DNA of 56,454 nt, taken from a virus. Made by a program: the position numbers and the translations under genes. Below, one piece after another: positions 1-56,454 of the stretch (positions are counted from its first letter, which is position 1; every line of letters starts with the position of its first letter). The DNA lies in IMG/VR virus record IMGVR_UViG_3300020477_000030, positions 1-56,454 of that record. The stretch is one strand, 5' to 3'. Below the pieces are notes generated by a model. It ran no database searches. It saw nothing but the letters and a program-made list of their open reading frames with translations, and was not told where the DNA came from.

Positions 1-439
1 AGCCTTCATCAACCACATCAAACGCATCTGATGCAGCGCCACCATAAGGAACTAAATCTACAACTTGTACTGCCTCGAGAGAAGCAGAGCGTCCCTTACG
101 TTTCTGGTAAGTCCAATCATACGGACGATACAGAACATTTACAATAGACCCATTACCAACTAGTGTATTTAAGATAGGACGCTTCTGTGCATCCATAACA
201 TCTGGAGCAGAGTTAGCCTGTCCAGTTCTACGATTCTTAACTTGACGTTTCAAAGTAATGAAATCACCTCGTTCGTCATCTTTATTTTTGATACGATCTT
301 CAAGACCATCAGCAACTAGGTTTGTAATAGTAGACTCCGAAAGATTACCTACATCAATCTTCCATTCACCATCTTCATTGAAAGTGGTATTTGGTGTAGT
401 GATCGAAGCCCAATAAGCCGTGCCATTAATTACGCCCAT
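1..439 (-). CDS. Putative single-stranded DNA-binding protein, T7 gp2.5-like (partial)
   Basis: The gene starts at the ATG at 439 and runs off the left edge, so only about 146 N-terminal residues are visible. The N-terminus contains AYWASITTPNTTFNEDGEW, which resembles the OB-fold ssDNA-binding proteins of T7-like marine phages. It is a family-level resemblance only, and the acidic C-terminal tail that would settle it lies outside the window. An AAGGAG ribosome-binding site sits 8 nt before the ATG. A consensus-like promoter (491-519) lies just upstream, so this gene can be transcribed separately from the polymerase operon. It would coat ssDNA during phage replication alongside the polymerase and primase-helicase encoded upstream. 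Confidence 0.6.
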   Translation of the reverse strand, partial: MGVINGTAYWASITTPNTTFNEDGEWKIDVGNLSESTITNLVADGLEDRIKNKDDERGDFITLKRQVKNRRTGQANSAPDVMDAQKRPILNTLVGNGSIVNVLYRPYDWTYQKRKGRSASLEAVQVVDLVPYGGAASDAFDVVDEG

Positions 440-490
440 AGTATTTTCTCCTTACATGTTAGCAGATATCTCTGCATGGTTTCAAAACGA

Positions 491-519
491 ATTATACATG
501 GTATATAACTAGGAGTCAA
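491..519 (-). promoter_or_regulatory. Sigma70-like promoter for the ssb-like gene
   Basis: On the minus strand TTGACT (519-514) and TATAAT (496-491) are separated by exactly 17 nt. The -10 is followed by TTCGTTTTGAAAC, which closely matches the palindrome after the -10 of the promoter at 5148-5176. The -35 lies in the 3' end of the upstream nuclease-like gene. Confidence 0.7.
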
Positions 520-1033
520 CAGTTATTTTTTCAAATATCATATTCCTTTTAAAATTATTTATATCTTCCATTCGTATGCGGGTAATTAAATCTTTGTTTC
601 CTGCTCGTTGATAACATTTATATTTAGCTTCATAAGCAGAGGACACTCTATCATCTTGATCAACCCTTTCTTCACAAAAGTTTTTTAACTCTTCTCTTGA
701 AGCTAATATAAAATCTTTTTCTCTTTCAAAAGCAATATAATCAGCTTCTCCATATAACCATCCAGGATTACCTCTTACATTTTTAAACTCAATCCAATTC
801 CATACATCATCAAATGTATTATCAGACCTATTTGCTTTTTTTCTAGCTTTAACATCTACACTAAATTTAAAACGATCATGTTCTAAAAAGAAATCAACAT
901 GCTTATACATATTTTGTTCTCGACTTGCCTTACGAACTATAAAATTTTCTTGTTGTGCTGCCTTAACAAACTTCTCTTCACTCTGTTTACCTATATTAAA
1001 ACTTTTACTTCTCTTTAATGTGTTTGTAGCCAT
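509..1033 (-). CDS. Putative PD-(D/E)XK-type endonuclease
   Basis: This 174-aa protein contains VDFFLEHDRFKFSVDVKARKK (about residues 46-66). That arrangement of D, then D-x-K on adjacent strands fits the PD-(D/E)XK nuclease core. Phages place such nucleases (Holliday-junction resolvase or T7 gp3-like) beside the polymerase. The start overlaps the end of the DNA polymerase gene by 19 bases, so the two are translationally coupled in the leftward replication operon. I cannot say whether the substrate is branched DNA, host DNA or RNA. The assignment rests on one motif and context; without a structural match it could be a non-catalytic member of the fold. Confidence 0.5.
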   Translation of the reverse strand: MATNTLKRSKSFNIGKQSEEKFVKAAQQENFIVRKASREQNMYKHVDFFLEHDRFKFSVDVKARKKANRSDNTFDDVWNWIEFKNVRGNPGWLYGEADYIAFEREKDFILASREELKNFCEERVDQDDRVSSAYEAKYKCYQRAGNKDLITRIRMEDINNFKRNMIFEKITVDS

Positions 1034-2649
1034 GTGGTTCCTACTTTGTGTTCACTATCCAAAGGACAGTTTAAGTTTAAAGTTTTTGCTGTCTTAGTCA
1101 TAGTATACTTGGTAATCTCTGTAAATCTTTTTACATCCTGGTCCGCTACTTCAAACTGATATTCATCATGAATACTCCCTACTAGTTTAACATCAAGACC
1201 TGAAGCATACACTTCAGCCATCATGTGTACAAGCCATTGCTTACATACGACTGCACCTGCACCTTGAATGAGAGTATTCAAAGCAGAGAATGAATTTCGT
1301 ATGTGCAATAACCTACCATCAAGTCCTTTGATCAAGCCTGATTCAGCAGCTTCCGTAACTTGATTACGAAGGTTACGAAGTTTAGGCATGTTCTTTAGGA
1401 AACGATTAGTAAGTTCTTGTCCTTCCTTGGCAGACCCACCTACTACAGAACCGATCTTAGCTGGACCTGCACCATACATCAATGCATAAATAAATGTTTT
1501 GGCTTGGGATCGATCTTCTAATCCAGCCATCTTCATATTAGCTGTATGTACATCACCATTAACAACTTCCTCAATGAAAGTTTGATCTTTCATATAAGAA
1601 GCTAAGACACGTAGCTCAAGACCTGAAGCATCTGTGCCTACTAACTTATGGGTGTGGGGATTACTAACGGTCCAAAGTTCACGACACTCAGCACCATAGG
1701 GAGAGTACGAAGCTGGCACCTGTGCCATATTAGGATTGTTGTGTGCCATTCTCCCTGTGATTGTTTTAAGTGTCATGACTTTTCCATGAACTCTGCCTTC
1801 ATCCCCACACTTCTCTATCCAAGATCGAATCTGGGCTATGCGCTTCTGTAATAAAAGATAGCGACTAAACATCTTAGCCTCGTCCATGTCAATCTTAGAT
1901 AAAACTTCATCATTAACTATAATGTTTCCTTTTTCTGTATATAGTTCTGGTTGCCATCCTCTGTCTTGTAGAACAGTAGCAATCTGTTGACGAGAACCAA
2001 TGTTAAAAGGAATATATTTTGTTTTAGTTTTTAATTCTACCTTAGTAGGTGGAACCATCTCTTGTGCTTTGTCACTTAATTCATTGGCTTCGTCTTCAAG
2101 TGTAGCTAAGAGTGTTTGTCCTTTCCTCATGTTAAAAGCAAAGCCATTGCGTTCCTGTTGATCAATGATAGCGCGTACTTTATATTCTAAATGTTTAGAC
2201 TTAGTAGAAAATCTTTTACCTTCTTCTTTTAAAACTTCATATACCTTAGAAGTAATATGTGTATCCTGTTTACAATACTCCAACATATCGGGAGAATAAT
2301 AATCAAAGTTATCCACATCTCCTTTAGGCATTTGTAATTTGTCACCCCATGCTTTTAGGGAATGACCTTCAGAACGAATAGGATTATATAGTTGTGACAT
2401 AATAAGAGTATCTTCGATTTGATTAAGTTGAATATTCATCTGAAGTAATTTGTTTAACCAGTACCCATCAAAGTTAATTCCATTATGCATAATAAGTTTA
2501 TCATATCTCTTTGTCCAAGCAGGAAACTTTTCGCATTCATCTTCTGCCCAGGTAAATATTTCTTTAGTCTCTGTGTCTTTAGCTACTATACAATGTAGCT
2601 TAGTAGCATCTAGTCCATCTGTTTCGATATCTACTATACAATCAGACAT
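1015..2649 (-). CDS. DNA polymerase, family A (T7-like) with 3'-5' exonuclease
   Basis: This 544-aa replicative polymerase has an intact N-terminal proofreading domain: Exo I DIETDGL with D7/E9, Exo II NGINFDGYW with N56/D61, and Exo III YCKQD ending at D129. The C-terminal polymerase domain has motif A GTDASGLELRVLA (D340), the O-helix motif B from R380 through K384 to YG392-393, and motif C SIHDEYQFEV (H494, D495). All catalytic residues are visible. It is shorter than T7 gp5 (about 700 aa), mainly in the exonuclease-to-fingers region, and no long thioredoxin-binding insertion is obvious. The stop of the primase-helicase and this ATG share a base (TAATG), so they are co-translated. It synthesises phage DNA at the replisome. 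Confidence 0.96.
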   Translation of the reverse strand: MSDCIVDIETDGLDATKLHCIVAKDTETKEIFTWAEDECEKFPAWTKRYDKLIMHNGINFDGYWLNKLLQMNIQLNQIEDTLIMSQLYNPIRSEGHSLKAWGDKLQMPKGDVDNFDYYSPDMLEYCKQDTHITSKVYEVLKEEGKRFSTKSKHLEYKVRAIIDQQERNGFAFNMRKGQTLLATLEDEANELSDKAQEMVPPTKVELKTKTKYIPFNIGSRQQIATVLQDRGWQPELYTEKGNIIVNDEVLSKIDMDEAKMFSRYLLLQKRIAQIRSWIEKCGDEGRVHGKVMTLKTITGRMAHNNPNMAQVPASYSPYGAECRELWTVSNPHTHKLVGTDASGLELRVLASYMKDQTFIEEVVNGDVHTANMKMAGLEDRSQAKTFIYALMYGAGPAKIGSVVGGSAKEGQELTNRFLKNMPKLRNLRNQVTEAAESGLIKGLDGRLLHIRNSFSALNTLIQGAGAVVCKQWLVHMMAEVYASGLDVKLVGSIHDEYQFEVADQDVKRFTEITKYTMTKTAKTLNLNCPLDSEHKVGTTWLQTH

Positions 2650-4283
2650 TAAAAAGGAATCTCCTCGTCTGTTTCTGTATCAGCATCAAAAGGATTATCA
2701 ATCTGATTCAGCCTTCCTGTTTCTTTATCATAGAAAAGATAACTAGCAATACCAGTATCACCTGTGTATCTGTTCTTCAGAATACGAATAACAGTTGTAT
2801 TAGATTCAACCTCATCTGTTGCTTGCTGGTTTCTTTCCAACCCAATAACACTATCACTTAGATGTGCAATACTAGCACTTCCGCGAAGATGTGACAAGGT
2901 AATTTCTTTACCATTCTCATGACCAACATCACCTGATGGTCTCCTTAGATGAGATACCAATAACAATCCACAACCTGTTTCTTCTACAAGACTACGAAGT
3001 TTAGTCATCAGAACATCAATAGACTTACGTTCATCACCAAATTCTTCTTGACCTGATACCAGGATAGACAAGTGATCAAGAACAATCCAACGACACTCCA
3101 ATGCCTTTGCCATAAACCTGACACGATTTAATATTTCATCATTTCCTATCGAGCCAAAGTGATCAAAGGCAAAGAACCTTCCTGTTCCAATAGTATTTTT
3201 CTGGAACTTAACTAAGTCTTTCTTATCAAACTGATCTCGTATTTCTTTAATGTATAATCTAGCATTGGCTTCTACTGACATGATATTAAAAGCTGTTGTA
3301 CGAATGCTTTCTTCCATAGCCAATACACCAATGTTATCCTCTGTGTTCTTTAACAAATGGTACATAAGCTCTCGAATAATACTAGACTTACCCATGCCAG
3401 CACCACTAGTAAATGTTACTAGCTCTCCTGTCCTCATTCCGTAAGTCTTTTCGTTAAGACCTGACCAAGGATAGAGACAAGTCTCAAAGTGAGCTTCATC
3501 ATATAAAGAATCTTGTAAAGAATCTAGATTAATAATACCTGCTGGTGTAAACGGTTTAGCGTTCCACCATTCTTCTGTAAATTTCTTACGCTTATTCATC
3601 TTGAGATATTCATTAGCATCTTTATATTCAAGATGAATGATACGACATTTGTTAGGCTCAAACAATTGAGCTACTTTTTCTGCTGCTTCTTTTCCAGGTT
3701 TGTCAGAATCAAAACACAGAACTACATTGTCAAAACTATTAAGATACTCATAAGCTTTTTTACAATCACGTAAAGCAGCTTGCGCTCCAGACTTTACAGA
3801 TACTGAAGGCCACTTAGAACCTAGTAATTCATAAGCAGACATAGCATCTAACTCACCTTCACAAACAGTTACATACTTTCCTCTAGGTGTAAATATATTT
3901 TGTCCAAATAATCCTGCACTTTGAATGTCACCTTCAGACCAAAACTTTTTACCTTCAACTTGCTTAACTTTATTACCAGTAAATTCTCCTTTATCATTAT
4001 AGTATTGATAGATGTGATGAGTAACAGTTGATCCTGTTGTTTTAACATATGTATTATATTTTTTACAGGTAGCTGCACTGATCTTTCGATCATCAATTCC
4101 CTTCATTTCTCCTGTTGAAAAACCTTCTTTCTTATTCTGCATTGGTACTACCACTTGTTCAACCCTCTCATTAAAATGTGTATCACAAGAAAAACAATGT
4201 GAATAACCATCTGAATGTTTTACATTAGCATCGCTTGATCCACATTCAGGACACTCTCCTCTTTCTAACCATTTACCAGACAT
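2649..4283 (-). CDS. Bifunctional primase-helicase (T7 gp4-like)
   Basis: This 544-aa protein begins with a zinc finger (C11, C14, C30, C33). A TOPRIM primase domain follows, with CEGELDAMSA (E142) and FDSDKPG (192-198). The C-terminal RecA-like DnaB-type helicase has Walker A SGAGMGKSS (293-301) and Walker B-like IVLDHLSIL, and later a SHLRRPSG segment typical of DnaB/gp4 helicases. It would unwind the fork and lay primers for the polymerase encoded directly downstream. Length and domain order match T7 gp4A. It is the first large gene of the operon starting near 5127. No abnormality is seen. Confidence 0.96.
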   Translation of the reverse strand: MSGKWLERGECPECGSSDANVKHSDGYSHCFSCDTHFNERVEQVVVPMQNKKEGFSTGEMKGIDDRKISAATCKKYNTYVKTTGSTVTHHIYQYYNDKGEFTGNKVKQVEGKKFWSEGDIQSAGLFGQNIFTPRGKYVTVCEGELDAMSAYELLGSKWPSVSVKSGAQAALRDCKKAYEYLNSFDNVVLCFDSDKPGKEAAEKVAQLFEPNKCRIIHLEYKDANEYLKMNKRKKFTEEWWNAKPFTPAGIINLDSLQDSLYDEAHFETCLYPWSGLNEKTYGMRTGELVTFTSGAGMGKSSIIRELMYHLLKNTEDNIGVLAMEESIRTTAFNIMSVEANARLYIKEIRDQFDKKDLVKFQKNTIGTGRFFAFDHFGSIGNDEILNRVRFMAKALECRWIVLDHLSILVSGQEEFGDERKSIDVLMTKLRSLVEETGCGLLLVSHLRRPSGDVGHENGKEITLSHLRGSASIAHLSDSVIGLERNQQATDEVESNTTVIRILKNRYTGDTGIASYLFYDKETGRLNQIDNPFDADTETDEEIPF

Positions 4284-4285
4284 TA

Positions 4286-4501
4286 CTATTTCCTAATAAT
4301 AGAGTTGCCAAAATAATTAATAAGAACTTTTCTAGTAAAAGACTCTGTAGGTGCAGTTGGGTAAGGATATATCCAAACAATTTTGTCAGAGTCATAAACA
4401 CAAAGCATCCCTCCTTTCTTTTTACAAAACTTAAAAGAAACTACGTACTTCAAAGAGTGAAGTAAAATAATCTTATTTATAAGTTCATCAATCAAAATCA
4501 T
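4286..4501 (-). CDS. Small hypothetical protein
   Basis: A 71-aa protein of unknown function sits 2 nt upstream of the primase-helicase gene and overlaps the previous gene by 14 bases. It is rich in Ile/Leu/Lys with a hydrophobic N-terminal third (MILIDELINKIILLH) but has no clear TM segment. Tight packing in the operon supports it being a gene. No family is recognised. Confidence 0.5.
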   Translation of the reverse strand: MILIDELINKIILLHSLKYVVSFKFCKKKGGMLCVYDSDKIVWIYPYPTAPTESFTRKVLINYFGNSIIRK

Positions 4502-4676
4502 CTAACGCTTGTTCATATAAGTTTTCTGCAAACTCAATCTTATCACTCATGATTTCATTTGTTTCTTCTCTGGCTAGTTTCTTAGCTTCTTTTATATCAT
4601 AACCTTCTTGTCGATATTGCCTTGTAAGAGAACGAAAAACTTGACGTTCTTCTTTCTCCCATAGATTTTTAGACAT
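4488..4676 (-). CDS. Small charged helical hypothetical protein
   Basis: This 62-aa protein is very rich in Glu, Lys and Arg, and is predicted largely helical (EKEERQVFRSLTRQYRQEGY, then KLAREETNEIM). It lies 3 nt downstream of the next leftward gene in the early operon. The function is unknown; small helical acidic proteins of this kind in phage early regions are often modulators of host proteins, which is only an inference here. Confidence 0.6.
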   Translation of the reverse strand: MSKNLWEKEERQVFRSLTRQYRQEGYDIKEAKKLAREETNEIMSDKIEFAENLYEQALDDFD

Positions 4677-4679
4677 TGT

Positions 4680-4922
4680 TTAATCCTCGTTGTCATTATC
4701 ATTAGTAGGTAGATCAGGAAAATAATCTTTAACAAACTCTATAATCTCTGATTGTTTATGTGGATCATATCCATTTTCTACCATGAATAAAAATAAAACG
4801 TGTACACAATCCTCCCATTCTTCTTCTGATACTAAATCAAGATAAGCATTTTTCTTTTCTTCTATAGCTTCTTTAATAGAAAGAAAATCAAATACTTGAC
4901 AAGGTTCTTTCTCTTCATTCAT
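4680..4922 (-). CDS. Small acidic hypothetical protein
   Basis: An 80-aa strongly acidic protein (many Glu/Asp, ending NDNDNED). It overlaps the upstream gene by 8 bases (4915-4922). No known domain is recognised. Its position between the promoter at 5148-5176 and the replication genes makes it part of the replication operon. Confidence 0.6.
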   Translation of the reverse strand: MNEEKEPCQVFDFLSIKEAIEEKKNAYLDLVSEEEWEDCVHVLFLFMVENGYDPHKQSEIIEFVKDYFPDLPTNDNDNED

Positions 4923-5127
4923 TTAATTTTAAATCCATTTGATTAGGGTCTGGTTTATTATCAGCCCACTTAGTATCGACTAGATGTTTTATTCTTTGAT
5001 GAGCTTGATTAAGTTGTCCTTGTAATTCTTTAATATTTTTTTGTAGTATCATATTCTCTCTTAATAAATCATCTGTTTGTCCCATGTCATATACTCCAGT
5101 GTATAGTAAGTCTTTGATACGTCCCAT
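4915..5127 (-). CDS. Small coiled-coil hypothetical protein, first gene of the replication operon
   Basis: This 70-aa protein has a short coiled coil (DDLLRENMILQKNIKELQ, about residues 18-35). The ATG is 21 bases downstream of the -10 of a consensus-like promoter, and a GAGGTAAT ribosome-binding stretch precedes it. It is therefore the leader gene of the primase-helicase/polymerase transcript. The function is unknown. Confidence 0.6.
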   Translation of the reverse strand: MGRIKDLLYTGVYDMGQTDDLLRENMILQKNIKELQGQLNQAHQRIKHLVDTKWADNKPDPNQMDLKLNE

Positions 5128-5134
5128 TATTACC

Positions 5135-5176
5135 TCGTTTCAAACGAATAATATCATATTTTAAAGCCTTAGTCAA
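5135..5176 (-). promoter_or_regulatory. Replication-operon promoter with adjacent palindromic operator
   Basis: On the minus strand TTGACT (5176-5171) and TATTAT (5153-5148) are spaced 17 nt. Directly after the -10 lies a perfect palindrome, TCGTTT-G-AAACGA (5147-5135), covering the expected start site, where a repressor could block initiation. A related element, TTCGTTTTGAAAC, follows the -10 at 491-496. The -35 overlaps the end of the SleB-like gene. Confidence 0.7.
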
Positions 5177-5645
5177 CATAGAAAATGTGTATTCCTATTT
5201 GTCCTAGCTTTTCCATATAGTTAGCCCAGCTTGGGTTAACATAACTAGCATGGTAATGAGTGGCTCCCAAGAGCGGCATTACCATGACACCTTTTAAAGC
5301 AAGACCAGCTACATCATAAGCTGTATCTAATGCTTTCTTATCTATGTTAGTCCATTCTTTTTTACCATCACAAAAATAACTAAAGGCACAACGGTTTCTA
5401 ATTATGTTACCTTCCCATCTGTGTCCCGCATGAACTACTTTACAAATAGTATCTGGAAACTTATGTAAGTTAGTTCTTTCCAGGATAACATTTGCTACAG
5501 CTAACTGACCAACAAAAGGTTCAGATCGAGCTTCATGATAGATAGCTTCCACTAAACATTTAAGTTCGTCTGTTTCTTCTTGACTATATGCTACAGAAGA
5601 AAATAGAACTAAGATAAATATTATACTTAATTTTATGCTCGCCAT
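5169..5645 (-). CDS. Secreted cell wall hydrolase, SleB/CwlJ-like (endolysin candidate)
   Basis: This 158-aa protein has a signal peptide or signal-arrest segment (MASIKLSIIFILVLFSSVAYS) followed by a SleB-type hydrolase domain. The domain has the family hallmark EAIYHEAR with catalytic Glu, then GQLAVANVILERT, and a C-terminal GATHYHASYVNPSW segment. SleB-family enzymes cleave peptidoglycan glycan strands. Export by the Sec system would place it in the periplasm, as for signal-arrest-release endolysins. It is in the early leftward region rather than beside the holin at 49,162, which is unusual. An M15 peptidase at 46,712 is the other lysis enzyme candidate, so one may act in entry and the other in exit. 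Confidence 0.85.
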   Translation of the reverse strand: MASIKLSIIFILVLFSSVAYSQEETDELKCLVEAIYHEARSEPFVGQLAVANVILERTNLHKFPDTICKVVHAGHRWEGNIIRNRCAFSYFCDGKKEWTNIDKKALDTAYDVAGLALKGVMVMPLLGATHYHASYVNPSWANYMEKLGQIGIHIFYVD

Positions 5646-5845
5646 GCTCCTATCTCTAACCCCACTCGTTCTCTTTGTAAAGCTGTTAGATCAGTTATTA
5701 AAGTATTTAAACTTTCAATACTTTCTTCTTTAACACTTTGTAAATAAGTAGTATTTTCTTTGCTATCCCATTCACTATTACTGTATACAAAATTTATTTT
5801 TGTACGCACATCTTGGAGAGAATGAATTAGATTAGTTAAATGCAT
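5633..5845 (-). CDS. Small hypothetical protein
   Basis: A 70-aa predicted helical protein that overlaps the start of the SleB-like gene by 13 bases, so it is likely coupled to it. GGAGGT lies upstream of the ATG. It has no signal peptide, no cysteines and no recognised family. Pairing with a hydrolase could mean a regulator or a simple neighbour; the sequence does not decide. Confidence 0.55.
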   Translation of the reverse strand: MHLTNLIHSLQDVRTKINFVYSNSEWDSKENTTYLQSVKEESIESLNTLITDLTALQRERVGLEIGAWRA

Positions 5846-5854
5846 AATAACCTC

Positions 5855-5944
5855 CTATATTAGTGCTTCTACAATCATTCTGATTAAGTAAATAAATAAT
5901 TCTGGTATGTCTCTTGGATAAGGTTGTCCTATAAAAAATACCAT
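5855..5944 (-). CDS. Tiny hydrophobic peptide (29 aa)
   Basis: ATG at 5944 shares its A with the upstream stop (TGATG), and a GGAG lies 9 nt before it. The peptide begins MVFFIGQPYPRDIPELF and ends in a hydrophobic stretch with few charges. Overlap and ribosome-binding site support translation. The function is unknown; membrane association is plausible. Confidence 0.4.
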   Translation of the reverse strand: MVFFIGQPYPRDIPELFIYLIRMIVEALI

Positions 5945-6141
5945 CAGTGTAGTCTCCAAATATGTATATTGTTTTCTTTCTGTTCCTCCATATCAATATC
6001 CCATAACAGTTCTAACAATTTAGATGCTTCTTCTTTAGTATTAAATATTTCTACAGCGTTACCATGAGCATTAGGTAATGGATGTAGATTTTCTAAACAA
6101 GAAAATAGATTATTAGTATGTTTCTGTACGATGATAAACAT
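5944..6141 (-). CDS. Small hypothetical protein
   Basis: 65 aa from the ATG at 6141 (MFIIVQKHTNN). That start has an AGGT upstream and overlaps the next gene only slightly, whereas the longer frame from 6228 would run deep into the neighbouring gene. It is acidic at the C-terminus. No family is recognised. Confidence 0.5.
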   Translation of the reverse strand: MFIIVQKHTNNLFSCLENLHPLPNAHGNAVEIFNTKEEASKLLELLWDIDMEEQKENNIHIWRLH

Positions 6142-6313
6142 TTTTAGACCTGCACTTTCTCTTATCCTCCTGCTTCTTTTTATTGGGAATAACTTGATGT
6201 TGCCTACGTTGTTTCCAATAAGGATCACGCATACCAGCTTTGTGTATACGTTCTACCTTACGTCTTCCATTAGTTATATACTTTAATGGAGTCGAGATAT
6301 CGATTGTATTCAT
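6113..6313 (-). CDS. Small basic hypothetical protein
   Basis: A 66-aa very basic protein (KKKQEDKRKCRSKN near the C-terminus) beginning MNTIDISTPLKYI. It overlaps both neighbours by about 30-45 bases, which weakens the call, although GGGAG precedes the ATG. Nucleic acid binding is possible from the charge alone. Confidence 0.4.
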   Translation of the reverse strand: MNTIDISTPLKYITNGRRKVERIHKAGMRDPYWKQRRQHQVIPNKKKQEDKRKCRSKNVYHRTETY

Positions 6314-6488
6314 GCTCCCATTCCTCTAACTCTCTATTTAATATCTTGTTACACCTTCTAACTGATACATCACTGATAGAAGTTGCATCACTATGCCTTA
6401 GAATAACTGTATCTAACGATTCACCACAGATAGTATCTACTGATAAGCCTATCTGAATATGGTCATGAAACTTAAATCGTTGCGACAT
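6270..6488 (-). CDS. Small hypothetical protein
   Basis: 72 aa from the ATG at 6488 (MSQRFKFHDHIQIG), chosen because an AGGAGAG ribosome-binding site sits just before it. The track-length form from 6551 would include the promoter at 6511-6539. No family is recognised. It is the first gene after that promoter. Confidence 0.6.
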   Translation of the reverse strand: MSQRFKFHDHIQIGLSVDTICGESLDTVILRHSDATSISDVSVRRCNKILNRELEEWEHEYNRYLDSIKVYN

Positions 6489-6510
6489 ATTTCTCTCCTT
6501 TAATTTGTAT

Positions 6511-6539
6511 ATTATACCACATAATAATGTGATGTGCAA
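6511..6539 (-). promoter_or_regulatory. Sigma70-like promoter with palindrome in the spacer
   Basis: On the minus strand TTGCAC (6539-6534) and TATAAT (6516-6511) are separated by 17 nt. The spacer holds CACAT-TATT-ATGTG, an inverted repeat that could be a repressor site. The promoter lies immediately upstream of the gene starting at 6488. Confidence 0.6.
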
Positions 6540-6540
6540 T

Positions 6541-6702
6541 CTATGATCCAATAAATCCTTCTCTAATTTTTACCTTTAATTCGCTTAACGATTTAGCAAT
6601 ATGAAAAGTAGAATCAGTAGCTTTAAGATCATTGACTTGATCTATTAAGTCATTGATATCACCAAACAATTCTGGAATTAATCCTGTTCGATAGTCTGAC
6701 AT
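6541..6702 (-). CDS. Small hypothetical protein (53 aa)
   Basis: ATG at 6702 with AGGAG 6-7 nt upstream; stop at 6541. The protein begins MSDYRTGLIPELFGDINDLI and is probably helical and acidic. It sits directly before the promoter at 6511-6539, 9 bases after the stop of the upstream gene. Unknown function. Confidence 0.6.
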   Translation of the reverse strand: MSDYRTGLIPELFGDINDLIDQVNDLKATDSTFHIAKSLSELKVKIREGFIGS

Positions 6703-6711
6703 TTTAAACTC

Positions 6712-7401
6712 CTAATGTTGTGACAGATGTACAAACTGTTGACGTTGTAAAGTTGATGGACTGAAACATCCAGCCTTACAGATAGCGCAATGTCCTTTTA
6801 ATTTCTTGTGAGTCTTAGGACACAAGAACATTTTTATATCAGAGTCAGGAACATTAGTCAAGTCTTCATCTCCATAGAACATTATGTTCCAGCCATCTGA
6901 TCGTAACATATTCCAGTCATCTTTAGAATCTGATGGATCAAGACTGGCATTAATAGCTACATTTTTAATAGGAAATAATACTTTCTCTATTAAAGATTTA
7001 AGTAAATTATTATGCCATGCCCTTGTTGGAATCCACCAGTCTGTATTAGGATTATCTTCTACTATGTTACGTACTTTATGTACATCTATGTAGTTCACAA
7101 ACGCTTCTCCTCTAGTCATTAAGCGTACTCGCTTTGTTTGTTTACGCTTCCGTTGAAGAAAAGGTTTGATAGAATACGGATCAAGATTTTGCCAGATACT
7201 TTCTATCCTATCATCTCGATCATGCATCTTGGGATAGAGTTTATATAATTTGTTATTGAAACAAGTATCCATGCAAAACTTTGTCTTGTGTACACATGAT
7301 CCTTTATGATTTGTAGTGTCATTGATAGGACGGTCAATAGCAAACTGTCCTATGTCATCACACCAGCGAAAGAGATCGTTCAGTTCTTTAGTTGTAGTCA
7401 T
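6712..7401 (-). CDS. Cysteine-rich phage protein, GP88-like
   Basis: A 229-aa protein with clustered cysteines: CVHKTKFCMDTC (C36, C43, C47), and C194 with CAICKAGC (C205, C208, C212). Between them lie RLMTRGEAF (93-101) and WWIPTRAWH (122-130). This layout resembles the gene-product-88 family of actinophages and marine phages, whose function is unsettled and which is sometimes compared with radical-SAM enzymes. A standard CxxxCxxC radical-SAM triad is absent here. The cysteines most probably bind zinc or an iron-sulfur cluster. It is transcribed in the early region, so a role in nucleotide or DNA metabolism, or host takeover, is possible. The family call is from memory and is moderate. Confidence 0.5.
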   Translation of the reverse strand: MTTTKELNDLFRWCDDIGQFAIDRPINDTTNHKGSCVHKTKFCMDTCFNNKLYKLYPKMHDRDDRIESIWQNLDPYSIKPFLQRKRKQTKRVRLMTRGEAFVNYIDVHKVRNIVEDNPNTDWWIPTRAWHNNLLKSLIEKVLFPIKNVAINASLDPSDSKDDWNMLRSDGWNIMFYGDEDLTNVPDSDIKMFLCPKTHKKLKGHCAICKAGCFSPSTLQRQQFVHLSQH

Positions 7402-7402
7402 C

Positions 7403-7627
7403 TTATGTATCCTTAGGGTTATTTAACATCTCGTCATAGATAGTTGTTAATTCACCTATAACATCTGAAAGAAAATCTAAGTGGTATATGTTCCATCCAT
7501 AACAATTTTCAAGAGCCTTTTTATCGTGAGCCTCACGCCTCCACTCTTCAAGTCTTTTCTTTGTTGTAGGTGATGGTCGTGCCTCACCATAAACATCCGA
7601 CCACGTAAATGTTATGCTTTCACCCAT
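7403..7627 (-). CDS. Small hypothetical protein
   Basis: 74 aa from the ATG at 7627 (MGESITFTWSD). This start has AAGGAG 8 nt upstream and removes the 41-base overlap with the next gene that a start at 7696 would cause. No recognised family. The stop is 1 nt from the next gene. Confidence 0.55.
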   Translation of the reverse strand: MGESITFTWSDVYGEARPSPTTKKRLEEWRREAHDKKALENCYGWNIYHLDFLSDVIGELTTIYDEMLNNPKDT

Positions 7628-7655
7628 TAAACTAACTCCTTTTACATTGTATCCT

Positions 7656-7883
7656 TTACGTAAGATAATAGTTGCAATATCCTTCCTTGTCATCAATGAT
7701 TGTTACATCTACGCCATCTACTTCTTCAATTTGCCAAGCATTATCAGACAGTTCACCTGCCTTATCCTCTGCCTTTCGGCGAATGTATTCTATTTCAGTA
7801 TCGTTTAGTTCTCTGTCACTTTCAATCGTGACAGTAGCACTCTGTTGAACAGTACGATACACTGTTACTTGATACTCTTTCAT
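7656..7883 (-). CDS. Small acidic beta-rich hypothetical protein
   Basis: A 75-aa protein beginning MKEYQVTVYRTVQQSATVTI, an alternating pattern typical of beta strands, followed by an acidic helix and DVTIIDD. Similar short proteins are common in phage early regions without known function. An AAAGAAAGATG context supports translation. Confidence 0.55.
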   Translation of the reverse strand: MKEYQVTVYRTVQQSATVTIESDRELNDTEIEYIRRKAEDKAGELSDNAWQIEEVDGVDVTIIDDKEGYCNYYLT

Positions 7884-7901
7884 CTTTCTTTACTCCAGTA
7901 A

Positions 7902-8162
7902 TTATCTTCGTATATTTTTAGGTAATGTTCCACAAGTAGGACATTTGATTTCATCAACTTTAACTTGATACTTTACTCCATACTTATGACAGATACCTCC
8001 TCTAAGAAATATCTGATGAGGTAAACGAACTTCTTTTACATGTAGTCTCCCATCTAATAAATGAATAGTTTGTAAGTTATGAATAAGATCATCATTCTGA
8101 CTTACTCCTTGAGGAATTACTGTATAATTCCAGGGCTTGTCATTGACATGTATAATATTCAT
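7902..8162 (-). CDS. Small zinc-ribbon-like hypothetical protein
   Basis: An 86-aa protein with C58-H59 and CPTC (C74, C77), suggesting one small zinc site at the C-terminus. The start overlaps the end of the ParB-like gene by 4 bases (ATGA), so the two are translationally coupled. No further function can be read. Confidence 0.6.
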   Translation of the reverse strand: MNIIHVNDKPWNYTVIPQGVSQNDDLIHNLQTIHLLDGRLHVKEVRLPHQIFLRGGICHKYGVKYQVKVDEIKCPTCGTLPKNIRR

Positions 8163-8935
8163 TTTCTTTTCCTTTCAATGCGAAAGATTTCCTTGGTGTA
8201 GTCTGTCTTCTTAGCTAAGATATTAAACTTATGCCTTGACCTCTTGAGATTGTCAAGGAATTTTTCAAAGTCAAAGGTAGTATTCTCAAACGCCTCCAAT
8301 AACGCTAGTTGAAAAGGCTTCCTATCTAAAACATTCTTATCCAAAGTAGGATTAGTAGGGCATCTTTGTACTCTCTTAATTTTAATCAGCGTATCTTTGA
8401 TATGTTCCCTATTAAAAGAATCATATCTTAATTTACCATCTTTAAATTCCCAACTAGCTTTAGCATATTCAACAGACTTATTAAAGATTGCAATAAGAAC
8501 ACTATTTGATACAAGATTCTCAGTTTTAAATTGTTTATAGGCGTTATATACAGAAAAAGTTTTAGGATTTTTAATCCAGAAATTTAGAAAGTCAGGTAAT
8601 CCCCACTTACGTTGATGAGTATTTAATGTTATTAAGTTTAATATATTTGAACTTGTATCATGTAAAATATTAAAAGGAACTCCTAATGCTAGTGCTGCTT
8701 CTAAACGATGTTGTCCATCTACTACAATAATAGTACCATCATCTTTAACTTGAACTATGATAGGTTGTAAGTGAAGTAGATTATTCTTTTCTATTGATTC
8801 TTTTATTTGTAATACATCATAAGGTAGAACAGTTCTGTTACCATAGATACGTTCTAATTTATGATACATGTCTTCATGAGGATAAACTTTACGTATATAA
8901 CCTGATACTTCTAGATGTTCAAAAGGTGATGACAT
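8159..8935 (-). CDS. ParB/sulfiredoxin-like nuclease-domain protein
   Basis: 258 aa. The N-terminal third holds the ParB-type fold: an LPYDVLQIKESIEKN entry, LQPIIVQ, and the hallmark DGQHRLEAALALG (73-85). The rest is basic and predicted helical, ending RIERKRK, which may bind DNA. Phage proteins of this type bind CTP or act as DNA-processing or regulatory factors; the specific role here is unknown. There is no ParA partner in the window, so classical segregation is unlikely. Confidence 0.8.
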   Translation of the reverse strand: MSSPFEHLEVSGYIRKVYPHEDMYHKLERIYGNRTVLPYDVLQIKESIEKNNLLHLQPIIVQVKDDGTIIVVDGQHRLEAALALGVPFNILHDTSSNILNLITLNTHQRKWGLPDFLNFWIKNPKTFSVYNAYKQFKTENLVSNSVLIAIFNKSVEYAKASWEFKDGKLRYDSFNREHIKDTLIKIKRVQRCPTNPTLDKNVLDRKPFQLALLEAFENTTFDFEKFLDNLKRSRHKFNILAKKTDYTKEIFRIERKRK

Positions 8936-8984
8936 TTTACTTCTCCTATAAAGGACAGTTTAAAGACATGTCCAGGTCTGTAGG

Positions 8985-9182
8985 TTAAGCTACTAGGCGA
9001 TAACGTGTGTACGTATCACCTTCTGGTGTACGTGCCATGACAGGTACAATATCATGGCCCATCTTACGCAAGCGAGAGATGGTAGCAGTCAAGTTCTCTG
9101 CCCATCCATTCTCAATTGCAGTCTTGCGAGTGACTCGATTACGCTTTTTAAGAGCGCGTAGTACCTTTGATTCTGCTGACAT
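8985..9182 (-). CDS. Small helix-turn-helix protein, candidate regulator
   Basis: A 65-aa basic protein with a predicted winged-helix layout: KVLRALKKRNRVTRKTAIENG (6-26), a recognition-like helix in LTATISRLRKMGHDI (31-45), then a beta wing ending TRYRLVA. This looks like small phage HTH transcription factors. AAGGAAA precedes the ATG. It is a candidate for binding the palindromes at the early promoters, which is inference only. Confidence 0.7.
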   Translation of the reverse strand: MSAESKVLRALKKRNRVTRKTAIENGWAENLTATISRLRKMGHDIVPVMARTPEGDTYTRYRLVA

Positions 9183-9194
9183 TTGGTTTCCTTT

Positions 9195-10097
9195 CTATAA
9201 AGTTTCTAACTCTTTCCACATTTTGTGATTCAACATCTTCTTAACTTGATCTTCTCTTGTTACCTTAGTTGTATGTGCTTTCGATCCCTCCTTTCCACCA
9301 TATTCTGGATGACTAGACCAGTATGTAGCTGCCTGGTATGCAGTCCATAAGGTTCCTTCATTACGTTGGGCATACTTCTCATACCTGCCTTGACCCAACA
9401 GATAACGATTCTCTTCATCGAATATCTTCATAAGATTAGATAGTTTCTTCTTGTTGGCTACCTGCTCACGCTTAACATTATCCTGACGATGGGCAAGCGT
9501 TTCTGTGAACAGATCAATAGCAGTATCACGTTTGATAGGTGTGTTATACCATTTCCGCATCTTCTCCATACCATCTCCTGCTATATATTCTACAGCGGTC
9601 CTCGCTTTAGCAGCAAACTTAGGAACAGAGAAATTCTTAGTATGCTTTCCATAAACATATGATAAAGCATTTCCTGATAGTAAAGAATTTAAACAAATAA
9701 AACGAAAGTACCCTAGATAACCTACATTAGATGTAGAACCATCGTGACTTGTTCTAAATATAAATTGAGGACAGATCATATCTCCTTCCAACATTACGTT
9801 ACTGGTTGTATTTATATTCATAGGATGATCATGAAACTTAGCAACAAGCTCTAGCTTGGCTCCATTATCATACACATTTGTTTGAAATTCTGCATTAGAT
9901 AAGTCTAAGCCTGACTGTGACAAAACTTCTTCCACTGCATCTGTAATTTCTAGATACTGTAGAGGTTCATACTTCTGGCTTACAATAGCAAGCGTCTCCC
10001 CTGTATCTACTCGACGCAGTCCTACTCCAATGTCAGAGGGTACGCCGTACAACGGGAACTTCTCTACCTGGAAATTTACTACATCATGATTAAACAT
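9195..10097 (-). CDS. DUF932-family protein
   Basis: 300 aa from the ATG at 10097 (MFNHDVVNF), chosen for its AAGGAG 7 nt upstream; the reading frame is open back to 10136. The GVGLRRVDTGETLAIVSQKYEPLQYLEITDAVEEVL region and the later FRFICLNSLLSG match DUF932, a protein widely found in phages and plasmids and linked by association with recombination functions. Its biochemistry is unknown. It is intact and of normal length for the family. Confidence 0.8.
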   Translation of the reverse strand: MFNHDVVNFQVEKFPLYGVPSDIGVGLRRVDTGETLAIVSQKYEPLQYLEITDAVEEVLSQSGLDLSNAEFQTNVYDNGAKLELVAKFHDHPMNINTTSNVMLEGDMICPQFIFRTSHDGSTSNVGYLGYFRFICLNSLLSGNALSYVYGKHTKNFSVPKFAAKARTAVEYIAGDGMEKMRKWYNTPIKRDTAIDLFTETLAHRQDNVKREQVANKKKLSNLMKIFDEENRYLLGQGRYEKYAQRNEGTLWTAYQAATYWSSHPEYGGKEGSKAHTTKVTREDQVKKMLNHKMWKELETL

Positions 10098-10290
10098 CCG
10101 TTTTCTCCTTGATAAAGTTGTGCCATTCATGGTCATTTTTATACAGTTTAACAGGGTTTGTCCAAAAGAGTGGTGGCATTACATCCCATTTTAATTGGGC
10201 ATGCTCCCTCCACTTCATGTAGTCAGATGTATTGATAACGGTCTTTGATTTAGGCATATCTATTATGATCCTATTCATCCTGCACGTCAT
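10090..10290 (-). CDS. Small hypothetical protein
   Basis: A 66-aa basic protein, beginning MTCRMNRIIIDMPKSKT, with GGAGGAAAG just before its ATG. It overlaps the DUF932 gene by 8 bases. It includes a Trp-rich stretch (LKWDVMPPLFWTNP). No family is recognised. Confidence 0.6.
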   Translation of the reverse strand: MTCRMNRIIIDMPKSKTVINTSDYMKWREHAQLKWDVMPPLFWTNPVKLYKNDHEWHNFIKEKTDV

Positions 10291-10450
10291 GTCTTTCCTC
10301 CTTCTCTAGCAGAGAAAGAGACTCGCTTGCTAATTTAATTAGCAATTGCAAGTCTTTCTTTTCATAGATAGGTACATACCCATCCATATGGGAGTCACTC
10401 ACATAAATGAAGTGACTTTTTTCTGCTGGTGACTTTTCTATTTTAGCCAT
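10271..10450 (-). CDS. Small hypothetical protein (59 aa)
   Basis: ATG at 10450 with GGAGAG 8 nt upstream, stop at 10271, overlapping the next gene by 20 bases. The protein begins MAKIEKSPAEKSHFIYVSD and ends in an acidic helix. The coding sequence contains a strong hairpin (10327-10345, arms TTGCTAAT/ATTAGCAA). Confidence 0.6.
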   Translation of the reverse strand: MAKIEKSPAEKSHFIYVSDSHMDGYVPIYEKKDLQLLIKLASESLSLLEKEERHDVQDE

Positions 10451-10616
10451 TTCGTTTACTCTCCACGTTAGTAATTACCCATCGCTTTGGTTGCCAATGG
10501 ATAATGGTTTTGTTCTTAACCTTGCTCGTATGAGCAGGGCCGTCATCAACTAAAGCCCAGGTTACAATAGATTTATCAACAGGCCTATAAGTTTTCTCTT
10601 GCTTGTAAATTTTCAT
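10443..10616 (-). CDS. Small basic hypothetical protein (57 aa)
   Basis: ATG at 10616, AAGGAC upstream, stop at 10443. It begins MKIYKQEKTYRPVDKSIVTW and is Lys-rich. It overlaps both neighbours by a few bases, as expected in a compact phage operon. No family is recognised. Confidence 0.6.
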   Translation of the reverse strand: MKIYKQEKTYRPVDKSIVTWALVDDGPAHTSKVKNKTIIHWQPKRWVITNVESKRNG

Positions 10617-10708
10617 TACTTAGTCCTTTCTATATGCTTAACTGTTATAAAAATTATAACAGCTATTGCTATCCATAAACATAGTATTGCTTCTATCAAA
10701 CCCCCCAT
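10616..10708 (-). CDS. Single-pass membrane micro-protein (30 aa)
   Basis: The start is at 10708, and its stop shares a base with the next ATG (TAATG). The peptide starts MGGLIEAILCLWIAIAVIIF and ends in a basic tail, the classic shape of a single-TM micro-protein with the C-terminus in the cytoplasm. It overlaps the end of the upstream gene, so it is translated by coupling. It could act on host membrane complexes; the target is unknown. Confidence 0.6.
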   Translation of the reverse strand: MGGLIEAILCLWIAIAVIIFITVKHIERTK

Positions 10709-10821
10709 GTTTCCATCTCTTCATATGCTTTATTAATAGCTTCTAGTTCTGTCATTCCCTCCTCAAGTAGTTCATCTACTCTAGATTCAAGCCAGCTTAG
10801 TACTCGCAAGTCTAGACTCAT
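10696..10821 (-). CDS. Small acidic helical protein (41 aa)
   Basis: The start at 10821 (MSLDLRVLSWLESRVDELLE) has AGGAG 8 nt upstream and overlaps the upstream gene by 4 bases (ATGA). A longer frame from 10911 lacks support. Strongly amphipathic and acidic; function unknown. Confidence 0.6.
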   Translation of the reverse strand: MSLDLRVLSWLESRVDELLEEGMTELEAINKAYEEMETWGV

Positions 10822-11000
10822 GATAGCATCTCCTTCCAATAAAAGTAATAAACACGGGCTTTCTCTTCTGGATACATGTCTTCCCATGCTTTGTCGTCTA
10901 CATGCCACCAATAAGCCAATGGTTTTAATTTATTTAGCTTTCTAATGGCTTTGTACCAAACCTGTATGTCTTTGTCTGCCTGCTTTTCAAAGTCAGTCAT
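10818..11000 (-). CDS. Small Trp-rich hypothetical protein
   Basis: A 60-aa protein, MTDFEKQADKDIQVWYKAIR onward, with six Trp residues. It is coupled to both neighbours by 4-base overlaps. No family is recognised. Confidence 0.6.
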   Translation of the reverse strand: MTDFEKQADKDIQVWYKAIRKLNKLKPLAYWWHVDDKAWEDMYPEEKARVYYFYWKEMLS

Positions 11001-11272
11001 TCTTCTTCTCCTTTTCTGTGCAGCGTGTCGATGTATTTCTTAGCAGCCTGAATGCCAACGATATAATCATCCGCATCGTTTGGCGCAGGGTAATATACAA
11101 TCTCCCATCCGTCTTTAGTTTTCACGGCGATTTCTTCAACTTGCATATCACGATCAGTTGTTGTTTGAGGGTCATATGCTTGACCACGTACCGCATAATG
11201 TTGCGCTATAGAAATTTCATAACCCATGTACGAAAGTCGGATATTGTTCATATCGTATTCAAGTTTAGTCAT
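10997..11272 (-). CDS. Small hypothetical protein
   Basis: 91 aa from the ATG at 11272 (MTKLEYDMNNIRLSYMGYEI). A purine-rich GAGAGAAAAGAGAA lies upstream. The longer frame from 11326 would start inside the terminator. It is beta-rich then acidic, ending LHRKGEEE. It is the first gene after the terminator at 11303-11345, so it needs read-through or a promoter I could not identify. Confidence 0.6.
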   Translation of the reverse strand: MTKLEYDMNNIRLSYMGYEISIAQHYAVRGQAYDPQTTTDRDMQVEEIAVKTKDGWEIVYYPAPNDADDYIVGIQAAKKYIDTLHRKGEEE

Positions 11273-11302
11273 TTCTCTTTTCTCTCTCTCTAGTTGCACA
11301 TG

Positions 11303-11345
11303 AAAAAAGAGGACAAGTTTTCCCAATGAGAAAAAGTCATCCTCT
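11303..11345 (-). terminator. Rho-independent terminator (leftward)
   Basis: On the minus strand AGAGGA and TCCTCT (11345-11340 and 11313-11308) close a stem with an inner TTTTTC/GGAAAA pairing, followed by a run of six T. It lies just after the stop of the small membrane-protein gene at 11355. Confidence 0.6.
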
Positions 11346-11354
11346 CCTTTTATG

Positions 11355-11471
11355 TTAAACCGCTAGAACAAAAAGTTTGTAAACAAGTATGCTTATTATA
11401 AGCGTAATGGCGATAGCTCCTACCCAATTTATCGCCAGCCTTTTATCGGATTTAGTAGGGTTATGACGCAT
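11355..11471 (-). CDS. Single-pass membrane micro-protein (38 aa)
   Basis: ATG at 11471 with AAGGAG upstream; stop at 11355. The N-terminus is basic (MRHNPTKSDKRLAIN), followed by a TM segment of about 20 hydrophobic residues ending KLFVLAV. It overlaps the upstream gene by 11 bases and is followed by a terminator, so it is the last gene of a two-gene unit. Confidence 0.65.
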   Translation of the reverse strand: MRHNPTKSDKRLAINWVGAIAITLIISILVYKLFVLAV

Positions 11472-11889
11472 TTTCTTTTCTCCTTCTGATGTTACTCACT
11501 TGCTTGCGACAGAACCTAGCCTTCTGCTTGTCTGTCATTGTTGCCCACTTCTCAGCGGTCATTTCTTTATCCATTATTATTCTACGGGCGCTACTTGCTA
11601 CCTTCCTATTGTAGGCAATGCCCCTCGATTTTCCTGTACATGGGCGCGGGTTCCTAGTGTTCGCAGTACCTGCATACAGTTCCCCACGCTTATCCACATC
11701 AGCCGCGCCATTGCTCAATTCCAGGCGCTTCTTTTCCTCTGTGGAATTGCCTGAAAGAATAGCAACGGCTTGCTGCTTCTCATCATTAAGTGAAGCGCAA
11801 ACTGTGATTGGCTCACGCTTCCTGTCGGCAACGATTGACCCATGCGGCTTGCTTAGGTCATACGCCACCTTGTGATATGTATATGTCAT
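11461..11889 (-). CDS. Hypothetical protein in GC-richer cassette
   Basis: A 142-aa basic protein. The C-terminal half has KWATMTDKQKARFCRKQVSN and RRRKENAS, suggesting nucleic acid binding. Base composition and codon use are visibly GC-richer than the rest of the window, shared with the 11992 gene. The SD (GAGG) is inside a small palindrome, TTTTCC-GCAATGA-GGAAAA, 4-22 nt before the ATG. A terminator (11953-11988) separates it from the upstream gene, so it must have its own promoter in the 60 bases between. No family is recognised; it could be a late acquisition. Confidence 0.65.
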   Translation of the reverse strand: MTYTYHKVAYDLSKPHGSIVADRKREPITVCASLNDEKQQAVAILSGNSTEEKKRLELSNGAADVDKRGELYAGTANTRNPRPCTGKSRGIAYNRKVASSARRIIMDKEMTAEKWATMTDKQKARFCRKQVSNIRRRKENAS

Positions 11890-11893
11890 CTAC

Positions 11894-11946
11894 TTTTCCT
11901 CATTGCGGAAAACTATCGTGACATTGTGAATATTCGATTATCGCAA
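11894..11946 (-). promoter_or_regulatory. Regulatory region: hairpin over RBS plus left arm of a 27-bp inverted repeat
   Basis: 11894-11912 is TTTTCCTCATTGCGGAAAA, an imperfect palindrome that on the minus strand contains the ribosome-binding GAGG of the 11889 gene. 11920-11946 is one copy of a 27-bp sequence whose reverse complement recurs at 12688-12714 with one mismatch. A GATAAT lies inside the repeat on the minus strand, but no good -35 is found. Confidence 0.55.
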
Positions 11947-11952
11947 ACAGTA

Positions 11953-11988
11953 AAAGCCCCTAGCACGCTTTCACATGCTAGGGGCTTT
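11953..11988 (-). terminator. Strong Rho-independent terminator
   Basis: AAAGCCCCTAGCA (11953-11965) pairs perfectly with TGCTAGGGGCTTT (11976-11988) across a 10-nt loop. On the minus strand it follows the stop at 11992 by a few bases and ends in TTTT. It ends the transcript of the 11992 gene; the symmetric A/T flanks could allow action in both directions. Confidence 0.85.
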
Positions 11989-11991
11989 CAA

Positions 11992-12588
11992 CTATGCCGC
12001 TTGTTTTACTGGCTCTGATCGTTTGGCTAATGCCGCAATCGCTTTCCCTTGTTCACAATGCGCGTGGAGAAGCGCGTCTAAAAGCTTTTGGCTGGCACTT
12101 TCAGTTCTAGTGATCGTCTCGGTTAACTTATCAACCTTGACGTATAACGGATCACCCTTTTTCTGAGGGGCTAACGCCAGTAGTTTAGAGCTTGTTAAAC
12201 CATTTGCGGCGAAGGCCTCAATCAGGTTTGACGCTGTACGCTCTTGCTTGGGATTGGCGTCGAAATGTCCGTTGACAAAAGCCCAGAACTTTTTGGCTTT
12301 CATTACTGTGCGTACGCGATCACGTGTAGACTTTGACACCTTAGCCGTTTCCATCGCTTTAGCTTGCGCCTTCGCGACCTTGCTATTGTTTTTGAAGAAG
12401 GCCTTGAAGAAATCAGCTTGCGCTACTTTGCGCGTCTTAGCGTCGGCCAGTTCGCACAAAGTGTTCGACGCTATCAAAGCAATCGCGCCAATGGTCATGT
12501 TTTCGGTTGCTTTGGTTGCTTCCGCTTCCATGCCAGAAATAACTTCACACGATTGAGACAAGGTGTAGATTTTATTTTCGATAGTCAT
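11992..12588 (-). CDS. Hypothetical Ala/Lys-rich protein in GC-richer cassette
   Basis: 198 aa from the ATG at 12588 (MTIENKIYTLSQSCEVISG), with AGGA about 10 nt upstream; the frame is open to 12774 but that part is leader. The protein is helical, Ala- and Lys-rich (KVAKAQAKAMETAKVSK), with a KKFWAFVNGHFDANPKQERT segment. It is GC-richer than its neighbours. It is a single-gene unit: structured leader upstream, strong terminator downstream. Its leader carries the same hairpin and 27-bp repeat as the downstream 11461 gene, suggesting common, perhaps self-, regulation. The family is not recognised; a DNA- or RNA-binding regulator is possible. Confidence 0.65.
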   Translation of the reverse strand: MTIENKIYTLSQSCEVISGMEAEATKATENMTIGAIALIASNTLCELADAKTRKVAQADFFKAFFKNNSKVAKAQAKAMETAKVSKSTRDRVRTVMKAKKFWAFVNGHFDANPKQERTASNLIEAFAANGLTSSKLLALAPQKKGDPLYVKVDKLTETITRTESASQKLLDALLHAHCEQGKAIAALAKRSEPVKQAA

Positions 12589-12766
12589 GATATTGATTTC
12601 CTGATTTTGAATTGCGCCTAAGTTTTCCTCACTGCGGAAAAGTCCGAAGCGAGTAGGCATGGGAGGTCGACGCTTGGCCTCCGAGCCTTGCGGTAATCGA
12701 ATATTCACAATGTCAAAAAACGGTAACTGGAGGCGGCTTTTACACCAATAAAGAGTAGACAGTACA
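12589..12766 (-). promoter_or_regulatory. Structured leader of the 11992 gene with right arm of the inverted repeat
   Basis: 12623-12641 is TTTTCCTCACTGCGGAAAA, one base different from the 11894-11912 palindrome. 12659-12683 can form a GGAGG/CCTCC hairpin. 12688-12714 is the right arm of the 27-bp inverted repeat, and it begins on the minus strand with TTGACA (12716-12711) preceded by TTTT, a perfect -35 sequence; no matching -10 is visible at 16-18 nt. Confidence 0.5.
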
Positions 12767-12783
12767 TGCGACACAATGTCGCA
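12767..12783. repeat. Perfect hairpin/palindrome
   Basis: TGCGACA-CAA-TGTCGCA, 7-bp arms and 3-nt loop. It shares CACAATGTC with the 27-bp inverted repeats at 11920 and 12694, so it may be another site for the same protein. Confidence 0.7.
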
Positions 12784-12845
12784 GGTTTAAGTCATTGATA
12801 TCATTGGATAATGTCTCGATTTTGACCAGGTGGTAGAGTTAAGGA

Positions 12846-12867
12846 TTAGGCTGTTTTTAGGCTGTTT
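12846..12867. repeat. 11-bp tandem repeat
   Basis: TTAGGCTGTTT occurs twice without a gap (12846-12856, 12857-12867) in the divergence region. Confidence 0.8.
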
Positions 12868-13045
12868 TAACATAAATGACGATTATCTCAGCTCATTTAA
12901 AAAATAAAAAGTATAACGAAAACAATAGCTTATAAGGTATTTTAGAATGGTTCTAAAAATAGGATATAACTTATTGATATCATTATAGAAAAAAATCATC
13001 ATTTGAGCCTGGAAGTAATAAGAAAAACGGCAGAAAACAAAGAGA

Positions 13046-13069
13046 AAGTAAAGACAAGTAAAGACAAGT
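13046..13069. repeat. 10-bp tandem repeat
   Basis: AAGTAAAGAC occurs twice (13046-13055, 13056-13065) followed by a partial third AAGT. A related GACAAGTAAAAA lies near 13128. Confidence 0.8.
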
Positions 13070-13084
13070 GACGATTTACTTGGC

Positions 13085-13116
13085 GAATACTTGAGCAATC
13101 ACTGTGAATATTTGAG
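13085..13116. repeat. Iteron-like pair spaced 21 bp
   Basis: GAATACTTGAG (13085-13095) and GAATATTTGAG (13106-13116) are 21 bp apart, two helical turns. The second is preceded by TGTGAATATT, the same core found in the 27-bp inverted repeats around the 11992 gene. Confidence 0.55.
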
Positions 13117-13280
13117 AATTAAAGCTTGACAAGTAAAAATGTCGAGAAAATGAAAGGTATCTGTTATTTGGAAATGATAATGATAATGGCTATTAATTAA
13201 GAGGTGGCTCAAAAAATCTGCGCTTGCCCTCGCATATATATATGAAAGGGACTAGCATAAAATTATCAAAAATACAGGGG

Positions 13281-13309
13281 TTGACATCAGCTATAAAAAC
13301 GTGTATAAT
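13281..13309 (+). promoter_or_regulatory. Perfect consensus sigma70 promoter for the morphogenesis arm
   Basis: TTGACA (13281-13286), 17-nt spacer, TATAAT (13304-13309). It reads into TerL, about 95 nt downstream through an AT-rich leader. The -10 and following bases TATAATAGTATATA are repeated exactly at the promoter before the scaffold gene (20758). Confidence 0.9.
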
Positions 13310-13408
13310 AGTATATAGAGAAAGATAATAATCTAAAATGTTCCTTACTAGTACTATTAGTATTATTAGTACTTTTATTTTTTTTATTTTTTACCCTATA
13401 GGATACCA

Positions 13409-14953
13409 ATGGAACTAGAAACATCTACAGATAATACTATAGATAACTATATTAACTTATCAACGCTATTAAAAGCTAGAACATACACAGAAGCTCAAGA
13501 TGATTTTCTTACTTTTGTTAGACTTGTGGCTCCTTCACTTGTTTCCGATTGGAAAATGGGAAAACATATAGAAGTAATATCAAATAAGTTAGATGATCTT
13601 GAGAATGGTCACATAAAAAGACTCATGGTTTTCCTACCACCTCGCTCATCCAAGTCTGTTTTATGTTCTAAGTTGTTTCCTGCTTGGTATATTGGTAGGA
13701 ATCCTGAACATGAGATCATGACAGTCTCTCACTCTGATCAGTTAGCCAGTGATTTTGGACGTTCAGTCAGGGATATTGTTACTACAGAGCAATTCCAGGA
13801 CATATTCAGGGGTGTTACCTTACGAAGTGATGTTAGGGCAGCAGGTAAATGGAAAACAAACCATAATGGAACCTATTATGCTGCTGGTGTTCGCTCACAG
13901 ATTGCAGGTCGTGGTGCTCACATAGCTATCTTAGACGATGTTATGTCAGAAGAAGATTCATATTCAGAAGCAGGTAGGAGATATGTTAAAGAATGGTATC
14001 CTGCTGGTCTAAGAACACGTATTATGCCCAATGGTGCTATTCTGATTATTAATACAAGGTATCATTTTGATGATCTTTGTGGATGGCTCTTGAAACAACA
14101 AGAAGAAATGTCAGAATACGATACACTTCCTTGGGATGTTGTTCGTATTCCTGCTTGGTTAGATGAGGAAGCAGCAGAACTTCTTGATTTACCAGAAGGA
14201 GGCTCATACTTTCCAGAATGGAAACCAGATGAAGTACTGGCTATAGATGAAGCAGAGATCAAAGCATCTAATGGTTCTCGTTACTGGAACTCTCTGTACA
14301 TGCAAGATCCAACACCAGAAGAAGGTGGATTAATAAAAAAGAAATGGATACAGGAATGGGAATATGATGAACCTCCTGTGTGTGATTTTATAATTCAAAC
14401 ATACGATACTGCTTTTTCTACCAGGACAACTGCTGACTTTAGTGTTATACAAACATGGGGAATATTTTCTCTGTATGAACAGAATGAAATGGGTATAGAA
14501 GACTTTGCTCCTAACCTAATTCTTCTGGGGAATGTCAGAGGAAGGTTTGAATATCCTGAACTACGAAGAACAGCACAGATGCTGTACACTAAACACAGGC
14601 CAGATGTATGCATCATAGAAAAGAAAGCCAGTGGGCAGTCTCTGATACAGGATATGAGGCGTAGTGGATTACCAGTAAAGGATTATTTACCTGACAGAGA
14701 CAAGGTAGCCAGAGCATATGCAGCATCTCCTATCATGGAAGCAGGTAGAGTATGGATTCCCAAGAATAAAAAGTGGGCAGATGAGTTAATAGAAGAACTT
14801 GCCAGATTTCCACATGCTGCTCATGATGATCAGGTAGATGCCTTGGTCATGGCAATTCATTATCTCAAGGAATCCTGGCATGTTACACATCCTGACGATC
14901 CAGACTGGGAAGAAGAAATAAGACATAAGAGGGTTGCATATTGGAAAGTTTAA
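13409..14953 (+). CDS. terL: Terminase large subunit (TerL)
   Basis: 514 aa. The N-terminal ATPase has a Walker A-like LPPRSSKSVL (76-85) and Walker B ILDDVM (174-179) followed by SEED. The C-terminal RNase H-like nuclease has YDTAFSTRTTADFSVI (first Asp), IEKKASGQSL, and HDDQVDALVMAI (last Asp). This is the motor that cuts and packages phage DNA into the prohead through the portal. Its small subunit is not beside it but at 48,100-48,507 on the other strand. It is the first gene after the late promoter. All hallmark residues are visible and the length is normal. Confidence 0.95.
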   Translation: MELETSTDNTIDNYINLSTLLKARTYTEAQDDFLTFVRLVAPSLVSDWKMGKHIEVISNKLDDLENGHIKRLMVFLPPRSSKSVLCSKLFPAWYIGRNPEHEIMTVSHSDQLASDFGRSVRDIVTTEQFQDIFRGVTLRSDVRAAGKWKTNHNGTYYAAGVRSQIAGRGAHIAILDDVMSEEDSYSEAGRRYVKEWYPAGLRTRIMPNGAILIINTRYHFDDLCGWLLKQQEEMSEYDTLPWDVVRIPAWLDEEAAELLDLPEGGSYFPEWKPDEVLAIDEAEIKASNGSRYWNSLYMQDPTPEEGGLIKKKWIQEWEYDEPPVCDFIIQTYDTAFSTRTTADFSVIQTWGIFSLYEQNEMGIEDFAPNLILLGNVRGRFEYPELRRTAQMLYTKHRPDVCIIEKKASGQSLIQDMRRSGLPVKDYLPDRDKVARAYAASPIMEAGRVWIPKNKKWADELIEELARFPHAAHDDQVDALVMAIHYLKESWHVTHPDDPDWEEEIRHKRVAYWKV

Positions 14954-14962
14954 TGGTATAAT
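14934..14962 (+). promoter_or_regulatory. Sigma70-like promoter inside the TerL 3' end
   Basis: TTGCAT (14934-14939), 17-nt spacer, TATAAT (14957-14962), followed by AGAGTATGG. It would start transcripts just before the HELMH gene at 14,995, giving that gene independent expression. Confidence 0.6.
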
Positions 14963-14994
14963 AGAGTATGGTAGAATTTTAATGAGTATAACCT

Positions 14995-15771
14995 ATGGCA
15001 AAGAAAAAGAAAAAATTAGCACCAAGACCAAAACCTAAACCAAAAGCTAAACCTGTTGATACTAGCATAGGGGATAATGAATTTATTGCAGATTTATTAA
15101 AATCTCCCATGATGAAAAATAATCCTTTAGCTAAACTAGGATTATATGGTTTGTTACCAGAAGAGCGTACTCCTCTACCAGTTGAGGCATATGATGAACC
15201 AACAAATGTAGGAGGATTTTATGTAATAAAATCTAGCGGTAAACCAAGGAAATTTAAATATGGAGCAGATGTTAAAGAAAAAGGTATGGTAGCAATAAGA
15301 AGTAAAGATGGAGATATTGAATACAGATATCCGCAAGATGTAGAACGAATGCTTATAGAAGATAAAACTTATTTAAATGTAAATCCGCTAACAAACGAGT
15401 TTTTTGCTAGAAAATTGGATAAAATGAAAGAAGTTCCAGAAGGAACAATATCTAAACTTGATTCTCAAATAAATACTATAATTCATGAATTAATGCATAG
15501 AGGATTTAAAAAAGTTCCTGCATTAAAAGATGTTAGTGGAAGACAACAACATAGATATATAAAAGAAAAAGAAAAAGTAGCTTATTCACCACGTTATCAA
15601 AATAATATATTAAGAGAAATATATGAAGAAGAATTAGCAAAAGACCCTAATATTTCTAGATATATTAAAGAACATATGCCTGAACTAAAATACACTCCAA
15701 AAGGATATAAAGAAAAAGAAAAAGAATCTGACGGAATACTAAAAAAATTTTTTATGTTATTAGGTAAATAA
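14995..15771 (+). CDS. Putative HExxH zinc metallopeptidase in the head gene cluster
   Basis: 258 aa. The N-terminus is an unusual Lys/Pro tail (about residues 4-20). The centre contains TIIHELMHRGF, an HExxH zinc-peptidase motif with H164, E165 and H168. A third ligand could be H186 or a downstream Glu in REIYEEELAKD (207-216). The C-terminus is charged and ends in a hydrophobic FFMLLGK. It is more AT-rich than TerL, has its own promoter, and is followed by a 10-bp-arm palindrome, features of an independently acquired gene. Position between TerL and portal suggests prohead maturation, where tailed phages usually use a serine protease; none is seen here. Catalysis is inferred from one motif. 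Confidence 0.6.
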   Translation: MAKKKKKLAPRPKPKPKAKPVDTSIGDNEFIADLLKSPMMKNNPLAKLGLYGLLPEERTPLPVEAYDEPTNVGGFYVIKSSGKPRKFKYGADVKEKGMVAIRSKDGDIEYRYPQDVERMLIEDKTYLNVNPLTNEFFARKLDKMKEVPEGTISKLDSQINTIIHELMHRGFKKVPALKDVSGRQQHRYIKEKEKVAYSPRYQNNILREIYEEELAKDPNISRYIKEHMPELKYTPKGYKEKEKESDGILKKFFMLLGK

Positions 15772-15852
15772 ATGATAGAATTTTTAAACACATTACTGCA
15801 AAGTTATTATCTATATCATATAGATAAGATGACAATGGGATTTATATGTTAG
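15772..15852 (+). CDS. Tiny hypothetical peptide (26 aa)
   Basis: The ATG directly abuts the previous stop (TAAATG). Encodes MIEFLNTLLQSYYLYHIDKM and six more residues. No ribosome-binding site of its own except coupling; the frame also contains the 15807-15827 palindrome, so it may be a chance frame. Confidence 0.25.
   Translation: MIEFLNTLLQSYYLYHIDKMTMGFIC
15807..15827. repeat. 10-bp-arm perfect inverted repeat
   Basis: TTATCTATAT and ATATAGATAA flank a single central C. No T-run follows, so an operator or processing site fits better than a terminator. Confidence 0.6.
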
Positions 15853-15866
15853 AGGAGAAATAAAAA

Positions 15867-17126
15867 ATGTCTGAAGAATTTTTAGGTATACCAGATTTAG
15901 AAGTTATTGCTGATCCTGCTAGTCAAGGACTCTCCTCTTTAAATGTTGGACAAGAATTTGGTCAACCTCTTATTCCTGTTCCCCAATTCGAGCGACCTGA
16001 AGATTTTAGGGATTTCGTATCCCAGAACAGATTATTTGGCGGACCTGAGTTTGGACCTAATGATACACGCCTAGAGCAGCGAGGGGATCAATCAGTATTG
16101 GTTGATTCTGTAACAGGAGAACCTATTCTTGATCGATTTTCTAATTTCGCAATACCTAATGATGTACTCCTAGAGCAATCTCGCATTTTGCGTGACAATC
16201 CAGAATTTGGTCAAGGTCGTACTCCTATTATTGATCCTGTAACAGGAGAACCTGTTGGTCTTGTTCCCTTTGCTCCTATTATTTCTCCTGATTTATTTAA
16301 TGAAGATAGTTTTGAAAGTCAAGTTAATACGGCACTTGCTAATCAAGAATTTCAAGAAGTACCAAAAACAAGAAGCGAAATAGAAGCAGGACTAAGAGCT
16401 TTACAACAAGGAGCAGCTTCAATTAATCAATTTAGGCCACAACCAATTCCTGCGGGTGAATTACAACGTCAGGTTACTCAACAACCATCTGATGTAATAT
16501 TTGGAGGAGAGGATACTTCAGATTTTTTAATAGGAGGTGGAAGTAATGAGTTCGGAAGGACACCGACAATTGGACTATCTTCTGATTTTGATGCTATAAA
16601 TAGACGTATACAAAGTGAAGTTAGAGGTGAAAGACCCCCTCAACCACAAGAGATAATTAGAGAAGAAGCACCTAGAGAAGAAGCACCAACTCCAAGTTTT
16701 TTACGACAACTAATGGAGCAGTTTTTTAGAAATATTTTTCCAGGTCGGAAAGAAGAAGAACGAGCGGGTCTCCCATCTTTGTTCATATCTGAAGCTATGG
16801 CAGGTGAACTCCCAAAGCGAATACCTACAGAGCTACTCGCAAATCGAATACCTACAGGGCTAACTGGAATAACTACTTCTTATCCAGCCACACAAAAGAC
16901 TATACAAAATCTTACTAGGGGTAGGCCAGTATCCAGAAGAGAAAATTTAACTCCTCAAGAACAAGCAAGAGCAAGAAGGATAGAAAAAAGACGTAATGAT
17001 CCTGCATTACAGGCTGCTAGAGAAAGATTTTTAAGAGAGAACCGTTACCAAAAGAAAAAAGGTGGTCAAGTTTTAAAAGGTAGAGCTATGCGTAGTACAA
17101 ATTATAATCATCAAAAATTTATTTAA
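15867..17126 (+). CDS. Pro/Gly-rich virion-associated protein, unknown
   Basis: A 419-aa low-complexity protein rich in Pro, Gly, Glu and Arg. It carries DSVTGEPILD and DPVTGEPVGL repeats, the same DPVTGEP motif as the 40444 ejection-type protein; the DNA is identical over 23 bases between 16231-16253 and 40631-40653. Near the C-terminus YQKKKGGQVLKG matches the Gly-Gly tag of the 25-27 kb protein family. These links suggest a virion component although no fold is recognised. GGAGAAA precedes the ATG. It follows the HELMH gene. Confidence 0.65.
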   Translation: MSEEFLGIPDLEVIADPASQGLSSLNVGQEFGQPLIPVPQFERPEDFRDFVSQNRLFGGPEFGPNDTRLEQRGDQSVLVDSVTGEPILDRFSNFAIPNDVLLEQSRILRDNPEFGQGRTPIIDPVTGEPVGLVPFAPIISPDLFNEDSFESQVNTALANQEFQEVPKTRSEIEAGLRALQQGAASINQFRPQPIPAGELQRQVTQQPSDVIFGGEDTSDFLIGGGSNEFGRTPTIGLSSDFDAINRRIQSEVRGERPPQPQEIIREEAPREEAPTPSFLRQLMEQFFRNIFPGRKEEERAGLPSLFISEAMAGELPKRIPTELLANRIPTGLTGITTSYPATQKTIQNLTRGRPVSRRENLTPQEQARARRIEKRRNDPALQAARERFLRENRYQKKKGGQVLKGRAMRSTNYNHQKFI

Positions 17127-17142
17127 GATAAGGAATAGTATT

Positions 17143-17217
17143 ATGTGTAAATGTGAAAATTGTAAATGTGATCCATGTGAATGCAATGATAAGTCTAACG
17201 ATGTGGACCTTCGCTGA
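17143..17217 (+). CDS. Metallothionein-like CxC micro-protein (24 aa)
   Basis: ATG at 17143 with AAGGAA about 8 nt upstream; TGA at 17215. The peptide contains KCENCKCDPCEC: six Cys in the first 14 residues arranged CxCxxCxCxxCxC. This dense pattern is that of a metallothionein metal-thiolate cluster, and few other proteins have it. The tail is acidic (NDKSNDVD). It is shorter than known bacterial metallothioneins and would bind perhaps two or three Zn or Cd ions. It is in the late head operon just before the portal. Alternatively it is a zinc donor or a redox peptide. Confidence 0.6.
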   Translation: MCKCENCKCDPCECNDKSNDVDLR

Positions 17218-17389
17218 TAAGGTAAATTATAATCTTATACGTCCTAAGTATCAGGATTATAGATGTAAGAAAAAAAAGTGTATTTGTTCCATACCAGAAA
17301 TGTGTAAAGGTAGGTGGAGGAAATATCAAAAAGATGTAATGGAACATCTAGATTTAAAATTTAAGGATACCTATAAAAATGGCAGTTGA
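17201..17389 (+). CDS. Small Cys-containing basic protein
   Basis: 62 aa from the ATG at 17201 (an in-frame ATG at 17186 is possible). It contains RCKKKKCICSIPEMCKGRW, four cysteines in a basic context, suggesting a small zinc-binding nucleic acid protein. It overlaps the metallothionein-like frame by 17 bases in another frame and the portal start by 11 bases. A frameshift joining it to the upstream peptide cannot be excluded. Confidence 0.5.
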   Translation: MWTFADKVNYNLIRPKYQDYRCKKKKCICSIPEMCKGRWRKYQKDVMEHLDLKFKDTYKNGS

Positions 17390-19913
17390 ACAAAATCCCT
17401 TTGAACAAATAAATCCTATGCAGGATAATGTTGTTCCTATGCCTAATGTAGATGAGGCTAAAGCTACCTTTGAACTTGATGATGATGGTGGAGTATTGGT
17501 AGACTTTACTGAAGAAACTACTATTGAAATGGGTGCAGAAGAATCTGTAGGAGAATGGTATCGTAATTTACGAGATGATCTAGAAGAAGACGAACTTCAG
17601 GATATTGGTCGAACTCTTTATGATAATTACGAATCTGATAAGTCTTCTCGTAATGAATGGGAGTCTATGTTTGAACGTGGCTTTGATTTACTTGGACTCA
17701 AGATAGAAGAAACATCTGAACCTTTTGAAGGAGCTTGTACAGCAGTACATCCTCTATTAATTGAATCAGCAGTCAAGTTTCAATCAAAAGCATCACAAGA
17801 GTTGTTTCCTCCTAATGGTCCTGTCAAGGCACAGATACTAGGTAAGCATACTCTTGAAAAAGAAAATCAAGCCATGAGAGTTCAGAACTTTATGAACTAT
17901 CAGCTTACAGAACAGATGCCAGAATACTTTGATGAATTTGAAAGGATGCTCTTTCATCTACCTCTGATAGGTTCCTCATTTAAGAAAATATATTATGATG
18001 CTTCTTTTAAACGCCCTATCTCAGAATTTATTCCTATTGATCAGTTTTATGTTTCTTATAATGCATCTAATCTAAGGAACGCTGATCGTTATACACATGT
18101 AATTTACAAAAGTCCTGTTGATCTTTATCGAGAAATAAAAGCAGAGATGTATTCAGACATTGATCTTCCTGAAGCAGGTATGGTTAATCCTACATCCTTC
18201 TCGGAAAAGATGGATACGATTATAGGACTGTCTCCATCTAGTGATTCTGATCCTCAATATGTTTTATTAGAACAGCATTGTTATCTAGATATAGCTGATC
18301 CTCAATCAGAAGATGGAGAATCTCTTCCTTATATTGTAACAATAGAAGAACAATCTAAACAGGTACTTAGTATTCGACGTAATTATGCCAAGGATGATCC
18401 CACAAAACAAAAGAAAGTACACTTTGTACACTATCGTTTTGTTCCAGGATTTGGTTTCTATGGTTTAGGACTCATGCACTTTCTTGGTAATCTGACTATG
18501 AGTGCGACTGCTGCAATGCGAGCATTGATAGATGCAGGTCAATTTGCGAATCTCCCAGGTGGCTTTAAGGCTAAAGGTGTGCGAATGGTAGGCAATAACG
18601 AGCCTATAGCTCCAGGAGAGTTCAAGGAGGTTGAAGCAACAGGTATTGATTTGAACAAGGCTATTATATCTCTCCCTTACAAAGAGCCTTCCTCGACGCT
18701 CTACCAAATGCTTCAGTTTGTAACTGCTGCTGGACAGAAGTTTGCAGACAGCACTGAACAGATTGTTTCAGATGCTGCCTCCTATGGACCTGTGGGAACT
18801 ACAATGGCATTACTAGAAGCCTCAAGTAAATTCTTTACAGCTATACATAAACGACTTCATAAGTCTCAAAGAGATGAATTTAAAATTCTTGCCAGCATAG
18901 ATAAAGATTATCTACCACAAGAATATCCTTATGAGGTTCCTCTGGCAGAGCGTAGTATCTTTCAATCAGACTTTGATGGTAAAGTTGATGTAATTCCTGT
19001 CAGTGACCCTAATATTCCTTCTAATGCTCATCGTATGATGCTGGCTAATATGGCATTACAAATGGCACAACAGTCTCCTCCAGGAATGTTTAATACAGAA
19101 GCTCTAAATAGAACGATCTTGAGTGCAGCTAATATGCCTAATCTAGATGAGATACTACCACCAAAACCAGAACCAAAACCTCTTGATCCTGTATCTGATA
19201 TTATGGCAGCAGTTAAGGGTATTCCAATTGCTGCTTTCCCAGGACAAAATCACGATGCTCATATTCAAGTAAAGATGGCATATCTACAAGACCCAATGAA
19301 TGGAGCTAATCCGATTATGCAAAGAGTACAGCCTGTTCTTCAAGCCAATATACAAGAGCATTCTGTTATGAAATATCAAGAACAGGTAAATGGTATCGCA
19401 CAAAAAGAACTTGGAACTGTTGCTCCAGAGTCTGCTCAGAAACCTCAAGTTATAGAACTAGCTCTAATGGAAGCAGCTAAACAAGTACAAAATGCAAACC
19501 AAGCAATGGGTATAGCACAATCTCCAGAACAACAAATGGTTTCTCTTGAACAAGCCAAGGTTGAACTAGAGAAGCAAAAGATGCAAATGGACCTTGCTGT
19601 TAATAATGCAGAAGTTGCTCTAGAAAATAAAAAGCTTGATCTTGAAGAAAATAAACAAATGATGGAAGCTACTAAAGCTGGAATTACTACAGCAATGAAA
19701 GATGAAAAAGCTGAAGCTGATAGAGCCAGTAAAGAAACCATCAAAGCTATTGAAATGTTAACTAAAATTTTAACAGCACAGATGAAAGAAGAAGGAGAAG
19801 ATAAACGATCAGTAATAGATTTAGTTAGAGATCAAGCTGATCAAAAAAATAAAACTGATATGAAAGCAGTAGATATGATTTTAAATTTAATAAAGGAGAC
19901 AACTAATGCCTAA
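17379..19913 (+). CDS. Portal protein
   Basis: 844 aa. A large P22/marine-podovirus-type portal: acidic N-terminus, then VGEWYRNLRDDLEEDELQDI, a conserved EPFEGACTAVHPLLIES (about 114-130), QSKASQELFPPNGPVK, and mid-protein GFGFYGLGLMHFLG. The last 170 residues are a long Gln/Lys/Glu-rich helix (for example EQAKVELEKQKMQMDLAVNN), matching the barrel/crown helices of P22-like portals. It forms the dodecameric DNA gate used by the terminase and the adaptor proteins. Position downstream of TerL and upstream of scaffold and capsid genes fits. Family assignment is by overall shape and conserved blocks. Confidence 0.85.
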   Translation: MAVEQNPFEQINPMQDNVVPMPNVDEAKATFELDDDGGVLVDFTEETTIEMGAEESVGEWYRNLRDDLEEDELQDIGRTLYDNYESDKSSRNEWESMFERGFDLLGLKIEETSEPFEGACTAVHPLLIESAVKFQSKASQELFPPNGPVKAQILGKHTLEKENQAMRVQNFMNYQLTEQMPEYFDEFERMLFHLPLIGSSFKKIYYDASFKRPISEFIPIDQFYVSYNASNLRNADRYTHVIYKSPVDLYREIKAEMYSDIDLPEAGMVNPTSFSEKMDTIIGLSPSSDSDPQYVLLEQHCYLDIADPQSEDGESLPYIVTIEEQSKQVLSIRRNYAKDDPTKQKKVHFVHYRFVPGFGFYGLGLMHFLGNLTMSATAAMRALIDAGQFANLPGGFKAKGVRMVGNNEPIAPGEFKEVEATGIDLNKAIISLPYKEPSSTLYQMLQFVTAAGQKFADSTEQIVSDAASYGPVGTTMALLEASSKFFTAIHKRLHKSQRDEFKILASIDKDYLPQEYPYEVPLAERSIFQSDFDGKVDVIPVSDPNIPSNAHRMMLANMALQMAQQSPPGMFNTEALNRTILSAANMPNLDEILPPKPEPKPLDPVSDIMAAVKGIPIAAFPGQNHDAHIQVKMAYLQDPMNGANPIMQRVQPVLQANIQEHSVMKYQEQVNGIAQKELGTVAPESAQKPQVIELALMEAAKQVQNANQAMGIAQSPEQQMVSLEQAKVELEKQKMQMDLAVNNAEVALENKKLDLEENKQMMEATKAGITTAMKDEKAEADRASKETIKAIEMLTKILTAQMKEEGEDKRSVIDLVRDQADQKNKTDMKAVDMILNLIKETTNA

Positions 19914-20112
19914 TTATGCAAAGATGCATTATCCCAATGATGCGAAAGGAATCACCGATGGGAAGCCTACTCATGTAGTAGATCGAAATAAATCTTATGG
20001 TGATTTTGGAAAAGATAATGTAGTTGGAGAACGTGCCAAGCGTTCTAACTTAGATAATTTTGATCCAAAATATTGGGAAATGCCTAAACCAAGTAAGCTT
20101 AAATATTCTTAA
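19906..20112 (+). CDS. Small hypothetical head-region protein
   Basis: A 68-aa protein, MPNYAKMHYPNDAKGITDGK onward, mixed charge, probably extended. It overlaps the portal end by 8 bases and shares its last base with the next ATG. GGAGAC precedes the start. No family is recognised; a head-associated role is likely from position. Confidence 0.65.
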   Translation: MPNYAKMHYPNDAKGITDGKPTHVVDRNKSYGDFGKDNVVGERAKRSNLDNFDPKYWEMPKPSKLKYS

Positions 20113-20303
20113 TGGACATATTTGAAACTATAGCTCAAGTATACCAAGAAGAAATTGAAAATCAAAAGATTAGTCTAGCTCAAGGTAATCCTACAGATTA
20201 TCCTGCATATAAACAAGTAGTAGGCTATATAGCAGGAGTTGAGTGGGCTAGACAAAACCTAAGAGATATTGTACAGAAACAACTTTATATAGAAGAGGAG
20301 TGA
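20112..20303 (+). CDS. Small helical hypothetical protein
   Basis: A 63-aa acidic helical protein, beginning MDIFETIAQVYQEEIENQK. The start overlaps the previous stop (TAATG). GAGGAG near its end serves as the ribosome-binding site of the GroES-like gene. No family is recognised. Confidence 0.65.
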   Translation: MDIFETIAQVYQEEIENQKISLAQGNPTDYPAYKQVVGYIAGVEWARQNLRDIVQKQLYIEEE

Positions 20304-20304
20304 G

Positions 20305-20733
20305 ATGCAACAGGCACATTTAGGAAATGCAGTAAAAAATAATCTTTGGACTACAGATGAAGATGAACATCCTGATCCAGATATATTACCAGAACTTCCA
20401 GGATTTCATGTTCTTGTAAGACCTATATCAATTAAGACAAAAACCAAAGGAGGTATTATTCTACCTGATTCTACAAAGGATGATATGGCATATCTAACCA
20501 CAGTCGGGCGTGTACTAGCTCTTGGAGATATGGCATATAAAGACCAAGATAAGTTTCCATTTGGTCCTTGGTGTGAAGAAGGTGATTATATCTGTTATGG
20601 TAAGCATACAGGTACAAAGTTATTTTATAAAAGCGTCAGGCTAATTTTAATGTTTGATGATCAAGTCATGATGAAGGTAGAGAATCCTGCATATCTCGAT
20701 CCTACATTTAATTTAACTAGTTTTTCAATGTGA
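20305..20733 (+). CDS. GroES/Cpn10-like co-chaperonin
   Basis: 142 aa with a Cpn10 core: VLVRPISIKTKTKGGIILPDST (37-57) then TVGRVLALG (66-74), GDYICYGKHTGTKL and a final LILMFDDQVMMKVEN. The mobile-loop GGIIL (49-53) matches the hydrophobic tripeptide by which GroES binds GroEL. It is longer than bacterial GroES (about 97 aa) by an N-terminal extension, an insert around residues 76-91 and a short tail. No GroEL gene is in the window, so it would work with the host chaperonin, as T4 gp31 does for its capsid protein. It sits between portal and scaffold. Confidence 0.88.
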   Translation: MQQAHLGNAVKNNLWTTDEDEHPDPDILPELPGFHVLVRPISIKTKTKGGIILPDSTKDDMAYLTTVGRVLALGDMAYKDQDKFPFGPWCEEGDYICYGKHTGTKLFYKSVRLILMFDDQVMMKVENPAYLDPTFNLTSFSM

Positions 20734-20734
20734 C

Positions 20735-20763
20735 TTGAAATTTACCAAAAAATATGGTATAAT
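20735..20763 (+). promoter_or_regulatory. Sigma70-like promoter for the scaffold/capsid operon
   Basis: TTGAAA (20735-20740), 17-nt spacer, TATAAT (20758-20763). The 14 bases TATAATAGTATATA are identical to those of the late promoter at 13304. Downstream, before the scaffold ATG, are CGTAAACA twice (20773-20780, 20790-20797) and TTGTTT-CGT-AAACAA (20784-20798), candidate operator or mRNA stem. Confidence 0.8.
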
Positions 20764-20809
20764 AGTATATAACGTAAACACGATTGTTTCGTAAACAACG
20801 GAGAGAAAA

Positions 20810-21745
20810 ATGAACGACGATGAAACCTGGGAAGAAGTAGAAGTCCCTGAACAAGAAGTAAATTATGAAATAGAAGAGGAAGAGGCTCCTCAAGAAGCTG
20901 CTCCTCCTCAAGAAGAAGATAAACCTGAAGAACTAGAAGGTATTAAAACTAAAGGAGCAGAGAAAAGAATTAGGCAATTAGTTCGTCAACGTAAAGAACG
21001 TGATGAACAGATTTCTAAATTAATTGCTCAAAATGAATCATTAGTAAATAATTTACAACAGAGAGAAAATTCTTTTAATGAAGTAAGTAAACTAAATCTA
21101 GATGCTTCTGAAAAACAATTAACAGATAAAGTTACACTGGCACGTAATGCCTATATGGAAGCATTTGAAAGTGGTGAAAAAGAAAAGCTTCTGCAAGCAC
21201 AAGAAATGCTTAATGAAGCGCAAGTAGATTTAAAACATTTAAATCTTACAAAAGCACAAATGGAAGAAGTTGCTGAACAACCTGAACCAGTTCATCAGCC
21301 AACACAACAAAAGGCTGTTCAGCCTACACCTGATCCTAGAGCAGAAGAGTGGGCTACACAAAATGAATGGTTTGGTAAAGATAAAATTTTAACTGTTTCA
21401 GCTTTAACAATAGATCAAGAACTTAAATCGGAAGGATATGATCCAGATGATGATGAATTTTATCATGAAGTTGATCGGCGGCTTGCAGAAGCTTTTCCAC
21501 ATAAGTTTAAAGCCAGTGAAGTGGCTGTGGAATCAGATCAAAACCGTATGCAGGAAAATACGTCAACTCCTGCTCAAGTGGTGGGAAGCAGTTCGCGCTC
21601 TGCTCCCAATTCCTCGAAATCCAAAGTAAAGCTAACTCCAGAAGATGTTAGGCTTGCTAATAAATGGAATATACCCCTTGAAACTTATGCTGCTCAGAAA
21701 CTAAAAGTTGCTGAAGCAGACGGCGAATATACGCAAATTACTTAG
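20810..21745 (+). CDS. Scaffolding protein
   Basis: A 311-aa highly acidic N-terminus (EEVEVPEQEVNYEIEEEE), a long coiled coil from about residue 60 to 140 (RKERDEQISKLIAQNESLVN), a Pro/Gln linker and a basic C-terminal tail (SSKSKVKLTPEDVRLANKW). This organisation, plus location two genes before the major capsid protein, is typical of a podovirus scaffold that templates prohead assembly and is then lost. It has its own promoter and strong GGAGAG ribosome-binding site. No protease domain is fused to it. Confidence 0.75.
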   Translation: MNDDETWEEVEVPEQEVNYEIEEEEAPQEAAPPQEEDKPEELEGIKTKGAEKRIRQLVRQRKERDEQISKLIAQNESLVNNLQQRENSFNEVSKLNLDASEKQLTDKVTLARNAYMEAFESGEKEKLLQAQEMLNEAQVDLKHLNLTKAQMEEVAEQPEPVHQPTQQKAVQPTPDPRAEEWATQNEWFGKDKILTVSALTIDQELKSEGYDPDDDEFYHEVDRRLAEAFPHKFKASEVAVESDQNRMQENTSTPAQVVGSSSRSAPNSSKSKVKLTPEDVRLANKWNIPLETYAAQKLKVAEADGEYTQIT

Positions 21746-21760
21746 TGCGGAGGACATGAA

Positions 21761-22258
21761 ATGACACGCGAACAATCACGTATTGATACTCTAAGAGAAA
21801 CAAAGACCAGAGAAGAAGAGTTTGTTTTTGAGGAACCTGATGCTTTGTCTATACCTGATGCGGTACAGCAAAGATTTCAAAATGAAGGATTATCCCTTCG
21901 ATGGATTAGGATTTCTCTGCGAGGGCAAGAAGACATTATGAATGTTGGAAAGCGAGAGCAAGAAGGATGGACTTTTGTTGAACCTGGAGAAGTTCCTGAA
22001 ATGGCATCAACATCCTACGTGAGGGATGAAGGCAGATACTTGGGTACAGTCTGTCGTGGAGACGTAGCTTTGGCAAAAAAGCCAACTAACCAAGTAGAAG
22101 CACGACAAGCATTTTATCAAAAGAAAGCAAATGATATGATGGATGCTGTAAATGCACAGCTTTACAATAATTCAGATGCTCGACTTAGAAATATGCCTGT
22201 TTCTAATAGTAGTAAATCAACCACTATGAGAGGACGCACTCCAAATTTTCAGGACTAA
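21761..22258 (+). CDS. Head-associated structural protein, unknown
   Basis: A 165-aa protein, MTREQSRIDTLRETKTREEE onward, with a conserved-looking LRWIRISLRGQEDIMNVGKR and a C-terminal helix. Similar proteins precede the capsid gene in marine podoviruses, role unknown. CGGAGGAC precedes the ATG. Between scaffold and capsid, it may be a minor capsid or head-completion protein. Confidence 0.65.
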   Translation: MTREQSRIDTLRETKTREEEFVFEEPDALSIPDAVQQRFQNEGLSLRWIRISLRGQEDIMNVGKREQEGWTFVEPGEVPEMASTSYVRDEGRYLGTVCRGDVALAKKPTNQVEARQAFYQKKANDMMDAVNAQLYNNSDARLRNMPVSNSSKSTTMRGRTPNFQD

Positions 22259-22287
22259 ATCCTCTCTACAATTAGGAGGAACTAGAA

Positions 22288-22890
22288 ATGAGTACAACTA
22301 AAGCATTTCGTGGGTTCATTCCTGTCCGAAAAAAAGGTAGTAACTATAACTCTGAAGGTGTAGACGTACTGCCAATTACTTCTGGTGGTCTATGTAGTAA
22401 TAATCTTTTCACTGGTGATCTGGTTGTTATGCCAGGTGCCAATCTTGCTACGATTCAACCTCATATTGCAACTACTCTCAAGCCGTCTGGTGTGTTTGCT
22501 GGTTGTCAATATGTAGAAGATGGCGAACAAAAGTTTCGTCGGCATTGGACAGGAGGTACTAGCGTAACGGATTTGAAATTCCACGTTATCACTGATCCTG
22601 ATCAGATTTATTACATTCAATGTTCTCTCTCGCTTTCTGTTGGAGAACTTAATGTAGTAAAGAATTATGCTGTTACTGTTAGCTCGACTGCAAGTTCGGG
22701 AGATACGACTACTGGTCAGTCCAGTTATTATCTCTTGGCTGCTTCTGGCGCAGAAACTGAACTAGCTGCGCGAGTTGTTAAGCGTGCAGAACTTCCTGAT
22801 GAGAAGGATAGCGATGCTTTCCCGATTGTGGAAGTTTGGCTAAACACTCACCGAGATCGGTACGTTACTGCTACCGCATCCACAGCTTAA
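22288..22890 (+). CDS. Putative capsid-associated (decoration) protein
   Basis: A 200-aa beta-rich protein (MSTTKAFRGFIPVRKKGSNY onward; later SGVFAGCQYVEDGEQ). No coiled coil or signal. It lies 15 nt upstream of the major capsid gene, with its own AGGAGGA site, implying high expression. A head decoration or capsid-cement role is suggested by position and composition only. Confidence 0.6.
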   Translation: MSTTKAFRGFIPVRKKGSNYNSEGVDVLPITSGGLCSNNLFTGDLVVMPGANLATIQPHIATTLKPSGVFAGCQYVEDGEQKFRRHWTGGTSVTDLKFHVITDPDQIYYIQCSLSLSVGELNVVKNYAVTVSSTASSGDTTTGQSSYYLLAASGAETELAARVVKRAELPDEKDSDAFPIVEVWLNTHRDRYVTATASTA

Positions 22891-22905
22891 TAAGGAAGGT
22901 GTATC

Positions 22906-23826
22906 ATGGCTATAAATCGTTCAAGTATTGCTAAAGAACTCCTTCCTGGCCTTAATGCTGTTTTCGGTCTAGAGTATGGTGATGTTAATAATGAGCATGA
23001 AGCTCTTTATGAAACGGAAAACTCTGATCGGGCATTTGAGGAAGAAGTTCTATTTACAGGTTTTGGTACTGCCCCAACCAAAGGTGAGGGTGCTGCTGTA
23101 ACCTATGATGACGCGCAGGAAAGTTACACTGCACGTTATACGATGGAAACCGTCGCTCTGGCCTTTGCCGTTACGGAAGAGGCTATGGAAGACAATCTGT
23201 ATGACACGTTTGCGAAGCTACGTGCCAAGGGTCTTGCAAGGGCAATGGCAAATACGAAGCAAGTCAAAGCTGCTAATCTATTCAATAATGGTTTCTCTGA
23301 TACCATTGGCGATGGCGTAGCATTCTTTGCTTCGACACACCCAACGATCAGTGCAGGTAATCAGTCTAACTTGATTGCTGCTTCTGATCTTTCAGAGTCT
23401 ACTCTGGAAACTGCTCTAACGAATGTACAAAAAATTGAAGATGATCGTGGTATCTTGATTGGTGCCAGTTCTGTATCTCTTCATATTCCTGTAGATTCAT
23501 GGGCAATTGCGGATCGTGTTCTGAACAGCCCTGGAACTACTCAGGTTAGTGCTGCTCAGAAAGACCCGAATACAAACGCTATCAATGCAACGCGCCATAT
23601 GGGTATGTTGCCTGATGGATTCTATGTCAACCGTCGATTTACCGATACGACTTCTTGGTTCATTAAAACGGATGTTCCGAATGGCACCAAGATGTTTGTT
23701 AGGACTCCTCTTCAAACGAAGATGGAGCCTGATTTCGATACTGGTAATCTTCGTTTCAAGGCGCGTGAGCGTTATGCTTTCGGTGTCTCTGATTGGCGTG
23801 GATGGTTCGGTTCACAAGGATCGTAA
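22906..23826 (+). CDS. Major capsid protein
   Basis: 306 aa. The sequence matches the HK97-fold capsid family related to Mu gpT: an N-arm AINRSSIAKELLPGLNAVFG, SYTARYTMETVALAFAVTEEAM with a spine helix (VTEEAMEDNLYDTFAKLRAK), a GVAFFASTHPTISAG A-domain segment and a C-terminal FKARERYAFGVSDWRGWFGS. The codon choice is GC-richer than surrounding genes, common for highly expressed phage genes. It assembles on the scaffold to form the icosahedral head; the upstream GroES-like protein may help it fold. Cleavage cannot be judged from sequence. Confidence 0.9.
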   Translation: MAINRSSIAKELLPGLNAVFGLEYGDVNNEHEALYETENSDRAFEEEVLFTGFGTAPTKGEGAAVTYDDAQESYTARYTMETVALAFAVTEEAMEDNLYDTFAKLRAKGLARAMANTKQVKAANLFNNGFSDTIGDGVAFFASTHPTISAGNQSNLIAASDLSESTLETALTNVQKIEDDRGILIGASSVSLHIPVDSWAIADRVLNSPGTTQVSAAQKDPNTNAINATRHMGMLPDGFYVNRRFTDTTSWFIKTDVPNGTKMFVRTPLQTKMEPDFDTGNLRFKARERYAFGVSDWRGWFGSQGS

Positions 23827-23864
23827 TTATAATTGATAAAGTCAGGGAGGATTATGGTATTCGT

Positions 23865-23990
23865 GTGAAATATCATTATAAACTCCTTTTTAAAATATTG
23901 CTGAGGGAACTGATACCTCGGCTGTTAAGACGGGATGATTTTGCTCCCGACTATGTAAATGCACTTCTTTGTGAGCATCGTTTCCGATGA
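23865..23990 (+). CDS. Possible small basic protein (GTG start)
   Basis: 41 aa in an open frame between the capsid gene and 24047, basic and hydrophobic (KYHYKLLFKILLRELIPRLL). GGGAGG lies about 13 nt before the GTG. Weakly supported. Confidence 0.3.
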   Translation: MKYHYKLLFKILLRELIPRLLRRDDFAPDYVNALLCEHRFR

Positions 23991-24004
23991 TCATTAGATA
24001 CCGT

Positions 24005-24022
24005 GGAGAAATACAGTTCTCC
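24005..24022 (+). terminator. Hairpin after the capsid gene, possible attenuator
   Basis: GGAGAA-ATACAG-TTCTCC followed by CTGACTTTACTTT. The stem is short and the T-tract broken, so it may only reduce read-through or stabilise capsid mRNA. Confidence 0.3.
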
Positions 24023-24046
24023 CTGACTTTACTTTAGGAGATAAAT

Positions 24047-24313
24047 ATGGCAAATAATTATAATTCACTTTTTCAGGCAGGTGCAGGAGTTATTTCTACA
24101 GCAGCTAAAACTCGCATTATTGCGGTCCATGCTCATAGTACAGTAGCAGGTTCCTTTGATATCAAGGGAGCAACATCAGGAGTTTTAAAATTCTTTGTAG
24201 CAGCCAATGAAAGTGCAGATATTTATATTGGAGATATGGGAGTTCCAATGGTAGGAAGTGTAAGTGTTTCGGTTCCTGCTGATGGGGCTGCTTTAACATT
24301 GATAGTAGGCTAA
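24047..24313 (+). CDS. Small beta-rich structural protein
   Basis: An 88-aa Gly/Ala/Ser-rich beta protein (MANNYNSLFQAGAGVIST onward; later SGVLKFFVAANESADIYIGD). TAGGAGATAA precedes the ATG. It resembles small head-decoration or stopper proteins by size and place, but no family is certain. Confidence 0.6.
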   Translation: MANNYNSLFQAGAGVISTAAKTRIIAVHAHSTVAGSFDIKGATSGVLKFFVAANESADIYIGDMGVPMVGSVSVSVPADGAALTLIVG

Positions 24314-24317
24314 TAAA

Positions 24318-24998
24318 ATGCCTAACTTTTCGTTTTTAAAAAATGATTTGATTAATACAACTGAGAATGACTCAACTGAGTTTTCAGATCAAATACCTTT
24401 TTTTGTAGAAAAAGTAGAGAACAGACTTGCAAATGATCTAGACGATTTTGGTCTAGATTTTTTTGCTACTGTATCTTGTTCAATAGGAAATCCTATTGTA
24501 TCTCTTCCTGTTGATACAAAAATTGTAAGAAATGTAAATGTAATATCAAGTGCATCATCTACAAGAACTAATCTATTACCTAGAACTTATGAGTATGCAA
24601 TAGATTATTGGCCTCATGCAAGCGCATCCGTAGGCGATCCTAGATATTATTCACGTAAAACAAACACAGAGATTTATATTGTACCCACTCCTGCATCAGC
24701 AGTCGATATAGAAGTACAATTTGTTCGTAAACCTTTAGGTTTAGCTTCTGCAACTGGAACCAGTGTAACAACTTCTAATTATTTTAGTGAGTTCTGTTAT
24801 AATGCTTTATTCTATGGTTGTATGATCGAAGCTACCATGTATATGAAAAGTTGGAATGATCTTCAGATATGGGAAGGTCAATACCAAAACGCAATTAATC
24901 AACTTAGAAACCAGGCTCGTCGGACCCGACAAGATGACATGGCACAAGCAGCAAGTCCTGCTGGTGGTCCTGATACTGTTATTATGGGTTCAACTTAA
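24318..24998 (+). CDS. Head-tail adaptor protein (T7 gp11/P22 gp4-like)
   Basis: 226 aa: N-terminal helical (MPNFSFLKNDLINTTENDST, IPFFVEKVENRLANDL), central beta domain with IVSLPVDTKIVRNV, and a C-terminal helix bundle (FCYNALFYGCMIEATMYMKSW, YQNAINQLRNQARR). This is the pattern of phage adaptor or tail-tubular-A proteins sitting under the portal. A second protein with the same architecture lies at 27425. The end shares a base with the next ATG. Confidence 0.65.
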   Translation: MPNFSFLKNDLINTTENDSTEFSDQIPFFVEKVENRLANDLDDFGLDFFATVSCSIGNPIVSLPVDTKIVRNVNVISSASSTRTNLLPRTYEYAIDYWPHASASVGDPRYYSRKTNTEIYIVPTPASAVDIEVQFVRKPLGLASATGTSVTTSNYFSEFCYNALFYGCMIEATMYMKSWNDLQIWEGQYQNAINQLRNQARRTRQDDMAQAASPAGGPDTVIMGST

Positions 24999-25201
24999 TG
25001 GCTATTGGTAGAAGTAAAGTTTCAAAACAAGTATCTAAACCTAAACTAGGTTCAGGTAAAAGATTTAAAAGTTTAACAAAAAAGTTAAAAAAGAAGGGAG
25101 CTAAGAATCCCAAAGCTCTTGCAGCCTATATAGGACGAAAAAAATATGGGAAGAAAAAGTTTCAAAAATTAGCATCTAAAGGAAAAAGGAGAAAGTCATG
25201 A
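24998..25201 (+). CDS. Very basic small protein, DNA-binding candidate
   Basis: A 67-aa protein with about 40% Lys/Arg (KKLKKKGAKNPKALAAYIGR). It is coupled to both neighbours by 1- and 4-base overlaps. The charge would suit internal virion DNA condensation. It lacks the SLYD tag of the following genes. Confidence 0.65.
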   Translation: MAIGRSKVSKQVSKPKLGSGKRFKSLTKKLKKKGAKNPKALAAYIGRKKYGKKKFQKLASKGKRRKS

Positions 25202-25362
25202 AAGATTTTGTATCAGGTGCAGCAGCACGAAAGCTTCCCAATCTTGATCCAGATTTGAATGAGATCGTAGGTCGTCCTACAGGTCAGGGATTTGGTGCAG
25301 CTAGGAAAGGACCGAGTGTCGTAGCTTCTTCTGACAAAGACCTCATGAAAGAGGAGGACTAG
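25198..25362 (+). CDS. Small hypothetical virion-region protein (54 aa)
   Basis: The start overlaps the previous stop (ATGA). It begins MKDFVSGAAARKLPNLDPDL and ends SVVASSDKDLMKEED. GAGGAGG near its end is the ribosome-binding site for the next gene. The end resembles, weakly, the VASLYD tag of the next genes. Confidence 0.6.
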   Translation: MKDFVSGAAARKLPNLDPDLNEIVGRPTGQGFGAARKGPSVVASSDKDLMKEED

Positions 25363-25364
25363 TC

Positions 25365-26330
25365 ATGGCTGAACCTAAAAGTATTTCCCAAGCCCGTAAA
25401 ATGGGTAAAAGCTATTTTATAGGAAAAGACGGGAAACGAAAAGCTGCGGTTACAAAAGAAGAACTTGATGAGTCAAGATTATCTTTGCGTGATTATTTAA
25501 ATAAACAACGTAAAGCAAGGAGGACAGGTGCTGATCTTAGTGCGTCTAAACCTACAGCAAAGAGTGAAGGTAAAAAAGAACCTTCACCTACTCTTAAATC
25601 TAAATCTAAAAAGTATGTAGGTTCAAGTCAACGTCCTGATAATCGTCCTGTTAAATCTACTCCTAAATCTAAATATAGACCAAGAGGATCATCTGCTCCA
25701 CTAGGAGGAAAAGCTGATCCATATAAATATGTAGGTACAGGCCCAAGAGGACAAAAAGGTCAAGCTCCTGTTCCTACAACGGAAGAAAAAATAGCAATGG
25801 GTGGGCTTCTTATTGGTAATTTAGGCGGTCCAGGAGCAAAGGTTGCTATTAAAGCAGCTACAACATATGGAAAACCTTTTATAAATCAGCTAATAAGAAA
25901 AATTAAAGATTTATCTAATAAAGAACAAGAAGATATATTAAAGTCAGTTTCTCGAAGTAAGCTATCTAAAAAAGAAGTTACTGAAGCTATCAAAAATGCT
26001 GAGTCTCCACATAATATACTAGCAGAGGTAGCTCGACAAAAATCAGCAATATCTGTACAACGCGCCTCAGGAGAACCTCTTTTTAAAAGTACTGTAAGAC
26101 AAAAAAACCAAGCAGCTCGTAATAGAAAGAGGCGTCAAGAAACTAAAAGAAAAAAAGAATTAGAAAAAATGAATGAACAAGCAGCAGGTTCTACAAGGAT
26201 TCCTGGTGCTAAATTACGTAAAAAAGGCGGTCCTATTAAAAAATATAATGAGGGTGGTAAAGTTGTAAACCGTAAAGGCGGTGGACAGGTTATGTCAGGT
26301 TCTGATCTTGTTTCATCATTGTATGATTAA
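25365..26330 (+). CDS. Basic protein with Gly-rich/SLYD C-terminal tag (member 1)
   Basis: A 321-aa, very basic protein: N-terminal ISQARKMGKSYFIGKDGKRK, low-complexity Lys/Pro/Ser region to about residue 140, a small globular part with IAMGGLLIGNLGGPGAKVAI, then basic helix. The last 40 residues carry KKGGPIKKYNEGGKV, RKGGGQVMSG and the final SDLVSSLYD. That ending recurs in the next two proteins. The stop, ribosome-binding site and next start form a junction that is copied at 27151-27194. Likely packaged into or onto the virion, given its place between adaptor genes. No enzyme domain is seen. Confidence 0.7.
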   Translation: MAEPKSISQARKMGKSYFIGKDGKRKAAVTKEELDESRLSLRDYLNKQRKARRTGADLSASKPTAKSEGKKEPSPTLKSKSKKYVGSSQRPDNRPVKSTPKSKYRPRGSSAPLGGKADPYKYVGTGPRGQKGQAPVPTTEEKIAMGGLLIGNLGGPGAKVAIKAATTYGKPFINQLIRKIKDLSNKEQEDILKSVSRSKLSKKEVTEAIKNAESPHNILAEVARQKSAISVQRASGEPLFKSTVRQKNQAARNRKRRQETKRKKELEKMNEQAAGSTRIPGAKLRKKGGPIKKYNEGGKVVNRKGGGQVMSGSDLVSSLYD

Positions 26331-26341
26331 GGAAAAGTTAT

Positions 26342-26536
26342 ATGGCTATTTATTCTAAAGGTTTACAACGTCCTCAAAGAAAACCAGCAAAAGAAAGGCG
26401 TCAACGACAAATATCGTTTAAAAAACCTAGAATACGTAAAGGTAAACGTCCTCGTCCTTTTTCTGTTAAAAAGGGAGGACAGATAATAAATAAAAAAATG
26501 GGTGGAACTTTTTTTGTTGCATCTTTATATGATTAA
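26342..26536 (+). CDS. Small basic protein with SLYD C-terminal tag (member 2)
   Basis: 64 aa, almost entirely Lys/Arg with a Pro scatter (RKPAKERRQRQISFKKPRIR), then KKGGQIINKKMGGTFF and terminal VASLYD. Essentially a DNA-binding arm joined to the same tag as its neighbours. The start is 11 nt after the previous stop. Confidence 0.7.
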   Translation: MAIYSKGLQRPQRKPAKERRQRQISFKKPRIRKGKRPRPFSVKKGGQIINKKMGGTFFVASLYD

Positions 26537-26547
26537 GGAGAATTAAA

Positions 26548-27180
26548 ATGCCAGGACCAGCAGCTATACCTATTATTATGGCAGGAATATCAGCAGCAAG
26601 ATTAGTTGGACCTAAACTAGCTGAGTCTTTAATAAGTAGAGGACTAGCTAAAAAAGCAACAGGAGAAGCTGCAAAATTAGCTAAAAATAAAGTTCGATCA
26701 GGTACTACAAAAGAAATTAATCAAGTTAAAGACTTACCTGCTACTGTTCAAAATAAAATGCAATTTGGAATAAAAAAAGCACAACAAAAACCAAAATCAT
26801 CTTCATCTAAAATATCACAAGAATCTAGTACTGCTGCTCAAAATAGAGCAAGATTAAAACAAATGCAAGAACGAGAAGCACAACAAGAAGCAGCTAAACA
26901 AGCAGCTAAAAAATTAAAACCTAAAAGTGAAAGACAACGTGATCCACATATATCCTTAAAAGAAATAAGAAAAAGGAAGTTACTAGGTAATCGTTCATAT
27001 GAAAATTATTTAAATAAAGCTTTGAATAAAGAAAAAAATCAAGCTAGAGTTACTGAAAGTCCTACAACTCCACGTTCACAAAAAGATATGCGTCTTCCTC
27101 GTAAAGGTGAAACTATGAAACGTAAAGGTGGAGGTACGATAGGATCAGGTAATGATCTTGTTGCATCTCTGTACGATTAA
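26548..27180 (+). CDS. Basic protein with Gly-rich/SLYD C-terminal tag (member 3)
   Basis: 210 aa. The first 25 residues are hydrophobic (AAIPIIMAGISAARLVG), possibly membrane-active, followed by a long Lys/Gln/Ala-rich helical region (QQEAAKQAAKKLKPKSERQR). It ends MKRKGGGTIGSGNDLVASLYD in two blocks, the same tag as members 1 and 2. GGAGAATT precedes the start. Possibly an ejected or internal virion protein; inference only. Confidence 0.7.
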   Translation: MPGPAAIPIIMAGISAARLVGPKLAESLISRGLAKKATGEAAKLAKNKVRSGTTKEINQVKDLPATVQNKMQFGIKKAQQKPKSSSSKISQESSTAAQNRARLKQMQEREAQQEAAKQAAKKLKPKSERQRDPHISLKEIRKRKLLGNRSYENYLNKALNKEKNQARVTESPTTPRSQKDMRLPRKGETMKRKGGGTIGSGNDLVASLYD

Positions 27181-27191
27181 GGAGAAGTTAT

Positions 27192-27401
27192 ATGTCTAAA
27201 GAAAAAGTACATACTGAATCAGATCGCACTTATAATCCTATGAATCAACCAACGGCACCTCGTCCAAAACCAAAACCAAAATCTACAAAGAAAAAAATTT
27301 CTAAGCGTGGTGGTGGAGATTTTAAGATTGAAATGAAAATTCCTAAAGAAATGGTTAATCAAGGTGTAATGTATGGTTACAAAAAAGGTGGTCAAGTTTA
27401 A
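27192..27401 (+). CDS. Small basic protein with KKGGQV terminus (member 4)
   Basis: 69 aa, Pro/Lys-rich N-terminal half (APRPKPKPKSTKKKISKRGG) and ending YGYKKGGQV. It keeps only the Gly-Gly half of the tag, not SLYD. The start is preceded by the same GATTAAGGAGAAGTTATATG junction seen after member 1. Confidence 0.7.
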   Translation: MSKEKVHTESDRTYNPMNQPTAPRPKPKPKSTKKKISKRGGGDFKIEMKIPKEMVNQGVMYGYKKGGQV

Positions 27402-27424
27402 TATAATTATTATTAGGAAAAATA

Positions 27425-28099
27425 ATGGCAACTAGTGGTACATTTAATTTTAACCTTGATATAGACGAGGTTATACAAGAAGCAAGTGAAATGATCGGAG
27501 GAGAAAATACTCTTGGTCATGAACCTGCTTCTGCCAGACGTTCTATAAATCTGATGCTAACTGATTGGCAGAACAGAGGTGTTCTTCTATGGTCAACAGA
27601 AGTAACAGCCGTTACTGTTGCTGCTAGTGTTACATCTTATGCTTTAAGTAGTTCGACTGTAGATGCTTTAGAAGTAGTTGTAAATAGAGATAATACTGAT
27701 CTTCAATTAACTCGTATTTCATTTGAAGAATTTTTAATTATTCCTAATAAAACTCAAACAGGTAGGGCAACTCAATATACTATTAAACGAGATCGAGATA
27801 ATCCTACATTAAGTATATGGCCTATTCCTGATAACAGTACAGATATTTTAAAAATAGAGCGAATTAGTCAGTTACAAGATGTGAATAAATCAGCAGATCA
27901 AAATGCTGATCTTCCAAAAAGATTTTTACCTCCGTTGACTTGTGGTTTATCTTATTACATGGCAATGAAAAGACCTAATGTACCAAATGAAAAAATTGCA
28001 ATGTTAAAAGGAAACTATGAAGAACTTCTTTTACGAGCAATGGAAGAAGATAAAGAACGTGCAAGTATTTTCTTTAAACCTAAAATTAGGACTGTGTAA
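27425..28099 (+). CDS. Second adaptor/tail-tubular-A-like protein
   Basis: 224 aa: N-terminal helices with ARRSINLMLTDWQNRGVLLW (37-56), beta region VTSYALSSSTVDALEVVV, and a C-terminal helical end with LTCGLSYYMAMKRPNVPNEK. This matches T7 gp11/P22 gp4-type adaptor architecture. With the 24318 protein it suggests a two-ring connector. It ends with a TAATG overlap with the next gene. Confidence 0.7.
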   Translation: MATSGTFNFNLDIDEVIQEASEMIGGENTLGHEPASARRSINLMLTDWQNRGVLLWSTEVTAVTVAASVTSYALSSSTVDALEVVVNRDNTDLQLTRISFEEFLIIPNKTQTGRATQYTIKRDRDNPTLSIWPIPDNSTDILKIERISQLQDVNKSADQNADLPKRFLPPLTCGLSYYMAMKRPNVPNEKIAMLKGNYEELLLRAMEEDKERASIFFKPKIRTV

Positions 28100-28401
28100 T
28101 GGCAACAGATCGTAAAGCTTTAGCAGTATGTGATATTTGTAATTTTAGATATCCACATAGATTAATGAAGCTTAATAGCTTTGGTTTATTAGTTTGTCCA
28201 GAAGATTATGAAGGTTCTTTTGATTTAAAGAATCATCCTCAAAATAAAATTCCTGATGTAAGAGATGATACAAAAATAAATAATCCTAGACCTGATTCAG
28301 GAGGTCGTAACCTAGTGTGGAATACAGCAAACTTACTTTGGGAAGGAACTCCCAATAATATGAGTGATCAAGTAGTTTCACCAGTTTGGAATAGCGCATG
28401 A
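28099..28401 (+). CDS. Small zinc-finger-like tail-region protein
   Basis: 100 aa with CDICNFRYP (C11, C14) and a lone C35 in VCPEDYEGSF, a probable zinc-binding knuckle. The rest is polar and extended, ending in VVSPVWNSA. Similar small Cys-containing proteins sit between connector and fibre genes in marine podoviruses. Role unknown. Confidence 0.6.
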   Translation: MATDRKALAVCDICNFRYPHRLMKLNSFGLLVCPEDYEGSFDLKNHPQNKIPDVRDDTKINNPRPDSGGRNLVWNTANLLWEGTPNNMSDQVVSPVWNSA

Positions 28402-30413
28402 GTGATTTTGATTTAACAGGTAAAAGAATAGCAGATACTTACAAAGGTTTACTTAAACTAGCTGTAAGTGGTAATGGTGCAGTATCTTCATCTTTAACTC
28501 AAGTTGAAGGAGGAGATGGAACTAATACAGCTTTACTTGTAGCTACTAGTGCTATACGAGTTGGAGGTGCTTTTGCAGTATCTTCTAGCACATCTATAGG
28601 TGGTTCTTTAAAAGTTAATGGAGATGTATGTGCAAGCTCTTACTTTGGCAGTGGGCGTCATCTTACTAGTATTATAGCAAGTGGAGATACATCTGTTAGT
28701 TCTCTTATTGTAGCTAATACTGCTACAATTGGAGGAACTCTTTCGGTAGGTGGAGCAGTTAATTTTTTAAGTACAGCGACTGTATCTGGTAATTCAGGAT
28801 TTCTAGGAACAGTACGTGTAAGCGGAGCTACATCACTTGAAGGTGCTGTTAAGATGAACAGTACAGCTACTGTAAGTGGAGCTACAGGATTTCTTGGAAC
28901 GGTTAGAGTAAGTGGTAATACAACTGTAGGCGGAACTCTGGATGTAGCAGGTAATACGTCAGTAGGAGGAACACTTATTACAACTGGAGCAGCAACATTT
29001 GATGATGATGTTTCAGTTTCAGGTAATGTTAATATAGGCGGTACAGCAACTGTTGCAGGAGCAGCATCTATTGGTGGGGCTGTATCAATTGGAGGAGCCG
29101 TTAATTTATTAAGTACTGCAACAGTATCAGGCGCAGCAGGATTCTTGGGATCTGTTCGAGTTAGTGGAGCTACCTCACTTGAAGGAGCTACAGTACTAGG
29201 ATCAACTGTTACTGTAGCAGGAGCAGGACATTTTAAAGACGATGTTTCTGTAAGTGGTAATCTTAATATTGGAGGTACAGTTACAATAGCAGGAGCAAAT
29301 GTACAAGCAACTAATGCTAAAGTATGTGCCAGTGCTTTCTTTGGTGATGGTTCTAATTTAAGTAATGTCCCTGCTGTTATTACAGGTAATATATCTGTTA
29401 GTAATATATTAGTAGGAGGAACTGCCACAGTATCTGGTGATGCTACATTTAAAACTAATGTATCTGTAAGTGGTAATTTAGTTGTAGGAGGAACTACAAC
29501 AATAGTAGGTGCAGCTTCTATAGGAGGGGCTGTATCAATAGGAGGTGCAGTTAATCTTCTTAGTACAGCCACAGTATCTGGTGCAACAGGTTTCCTTGGA
29601 ACTGTAAGAGTTAGTGGTAATACTACAGTAGGTGGTACATTAGATGTAGCTGGTAATACCTCAGTAGGTGGAACATTTATATCTACTGGTGCAGCCACAT
29701 TCGATGATGATGTATCTGTATCAGGTAATGTTAATATTGGTGGAACAGCTACCGTAGCAGGGGCAGCTTCTATAGGAGGAGCAGTATCTATAGGAGGTGC
29801 TGTAAATCTTTTAAGTACAGCTACTGTTAGCGGTGCTACAGGATTTTTAGGAACAGTACGTGTAAGCGGTAATACAACTATCGGAGGCACGTTAGATGTA
29901 AATGGTAATACTTCTATAGGAGGTACATTCCTAGCTACAGGTGCAGCTACTTTTGACGATGATGCTTCTGTATCAGGAAATTTAAATGTTGGAGGTACAG
30001 CTACTATAGGAGGAGCAGCATTAATTACAGGTAATGTAAGTCTTGGTGGTCAATTCTTTTTAGCTAAGTCAGGAGCAGCAGCTATATCAGCAACAGCTAT
30101 TAATGGTATTACTTCTGTTTCATTAAACTTTTCTAATGCTCAAAATTTTCTTACAACAGTTACAGCCGCACATACATTAGCTAGACCAACAAACGCAACT
30201 AAGGGACAAACAGGAAGTATTTTCTTTGTACAATCAGGAGGTAGTGGAACATTAGCATATAATACTTGTTGGAAATTTATTGGAGCTAGTGTTCCTACTT
30301 TTGCTACAAGTAATGGAGCAGTATCTAGATTAGATTATATTGTTGTATCAATATCTAGTGACAGTACTGGTGAAAATATACATGCAATTTTAACAAATGA
30401 ATATGGACGTTAA
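28398..30413 (+). CDS. Repetitive beta-helical tail fibre protein
   Basis: 671 aa. Residues about 40-570 are a tandem array of short VSGN-x-x-IGGT-type turns (for example VSGNVNIGGTATVAGAASIG), the regular spacing of a beta-helix or trimeric fibre shaft. Longer blocks (SIGGAVNLLSTATVSGATGF to the FDDDVSVSGN turn) are repeated three times. The C-terminal 85 residues (NFLTTVTAAHTLARPTNATK onward) form a distinct cap that recurs in the 35292 protein. Ala/Gly/Ser/Thr/Val-rich, no cysteine-rich region. It follows the connector genes, so host attachment is the likely role. Confidence 0.8.
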   Translation: MSDFDLTGKRIADTYKGLLKLAVSGNGAVSSSLTQVEGGDGTNTALLVATSAIRVGGAFAVSSSTSIGGSLKVNGDVCASSYFGSGRHLTSIIASGDTSVSSLIVANTATIGGTLSVGGAVNFLSTATVSGNSGFLGTVRVSGATSLEGAVKMNSTATVSGATGFLGTVRVSGNTTVGGTLDVAGNTSVGGTLITTGAATFDDDVSVSGNVNIGGTATVAGAASIGGAVSIGGAVNLLSTATVSGAAGFLGSVRVSGATSLEGATVLGSTVTVAGAGHFKDDVSVSGNLNIGGTVTIAGANVQATNAKVCASAFFGDGSNLSNVPAVITGNISVSNILVGGTATVSGDATFKTNVSVSGNLVVGGTTTIVGAASIGGAVSIGGAVNLLSTATVSGATGFLGTVRVSGNTTVGGTLDVAGNTSVGGTFISTGAATFDDDVSVSGNVNIGGTATVAGAASIGGAVSIGGAVNLLSTATVSGATGFLGTVRVSGNTTIGGTLDVNGNTSIGGTFLATGAATFDDDASVSGNLNVGGTATIGGAALITGNVSLGGQFFLAKSGAAAISATAINGITSVSLNFSNAQNFLTTVTAAHTLARPTNATKGQTGSIFFVQSGGSGTLAYNTCWKFIGASVPTFATSNGAVSRLDYIVVSISSDSTGENIHAILTNEYGR

Positions 30414-30415
30414 TT

Positions 30416-33400
30416 ATGGTTTTTTCTAATAATTTACTTTTTGCAGCAGCAGCAGCAGCTTCAGACGATTCTGGATTTAATACTTCATTAATTAGTAATT
30501 CAGTTTGGTTTGACTCTGGCGATTTCCTAACGCAAGATACAGCAGAAGCTAATTCTGGTCGTAAAGAAGCAATATTTTCAACATGGATACAAAGAACAAA
30601 ACTTGGCGAACAAGGCATGATGATGTGTGTCAACGGTAGTAATTCTAATGATTATCTAGTATTAGATTTTCAGGCAGATGACACTTTACGGTTGCTTGCC
30701 TATGCAACAACGATTTTAGTTACAACTCAAGTTTTCCGAGACATTGGTTGGTATCACATTCTTGTTACAATTGATACCTCACAAAACGGCAATGACAGTC
30801 AAAAGATTTTTGTAAACGGTACTGAAATAACCACCTTCTCAACTCGTAATAATTTTGGCTCAAGTGCCGACATTGCTTGGGGCAGGAACGCTACTCATTT
30901 GGTAAATAGTTCTCCAACATCCGTTGGATCAAATCAAATGATTGGGTATATGGCACAAACGGCGTTGATTACCGATAAGTCATTTCAACAAGGTGATTTT
31001 AGTATAACAGATTTTTTAGATACGTTTACATTGGGTACAAATGGCTCCCAGTTTATTCCAAAAGCTGATGGTGACATTGCAACTATTGCAGGTACTGGAG
31101 GTAATAATTCTTTTTCTTTTGACTTTTCAAATAGCTCTGATCTTGGAAACGATACTAGTGGAAATAATAATGATTTTACAGCTACCAGTATGGCAGCGGC
31201 GAATCAAACAGAACATACTCCAAGTTTGTCATATCCAGTCTTCAATGTGCTTTGTCCTAAGTTTATAGACGGTGGAACATGGACTGTAGGTAATACAAAA
31301 ATGGTTTCAACTAGCGAACAAACCAATGCAATTGGAACTTTACCGCCAGTATCAACTGGAAAATATTATTATCAGTGGGTCTTTACAGACAATGCTACCA
31401 GTGGAAATTGTAGACTTGGAATGACTCCAATTGATAATTGGGACGGCGAAACCATTGATCCAATTGCTTCTGGTGATATATTTATGGCGGATCATCGAAA
31501 CGCATTATTTAGAAAAGGTTCGACAACGGTAACTAGTATTTTAGGGTCGTCAGGTACGTATGCTTTAGCTTTTGACCTTGATGCGGGCAAGGTGTGGGTT
31601 GGATCGGTTGACACAAGTGATGGTAGTATTGACTGGTTTAATTCAAGCGGTGGGACAGATGGTGACCCCGCAAACGGCACTAACCCAACGGCGACTTTTA
31701 CAGCAAATACTGTGATGATTCCTTTCGCCATGTTGGGCAAAGCTTCTGGAACTAGTTGGACTATCGAATGGAATTTTGGTCAATTTGGATTTGGCAATAG
31801 TGATGTGCCGACTGGATTTAAAAAGCTTAATTCTAAAAATCTAACCGCTCCAGAGTTTCAAGGAATAGACTATTTTGATACTACTCTTTATGAGGGTAAT
31901 GGCAAAGGTCAACGAGTAGGTGACTTTGTTCCGTTCACTGACTCAGAGACTGTGGCAAATTCAATTATATTTAATGATGATGACGGTGCTTTTCTTAATC
32001 GTACCTACGGCACTGCAACAGCAGCAACTAAGTTCACATTTTCATGTTGGTTTAAAGTTGGTAGTGGCACAGGTGATCAGTATCTTATATCAACAGGAAC
32101 AGATAATGCTTCTGAAGGATACATTGCTCTCAATTTCAGTACAGGTGGTGGTCAAATCTGGATAGCTGACCCTAACGATGGTGCTGGTTTTGGTGCAAGA
32201 ACTAATGCATTATTTATAGATCCTAGTCAGTGGTATCATCTCTGTGTAGGAGTTGATACTACGGCAGGTAGTGGATCAAGAGTTAAACTTGAAGTCAATG
32301 GTATTGAACACACACTTCTTACTCTTTTTGGATCTGCTACAGAACCATCATCTTCTCAATCTATGAACCTAAATGAAGGCAATGCTTTCAATATTGGCAG
32401 ACGGCTAAGAACATCTGGTGACTTATTTGATGGCTATCTTGCAAATGTATTTTTTATAGATGGTCAAAAGAAAGCTGCATCTGATTTTGGACAGTTAGAT
32501 ACAAGTACTAACCGTTGGATACCAAAAGCCTATACTGGTACTTTTGGTAATAACGGATATAAACTGGCATTTGGCACTGCACCTGGAACTGGAAGCGGTG
32601 CTGGAACTGATACATCTGGCGAAGGTCATAACTGGACAGAAAATAATTTTACTGCCAGTGACCAGATGATAGATACCCCTACTAAAAACTTTACAACATT
32701 TGATCCAGGATATTCTGGTGGTGGTAGTAATGTTTGGACTGAAGGCAACACAAAAGTAAAAGGTACAGACGGTTCTCTTTCAGATGCTTCAACAACAACA
32801 TTCGGAATGACAGGTAAAGTTGTATTTCAATTTCAAGTGAATACAGTTGCTAACGATTATCCACAGTGTGGATTTATAACCAGTCAAGCGGGATTAGAAG
32901 ATATAAATGCTACCTCTGGTTCTATTCAGTTAGGAACCTCTTCTGTTGCTGGTAGTTTTAAGTATGATGCTATTGGTAACTTTTTTATACCAGCTGGGCC
33001 AGAAGCTACTATATTTGATTCAGTATCAAGTTTACAAGCTTTAGATGCTGACGATGTTCTTCGTTATGAAATAGACACTGACGCTGGCACTGTAAAAGTA
33101 TTTTTCCAAAATGAAGGCTCTGGTTCTTTCACAGAAATTACTGGAGCAAGGGTAACTAACTTTCCTTTTGATCCAATTTTTGGAGTACGTCCTGCTGTTT
33201 CAAACTACAATAATAGTATAGTAACTTTACAAACAGGTGGACAGACAACATTATCAAGCGTAACAACAGACTTTAAAGAAATTAATCAAGATAACTTAGA
33301 TGATACTGCTTCTAAAATTACAGCACTAGCATGGATAAAAAACAGGGATTCTACTGACTCACATGTTTTAGTAGATCGAATTAGAGGGGTCGGCGAAGTA

Positions 33401-34303
33401 CAGCATTCTAACGAAGCTGTCGCTGATGCAACCGAAGTTAATACTATAAAAAGGTTTTTCCAAAGAGGTGTGCAAGTTGGTAGTGATGTACAAGTAAATA
33501 CTGCTACTGAAAGCTATGTTCTGTGGCAGTGGCTTCTTGGTGATAGCGCGACTACAGGAGCAACGCTTAGTGGTGGTAGCCCAGATATCACTTCGACAGG
33601 AATTGTTGCGGATACAGGCCATTTTTCGGTTGGTGTATACGAAGGATCAGGGACTGACGATGACGACATTTCGCATGGTTTAGGTGGAACAATTGAGATG
33701 TTACTCGTCAAGCATTTTGCTGCCGACACAGATGATTGGATGGTTTGGCATAAAGATTTATCCAGTAACTCTCACCAATTACATCTAAATGAGGCTAATG
33801 CTGAAGATACCACAAAAAATGCTTGGGGTAGTAATCCAGTTTTTGATGCAAATGTTTTTCGGGTTGGAGCTACGGATGAAACAAATAAAGACAGTACGGG
33901 AAATTCGCATGTTTTTTACGCATTTCGTTCAATTAATGGTGTGTGTAAGGTAGGAAGCTATACTGGAACTGGTAGTGCCACCGCAGGACCATATGTTCCA
34001 CTTGGTTTTAAACCTAGATGGATCATGTTAAAAAATGCTTCTGTCGCTCGAGATTGGGTTATTGTTGATACAGCAAGAACACCCATAAACACTGCTGAAA
34101 AATTCTTGTTCCCTAACTTAAATATTGCAGAAGCTGCAAGAGGATCAGCGAGTGGGAGTGATTATGATATAGATATATTATCAGATGCTTTCCGTCCCTT
34201 AACAGGAGATAGCGCACCTAATGGTGACGGCAATACGATTATATATATAGCAATGGCAGATATAGGTGGTAACGGGACACTACCTCCTATATATAGTAGA
34301 TAA
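30416..34303 (+). CDS. Large tail fibre/spike with LamG-like lectin domains
   Basis: 1295 aa. At least two concanavalin/LamG-type jelly-roll regions are recognisable, about residues 30-200 (FSTWIQRTKLGEQGMM, GWYHILVTIDTSQNGND) and 540-690 (FTFSCWFKVGSGTGDQ, QWYHLCVGVDTTAGSG). They alternate with SPRY-like GKYYYQWVFTDNATSGNCRL and GKVVFQFQV modules near 310 and 790, and a C-terminal region around 1050-1290 with MLVKHFAADTDDWMVWHKDL. Such modules bind carbohydrates, so this is the likely receptor-recognition protein. It reads GC-richer than the preceding repeat gene, hinting at exchange. Confidence 0.75.
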   Translation: MVFSNNLLFAAAAAASDDSGFNTSLISNSVWFDSGDFLTQDTAEANSGRKEAIFSTWIQRTKLGEQGMMMCVNGSNSNDYLVLDFQADDTLRLLAYATTILVTTQVFRDIGWYHILVTIDTSQNGNDSQKIFVNGTEITTFSTRNNFGSSADIAWGRNATHLVNSSPTSVGSNQMIGYMAQTALITDKSFQQGDFSITDFLDTFTLGTNGSQFIPKADGDIATIAGTGGNNSFSFDFSNSSDLGNDTSGNNNDFTATSMAAANQTEHTPSLSYPVFNVLCPKFIDGGTWTVGNTKMVSTSEQTNAIGTLPPVSTGKYYYQWVFTDNATSGNCRLGMTPIDNWDGETIDPIASGDIFMADHRNALFRKGSTTVTSILGSSGTYALAFDLDAGKVWVGSVDTSDGSIDWFNSSGGTDGDPANGTNPTATFTANTVMIPFAMLGKASGTSWTIEWNFGQFGFGNSDVPTGFKKLNSKNLTAPEFQGIDYFDTTLYEGNGKGQRVGDFVPFTDSETVANSIIFNDDDGAFLNRTYGTATAATKFTFSCWFKVGSGTGDQYLISTGTDNASEGYIALNFSTGGGQIWIADPNDGAGFGARTNALFIDPSQWYHLCVGVDTTAGSGSRVKLEVNGIEHTLLTLFGSATEPSSSQSMNLNEGNAFNIGRRLRTSGDLFDGYLANVFFIDGQKKAASDFGQLDTSTNRWIPKAYTGTFGNNGYKLAFGTAPGTGSGAGTDTSGEGHNWTENNFTASDQMIDTPTKNFTTFDPGYSGGGSNVWTEGNTKVKGTDGSLSDASTTTFGMTGKVVFQFQVNTVANDYPQCGFITSQAGLEDINATSGSIQLGTSSVAGSFKYDAIGNFFIPAGPEATIFDSVSSLQALDADDVLRYEIDTDAGTVKVFFQNEGSGSFTEITGARVTNFPFDPIFGVRPAVSNYNNSIVTLQTGGQTTLSSVTTDFKEINQDNLDDTASKITALAWIKNRDSTDSHVLVDRIRGVGEVQHSNEAVADATEVNTIKRFFQRGVQVGSDVQVNTATESYVLWQWLLGDSATTGATLSGGSPDITSTGIVADTGHFSVGVYEGSGTDDDDISHGLGGTIEMLLVKHFAADTDDWMVWHKDLSSNSHQLHLNEANAEDTTKNAWGSNPVFDANVFRVGATDETNKDSTGNSHVFYAFRSINGVCKVGSYTGTGSATAGPYVPLGFKPRWIMLKNASVARDWVIVDTARTPINTAEKFLFPNLNIAEAARGSASGSDYDIDILSDAFRPLTGDSAPNGDGNTIIYIAMADIGGNGTLPPIYSR

Positions 34304-34324
34304 TCCAAGAAAGGAAAACAGACT

Positions 34325-34861
34325 ATGTGGGCAAGAATTATGGGTAATCAATTGGTGGAAATTATTAATCGTCCAAAACCAATGGTTATAAATAATGTTC
34401 AATATTCTACAGCAATTTTTAGTTCTGCTTGGTCTAATGAAGATCGTAAAGCTATTGGTATTGTTCCTTATGAATATATTGGTTCAGGAGTAGACAATAT
34501 GTTTTATTCTTCTTCTGAATCTTCTCCAGAAGTTCAAGCAGATAAAGTTGTAGTTACTAAAACAAAGACTGCTAGAGATATAGATGAGATTAAAACTACA
34601 ATGAAACAACATGTAGTTAATATTCTTAAAAGTTATTTAGAACAAACTGATTGGATTATTATTAGAGAAAAAGATAATGGTACTGCAAAACCATCAGACC
34701 TTGCCAAGTGGAGAGATGATCTTAGAGTCAAAGCTAAAGCTTTAGAAACTGCTATTGATAGTAAAGGAGATGTAGCTAGTCTAGAAGCTATGACTATAAG
34801 TGCAGAAGAGGGAAAAATAGCAGAGTTTAATGATTGGCCTTCTAATCCAAGAGCAGGATAA
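34325..34861 (+). CDS. Tail fibre assembly chaperone-like protein
   Basis: 178 aa. The N-terminal 70 residues are beta (MWARIMGNQLVEIINRPKPM), and the C-terminal helical half contains LEQTDWIIIREKDNGTAKPS and KWRDDLRVKAKALE, the motif of phage tail fibre assembly/DUF4376-like proteins that fold or attach the preceding fibre. Location directly after the large fibre gene fits. It overlaps the next start by one base. Confidence 0.7.
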   Translation: MWARIMGNQLVEIINRPKPMVINNVQYSTAIFSSAWSNEDRKAIGIVPYEYIGSGVDNMFYSSSESSPEVQADKVVVTKTKTARDIDEIKTTMKQHVVNILKSYLEQTDWIIIREKDNGTAKPSDLAKWRDDLRVKAKALETAIDSKGDVASLEAMTISAEEGKIAEFNDWPSNPRAG

Positions 34862-35289
34862 TGAAGTTTTTAACTATTATAATAATAGGATTTTTATTAA
34901 CTATATTACCTAGTTGTGCAGCATCTAAAGATACTATTGTTAATACAGTTCCTGTAAATAATAAAAAGATAAAGCAGGAAACATGGAAACAAGGAGATAT
35001 AGTTGCAGCGTTTATTGTATGTAAAACTGAAAAAGATATTATGGAAATTGCTTTTGCAGATTCACTAGGGGAACCAGAAATTTTAAATAAAATTCTTGAA
35101 AAGAAAGTTTCAAAAAAATGTATTCAGTTTCAACCACCAATTCCCTTTTTAGTAATAGATGTATTAGGTAGTTATTTAGACTATAAAAAAATAGAGACAA
35201 GTATATTAAAAATAAAAAGCAAATGGAATGAACAACTAGTAGGTTATGTTATAGTTGCAGGAAAACCAGCGAAGGATAAAGGAATTTAA
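34861..35289 (+). CDS. Small lipoprotein of unknown role
   Basis: 142 aa with a typical lipoprotein signal: MKFLTIIIIGFLLTILPSC, lipobox LPSC with C19 as lipidation site. The mature part has two more Cys (VCKTEKDI, KKCIQF) and is mixed alpha/beta. Lipoproteins are not virion proteins as a rule; inside a fibre operon it could block the receptor (superinfection exclusion) or be an o-spanin, but it lacks the short Pro-rich form of Rz1. The start is linked to the chaperone stop (TAATG). Confidence 0.7.
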   Translation: MKFLTIIIIGFLLTILPSCAASKDTIVNTVPVNNKKIKQETWKQGDIVAAFIVCKTEKDIMEIAFADSLGEPEILNKILEKKVSKKCIQFQPPIPFLVIDVLGSYLDYKKIETSILKIKSKWNEQLVGYVIVAGKPAKDKGI

Positions 35290-35291
35290 TA

Positions 35292-36215
35292 ATGGCGAGT
35301 ACATTTACAACCAATATACGCCTTAATAAACAAGGGGATGGTGATAATCCTAATAGTTGGGGGCAAGTATTAAATGATGGCGTTATTAGTTTAACAGATC
35401 AGGCTATTGCAGGAATAGCTACGATTAGTGTAGGCGCTACAACATCTGTAACTTTAACGTCTAATAATGGTTCAGGAGATCAAGCACGATCTGCTATTCT
35501 TCATATTAAAGGAACGGTAGGAGGAAGCCATAATACTATCTCTCTTGTTATTCCAGGTAATACCAAACACTATTTAATTAATAATGCAGTTTCTGCTAAT
35601 ACAACGGCAAGTGACATTATTAAAATTAAAACTGCTGCTGGTGATGGTTTTGATGTGCCTCTAGGAGGTATAGGATGGGTTTATTGTGATGCTACTTCTG
35701 TTCGACCTACTAATACTAAAGGATTTAATTTAGGTACAGCAGCAAGTGCAGACATTGGTGTTTGTGCTACTAATATACCTGATACATCTTTAGCTGATCT
35801 TAGATATCTTAGAACTTCTGTAACGGTTAATACAACGCTATTAGGAACAAAGACTATACGAGATGGACAGTTTGTTATTGGTACATCTGCTAGGGCTGTA
35901 AATCCAATAACAACATTAACTGATGCTACTTCTATTGCTGTTGATTTATTAGGAGGTAATAACTTCTTGGTAACTCTTGGAGGCAATAGAACTTTAGCTG
36001 CTCCTTCTAATGCAACAGCAGGACAGACAGGGCTTATCTATGTTATTCAAGATGGTACAGGTAATCGAACTCTTGGATATAATACTGTTTATAAATTTGT
36101 AAGTGGATCAATTCCTGTTTTAACAACAACTTCAGGCGCAGTTGATATGTTAATATATAGTGCAAGAAGTGCTACTACTATTGATGCTGTAATGCTTCAT
36201 GACTTTAAGAGATAA
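35292..36215 (+). CDS. Second tail fibre protein sharing the C-terminal cap
   Basis: 307 aa. The N-terminus MASTFTTNIRLNKQGDGDNP with SWGQVLNDGVISLTDQAI is typical of phage short tail fibre or appendage proteins. The last 90 residues (NNFLVTLGGNRTLAAPSNAT, GQTGLIYVIQDGTG, YNTVYKFVSG) line up with the C-terminus of the 28398 fibre. An attachment or trimerisation role for that cap is inferred. Confidence 0.7.
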   Translation: MASTFTTNIRLNKQGDGDNPNSWGQVLNDGVISLTDQAIAGIATISVGATTSVTLTSNNGSGDQARSAILHIKGTVGGSHNTISLVIPGNTKHYLINNAVSANTTASDIIKIKTAAGDGFDVPLGGIGWVYCDATSVRPTNTKGFNLGTAASADIGVCATNIPDTSLADLRYLRTSVTVNTTLLGTKTIRDGQFVIGTSARAVNPITTLTDATSIAVDLLGGNNFLVTLGGNRTLAAPSNATAGQTGLIYVIQDGTGNRTLGYNTVYKFVSGSIPVLTTTSGAVDMLIYSARSATTIDAVMLHDFKR

Positions 36216-36218
36216 CTC

Positions 36219-38060
36219 ATGACAGGAAAACTAGTTAAACTTGATTTTCCTCCTGGTATATTCAAAGAATCAACTGAATATGCTGAAAGCGGAAAATGGT
36301 TTAATGCAGATAGAGTTCGTTTTCGTGATGGAAAACCTGAATGTCTTAGAGGATACGAGCCTAAGATAGCAGATACATATGATGGTAATGCAAGAGATTT
36401 GTTAGTATGGATTGATAATAGTCAAACAAAACGAGCAATGTTTGGTACAGATAAAAAATTATTTGAATTTCATGGTGACACAATATTTGATGTAACTCCT
36501 CTAGCATCTACAGTTACACTAGCAAATTGCTTTGGAACATCAGCAGGAACAAATCGAGTATGTGTTTCAGATAATGGAAGTAATACAGCAGTTGGAAATT
36601 TTGTAAACTTTACATCAGCAAGTGCTAATCTTGGAGGTAATATTAATTTAACAGGGAACACTTATGAAATCACTTCTGTTGTTGATGCCAATGTTTATGT
36701 AATTAGTGTTACTGATGCAGCAGACGCAACTAGTTCACAAGCAGGAAATGCTACTTTAAATTATTTAATATCTACTGGTACATCAACAGCCGTTGAAGGA
36801 CTTGGATACAGTGCTGCTAAATATCAAGCAACTGTATGTGCCTCTCAAACAAGAGCTTGGGATGAGCCAGCATCAGCAGGATCATCAGGTCTAGTACGAC
36901 AGATTACACAATGGAGTCTAGATAATTATGGTGAAGATGTTATAGCTAATAGAAGAAAAGGTCCAATTTTCTTTTTTGATACTGATGCTTCGACATCTCC
37001 TATAAGATTAACAACAGTTACTAACTCTCCTGCTACTGTCGATTCGGCTCTTGTTTCTCCTAATGATAGACACATTATTGCTTTAGGTTCTAATGATCTT
37101 GCAGGAAATTATAATCCTATGTTAGTACGCTGGTGTGATACAAATCGAAGAGATAATTGGACTCCATCAGTTAGTTCTAATGCTGGGGATAATTTATTAA
37201 CTGATGGTACTAGAATTGTTGGAGGTGTTCGTTCTCGTAATGGAGTAAACATTTGGACAGATAATGCTTTGTGGAATATGAGTTTTGTTGGTCCTCCTTT
37301 TGTATTTAAGTTTCAACAGCTAGGATCAAACTGTGGATTAATAGCACCTCATGCTGCTATAGATTATAATGGAGCATCTATTTGGATGGGACATGATAAT
37401 TTTTATACTAACGATGGTCAGGTAAGAGTTTTACCTTGTACTGTTAGGAAGCATGTTTTTGATGATTTAAATTTAAGCCAAGCAGATAAAATTTATACAG
37501 GAATCAATTCAGAGTTTAATGAAATTATATGGTTGTATCCTTCTAATAATACAACAAATAATGATTGTGATAAATATGTTATCTTTTCACCAGAAGGAAA
37601 TTATTGGACTATAGGTACAACTTTATTTACAACTTTTGAAGATCAATATGTTTTTGGAAATACTATCACAACAGGAACATCTGTATCAGGAAGCAATCTT
37701 TATGATAATGAACCTGTAGGTTCTAATTTACAAACAGGATCAGGTGATCCTTTAACATCTTTTATTGAATCTGCTGACTTTGATATTGATGATGGTAATC
37801 AGTTAATGTTTTTAAATAGAATGATTCCTGACTTTGATCTTACAGACGGTAATATTAAATTTTCTATTACCACTAGAGATTATCCTGAAAGTACAGAGTC
37901 AGTTACAAAAGGACCATTTACAATTACTAAGTCTACTAAGAAAATAGATTTTAGAGCTAGAGGAAGGCAAGCCAGTATTAAAGTATCAACTAATTCAACT
38001 GAAGCTAAATGGAGATGGGGCGCAATACGTGTAGCCTTTCAACCTGATGGAGGAAGATAA
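36219..38060 (+). CDS. Tail nozzle/stabilisation protein (P22 gp10/T7 gp12-like)
   Basis: 613 aa, beta-rich. It opens MTGKLVKLDFPPGIFKESTE with WFNADRVRFRDGKPECLRGY, the N-terminal signature of podovirus packaged-DNA-stabilisation/nozzle proteins. A beta-propeller-like middle with VRSRNGVNIWTDNALWNMSF and IWMGHDNFYTNDGQVRVLPC follows. These proteins cap the tail below the adaptor. Length is between P22 gp10 (472) and T7 gp12 (794). It abuts the next gene by one base. Confidence 0.8.
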   Translation: MTGKLVKLDFPPGIFKESTEYAESGKWFNADRVRFRDGKPECLRGYEPKIADTYDGNARDLLVWIDNSQTKRAMFGTDKKLFEFHGDTIFDVTPLASTVTLANCFGTSAGTNRVCVSDNGSNTAVGNFVNFTSASANLGGNINLTGNTYEITSVVDANVYVISVTDAADATSSQAGNATLNYLISTGTSTAVEGLGYSAAKYQATVCASQTRAWDEPASAGSSGLVRQITQWSLDNYGEDVIANRRKGPIFFFDTDASTSPIRLTTVTNSPATVDSALVSPNDRHIIALGSNDLAGNYNPMLVRWCDTNRRDNWTPSVSSNAGDNLLTDGTRIVGGVRSRNGVNIWTDNALWNMSFVGPPFVFKFQQLGSNCGLIAPHAAIDYNGASIWMGHDNFYTNDGQVRVLPCTVRKHVFDDLNLSQADKIYTGINSEFNEIIWLYPSNNTTNNDCDKYVIFSPEGNYWTIGTTLFTTFEDQYVFGNTITTGTSVSGSNLYDNEPVGSNLQTGSGDPLTSFIESADFDIDDGNQLMFLNRMIPDFDLTDGNIKFSITTRDYPESTESVTKGPFTITKSTKKIDFRARGRQASIKVSTNSTEAKWRWGAIRVAFQPDGGR

Positions 38061-38341
38061 TGGCTCGTTATCCTAATCTTCCTTCTTTACTAAATGTAGT
38101 TGAACCTGAAACTAAAAGAATTTATAATACTTTAGAAAAATGGGGAGCAGCTTTAATTAATCAACTTGATTTAAGAGATCAAGAAATTGAAGCAGCACCA
38201 ACTACAAACATTTATACAGTTGTTACCATAACTAATATTGGGCGTCCTAAAGGGGGAGATATTGCATACTCAGCAAGCAGTGGTAAGTTTAAAGGATATG
38301 TTAGTACCGCTGCATCTACAACATGGAAAGATTTGAATTAA
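38060..38341 (+). CDS. Small tail-region protein
   Basis: A 93-aa protein: helix ETKRIYNTLEKWGAALINQL, then a beta tail GDIAYSASSGKFKGYVSTAA ending TWKDLN. It looks like a small fibre-tip or connector piece. Coupled upstream and downstream by one-base overlaps. Confidence 0.65.
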   Translation: MARYPNLPSLLNVVEPETKRIYNTLEKWGAALINQLDLRDQEIEAAPTTNIYTVVTITNIGRPKGGDIAYSASSGKFKGYVSTAASTTWKDLN

Positions 38342-38535
38342 TGACTAATGAAGAATATTTTAAGTTTATTAACGATAGTACTTTGATAGGTAATTTGAAT
38401 CAAGGTCAGATTATGTTGCCTGAGTTATATAATATTCAACAGAAGTTTCATCCAATTCAAAACGTATCTAGCATAAATAATAATCCACAATCTAATTATG
38501 CTTCTTTTGGAGACAGATATGCTACCAACAAATAG
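38341..38535 (+). CDS. Small hypothetical protein
   Basis: 64 aa from the ATG at 38341, whose A is shared with the previous TAA; the longer frame from 38323 is not needed. Polar, Asn/Gln-rich (MTNEEYFKFINDSTLIG). It overlaps the next gene by 17 bases. Confidence 0.5.
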   Translation: MTNEEYFKFINDSTLIGNLNQGQIMLPELYNIQQKFHPIQNVSSINNNPQSNYASFGDRYATNK

Positions 38536-40432
38536 AAAATTTGAAGACTTTATGGATTTTAGAGATATGATTCAAGGTAATTCTTTGAATGACCGTAGAG
38601 AAATGGTTCAGTATATATCTAAAAAGCCTAGAATTGGTAGAGCATTAGGTGGACAAGCAACGCCAGCATCAAGACAATCTGTAGAAAAATCTATGGGAGA
38701 TAAGAGAATAGCAAAACCAGGAGATTCTTTAGCTGAAATATTTGTAGAATCAGCATTAGCTAAAAATCCAAATCTATTTGATAAATTTTATAAACAACAA
38801 TCTAAAATATCTGATGGTACTGAAATAATAAAAAGAGGTCTTACAAGTTTACCTGTAGTTGAAGCAAGTTTTGGTGGATTTCTAAAAGACTTTGGTATAG
38901 GAATTGCAAAAAGTGTAGTAGGAGATATAGCAGGAGAAGTTGTTGGAAGTGCGTTTGAAGGTTTTGCTCCTGGTATAGCAGATGCATTAGGAACTACAGC
39001 AGGGAAAGCATTGTTTGGAGCAGGTACAAATGCTTTGTTTGATTATGGAGCTAAAGAAGTTTTTGGTTATGGTCAAGGACCAAGTTTTGAAAATTTTGCT
39101 ACAGACGCTTTATTTAGAGGAGTAGCAGATTATTATTCTACACCAGAAGATGAACGTGCTTTTTTTGGTGAATTAGGTTTAGATGAAGAAGAAGATGCTA
39201 AAAAAATAAAAGCTATACAAGATGCTAGGAAAAAAATTAGAGCTTCTCGTTTAGGTGAATTAGAGTTTGATACGAAAGGACCAAGAGGAGGTTCAAGAAG
39301 AGAAGAACCTGCACCATTTATGGATCGTGTTAAACAATATGGTAGATATACAGGACCATCTGGTGGATTAAATTTAAAAAATCTAGCAATACGAGCCTAT
39401 CCTGCTGCTGCTAGTGCTATAATGAAAGCATCAGCAGTACCTGCACAACCTCAAGGTATAGGACAACAGCAGATTCAACCTAGTAGAGTAGCACGGTTAA
39501 GTCGTGAAGTAGGTGGCTTACGAGGTATTACTGTTCCTGCTAAAGTAGATAGAAATGAACTAAACCAAAGACAAATTACAGAATTATCTACAAAAGGATT
39601 TACTATTCATAAGGGAAAACGAATTACTCGTCAAGACTTAATAGGTCGTACAGAATATGCTAGACGTACTAAACCTCTTGCAACATCAGCTACAGGTGGT
39701 CTTGTTTCTTTAAAAGATAATGGTGGTCCTGTAGTTAGTGATGCTCAAAAGGCTTATATGAATTGGTTAGATTCAGTGGGTGGTCCTGGTGCATTAAGTA
39801 AAAGAGGTTTACAAAGTAGACGTATAGATGAAGTTATAGAGGAGGGTGAAGCTGGTCCTCAATATTTTAGTTACCATCATCAAGGAAATGAAAGAGGTGT
39901 AGGAATGTATGATGATATTCCACAAGACTATCATGACTTTCCTTTTGCATATCCTGAACATCCAGCTTTTAGAAGTTTAAATGTTTTAGGTGGTGGACCT
40001 GGAGCAGTTCCACCTAGAGTATTTCGATCTTTACAAAAAATAGCTCCTTCAGATTCTAACAGAGAATTTGTTTTAAGATTATTAGGACTTCAAGAGGATG
40101 ATGATCTTATAGAAGCAAATCAAGGTGGTTCTCTCATGGGAAATCAATTCTCAGGAATGGTAGGTGGAGATGGGCATGGTATGGAAGATAATGTCCAAAT
40201 GCCTATTGTATCAGATGGAGAACAGGTAGCTACTCTAGCTGTAAGCCCAAAAGAATATGTAGTTGATGCATATACAATGTCAGCATTAGGTAATGGTAAT
40301 GCTGATGAAGGTGCAAAGATTATGGATGAAACAATTAAATCTATCAGACGTAATGCATACGGTACAAGTAAACAACCTAATGAAATTAATGGTACAAAAG
40401 CCCTGAGATCAGGATTAAGTAGTTTAGGATAA
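38519..40432 (+). CDS. Internal/ejection-type virion protein with Gly-Gly motifs
   Basis: 637 aa from the ATG at 38519, chosen for the GGAG 7 nt before it. The first half contains Gly/Ala-rich hydrophobic helices (GGFLKDFGIGIAKSVVGDIAG) able to insert in membranes. The second half has ATGGLVSLKDNGGPVV and ANQGGSLMGN, like the Gly tags at 25-27 kb, and a conserved-looking VATLAVSPKEYVVDAYTMSA. It comes before two more large internal proteins, so it fits the ejectosome group (compare T7 gp14-16) by position. No enzymatic motif is seen. Confidence 0.65.
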   Translation: MLPTNRKFEDFMDFRDMIQGNSLNDRREMVQYISKKPRIGRALGGQATPASRQSVEKSMGDKRIAKPGDSLAEIFVESALAKNPNLFDKFYKQQSKISDGTEIIKRGLTSLPVVEASFGGFLKDFGIGIAKSVVGDIAGEVVGSAFEGFAPGIADALGTTAGKALFGAGTNALFDYGAKEVFGYGQGPSFENFATDALFRGVADYYSTPEDERAFFGELGLDEEEDAKKIKAIQDARKKIRASRLGELEFDTKGPRGGSRREEPAPFMDRVKQYGRYTGPSGGLNLKNLAIRAYPAAASAIMKASAVPAQPQGIGQQQIQPSRVARLSREVGGLRGITVPAKVDRNELNQRQITELSTKGFTIHKGKRITRQDLIGRTEYARRTKPLATSATGGLVSLKDNGGPVVSDAQKAYMNWLDSVGGPGALSKRGLQSRRIDEVIEEGEAGPQYFSYHHQGNERGVGMYDDIPQDYHDFPFAYPEHPAFRSLNVLGGGPGAVPPRVFRSLQKIAPSDSNREFVLRLLGLQEDDDLIEANQGGSLMGNQFSGMVGGDGHGMEDNVQMPIVSDGEQVATLAVSPKEYVVDAYTMSALGNGNADEGAKIMDETIKSIRRNAYGTSKQPNEINGTKALRSGLSSLG

Positions 40433-40443
40433 AGGATAAAAAG

Positions 40444-42498
40444 ATGGCATCATCATTTTTAGGTACAGGATTTTTTCAACCACAGGCTCGTCCAGGTGGA
40501 GTAACTGTTGCAACAGAACGCCTTGCGGAGGAAATTGCTCCTTTTATGCAAGACTATCTGGAGCGAGAATCTGCTCTTGCTACACTGCGTTCTGAAGGAT
40601 TACGAGATGAGGTAACTGGAGAACTGGTTCTTGATCCTGTAACAGGAGAACCTATTGATCCAGGTGGATATAAAGCATTTACAGGACCAACTATTGCAGA
40701 TTTTACTGGTGAACAACTGGCTGCTCAACGAGGATTAACTAGTCTTGCTGGCTTTGAAACTACAGTTGATCCTGTTACTGGTGAGCGTACTGTAACTGAG
40801 ACAGGCCCAGGTATAGCTGGGACTCGTTTTGCTGATGCTGAAGCTTTAATACGAGGACAGCAAGAAGAATTTACAGCAGATACTGCTGAAAAGTTTATGT
40901 CTCCTTTTCAACAAGCTGTTGTAGATATAGAAAAAAGAGAAGCACAACAAAAGTTTGAACAAGATGTTTTACCTAAAGTACAAGCTGCTGCTATTCAATC
41001 AGGATCGTTTGGTGGGAGTCGTGGTGCTTTACTAGAAGCAGAAGCTTTAAGAGGACAACAGCAACTTCTAGGAGATATACAATCTAAAGGATTACAATCT
41101 GCTTATGATCGAGCTAGGCAAGATTTTGAAGCACAGAAATCTAGAGAACGTGGACAGGCTCAAGCATTAATAGGATTATCTCCTGCTGAAACTGCTCAAC
41201 GTACTAGAGAACTTCAGGGATTAGAACGTGTAGGTGCAGCACAACAAGCACAAACACAAACTGCTCTTGATGAAGCGTATAAAGAATTTCTTGAAGAACA
41301 AGCATTTCCTGAAACTGTTCTTGATCGTATGCAATCAGCAGCATTTGGTTTTCCTGCTCTTAGACAAGAAGTTAGGCAATCTCCTACTACCTTTGGTCCC
41401 TCTCCTTTTGCTACTTTAGCATCTGGTGTAGGTGCTATTGGAACAGGTGTTGGTAGTCTCTTTGGTCAGCTAGGTGGTAGTAGGGCAGGGAAACGTAAGC
41501 ACGGTGGGATTGTGTCTCGTCGTGATGGTGGACTTGTACCTTTAGTATCAAGACAAAATGGTAATGTAGTCTATGAAGGAGAACGTCCAGACTTTAGTAT
41601 TCCAACTACAGAAGATACTCCTGAAAATGCAATGTTAGCCTTACTTAGAGCAAGAAAAACTGCACAAGAACGTGCTGCTATACAAAGAGAAGCATTGAGA
41701 AAAAAACAAGCTGCAAGAATAGAAGCTCGAAAAGCTAGGCTTGATGAGAGAGCAGACCCTTTAAAATTATTTTTTAGAGGATTAATGCAAGCAGATAAAA
41801 TGCCCGCAAGCGGAGATTATCGTGATGCTGGTATGTTTGGAGGGTTAAATCTTCCAGCTATTGCACAAGATATAGATACAAGAAAAAGTACATTAGAAAA
41901 AGAATATAAAACTTTAGAAGAAAGAGATGAAGATACTCGAATTGCTGCAATGCAAGCAGATATTGATCGTATGGAACAACAAGCTGAACAAGATATAAAA
42001 GATGAAGAAAGGTTACAACAATTTAACATAAGAGAAAGAACCGCAAATTTAGCAGAACTAACTCAAAAAACTAATGAAGAACTAAAAAGACAAGAGTTAT
42101 CAATACTTAGTGATGCAGAACTTAATAAATTAACAATAGCAAGGCTTGAAAGAGCTAGAAAAAATAGAAAAGACGAAAAAGAGTTTGATTTAAAAGTTAC
42201 TAGGTTAGGTGTAGAAATTGGAAAATTAAAACAAAGTATAGGTGAAGCACAGGCTAAAATTTTAAATAGTAACGAATTTAAAGATTTACTTGCTAATAGT
42301 GAGTTTAGATTAGCTGAAGAAGCGGCGCGACGAGCAGGTATAGATGTAGATACTATAAAATATTTAAGAAATATTTTAACTCAAGAAAATAAAACTAAAG
42401 TAGAATCAGCGTCTCAAACCTCACCGCCAACAGACCCTGTTGATATGGAAAAAACTATTAGAAATCTAGAAGAACAAGCAAAAAGATTAAGAAAGTAA
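40444..42498 (+). CDS. Ejection/internal virion protein, coiled coil
   Basis: 684 aa. Residues 50-110 contain DPVTGEPIDPGG and DPVTGERTVT, the motif shared with the 15867 protein. A long Gln/Glu/Arg-rich coiled coil spans about 130-280. RKHGGIVSRRDGGLVPL (about 350-366) is another Gly-Gly tag-like element, here internal, after which a second charged helical half begins. That internal tag could mark a processing site between two parts. Position before the 1280-aa protein supports an internal virion role. Confidence 0.7.
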   Translation: MASSFLGTGFFQPQARPGGVTVATERLAEEIAPFMQDYLERESALATLRSEGLRDEVTGELVLDPVTGEPIDPGGYKAFTGPTIADFTGEQLAAQRGLTSLAGFETTVDPVTGERTVTETGPGIAGTRFADAEALIRGQQEEFTADTAEKFMSPFQQAVVDIEKREAQQKFEQDVLPKVQAAAIQSGSFGGSRGALLEAEALRGQQQLLGDIQSKGLQSAYDRARQDFEAQKSRERGQAQALIGLSPAETAQRTRELQGLERVGAAQQAQTQTALDEAYKEFLEEQAFPETVLDRMQSAAFGFPALRQEVRQSPTTFGPSPFATLASGVGAIGTGVGSLFGQLGGSRAGKRKHGGIVSRRDGGLVPLVSRQNGNVVYEGERPDFSIPTTEDTPENAMLALLRARKTAQERAAIQREALRKKQAARIEARKARLDERADPLKLFFRGLMQADKMPASGDYRDAGMFGGLNLPAIAQDIDTRKSTLEKEYKTLEERDEDTRIAAMQADIDRMEQQAEQDIKDEERLQQFNIRERTANLAELTQKTNEELKRQELSILSDAELNKLTIARLERARKNRKDEKEFDLKVTRLGVEIGKLKQSIGEAQAKILNSNEFKDLLANSEFRLAEEAARRAGIDVDTIKYLRNILTQENKTKVESASQTSPPTDPVDMEKTIRNLEEQAKRLRK

Positions 42499-42525
42499 CA
42501 TGGTAAAAGGTAGTGAGTAAAATAT

Positions 42526-45500
42526 ATGGCTCAAAAAAATATTACATATGAAGGATTACAAAAAGATTCTGATTTTTTATCTTCTGCTTATCATAGTTTA
42601 ATAGCATTAGGAGAAAATCCTTCAACTAATCCTAAAGAAATTGTAGATACTTTTTTAACTAAACGTCGATGGTTTAATGCTAATTTAGGCGCTACGGTTA
42701 ATCAATCACGTACAATTCTAAATGATTTTTCTCCTGATTTATTAACTGTATATCAACATGCTGTTGATAAAGTAGACGCTATGCCTAATTTTGGAGACGG
42801 TGCTGCACCTGAATGGGAAGCTGCTGGTGATTATATATACGCTGGTATTACTGATCCTTTAAATATTCTTTCAGGTTTAGCTTCTTTCTTTACTTTTGGA
42901 GGAGCAGGTGCCGCTGGAATTGCCACTAAAGAGGCGGCTAAGTTAGGATTTAAAAAAGGATTAGAAGCTAAAATAAAATCTTTAATATCAAAAGAAGGTA
43001 GACAACGGTTAGCTCAGACAGGAAAGGTTTTAGCTGTAGAAGGATCAACAGCAGGTGCAGGAGAAGCTTATCGTGAAAATTTAAATCAAGATGTAGAAAT
43101 AGCTACTGGCAAAAGAACAGAAAAAGACTATGGAAATATAGCTTTGCATGGAGCTATAGGAACTGTAGCTGCTCCTGCAATAGGAGCTACTGCTAGTCAA
43201 GGGTATAAAGTAGTAAAAAATGCATTAGGTTCTGAAATACTTAAACAGGTATCTTCAGAAGTTGCTGAAAGTGTAGGTACTCAACTTAGTAAAACTGGGT
43301 TAGGCGAAAAATTTGTTGATAACATAAGTCAGATTCCACAAGTTACTAATACATTAATTAATAATATTATACCTGCTGCTCAACGTGATGAACTAAGCAC
43401 TAGAGTTTTTGAACGTGTAACTGGAGAAACAAAACCTTTAGAAGAAGTTGCTGAAAAAATTTCTATTAAAATGGATAAAGAAATTAAAGCTAATTTTCAA
43501 GAAGAAGGAGATGTAGCTTTAATAAATAAAGCAATGGAAGGTGATAGGCAAGCTTTAACTACAATAGGAAATAGAAGCGTTGAATTACAAAATACTATTA
43601 AAGAATGGCAAGAAACTGTAGGGCAGCTTCAAGATATTGCTGGTGTTGGAAAATTTATTAGTGCAAAAATTAAAGGGCAATATAAATATAATCCTGATAA
43701 GCCATATGCTAGAGATATTTATGATAGATATATATCTTCAAGAAAAGAACCCTTTAATAAATTTATTGAAAACAATCCTGATTTACTGCAAGAATTACAA
43801 GAAGAACTATTAGCTGATGCTGCAACTAAAGATAAAAAATGGGCAACAAAAGCTAATTTAATAAGAGATGATGAATTAAAACCTGAAATTGATATTGATA
43901 AATATGTAGAAGAATTTGCTAAAAAACAATATAATCCTGTATTAAACAGGAGAAAAAAACTTGGTCCTTTAGATAAAAGAAAAGAAATACCTAAAGCAAT
44001 ACAGGCTATTTGGGGGAAGAATAATCAACCTGCTATTCGAGCTTTAGAAACTGCTAAAGGTATTGTAGACTCTTCTACTCAAATGAGACTTGCTTCTTCA
44101 TTAGCTGAAAGTTTATTAGCTAGAGGAGTTGCTAAAAAATTTACAGATGCAGATGGGCCAGTACCTCAAGATATGGTTAAATTAGTATCAGGATTTGATC
44201 CAGAGGGTAAAATATCTGATGCTTTATCTCCATTTGCGTTGTCTAAAAACATTTTAACTAAAGATATTAATGAGATTTATATTGATAAAAATCAAGCATC
44301 TATAATTAAAAATTTAGTAGAAGGTTTTGATTCTAGACTTTTTGACAAATACGAAGGATTTGGGTCTGGATTTTTACAAAGCGCAACTAATGTTTTATCA
44401 GCAGCACAAGGTCGGTTAAAAAAAGCTAAAACTATTTATAACCCTTATGCTCATATTCGTAACGCTACAGGTGCTGCTTCATATGTTATTGGTAGTGGTA
44501 ACTATGGAGGACTAAAAGATGTTGTTGAGTTTTATGGAAAAAATATAAGAAATCCTGAAGCTAGACAAGAGATGTGGAATATGATGTCTCGTATGGGTTT
44601 AAAAGGAAGTCAAGTAGAATTAAATCAAATATTTACTAGACTTGCTGAATTAGATAAAGGTCGTGGAAATATTGCTGAAGAATTTGCTCTTGCTGTAGGA
44701 ACAGGCGGGCAAAATTATGTTGAAAAAATTCCTGGTATAGATAAAACAATTAAAGGTCTGGAAAACATGTATATGTTTACAGACGATTTTGCTAAAATGG
44801 CAACTTTTTTTCGAGAAAGAAAACGAGCAGATACGATATGGAATAATTCTTCTGATGAAATAAAACAACAAAAAAGAAAAAATTTTAGTAATGCTTTTTT
44901 AGGTGGTAAAATAATTCCAGGTGAACAAAATGCGTTAGCTAAATTTGATAAAGAATTATTGGATGAACAAGCTGTTGCGAAAGCTATGCAACTTGTTCCT
45001 GTTTATTCAAGAATACCTGCTCTTGTTGAAAAAATGAGAGGTCTTCCTGTTCTGGGAAACTTTGCTGCTTTTCCTGCTGAGAACTTACGTAATAAATATA
45101 ATTTATTTAAAATATCAGGACAAGAAATACAAGAAGGAATTGCTACAGGAAATAAATCATTAGTTAATGCAGGGTTAAATCGATTAGCTTCTCAATCAGT
45201 TGTTGCAGGTTCAGCTTATACTGGTGCTTACTTTTATAATTTATATAATGATACACAAAAATATATGCCATCAGTTAGAAATACTTTACCTGAGTGGGAA
45301 AGAAACGGAGCTATAACAATTAGAAAAGATAATAAAGGTAAAATTTATTATCAAAATCATAGTTATTCAAACCCTGATCAATATGTATTAGATTTTATTA
45401 TGCCCTTTATTTTGGACATGGGAGAAGGGAGGAACATAGATGAGTCTTTATTTGATACAATAACAGGCATTGCCTCAAGACAATTAGAACCTTTTTTTGG

Positions 45501-46368
45501 ACCATCCTTAGCTGTACAAGGGGCAAAAGATTTATATGATTACGCTGATGCTAGTGATTTGCAAAAAGCAATGGCGGCTTTAGGTGCTTATTATAAAACA
45601 GTGGAGCCTGGATTTCTAAAACCTATTAGAGAGTTAGCTTTTGAAGCTGGCTTTGCAGATTCCAATGAATATTTATCAACATTAGATAGAACTTTAAAAA
45701 GAATACTCCCAGGAGAAAAACAACTACGTCTTACAGATACTACATTAAGAGAAGATTTACGTAGACTAGGAGTTCCTGGTGCTGATTTAGCTGCGGGAAA
45801 AGGAGAAAATGTTTCTGCTTGGGAAATTATGGCGCAAATAAATCCGTTTTCTTGGGGAATTAAAGAAAGGGAATTTGATCCTAAAAAACAAATTACTTAT
45901 GCAACAAGAACTTTAGCTAGAAATTCTGAAAATGATTATAACGATGTTGTAAGAGAAATTAATACTATACTTAATGCTTCTGCTCAAAAACCTAATTTAA
46001 AATCTATAGGAAAAATGTATCGTGAAGCTATTGAAGAAAAATTTGGAGCGGCGCAACAAATATATACACTTCATACTTCTTTTAAAGGATTTATGTCTCA
46101 ACGTGAGTTAAGAGGTTTAGCTATGAATAAAGTTGCTAGGGGGCAGCTATCTAAACAAGACATGAGATATATATTAAGAAATCAATTTAATACTCCAAGA
46201 TTATCTCGTAATAAAAATTTAATTTCTACAATGCGCGAAGCTAATAAAAATAGAGAAGGTGAAGATCGAATTGATATTGTTGATGTACGTAAGATTTTAA
46301 GTAAAGTTGAAAGCGATTTTGGTGGTCGTTCTTTATCTCGTAATGTAGAAGAGAAAGAAGAAGACTAA
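42526..46368 (+). CDS. Very large internal (ejectosome) virion protein
   Basis: 1280 aa, mainly helical, with Gly/Ala-rich hydrophobic segments near the N-terminus (ILSGLASFFTFGGAGAAGIA, about 115-134; LHGAIGTVAAPAIGATASQG, about 205-225). It ends in a charged tail. Size, helicity and place at the end of the structural cluster match T7 gp16-like proteins that enter the host cell envelope with the DNA. I do not see a lytic transglycosylase motif. It overlaps the next gene by one base. Confidence 0.75.
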   Translation: MAQKNITYEGLQKDSDFLSSAYHSLIALGENPSTNPKEIVDTFLTKRRWFNANLGATVNQSRTILNDFSPDLLTVYQHAVDKVDAMPNFGDGAAPEWEAAGDYIYAGITDPLNILSGLASFFTFGGAGAAGIATKEAAKLGFKKGLEAKIKSLISKEGRQRLAQTGKVLAVEGSTAGAGEAYRENLNQDVEIATGKRTEKDYGNIALHGAIGTVAAPAIGATASQGYKVVKNALGSEILKQVSSEVAESVGTQLSKTGLGEKFVDNISQIPQVTNTLINNIIPAAQRDELSTRVFERVTGETKPLEEVAEKISIKMDKEIKANFQEEGDVALINKAMEGDRQALTTIGNRSVELQNTIKEWQETVGQLQDIAGVGKFISAKIKGQYKYNPDKPYARDIYDRYISSRKEPFNKFIENNPDLLQELQEELLADAATKDKKWATKANLIRDDELKPEIDIDKYVEEFAKKQYNPVLNRRKKLGPLDKRKEIPKAIQAIWGKNNQPAIRALETAKGIVDSSTQMRLASSLAESLLARGVAKKFTDADGPVPQDMVKLVSGFDPEGKISDALSPFALSKNILTKDINEIYIDKNQASIIKNLVEGFDSRLFDKYEGFGSGFLQSATNVLSAAQGRLKKAKTIYNPYAHIRNATGAASYVIGSGNYGGLKDVVEFYGKNIRNPEARQEMWNMMSRMGLKGSQVELNQIFTRLAELDKGRGNIAEEFALAVGTGGQNYVEKIPGIDKTIKGLENMYMFTDDFAKMATFFRERKRADTIWNNSSDEIKQQKRKNFSNAFLGGKIIPGEQNALAKFDKELLDEQAVAKAMQLVPVYSRIPALVEKMRGLPVLGNFAAFPAENLRNKYNLFKISGQEIQEGIATGNKSLVNAGLNRLASQSVVAGSAYTGAYFYNLYNDTQKYMPSVRNTLPEWERNGAITIRKDNKGKIYYQNHSYSNPDQYVLDFIMPFILDMGEGRNIDESLFDTITGIASRQLEPFFGPSLAVQGAKDLYDYADASDLQKAMAALGAYYKTVEPGFLKPIRELAFEAGFADSNEYLSTLDRTLKRILPGEKQLRLTDTTLREDLRRLGVPGADLAAGKGENVSAWEIMAQINPFSWGIKEREFDPKKQITYATRTLARNSENDYNDVVREINTILNASAQKPNLKSIGKMYREAIEEKFGAAQQIYTLHTSFKGFMSQRELRGLAMNKVARGQLSKQDMRYILRNQFNTPRLSRNKNLISTMREANKNREGEDRIDIVDVRKILSKVESDFGGRSLSRNVEEKEED

Positions 46369-46715
46369 TGGAATTAGACGCAAGACTATTAATAACATTA
46401 GGAGGTATGCTTATCTCAGTGATAACTAGCTTTATTGTTACTCGTCAAAAATGTATTGAATTAGAAGATGATGTTAAAACAATTCAAAAAAATATTAATG
46501 AGTTGTATGATAACCTAGAGAAAAATAATATTAGTACACAAGTAACAGAAAATAAAATTGGTGTGTTATCTGATATTCTATCTCCTACTAATCGAGAGAA
46601 GTTACATCGTTCTTTAGAACGTCTAGAAACTAAAGTAGCACAACTTGAAGATTTTTCTTCCAAGATTTATCACATGCATAATGGCAAACACCCTAGCGTA
46701 GAGGATCAAAAATGA
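46368..46715 (+). CDS. Membrane-anchored coiled-coil protein, i-spanin candidate
   Basis: 115 aa: one N-terminal TM segment (LLITLGGMLISVITSFIV, about 7-24) followed by a long coiled coil (CIELEDDVKTIQKNINELYD onward). This topology fits an inner-membrane spanin or a tail/ejection accessory. It immediately precedes an M15 peptidase with a 4-base overlap, suggesting a lysis pair. A partner lipoprotein could be the 49016 product. Confidence 0.6.
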   Translation: MELDARLLITLGGMLISVITSFIVTRQKCIELEDDVKTIQKNINELYDNLEKNNISTQVTENKIGVLSDILSPTNREKLHRSLERLETKVAQLEDFSSKIYHMHNGKHPSVEDQK

Positions 46716-47092
46716 TTGACAATCCTTATTTTTCTGAAGATGAACTTCGATGTAAAGGTACTGATGAATGCAGTATGAATGACTCATTTATGGAAAAATT
46801 AATTAACATTAGATCAGAACTAGACAGACCTATGATTATTAATTCAGGATACCGCCATCCTGCTCATAACAGCGCCATAGGAGGCGTTAAAGATTCTCCT
46901 CATGTATTTGGTAGGGCTGTAGACATAGCAGCCATTGGTGAAGTTGCCTATGAGATTGTAAGACTAGCTATGAAAAATGGTATGACAGGTATAGGTGTAG
47001 CTCAGAGAGGCTCACATGATCGTAGATTTATACATCTAGATGATATGTCATCTGATACTCACCCTCGTCCTTGGATATGGAGTTATAAATAA
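46712..47092 (+). CDS. M15-family peptidoglycan peptidase
   Basis: 126 aa. The domain has NSGYRHPAHNSAIGG with R48, SPHVFGRAVDI with H64 and D71, and FIHLDD with H108: the zinc-binding H-x6-D...H arrangement of Peptidase_M15_3. Such enzymes cut peptidoglycan peptide cross-links. No signal peptide is present, so it needs a holin to reach the periplasm (endolysin), or it is carried on the virion. The holin lies at 49162 on the opposite strand. Confidence 0.88.
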   Translation: MIDNPYFSEDELRCKGTDECSMNDSFMEKLINIRSELDRPMIINSGYRHPAHNSAIGGVKDSPHVFGRAVDIAAIGEVAYEIVRLAMKNGMTGIGVAQRGSHDRRFIHLDDMSSDTHPRPWIWSYK

Positions 47093-48090
47093 TGTTTGCA
47101 GTTCCAATAGATCAATCTGGTTTAGCTGGCTTTGTACCTGTTCGTAGGCAAAGCGGTAGTTCTATTGGGCTGCAAGATTTAGGCTTTGATATTTTTGGCC
47201 GACCTATTGGAACAGGTACTACAGATATAGGTAGTACTGATATAGGCGGTACTGATATAGGACAAATAGAACAACCTGTAAAATTTTCTCCTAGAATTGA
47301 TATAGATCAGCATGGTATTGATCCAGATGCTGATCCACCAGGAATACCTACAGAAGGCCCAGAAGTATCATTTCCTGATTTTGTTGATGCTGCTAGTAAA
47401 GGTTTACAATCACTTCCTGAAGCTGTTACAAGTTTTGTATCCGATATTTTTGATGAAGATAAATATAGTTATAATCCTGAAGAAGGATTTTTTGGAACCG
47501 CTGAAATAGCAGGAAAGTCTTTTGATGTTTTAGGTAAAGGTGCAAATTTTATTACATCAGGATTACTAGCTACAACTAAGGCTGCTCCTTTTGCTTCTTT
47601 ATTTGGTGATATGGTTGAGGGAGCTGTTACTGGAAAAGGTTTAAATGCTACCAATGTTGCATTTAGTCTTGCAAAAGCGGCTGCTGCATTTGTTGCTCCT
47701 CCTTTAGTTCCTATACTTACTCTTGTTAATTTATTTGCAAATATATTTGGTGATGATGATGTTGATGATGCAGGTCCAGGTCCAGGAGGTTTAGGCTCTA
47801 CTCCTGGTGATCCTGTAGATACTGCTATGGCAGGGTTAGGTATAGGGTTTGGTCCAGGAGCAGAATATGGCTATGATAATCCATATGGAGACCTAACTAT
47901 AGATGAACATACTGATTTTGGTACTATTGCAAATAATATAAATAATGCTATAGCAGAAGCAGCGCAGCAAGTAGCAGAAGAAGAAGCAGCAGCTACACCT
48001 GTAGCTTCGGATGATCAAGGTGATCCATCAGGAGGAAGTGATCCTAGTGATCAAGCAACTGATTCAGATGAGAGTGGAGATGTATGGTAA
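47092..48090 (+). CDS. Gly/Asp-rich structural protein, last gene of the rightward arm
   Basis: A 332-aa protein: N-terminal GTDIG repeats (about 44-62), acidic Pro-rich stretch, a hydrophobic Ala/Leu/Val-rich middle (VAFSLAKAAAAFVAPPLVPI, about 185-204) that may be membrane-active, then Gly/Pro/Asp-rich tail ending in acidic repeats. No family is recognised; it shares its first base with the peptidase stop. Only 9 bases separate it from the convergent terminase small subunit gene. Confidence 0.6.
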   Translation: MFAVPIDQSGLAGFVPVRRQSGSSIGLQDLGFDIFGRPIGTGTTDIGSTDIGGTDIGQIEQPVKFSPRIDIDQHGIDPDADPPGIPTEGPEVSFPDFVDAASKGLQSLPEAVTSFVSDIFDEDKYSYNPEEGFFGTAEIAGKSFDVLGKGANFITSGLLATTKAAPFASLFGDMVEGAVTGKGLNATNVAFSLAKAAAAFVAPPLVPILTLVNLFANIFGDDDVDDAGPGPGGLGSTPGDPVDTAMAGLGIGFGPGAEYGYDNPYGDLTIDEHTDFGTIANNINNAIAEAAQQVAEEEAAATPVASDDQGDPSGGSDPSDQATDSDESGDVW

Positions 48091-48099
48091 TAAAATATA

Positions 48100-48507
48100 T
48101 TAAAACTTACACTTCTTAATTAACTCATCTATCTTATCTTTACCAAGAGCTTGCATATAACCTACGATCTCTTGTTCAATTGTTTCTGTAGATAAATGTG
48201 TAGTTCTATCAGACTTTGCGCCTCTAACTCTAGATAATAATTCCAGTGCTTTGATTGCACTATTGGTATGACCATGAGTAGCAGCAAAGGTATACTGAGA
48301 TTCCAGTTCATCTACAACATCAATATCAGTAACAAGTTCGTTCTCCAGTTCCTCAATTCTGGTTACGACTTCATCAATCTGTAATAATCTATACCCTTGA
48401 TTATTAGCAGACTTCTCAGAATACCCTGCTGCTTTTGCAGCCTCTGTTGCATTACGATGCAGGACATAGGCTTGTGCAAATTTTTCTTGTTTACCATTAA
48501 GAGACAT
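48100..48507 (-). CDS. terS: Terminase small subunit (Terminase_2/XtmA-like)
   Basis: 135 aa. The N-terminal HTH-like LNGKQEKFAQAYVLHRNATE with AAKAAGYSEKSANNQGYRLL (24-43) is the signature of the small-terminase family that recognises phage DNA. The C-terminal half is helical and ends KIDELIKKCKF, likely oligomerisation and TerL contact. Unusually, it is encoded about 35 kb from TerL and on the opposite strand, as last gene of the Hsp20/glycosylation/lysis operon. The upstream ribosome-binding site is weak, so it may be made at low level. Confidence 0.85.
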   Translation of the reverse strand: MSLNGKQEKFAQAYVLHRNATEAAKAAGYSEKSANNQGYRLLQIDEVVTRIEELENELVTDIDVVDELESQYTFAATHGHTNSAIKALELLSRVRGAKSDRTTHLSTETIEQEIVGYMQALGKDKIDELIKKCKF

Positions 48508-48544
48508 AGTATTGTATTAATCCGTTTGTTAAGTAGGATAAATA

Positions 48545-48991
48545 TTATTGCTTGTCAGCAACATCCCTACTAGTAAAATCAGGAAAGCTGCCCATTTGAT
48601 ATATCAATCCTTGGTGTGCAGTGGTGTCATCTTCTTCAATGTACTTTCGTGGTCCTTTTCCAACGCTTTCCCTTTCTATATCATCATGATTAAATTCAGC
48701 CCAGTATAACTCAAAGGCTACTCCTTCATCTAACCCTTTAAACTGGTGATACTCTCCAGGTTTTACCTTGGTAAAGTCTCCTGCCTTGAGAATTGTCTGA
48801 TCAACTAGATCATAGGAATTTTTCCATACTCTGATAAGAAGTTGACCACGTTCTACAAAGAAACCATTCCATTTATATTGGTGCTTATGTTTACTACATT
48901 CACTGTCTTTTTTAAATTCAATACGATGAAATTCAAAAGAACTATTTGAAAATACATTTTCTGTATTTCCCCATATCTTCCCTTCTTTCAT
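48545..48991 (-). CDS. Cupin-domain protein
   Basis: 148 aa from the ATG at 48991 (MKEGKIWGNTEN), preferred over the TTG at 49009 because GGAGG lies 9 nt before it. The cupin motifs are visible: KHKHQYKWNGFFVERGQL, and GDFTKVKPGEYHQFKGL. Cupins of this type are sugar-nucleotide isomerases/epimerases or metal-binding sensors. It lies in the operon with two glycosyltransferase-domain proteins and a methyltransferase, so sugar modification is a reasonable guess, though the reaction is unknown. Confidence 0.75.
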   Translation of the reverse strand: MKEGKIWGNTENVFSNSSFEFHRIEFKKDSECSKHKHQYKWNGFFVERGQLLIRVWKNSYDLVDQTILKAGDFTKVKPGEYHQFKGLDEGVAFELYWAEFNHDDIERESVGKGPRKYIEEDDTTAHQGLIYQMGSFPDFTSRDVADKQ

Positions 48992-49015
48992 ATTAACTAT
49001 CCTCCACAAATTAGA

Positions 49016-49162
49016 TTAATTTTGTTCAAGTTCTTCTAATCTCTTTTCTATTTTATATTTTTCATATCTATCTATAACAGAAGAAAACACAGAAGCACCT
49101 ACAGTTAAAACTGTACAACCATTTAATAATAAAATAGCTGCACATAATACTAGTATCTTCAT
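49016..49162 (-). CDS. Small lipoprotein, o-spanin candidate (48 aa)
   Basis: ATG at 49162 overlaps the holin stop (TAATG), with AGGAGG just before. It starts MKILVLCAAILLLNGCT: lipobox LLNGC with C16 as lipid site. The remaining 32 residues form a short charged helix (RYEKYKIEKRLEELEQN). Small lipoproteins next to holins often are outer-membrane spanins (Rz1-like). It is not Pro-rich, so this is a position-based call. Confidence 0.65.
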   Translation of the reverse strand: MKILVLCAAILLLNGCTVLTVGASVFSSVIDRYEKYKIEKRLEELEQN

Positions 49163-49566
49163 TACCTCCTCATGCTATTCCTAGCAACTCCTTTAGATTT
49201 TTCATATGAGCGAGCTGCTCCCAATCCAAGTAAAGCCATAATCAATCCAGTAAGTTCCTCTGTACCTAATGCAGGGAGAGTTATAACAGGATACCAGATC
49301 GCTAATCCCCATGATGCCATTGGAGCTAGGATATACTGCCATGCCAAAGCAAAGGCGCATATCCACATGATAGCAGGTCTAGCACCAGCCACAAAAATAG
49401 AATCATGTTTGGCTTGTTCTAGATTTGTTTGTGCTTGAAGTGCATCTAAATTAATTAACTGTGCTTGAAGTTCTGCATTAAGTTTAGTTTTTAAATCTTT
49501 ATCTTCTACAAATTTATCAAGCACTTTACCTGCTACACCAATAACACTTTCTGCAATTCCTAGCAT
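49162..49566 (-). CDS. Holin, GTA-type 3TM family
   Basis: 134 aa. An N-terminal soluble helix (residues 1-55) with Leu/Gln repeats, then FVAGARPAIMWICAFALAWQ and further hydrophobic segments (about 66-84, 86-98, 104-118) and a conserved end LGLGAARSYEKSKG. This is the 3TM holin found in alphaproteobacterial gene transfer agents and many marine phages. It would permeabilise the inner membrane to release the M15 peptidase. Downstream lipoprotein and TerS are co-transcribed. Confidence 0.85.
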   Translation of the reverse strand: MLGIAESVIGVAGKVLDKFVEDKDLKTKLNAELQAQLINLDALQAQTNLEQAKHDSIFVAGARPAIMWICAFALAWQYILAPMASWGLAIWYPVITLPALGTEELTGLIMALLGLGAARSYEKSKGVARNSMRR

Positions 49567-49567
49567 A

Positions 49568-50200
49568 TTATTCTCCTCCTCTAATTGTATAGTCTGTTAA
49601 GTGTCCTACCTTTTCACATAACAGATATGTTGTAATTCCAGGGTAATTTTTCATTATATCTGATACAAGAATAAACCACCATTCAGGATTAAATACACTT
49701 ATGTGTACGTTTTCTCCATCTTCAAAATGTTTAGCAGCTTTAAAACAAGCTACGTTTAGAAAGACCATCTTTTCTGAATAAGAAAATATTTCATTTAAGA
49801 CCCATTCAAGATCAGGCTCATGAATATGTTCTAATACATCAATAGAAATAACTGCATCAAACTTTCCTTCTGGTTTTTTAGAATGTTCTGGATATGCAGG
49901 ATCATAACATTGATGATGTGTTAAATTCCATAGCTCTTGTAAAGGACGGCTAATACCTTTACCTTTATTTACTAAGGGTACTACCATATCACATTCTTCT
50001 GTATACAATAGTCCTTTACCTGAACCATAATCTAATAAAGATTTACATTCATGTACTATAATTTTTTGATGTACATTAGTAACGTATTTTAATAAACTTT
50101 TACCATTAAAATATCCCTTACCTTTATTATGAATTTTTTCATACTTTGTAACAAGTTCATCATAGCGTTCAGATGGGTTCTCTCTAGAAAAATCAGTCAT
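49568..50200 (-). CDS. Class I SAM-dependent methyltransferase
   Basis: 210 aa from the ATG at 50200 with AAGGAGG 6-7 nt upstream (a TTG at 50203 is an alternative). Motif I is SLLDYGSGKGLLY (about 54-66) and FDAVISIDVLEHIHEPDLEW is the post-I/motif II region typical of class I SAM methyltransferases (Methyltransf_11/23-like). Substrate unknown; co-operonic glycosyltransferases suggest O-methylation of a sugar or nucleotide-sugar. It overlaps the upstream tri-domain gene by a few bases. Confidence 0.85.
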   Translation of the reverse strand: MTDFSRENPSERYDELVTKYEKIHNKGKGYFNGKSLLKYVTNVHQKIIVHECKSLLDYGSGKGLLYTEECDMVVPLVNKGKGISRPLQELWNLTHHQCYDPAYPEHSKKPEGKFDAVISIDVLEHIHEPDLEWVLNEIFSYSEKMVFLNVACFKAAKHFEDGENVHISVFNPEWWFILVSDIMKNYPGITTYLLCEKVGHLTDYTIRGGE

Positions 50201-52631
50201 CAAACACCTCCTTAAATGTGGGCAGAGGTCGTTCTGATTCTATAATTTTCCATAACTCTGCAACCATTGTTCCTTCACCATGATAGGTAAAGTTAATTGA
50301 TGAGTTCTCATCTCTAAAACTACGCTCACAATCTTGAGCCATTGCTAAGAGTTCTCCTGTAGTCCAGAAGTCTTTGTCATTAACAGTAACCTTCATATAC
50401 TTAGGTTTAGGTTCTTCATCTTCAGCACCTGTAGTTTCTTTCATTTGTTCTTCAGTTGGTTCTTCCATTGAACAATCAAAACCAAACAAGTGCATTTCTC
50501 GAAAGCCCATTGTATTCATAATACCAATAGCTCTCATAGCTGCACATGTACCACCTGTAATTAAGGTAGAACCTTGAGGTATACCTAATTCACCTACCAA
50601 ATGTACTTGGTTGTTTACGATCTGTACGCCACGTTCATCTTCTTCTCTAAGAGATTCAGTAAAGGCGTGCCATCCATAGATATCAGCTTTCTTTTCTATA
50701 AGATGTTCTGTTACAGAAGGATCAGTCATAGAAGCTACAAAGAATTTTGTACTAGGATCAACGTCTTTAAATAAATCTTTACGTACAATACCATGTGTGC
50801 TTGTACCTGTAATAGGACGAGGATCAAGAAGAACACATGCCCAAGGTTTAATACCATTGGTTAATAGTTTATTATAACTATGTTTAACACATACTACTTT
50901 ACATCCTGGATTATCTTTAATAGTATCTTTAAGTTCTTTGATATCAAGATAAGGACCACCTGATACAATCAAAGCTGTTTTATTATGGGGGCTAATACGA
51001 TGCATAAATCGATTATGCTCAATCATTTTAAGATTAGACTTAATGTTATCTCTGATATAATCTTTTGATACACAATCTCTTGGATTAACTATAATAGGAA
51101 CTTGTCTAAATTTTTTAGGAACTTGAGGAAGTTCAGGATCATTTAAAATTAATGACAGATGTGCAATCCCTCCACCTCTTACATCATCTGAAGAAGGCAG
51201 TATAAGTTTTCTTATACCTGTATCTTCATCATCAAAAGAAGTCCATCCTTCTTCGTCTTCTTTACCTTCTTTAACTTTTGTTTCTTGAATAGATTCATAT
51301 ACTTTATTTACACCTTGATACTTTTCAATAACATTTCGTTCTGAACTATCTTGCATATAATAATTATCAAAGACAATAACTTTATTATGTTTTAGTTTTT
51401 TATATTCATTCTGTACTGTTTCAAAACTATTACCTCCTCCGAGCAAAACAAAATCAGCGTCTTTTTTAGTTAATGTATTACGTGTATTACCTTTAAATAA
51501 TTCAAAAGTAAAATATTTAGATTTACGTTTTAACATAATGTTAGCAAAATCAGTAAGCCTTGTTTCAACTGCACTCATTTTATTGTGAGCTTTAACATTA
51601 AATTCTTCTTCATCAGTTTCTGGAGTGGCTTCTTCAAATAAATCATAACCAATATAGTGAACAGTATCTGAATGCTCAAACATAGTCATAGCCATTTGAA
51701 TAGCCCGTCCACCATTCCAGGTTCCTGTTTCTAAAATAGTTTTTTCAGGCTTATAATGTTTCATTACATCAGATAGAAGTGTATACCGACTAGGTAGTAT
51801 ATCATGCGTGGTATCTTCTGATAAAGAAATAAATCGTTCACCTTTTTCATCTCGAATGTTTTTTAAAGAAGAAGCGTCTGCTCCTTGGAAATGTAAAAAC
51901 ATAGAAGATAAAGGAGATTGTTCAAAGGCAGAGAAGTTTTTTGTATCTGCATTCATTCCTAAGTTAAGAACTTTTAAACCATGCGCTTTATAAATAGTAA
52001 GTAGCCTGGTAAAGATAAAAGAATCATGCCACTCCCTATAATTAAATACTTCACCTGAAATATAAGCACCTCGTAAATCACCTAGTAAATCTTGAGTAGC
52101 TTTACTCTTTAAATTAAAGGCTATGAATGCACCTTCATGATACTCTTGATCAGATCGTTCTAGACAAACTACATCAGCACCTTCTGGAAGAAGAGCCAAT
52201 ACATCTTTAGTTGTCATACGTTTTAAAGTATAGGAATCTGCATCAATCCAAATAAGCCAACCAAGACTTGTTGTTGCTGGCAACATATCATGTTCAGCTA
52301 CTAGATTAAATGCAGATTCCGTTAAGGCAAATACCTTATGTGACCAACGTAAAGCATCAAGCTTCCAATTATAGTCTACTGTTTTTCCTTCTGTACCGTT
52401 ATGTTTAGTAAAAGTTTTTTGAAATGTATTGTAGTCTGGTACATCATGAAGAGATTTAAAATCAATTTGTTTAACATCAGGTACTACATAATTTTTTAAA
52501 TCCAGATCATGTGTATAACAGGTTAGATTAATATTAGGTTCCCATTTATCCAAGACTGATTCTAAAAACTTATATGAAGTATCAACAAATAAACTTTCAT
52601 TGAAAGAAGTTACAAAATTAATATTGGTCAT
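50193..52631 (-). CDS. Three-domain protein: glycosyltransferase, methyltransferase-like, DUF115 (Maf/MptE-like)
   Basis: 812 aa. Domain 1 (about 1-260) is a GT-A-type glycosyltransferase with LGWLIWIDADSYTLKRM (DxD D130-D132) and an acceptor-like YHEGAFIAFNLKSK. Domain 2 (about 285-445) is a class I methyltransferase-like fold: ILETGTWNGGRAIQMAM, HYIGYDLFEE, DADFVLLGGGNSFETV; it resembles TylF/cephalosporin hydroxylase-type methyltransferases. Domain 3 (about 535-790) is DUF115-like: TALIVSGGPYLDIKELKD, CVKHSYNKLLTNGIKPWA, LLDPRP, shared with flagellin-glycosylating Maf proteins and MptE. All three key motifs look intact. It probably builds or transfers a modified sugar, possibly onto phage or host surface. 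Confidence 0.75.
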   Translation of the reverse strand: MTNINFVTSFNESLFVDTSYKFLESVLDKWEPNINLTCYTHDLDLKNYVVPDVKQIDFKSLHDVPDYNTFQKTFTKHNGTEGKTVDYNWKLDALRWSHKVFALTESAFNLVAEHDMLPATTSLGWLIWIDADSYTLKRMTTKDVLALLPEGADVVCLERSDQEYHEGAFIAFNLKSKATQDLLGDLRGAYISGEVFNYREWHDSFIFTRLLTIYKAHGLKVLNLGMNADTKNFSAFEQSPLSSMFLHFQGADASSLKNIRDEKGERFISLSEDTTHDILPSRYTLLSDVMKHYKPEKTILETGTWNGGRAIQMAMTMFEHSDTVHYIGYDLFEEATPETDEEEFNVKAHNKMSAVETRLTDFANIMLKRKSKYFTFELFKGNTRNTLTKKDADFVLLGGGNSFETVQNEYKKLKHNKVIVFDNYYMQDSSERNVIEKYQGVNKVYESIQETKVKEGKEDEEGWTSFDDEDTGIRKLILPSSDDVRGGGIAHLSLILNDPELPQVPKKFRQVPIIVNPRDCVSKDYIRDNIKSNLKMIEHNRFMHRISPHNKTALIVSGGPYLDIKELKDTIKDNPGCKVVCVKHSYNKLLTNGIKPWACVLLDPRPITGTSTHGIVRKDLFKDVDPSTKFFVASMTDPSVTEHLIEKKADIYGWHAFTESLREEDERGVQIVNNQVHLVGELGIPQGSTLITGGTCAAMRAIGIMNTMGFREMHLFGFDCSMEEPTEEQMKETTGAEDEEPKPKYMKVTVNDKDFWTTGELLAMAQDCERSFRDENSSINFTYHGEGTMVAELWKIIESERPLPTFKEVFDD

Positions 52632-52646
52632 GTGTATTATTATTCC

Positions 52647-53426
52647 TTATAAAAAGTATTTATGTACTTCGTCTTTAAGTACACCTATTGTTTGAAGATA
52701 TATAGCATCGTTGTTCCACTCTGCTGCATACTTACCGTCCATTTCTCTTTTACATTTCCAGTTGTAAAACCAAGGACCACCTGTAGTAAAGTGAACATTC
52801 TTAGCTTCAAGTTCTTCAGGTGAATGACCATCAAGCCAGTTCCATTCTTCATTAATAGAACCTATATCTGCTGGCTTATCTGGCAACCAACCAAACTTAT
52901 GTAGATATTGTCCTGTCTGTGTGTTTACAACATACGGAGTAAGCATTTGATTTTGAGGATGTTCACAATTGAACAGCATGAGGCTTGACCAATTCTTTCG
53001 GTAATACTGCTCCTGTTTTTGATTATCCATCTTCGTATTATCTTTAGGTGCGTACTCATGTTTAACGCAATAAATAGCATGAAAAGGATCGTTGTATTCT
53101 TCAAACAATTCACAGATGTCACTCCTTGGATACATGTCACAGTCCATATATAATGCCCACCCTTGATACATATTCAAGGCAGGTACTAGAAAACGAGAGA
53201 AAGAAAACTCAGAGGAGAAAGGTTTACCATCAATCTTGTCAATCTTCTGTCCATTCTCTACTGTATACTCTCGATTATACATACCTATTTTTTCCAAGAT
53301 ACCTTTCTTTAAAGGAAAAATATTCAGAGGATTTTTTGCAATGCGTTCTAAGTTCCATTTAAGAATACGATATGCAATCTCTTCTTTAGAATCATAACCA
53401 ATATATATGTTATATGTTTGTGACAT
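52647..53426 (-). CDS. GT8-like glycosyltransferase
   Basis: 259 aa. YNIYIGYDSKEEIAYRILKW opens a GT-A nucleotide-binding fold; SSEFSFSRFLVPALNMYQGW and the metal-binding ALYMDCDMYP (DxD) follow; later VVNTQTGQYLHKFGWLPDKP. This matches the GT8-like family seen in marine phages. Retaining sugar transfer is expected for GT8, acceptor unknown. The gene is 2 nt from Hsp20 and 15 nt from the tri-domain gene, in one operon. Confidence 0.82.
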   Translation of the reverse strand: MSQTYNIYIGYDSKEEIAYRILKWNLERIAKNPLNIFPLKKGILEKIGMYNREYTVENGQKIDKIDGKPFSSEFSFSRFLVPALNMYQGWALYMDCDMYPRSDICELFEEYNDPFHAIYCVKHEYAPKDNTKMDNQKQEQYYRKNWSSLMLFNCEHPQNQMLTPYVVNTQTGQYLHKFGWLPDKPADIGSINEEWNWLDGHSPEELEAKNVHFTTGGPWFYNWKCKREMDGKYAAEWNNDAIYLQTIGVLKDEVHKYFL

Positions 53427-53428
53427 AC

Positions 53429-53869
53429 TTACTCCTCAATTTTAAATATCTGTGGTTGCTTCTCTTCAGGCAAAACTATATTTAATATAATAGTAAGTAT
53501 ACCATTCTTCAAAGCTACCTTATCAACTACAGCATATTCATTTAAAGAAAATGATTTATTAAATTTACGAGAAGCAATTCCTTTTACGACATAACTGTTT
53601 TCATCTTCATCTTTAATCTCTCCTTTAATACTTAGAATATGATCTTGATGTTTAACCTCAATATTATCAGCAATAAATCCTGCAACAGCTATTGAAATTT
53701 CATAAGACGAATCTGTTTTCTTAACAATATTAAATGGAGGATAAGAATTATTATCTCGACGCCCATTGTGACTAAGTTCAATCTTGTTTAAAAGTTTTTC
53801 AAAACCAATTGACTGTTCAAAAAAACTATTCCATACATGAGATGGAAAATTAGGTGGAATTGTGGTCAT
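53429..53869 (-). CDS. Small heat shock protein, Hsp20/alpha-crystallin
   Basis: 146 aa. An IbpA-like N-terminus (FEQSIGFEKLLNKIELSHNG) precedes an alpha-crystallin domain: YPPFNIVKKTDSSYEISIAV, AGFIADNIEVKHQDHILSIK, GIASRKFNKSFSLNEYAVVD, and KNGILTIIL. The C-terminus has no clear IxI but PQIFKI is similar. It holds aggregation-prone proteins; phage Hsp20 genes are known in cyanophages. It is the first gene of the leftward operon after a promoter at 53932. Confidence 0.93.
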   Translation of the reverse strand: MTTIPPNFPSHVWNSFFEQSIGFEKLLNKIELSHNGRRDNNSYPPFNIVKKTDSSYEISIAVAGFIADNIEVKHQDHILSIKGEIKDEDENSYVVKGIASRKFNKSFSLNEYAVVDKVALKNGILTIILNIVLPEEKQPQIFKIEE

Positions 53870-53931
53870 AGTATTCTCCTTTCGTTAGCAAGAAAAATAG
53901 AGAACCTTTATAGCATTCCCTATTTCAAGAA

Positions 53932-53960
53932 AGTATAGCATATTTTTTATCAAGTGTCAA
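53932..53960 (-). promoter_or_regulatory. Sigma70-like promoter of the Hsp20/glycan/lysis/TerS operon
   Basis: On the minus strand TTGACA (53960-53955), 17-nt spacer, TATACT (53937-53932). The first ATG (53869) is 60 nt beyond. All following leftward genes to 48100 are spaced by no more than 40 bases or overlap, so this single promoter could serve them all. Confidence 0.8.
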
Positions 53961-54055
53961 CAAAAATCTTTAATTAAACGTAACCCTATCTAGGAAGCTC
54001 ACTGGTAAGTTTTAGTATACTTCTGGTGGGTAGGTAGCCAAGCATGTCTTTAACC

Positions 54056-54772
54056 CTACTCAGCAGCCTTCTCAGAGAGAAAATTTTTAGAATTTACTAG
54101 AAATTCCCAAGATATGGGGAATAATTTCTGACATTCCTTATCAATCTCTCTTGCAATAAATCTTGTCTCTTCTTGTGCGTCTTTTTCTAATCGAAGATTA
54201 CAAATCCTACTAAATGCTATTAAGCTTCCTGACCAATACCATTCTGTGTACATACTTTGTGGAAGAACCATGCGTGCCATTTCAGGAGCAACACCTTTTC
54301 GTAAGAGTTGTTGATATGTCCATTTACATTTATGTATTGCTTGATAGTAATCATCTACCATAGAAGGACCAGTTCCTGAAGCAGGATTAATCTCAATAAT
54401 ATTTTCTGAACTACCTTGTTTTTTATTATCAGGTTTTCCTCTCCAATAACCAGGATAATAAAATTCGGGTTCATAGTCTACATATCTACGACTAATCTCA
54501 TTCCATACTAAACCTATCTGATGTTTACCTAGCTGTCTTGCAACAAACAGTGGAGCCTTAATTCTAAATTGAACAGAGCAATGAGCAAAGGGAGTCCAGT
54601 GATTATGTTTAGCTAAGTAAGCTATAAGTCGTTCATCATTTTCACGTAATAAATTTCTTACAGGACCAGCTTCAGGTATAGCTTCCCATTCAGATTCTTT
54701 ATCAAACGATACTCTTGCAGCATTAACAACGGTTAAGTCTGAACCCATGTGATCTATTAAAGTTACTTTCAT
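54056..54772 (-). CDS. thyX: Flavin-dependent thymidylate synthase
   Basis: 238 aa. It makes dTMP from dUMP with FAD, NADPH and methylene-THF. Visible motifs: NHWTPFAHCSVQFRI (56-70), the substrate/flavin loop ARQLGKHQIGLVWNEISRRY where the usual RHRxxS is KHQ, then SGSLIAFSRICNLRLEKDAQ with R and E for catalysis. Phage ThyX proteins often carry this KHQ variant. The ATG overlaps the upstream tiny gene by 4 bases. With RNR it supplies nucleotides for phage DNA. Confidence 0.93.
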   Translation of the reverse strand: MKVTLIDHMGSDLTVVNAARVSFDKESEWEAIPEAGPVRNLLRENDERLIAYLAKHNHWTPFAHCSVQFRIKAPLFVARQLGKHQIGLVWNEISRRYVDYEPEFYYPGYWRGKPDNKKQGSSENIIEINPASGTGPSMVDDYYQAIHKCKWTYQQLLRKGVAPEMARMVLPQSMYTEWYWSGSLIAFSRICNLRLEKDAQEETRFIAREIDKECQKLFPISWEFLVNSKNFLSEKAAE

Positions 54773-54879
54773 TTAAAGCATAATCCTATTCTCTTAAAAA
54801 AAGATTTAATATAAAAGGTAAAGCTTTCTCTTTCAATAGGAGTACCTCCTAGATATCCAGGTATTCTTTGTTTCTTCAT
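54769..54879 (-). CDS. Tiny basic peptide (36 aa)
   Basis: ATG at 54879 overlaps the upstream stop (ATGA) and its own TGA overlaps the thyX ATG (ATGA). Encodes MKKQRIPGYLGGTPIERESF and a basic, hydrophobic end. The two overlaps argue for translation. Unknown function. Confidence 0.5.
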   Translation of the reverse strand: MKKQRIPGYLGGTPIERESFTFYIKSFFKRIGLCFK

Positions 54880-55055
54880 TCCATATGAATCCCAAAGTCA
54901 TCAGTAAATCCTGAATCTTTAAACTCTTCTATAGGTTTATCCACATCACTACCCATATAACGTATAAGTAAATCAATAGCTTCCAATATATTGTCATCAC
55001 CTTTAGGTACACTCTCTCGATATTTTTTTAAATCGTTAATTAATATATGATACAT
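54876..55055 (-). CDS. Small acidic protein (59 aa)
   Basis: ATG at 55055 with AGGAG upstream; MYHILINDLKKYRESVPKGD, acidic and helical at the C-terminus. It is followed directly by the 36-aa gene. Unknown function. Confidence 0.6.
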   Translation of the reverse strand: MYHILINDLKKYRESVPKGDDNILEAIDLLIRYMGSDVDKPIEEFKDSGFTDDFGIHME

Positions 55056-55056
55056 T

Positions 55057-55281
55057 TTATACTCCTGTTAACTTTTTAAAACAGTTAATACTTTTAATAG
55101 GTATATCAGAGCTAAAATTTAAATAAGCAAAAGCTTTTAATTCTTCTAAATTATTATGTATATGTTCGTAGCAATGTTCTATTTTAGAAAACTCTAAAAG
55201 CTTGTTATTTTTAAAATTAATTTCTAATGCATCATCAGCAGAAGGATCAAGAAGAAACATTATAATAACTATTTTATACAT
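55057..55281 (-). CDS. Small protein with hydrophobic N-terminus
   Basis: 74 aa; MYKIVIIMFLLDPSADDALE may be an uncleaved anchor or weak signal peptide. Two Cys (HCYEHIHNN, NCFKKL) could form a disulfide. GGAGG inside the RNR stop region is its ribosome-binding site, so translation is coupled to RNR. Unknown function. Confidence 0.6.
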   Translation of the reverse strand: MYKIVIIMFLLDPSADDALEINFKNNKLLEFSKIEHCYEHIHNNLEELKAFAYLNFSSDIPIKSINCFKKLTGV

Positions 55282-55286
55282 TTTAA

Positions 55287-56454
55287 TTATCCTCCAATAT
55301 CTACTATCTCACATACACCTCCAGTACAGGCAAGCTCTTGTGAGCCGCTAGTTGTATCTCCCTTTTCATACTGTTGAAGCTCTGCCCAATTAATAATAGG
55401 AGGCATATCAGAGATCATATTAGTATAATGTACTTCATCTATATCCTGATAAGGCGCTTGCTTATAGGTGTGATCTGAGAAAGGTAAGAAAGAAATACCA
55501 GACAACGAATCAAAGTGATCCCAACACCAGGAGCCTACCTGAAACCATTCATGTTCTTTAACAGAAATTGTAACAGATGGTTTATGTTCACAGTAATTGT
55601 CAGCTATCTTTAGCCATAGCTCAAGCTGTTCAATTGCTGACATATCATTTCGACATACTGCATTGTCTGGACTCTTCATGGGAAAAGAAAATACAGTTAC
55701 ACTATCAGGTGCTGTAAAGTCTGGTTCAGAAGGAATACCCTTGTCTTTCATAAACATTGTCAAAGGGTCTTTGTTGTCTCCTCTGACTGTTCTAACAAAG
55801 AATGGATTATGTCTAGCATGTATACCAGATGCAGCATCAACTAACTGTGATACTGTACCTGAAGGTTTTACACAAGTAACAGCAGCACTTTGTTTGATGC
55901 CAATCTTCTCTGATAACTTCTTATTTGTTTTAACTGCTATATTACGAAGCTGTTGTAGAGCTTGAGGTGTTGCATTATAAACAGCAGGACAATCCATAAT
56001 GCCTGTTAAAGATACACCAAGAAGACGTTCTTCTTCTGTAGTATTTTTCCAACGCTTACGAATATAGCCAAAGTCAGTCAAGGTAGCCTGAAAAGTTCCA
56101 AGAATTGTTGCTAATCTAATTTTATTTTTCAAATCCTCCATTGTATCATCTGCTCTACATATAACTTCAGATAGATTACAGAACTGATAAGGTCTAAGAA
56201 TAATTTCACAACAAGGATTAGTTCCAAAGTCAATACTGCTATCTCGTCTACCGTTAGACTCTGCTTTATCTTGAGCAGATACTCGATTAAAGATACCTCG
56301 TTCTCCACTTTTACTTTCATATAGAGATAACCATTCTCTCATAAAGATACCCATGTCAGGTTTTTCTGTATAACAAACAGAGTTGTTAGCCAAAGCGCGT
56401 TGTTGATTATCTACCCACCACTCACCACTCTTTGCCATACGCATACGTTCATCA
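55287..56454 (-). CDS. nrdJ: Class II (B12-dependent) ribonucleotide reductase (partial)
   Basis: The C-terminal 388 or so residues are visible; the gene continues past the right edge (reading DER before the first Met seen). Conserved blocks: FGTNPCCEIILRPYQFCNLS (active-site Cys and Glu), TCVKPSGTVSQLVDAASGIH, and a C-terminal redox pair ACTGGVCEI (CxxxxC), as in monomeric adenosylcobalamin-dependent enzymes. It reduces ribonucleotides to deoxyribonucleotides for phage DNA. It needs host B12. It is upstream of thyX on the same strand. Confidence 0.92.
   Translation of the reverse strand, partial: DERMRMAKSGEWWVDNQQRALANNSVCYTEKPDMGIFMREWLSLYESKSGERGIFNRVSAQDKAESNGRRDSSIDFGTNPCCEIILRPYQFCNLSEVICRADDTMEDLKNKIRLATILGTFQATLTDFGYIRKRWKNTTEEERLLGVSLTGIMDCPAVYNATPQALQQLRNIAVKTNKKLSEKIGIKQSAAVTCVKPSGTVSQLVDAASGIHARHNPFFVRTVRGDNKDPLTMFMKDKGIPSEPDFTAPDSVTVFSFPMKSPDNAVCRNDMSAIEQLELWLKIADNYCEHKPSVTISVKEHEWFQVGSWCWDHFDSLSGISFLPFSDHTYKQAPYQDIDEVHYTNMISDMPPIINWAELQQYEKGDTTSGSQELACTGGVCEIVDIGG

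Follow-up and report, generated by a model that had tools for sequence, protein, structure and literature searches.

Encapsulin cargo-loading peptides are short C-terminal sequences that bring unrelated cargo into an HK97-fold shell, and the C-terminal domain of P22-type scaffolding proteins can load fused cargo into procapsids. In phage T4, the internal proteins Ip1-3 have no common homology except an N-terminal packaging leader, and detection of this signal sequence led to the finding of internal proteins, three of which are injected anti-restriction proteins (PMC12373910). The T4 CTS, 10-19 amino acids long and with a targeting role proven by fusions, is removed by the prohead protease gp21 (PMC9026906), and infectivity of T7 requires positively charged residues at the C-terminus of gp16 (PMC8954989).

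We analysed an IMG/VR virus record of 56.5 kb (G+C 35.9%), hereafter the window, in which consecutive small basic proteins share their final residues. Like the T4 internal proteins, this locus would carry a short portable address on otherwise unrelated small accessory proteins whose content changes quickly (PMC9026906, PMC12373910): the carriers are unrelated in sequence (109 representatives, disjoint body families, body swaps), and they are encoded by variable accessory genes, here a variable capsid/adaptor block on one strand. Unlike the N-terminal T4 CTS, the tags described here all lie at the extreme C-terminus and fall into at least four classes. Podovirus ejection proteins (T7 gp14-16, SU10 gp20-24) are similar in their cell-wall functions, here LysM, and in the basic C-terminus of T7 gp16 (PMC8954989), but they are few, mostly large and have no tag in common, and the tagged proteins of the window have no sequence match to ejection families in PHROG or Pfam. 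The coat-binding domain of P22-type scaffolding is likewise C-terminal and basic, although it is a folded helix-turn-helix on one protein, whereas here a short motif, predicted as coil in low-confidence models, occurs on many. Encapsulin peptides, likened by description, share the short C-terminal peptide on unrelated proteins; the setting here is instead a phage head module.

Tagged genes and copied junctions in the window

The structural genes of the window are on the plus strand, with tail and ejection-type genes after the second adaptor:

From 13409, plus strand: terminase
From 17379, plus strand: portal
From 20305, plus strand: GroES-like
From 22906, plus strand: major capsid
24318..24998, plus strand: adaptor 1, an SU10-type adaptor protein, upstream edge of the tag block (Pfam PF24175, E=3.2e-18)
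27425..28099, plus strand: adaptor 2, SU10-type adaptor-like, downstream edge of the tag block (Pfam PF24175, E=4e-10)

The two PF24175 genes bracket the tag block in the window and in relatives alike. By portal and capsid, the closest cultured relatives are the Pelagibacter phages HTVC023P and HTVC027P, 023Pt_psg01, the Roseobacter phages CRP-901/902 and phage DSL-LC04, with identities of about 40% for portal and 50-54% for capsid. Sequence searches matched no solved structure to the window capsid, adaptor 1 or portal. Further downstream, a 671-aa protein (28398-30413) with many near-identical repeats (GGTATVSGA.., IGGAVSIGGAVNLLSTATVSG) is probably a tail fibre. Between the adaptors, the features are as follows:

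25198..25362, plus strand: untagged 54-aa gene directly before the tagged block, at the same place in L010, L013, L017, L032 and L034
25365..26330, plus strand: tagged gene 1, 321 aa, net charge +45 (tag HMM E=4.6e-18)
26271..26330, plus strand: tag 1, RKGGGQVMSGSDLVSSLYD plus stop (sequence; tag HMM)
26301..26344, plus strand: junction copy 1 (tag end, stop, RBS, next start), 37/44 to 27151-27194
26342..26536, plus strand: tagged gene 2, 64 aa, net charge +18, ending in KKMGGTFFVASLYD (tag HMM E=5e-12)
26495..26536, plus strand: tag 2, KMGGTFFVASLYD plus stop (sequence)
26507..26550, plus strand: junction copy 2, 33/44 to copy 1; 37-nt family of three
26548..27180, plus strand: tagged gene 3, 210 aa, net charge +28; orthologues elsewhere end GYKAGGKV (alignment)
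27121..27180, plus strand: tag 3, RKGGGTIGSGNDLVASLYD plus stop (sequence; tag HMM E=2.2e-15)
27151..27194, plus strand: junction copy 3, 37/44 to copy 1; 37-nt family of three
27192..27401, plus strand: tagged gene 4, 69 aa, second tag class, ending VMYGYKKGGQV
27360..27401, plus strand: tag 4, QGVMYGYKKGGQV plus stop (sequence; pattern family in IMG/VR)

The sequence and its open reading frames confirmed an earlier sequence-only reading that three consecutive basic genes end in SDLVSSLYD, FFVASLYD and NDLVASLYD behind bodies that otherwise differ: the three bodies are not homologous, and body-only searches retrieved disjoint families. That reading had placed the start of the block at 25198, which is instead the start of the untagged 54-aa gene; the first tagged gene begins at 25365. 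A fourth gene with a KKGGQV ending is present as described, although it belongs to a separate class, GYKxGG[KQ]V; in its family alignment the GG near RGGG and the final GYKKGGQ are nearly invariant and the N-terminus is variable. Comparing all window C-termini with one another as 14-mers, 3 of 3,081 pairs scored at least 25, versus 0 of 2,346 for internal segments. The window tagged proteins had no PHROG or Pfam family match and no recognised domain, and the 210-aa protein had no homologues among phage records.

Close relatives retain the 54-aa gene (MKDFVSGAAARK...FGAARKGPSVVASSDKDLMKEED) at its place between adaptor 1 and the variable block; the FGAARKG..VVASS stretch of this gene is like the tag elements, yet internal. 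Gly-Gly versions of the tag had also been proposed in three virion-type proteins elsewhere in the window. Only the protein at 15867-17126 has one near the C-terminus (KKKGGQV, about 20 residues from the end); the sites in the proteins at 38498 and 40444 are internal and are not the tag. We excluded these internal sites, which look like a different repeated motif, GG[IL]VxLxxGG. An internal [KH]xGG[IL]VxLxxGG recurs in the ejection-type proteins at 38498-40432 and 40444-42498 and in their homologues in genomes G001-G010; the 40444-42498 protein belongs to phrog_4287 and has no C-terminal tag.

The near-copying of the junction DNA between 26301-26344 and 27151-27194, previously counted by eye, is exactly 37 of 44 bases, and in its longer form the repeat extends over 93 nt at 74%. 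Random 44-mers of the window (n = 200) reached a median of 26 matches at their best site elsewhere (range 23-34).

Tag classes at the head module of related viruses

Among relatives, the repertoire of endings is wider than SLYD and comprises LYD, YKGG (GYKxGG[KQ]V), RGxGxA (GAALRG[YF]GK) and NRLY; 109 tagged representatives with less than about 45% mutual identity have about five tag classes between them. We scanned IMG/VR with degenerate DNA of the tag, making no use of neighbouring genes; GYK and RG figures cover the matches listed. GYKxGG[KQ]V and LV[AS]SLYD occurred almost solely in the capsid-adaptor module of this marine podovirus group: 93 of 98 GYK matches among those listed, and 38 of 43 SLYD matches, were in loci with a homologue of the window capsid or adaptors, all on the same strand. 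Three of the five GYK exceptions were on one 1.6-kb stretch and the other two had the terminase or portal of this group alongside; among the five SLYD exceptions, three had no open reading frame or a different frame and look like chance. Among the matches listed, 108 of 109 for GYK were in frame at an ORF end. The GAALRG[YF]GK pattern holds no stop codon, so C-terminal placement is not imposed by the search; even so, 77 of 87 in-frame matches ended 3-8 residues before a stop and 79 of 88 were in loci with genes of the same module, again among the matches listed. A stricter GYK pattern had no matches in 257 Gb of bacterial and archaeal genomes. Literature searches with the strings GYKKGG and RRKKTK returned no papers, a weak sign given that such strings are seldom printed.

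The sequence-only reading had suggested asking whether tagged genes cluster at head loci, and they do, whether loci are anchored by tag pattern, by adaptor or by capsid. When 79 loci were retrieved through their adaptor homologues, tags ended 50% of the distinct genes lying between the adaptors, 6% of those upstream of adaptor 1 and none of 71 minus-strand genes. In 11 complete or partial genomes, tagged genes were confined to one region, except for two clear false positives in large tail proteins. As a tag-independent anchor, we picked 80 loci by capsid similarity alone and scored the four classes LYD, YKGG, RGxGxA and NRLY. Within 5 kb downstream of the capsid gene, 87 of 207 basic genes were tagged (42%) versus 1 of 233 non-basic genes (0.4%); upstream, the counts were 2 of 42 and 8 of 472, respectively, and on the minus strand 0 of 114. 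At least one tagged gene was present in 40 of the 46 loci with enough sequence, compared with 14 of 46 under earlier, narrower patterns; the higher figure is partly post hoc, because the patterns were widened after these loci had been viewed. Post hoc widening alone does not explain the contrasts between basic and non-basic genes and between zones.

The tags in this region differ from genome to genome; in one, four successive genes end GGK[IV]MxGYKAGG[KR]V. Each of the loci L288, L290, L296 and L325 has two or three basic genes with a further shared ending, [SC]xHN[RS]LY. In the cultured phage HTVC023P, two non-neighbouring genes (L087:7656-8393 and L087:18481-18864) share the end RGxGAAxRGxxFxGV (RGVGAAIRGHKFIGVK and RGGGAAVRGMGFKGVF). 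Runs of tail-type proteins share another C-terminus, GGSGIVIIRYKFQ, in HTVC023P (L087:22242-27938) and 023Pt_psg01 (L089:22472-26679). A basic protein ending CARSAGQMKKFPKAAKNPNSRLRQARRRWRC (DUF6321) is conserved in the block of relatives (L034:2339-2662, L043:8969-9259, L029:7968-8267) and was not seen in the window's block. HTVC027P, CRP-901/902, Pag-Yong1, RW and QDWS535 had no such tags in the stretches examined; the trait is therefore not universal among cultured relatives of the same capsid family, and any address would not be essential to this capsid type.

Exchange of bodies and constraint on the peptide

The proposal that the tag is portable and has moved from protein to protein is strongly supported, since the same tag ends unrelated bodies, different tags end homologous bodies and synonymous sites are saturated. 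For the tagged gene that comes first after adaptor 1, compared across 16 distinct close relatives, median identity was 0.32 over the first 80 residues (shuffled, 0.22) and 0.80 over the last 20. In phages whose adaptors are 98-100% identical, N-terminal identity was at the shuffled level (0.17-0.24) and last-20 identity was 0.95-1.0; in the pairs L014/L016, L020/L023, L020/L029 and L020/L032, with adaptors 99-100% identical, the N-termini were likewise at the shuffled level and the last 20 residues were identical. DNA homology in body-swapped pairs is an island of about 60-180 nt with sharp upstream edges, whose downstream end falls at the stop codon or slightly beyond it in several pairs. Conversely, relatives of the 210-aa protein have a common QKGMRLPRKGET..RKRGG followed by either SGNDLVASLYD or GYKAGGKV, and LysM proteins carry endings of the LYD, GYK, ALRG or LYQGG types.

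In GYK pairs with unrelated bodies, tag pS was 0.59, versus 0.60 in unrelated upstream sequence. Conserved tag columns reached 0.45-1.0 against a background of about 0.1, some of the highest being fixed by the search pattern; among residues outside the pattern, G(-10) of the LYD class reached 0.94 and K(-12) and M(-10) of the GYK class 0.61-0.63, against the same background. Retention of tag residues despite saturated synonymous sites points to selection on the peptide. The pN/pS of outside-pattern columns was 0.72 and 0.95 (upstream, 1.16 and 1.27); the ratio is not low, since numerous columns lying between the fixed ones are free to vary and both classes have reached saturation, and the alignment-based argument for peptide-level selection is accordingly one of individual fixed columns. 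Pooled dN/dS over the last 16 codons of body orthologues was uninformative, as tag-class swaps inflate pN, and within-class columns outside the search pattern were used for this reason. Codons at fixed tag residues vary, at some positions more narrowly than background, which shows that shared descent or copying played a part.

These data bear on two explanations that need no function for the ending. Ordinary local duplication would make the three genes paralogues with diverged bodies, in keeping with their adjacency and near-copied junctions; the disjoint families from body-only searches and the synonymous saturation rule out simple paralogy of the three, and other phages have the same tag on other bodies at the same place, such that duplication is extremely improbable. 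Alternatively, the ending could be only a recombination linker, shared junction DNA that promotes cassette exchange without a protein function. The junction copy does run past the stop into the ribosome-binding site and start, the homology of body-swapped genes is a sharp-edged island at the tag, and a short fixed spacing from tag to next start is common. Yet the codon data disfavour a linker alone, DNA downstream of the tag is only weakly conserved across GYK loci, and a neutral linker would not keep the frame and C-terminal place seen in nearly all GYK matches listed, so we regard this explanation as improbable. A recombination-joint role for the tag DNA would be an addition to an address rather than an alternative to it.

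A candidate virion address and its alternatives

LysM is a peptidoglycan-binding domain. When 106 tagged representatives were compared with Pfam, it was the sole recurrent domain (six members), apart from related LysM models, and 29 of 30 LysM ORFs in the fetched loci were basic genes with a tag end (classes judged by eye). Some tagged proteins have a hydrophobic N-terminus; most tagged bodies lack LysM. AlphaFold models of two tagged proteins, both of low confidence, predicted the tag as coil. On a capsid tree in which some loci had been fetched by tag pattern, tag class changed fewer times than with shuffled labels: 13 versus 36.1 for LYD, 9 versus 34.9 for YKGG, 19 versus 36.6 for RGxGxA and 5 versus 8.8 for NRLY. 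This agreement may be plain vertical inheritance, which alone gives the same sign; taken with the turnover of bodies, it suggests that the partner of the tag belongs to the virion lineage.

The LysM domains and hydrophobic N-termini would also suit envelope-acting or lysis-phase proteins that bind the wall outside the head, with a tag that recognises a host or phage envelope partner and not a part of the virion. The tagged genes, however, are flanked by capsid and adaptor genes and do not sit in a lysis module, their tag class tracks capsid phylogeny and the majority of bodies have no LysM, making this reading unlikely. The strong basicity of the proteins and the recurrent Lys/Arg-Gly-Gly elements raise the idea of nucleic-acid-binding, RGG-like tails, which would let the proteins enter the head bound to DNA or compact that DNA. 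We find this distinctly unlikely, because charge-driven DNA binding has no need of strict C-terminal placement and the most constrained LYD residues are hydrophobic, aromatic or acidic (V, Y and the terminal D). Proteolysis can depend on C-terminal identity, and the ending could be a stability signal that protects against C-terminal proteases. It could also be a processing site, given that the prohead protease cuts off T4 targeting sequences (PMC9026906). However, the same loci have four chemically different endings, and no protease partner was recognised in the block; either role is very improbable.

The most likely explanation, in our view, is that in marine podovirus-like viruses the fast-changing small basic proteins encoded next to the capsid genes, which otherwise have little in common, share a short swappable ending that addresses them to the same place in the virion. 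We give slightly better than even chances to these endings serving accessory virion proteins as a C-terminal address for docking or packaging, much as the T4 CTS works. Such an address would be a short linear element on accessory proteins that turn over fast, are small and very basic, and are encoded in the stretch between the two adaptors. Its partner, specific to the lineage, would be the coat, scaffold, portal or ejection-protein core of the virion during assembly, and would recognise the last 10-20 residues, typically [KR]xGGx[IV][MG]xG followed by xLVASLYD, YKxGGKV, AALRGYGK or NRLY. Capsid or scaffold, the targets named in the sequence-only reading, are candidates for this partner. Any basic protein with such an ending would be carried in the particle and could be released with the DNA; the LysM domains and hydrophobic N-termini of several members would fit accessory ejection proteins that act in the cell envelope. 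As the tag DNA is a shared island of homology, recombination through it could exchange bodies while the address is retained. One genome may hold two tag classes (in the window, LYD three times and GYK once), and this counts against an address, as a single receptor would need to accept several ends.

A fuller version, which we hold tentatively and at less than even odds, is a C-terminal cargo-loading code of at least four interchangeable classes, inherited with the capsid lineage, through which the head is loaded with rapidly exchanged basic proteins (effectors or ejection proteins, some bearing LysM), the tag DNA serving as the recombination joint that admits new cargo. If the address is real, sequence alone would predict which of the many unknown small proteins in uncultured marine phages travel in the virion as cargo, and the tag would offer a short C-terminal handle to load proteins into a podovirus head. 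It would also explain in concrete mechanistic terms how phages can trade cargo that still fits their own particle.
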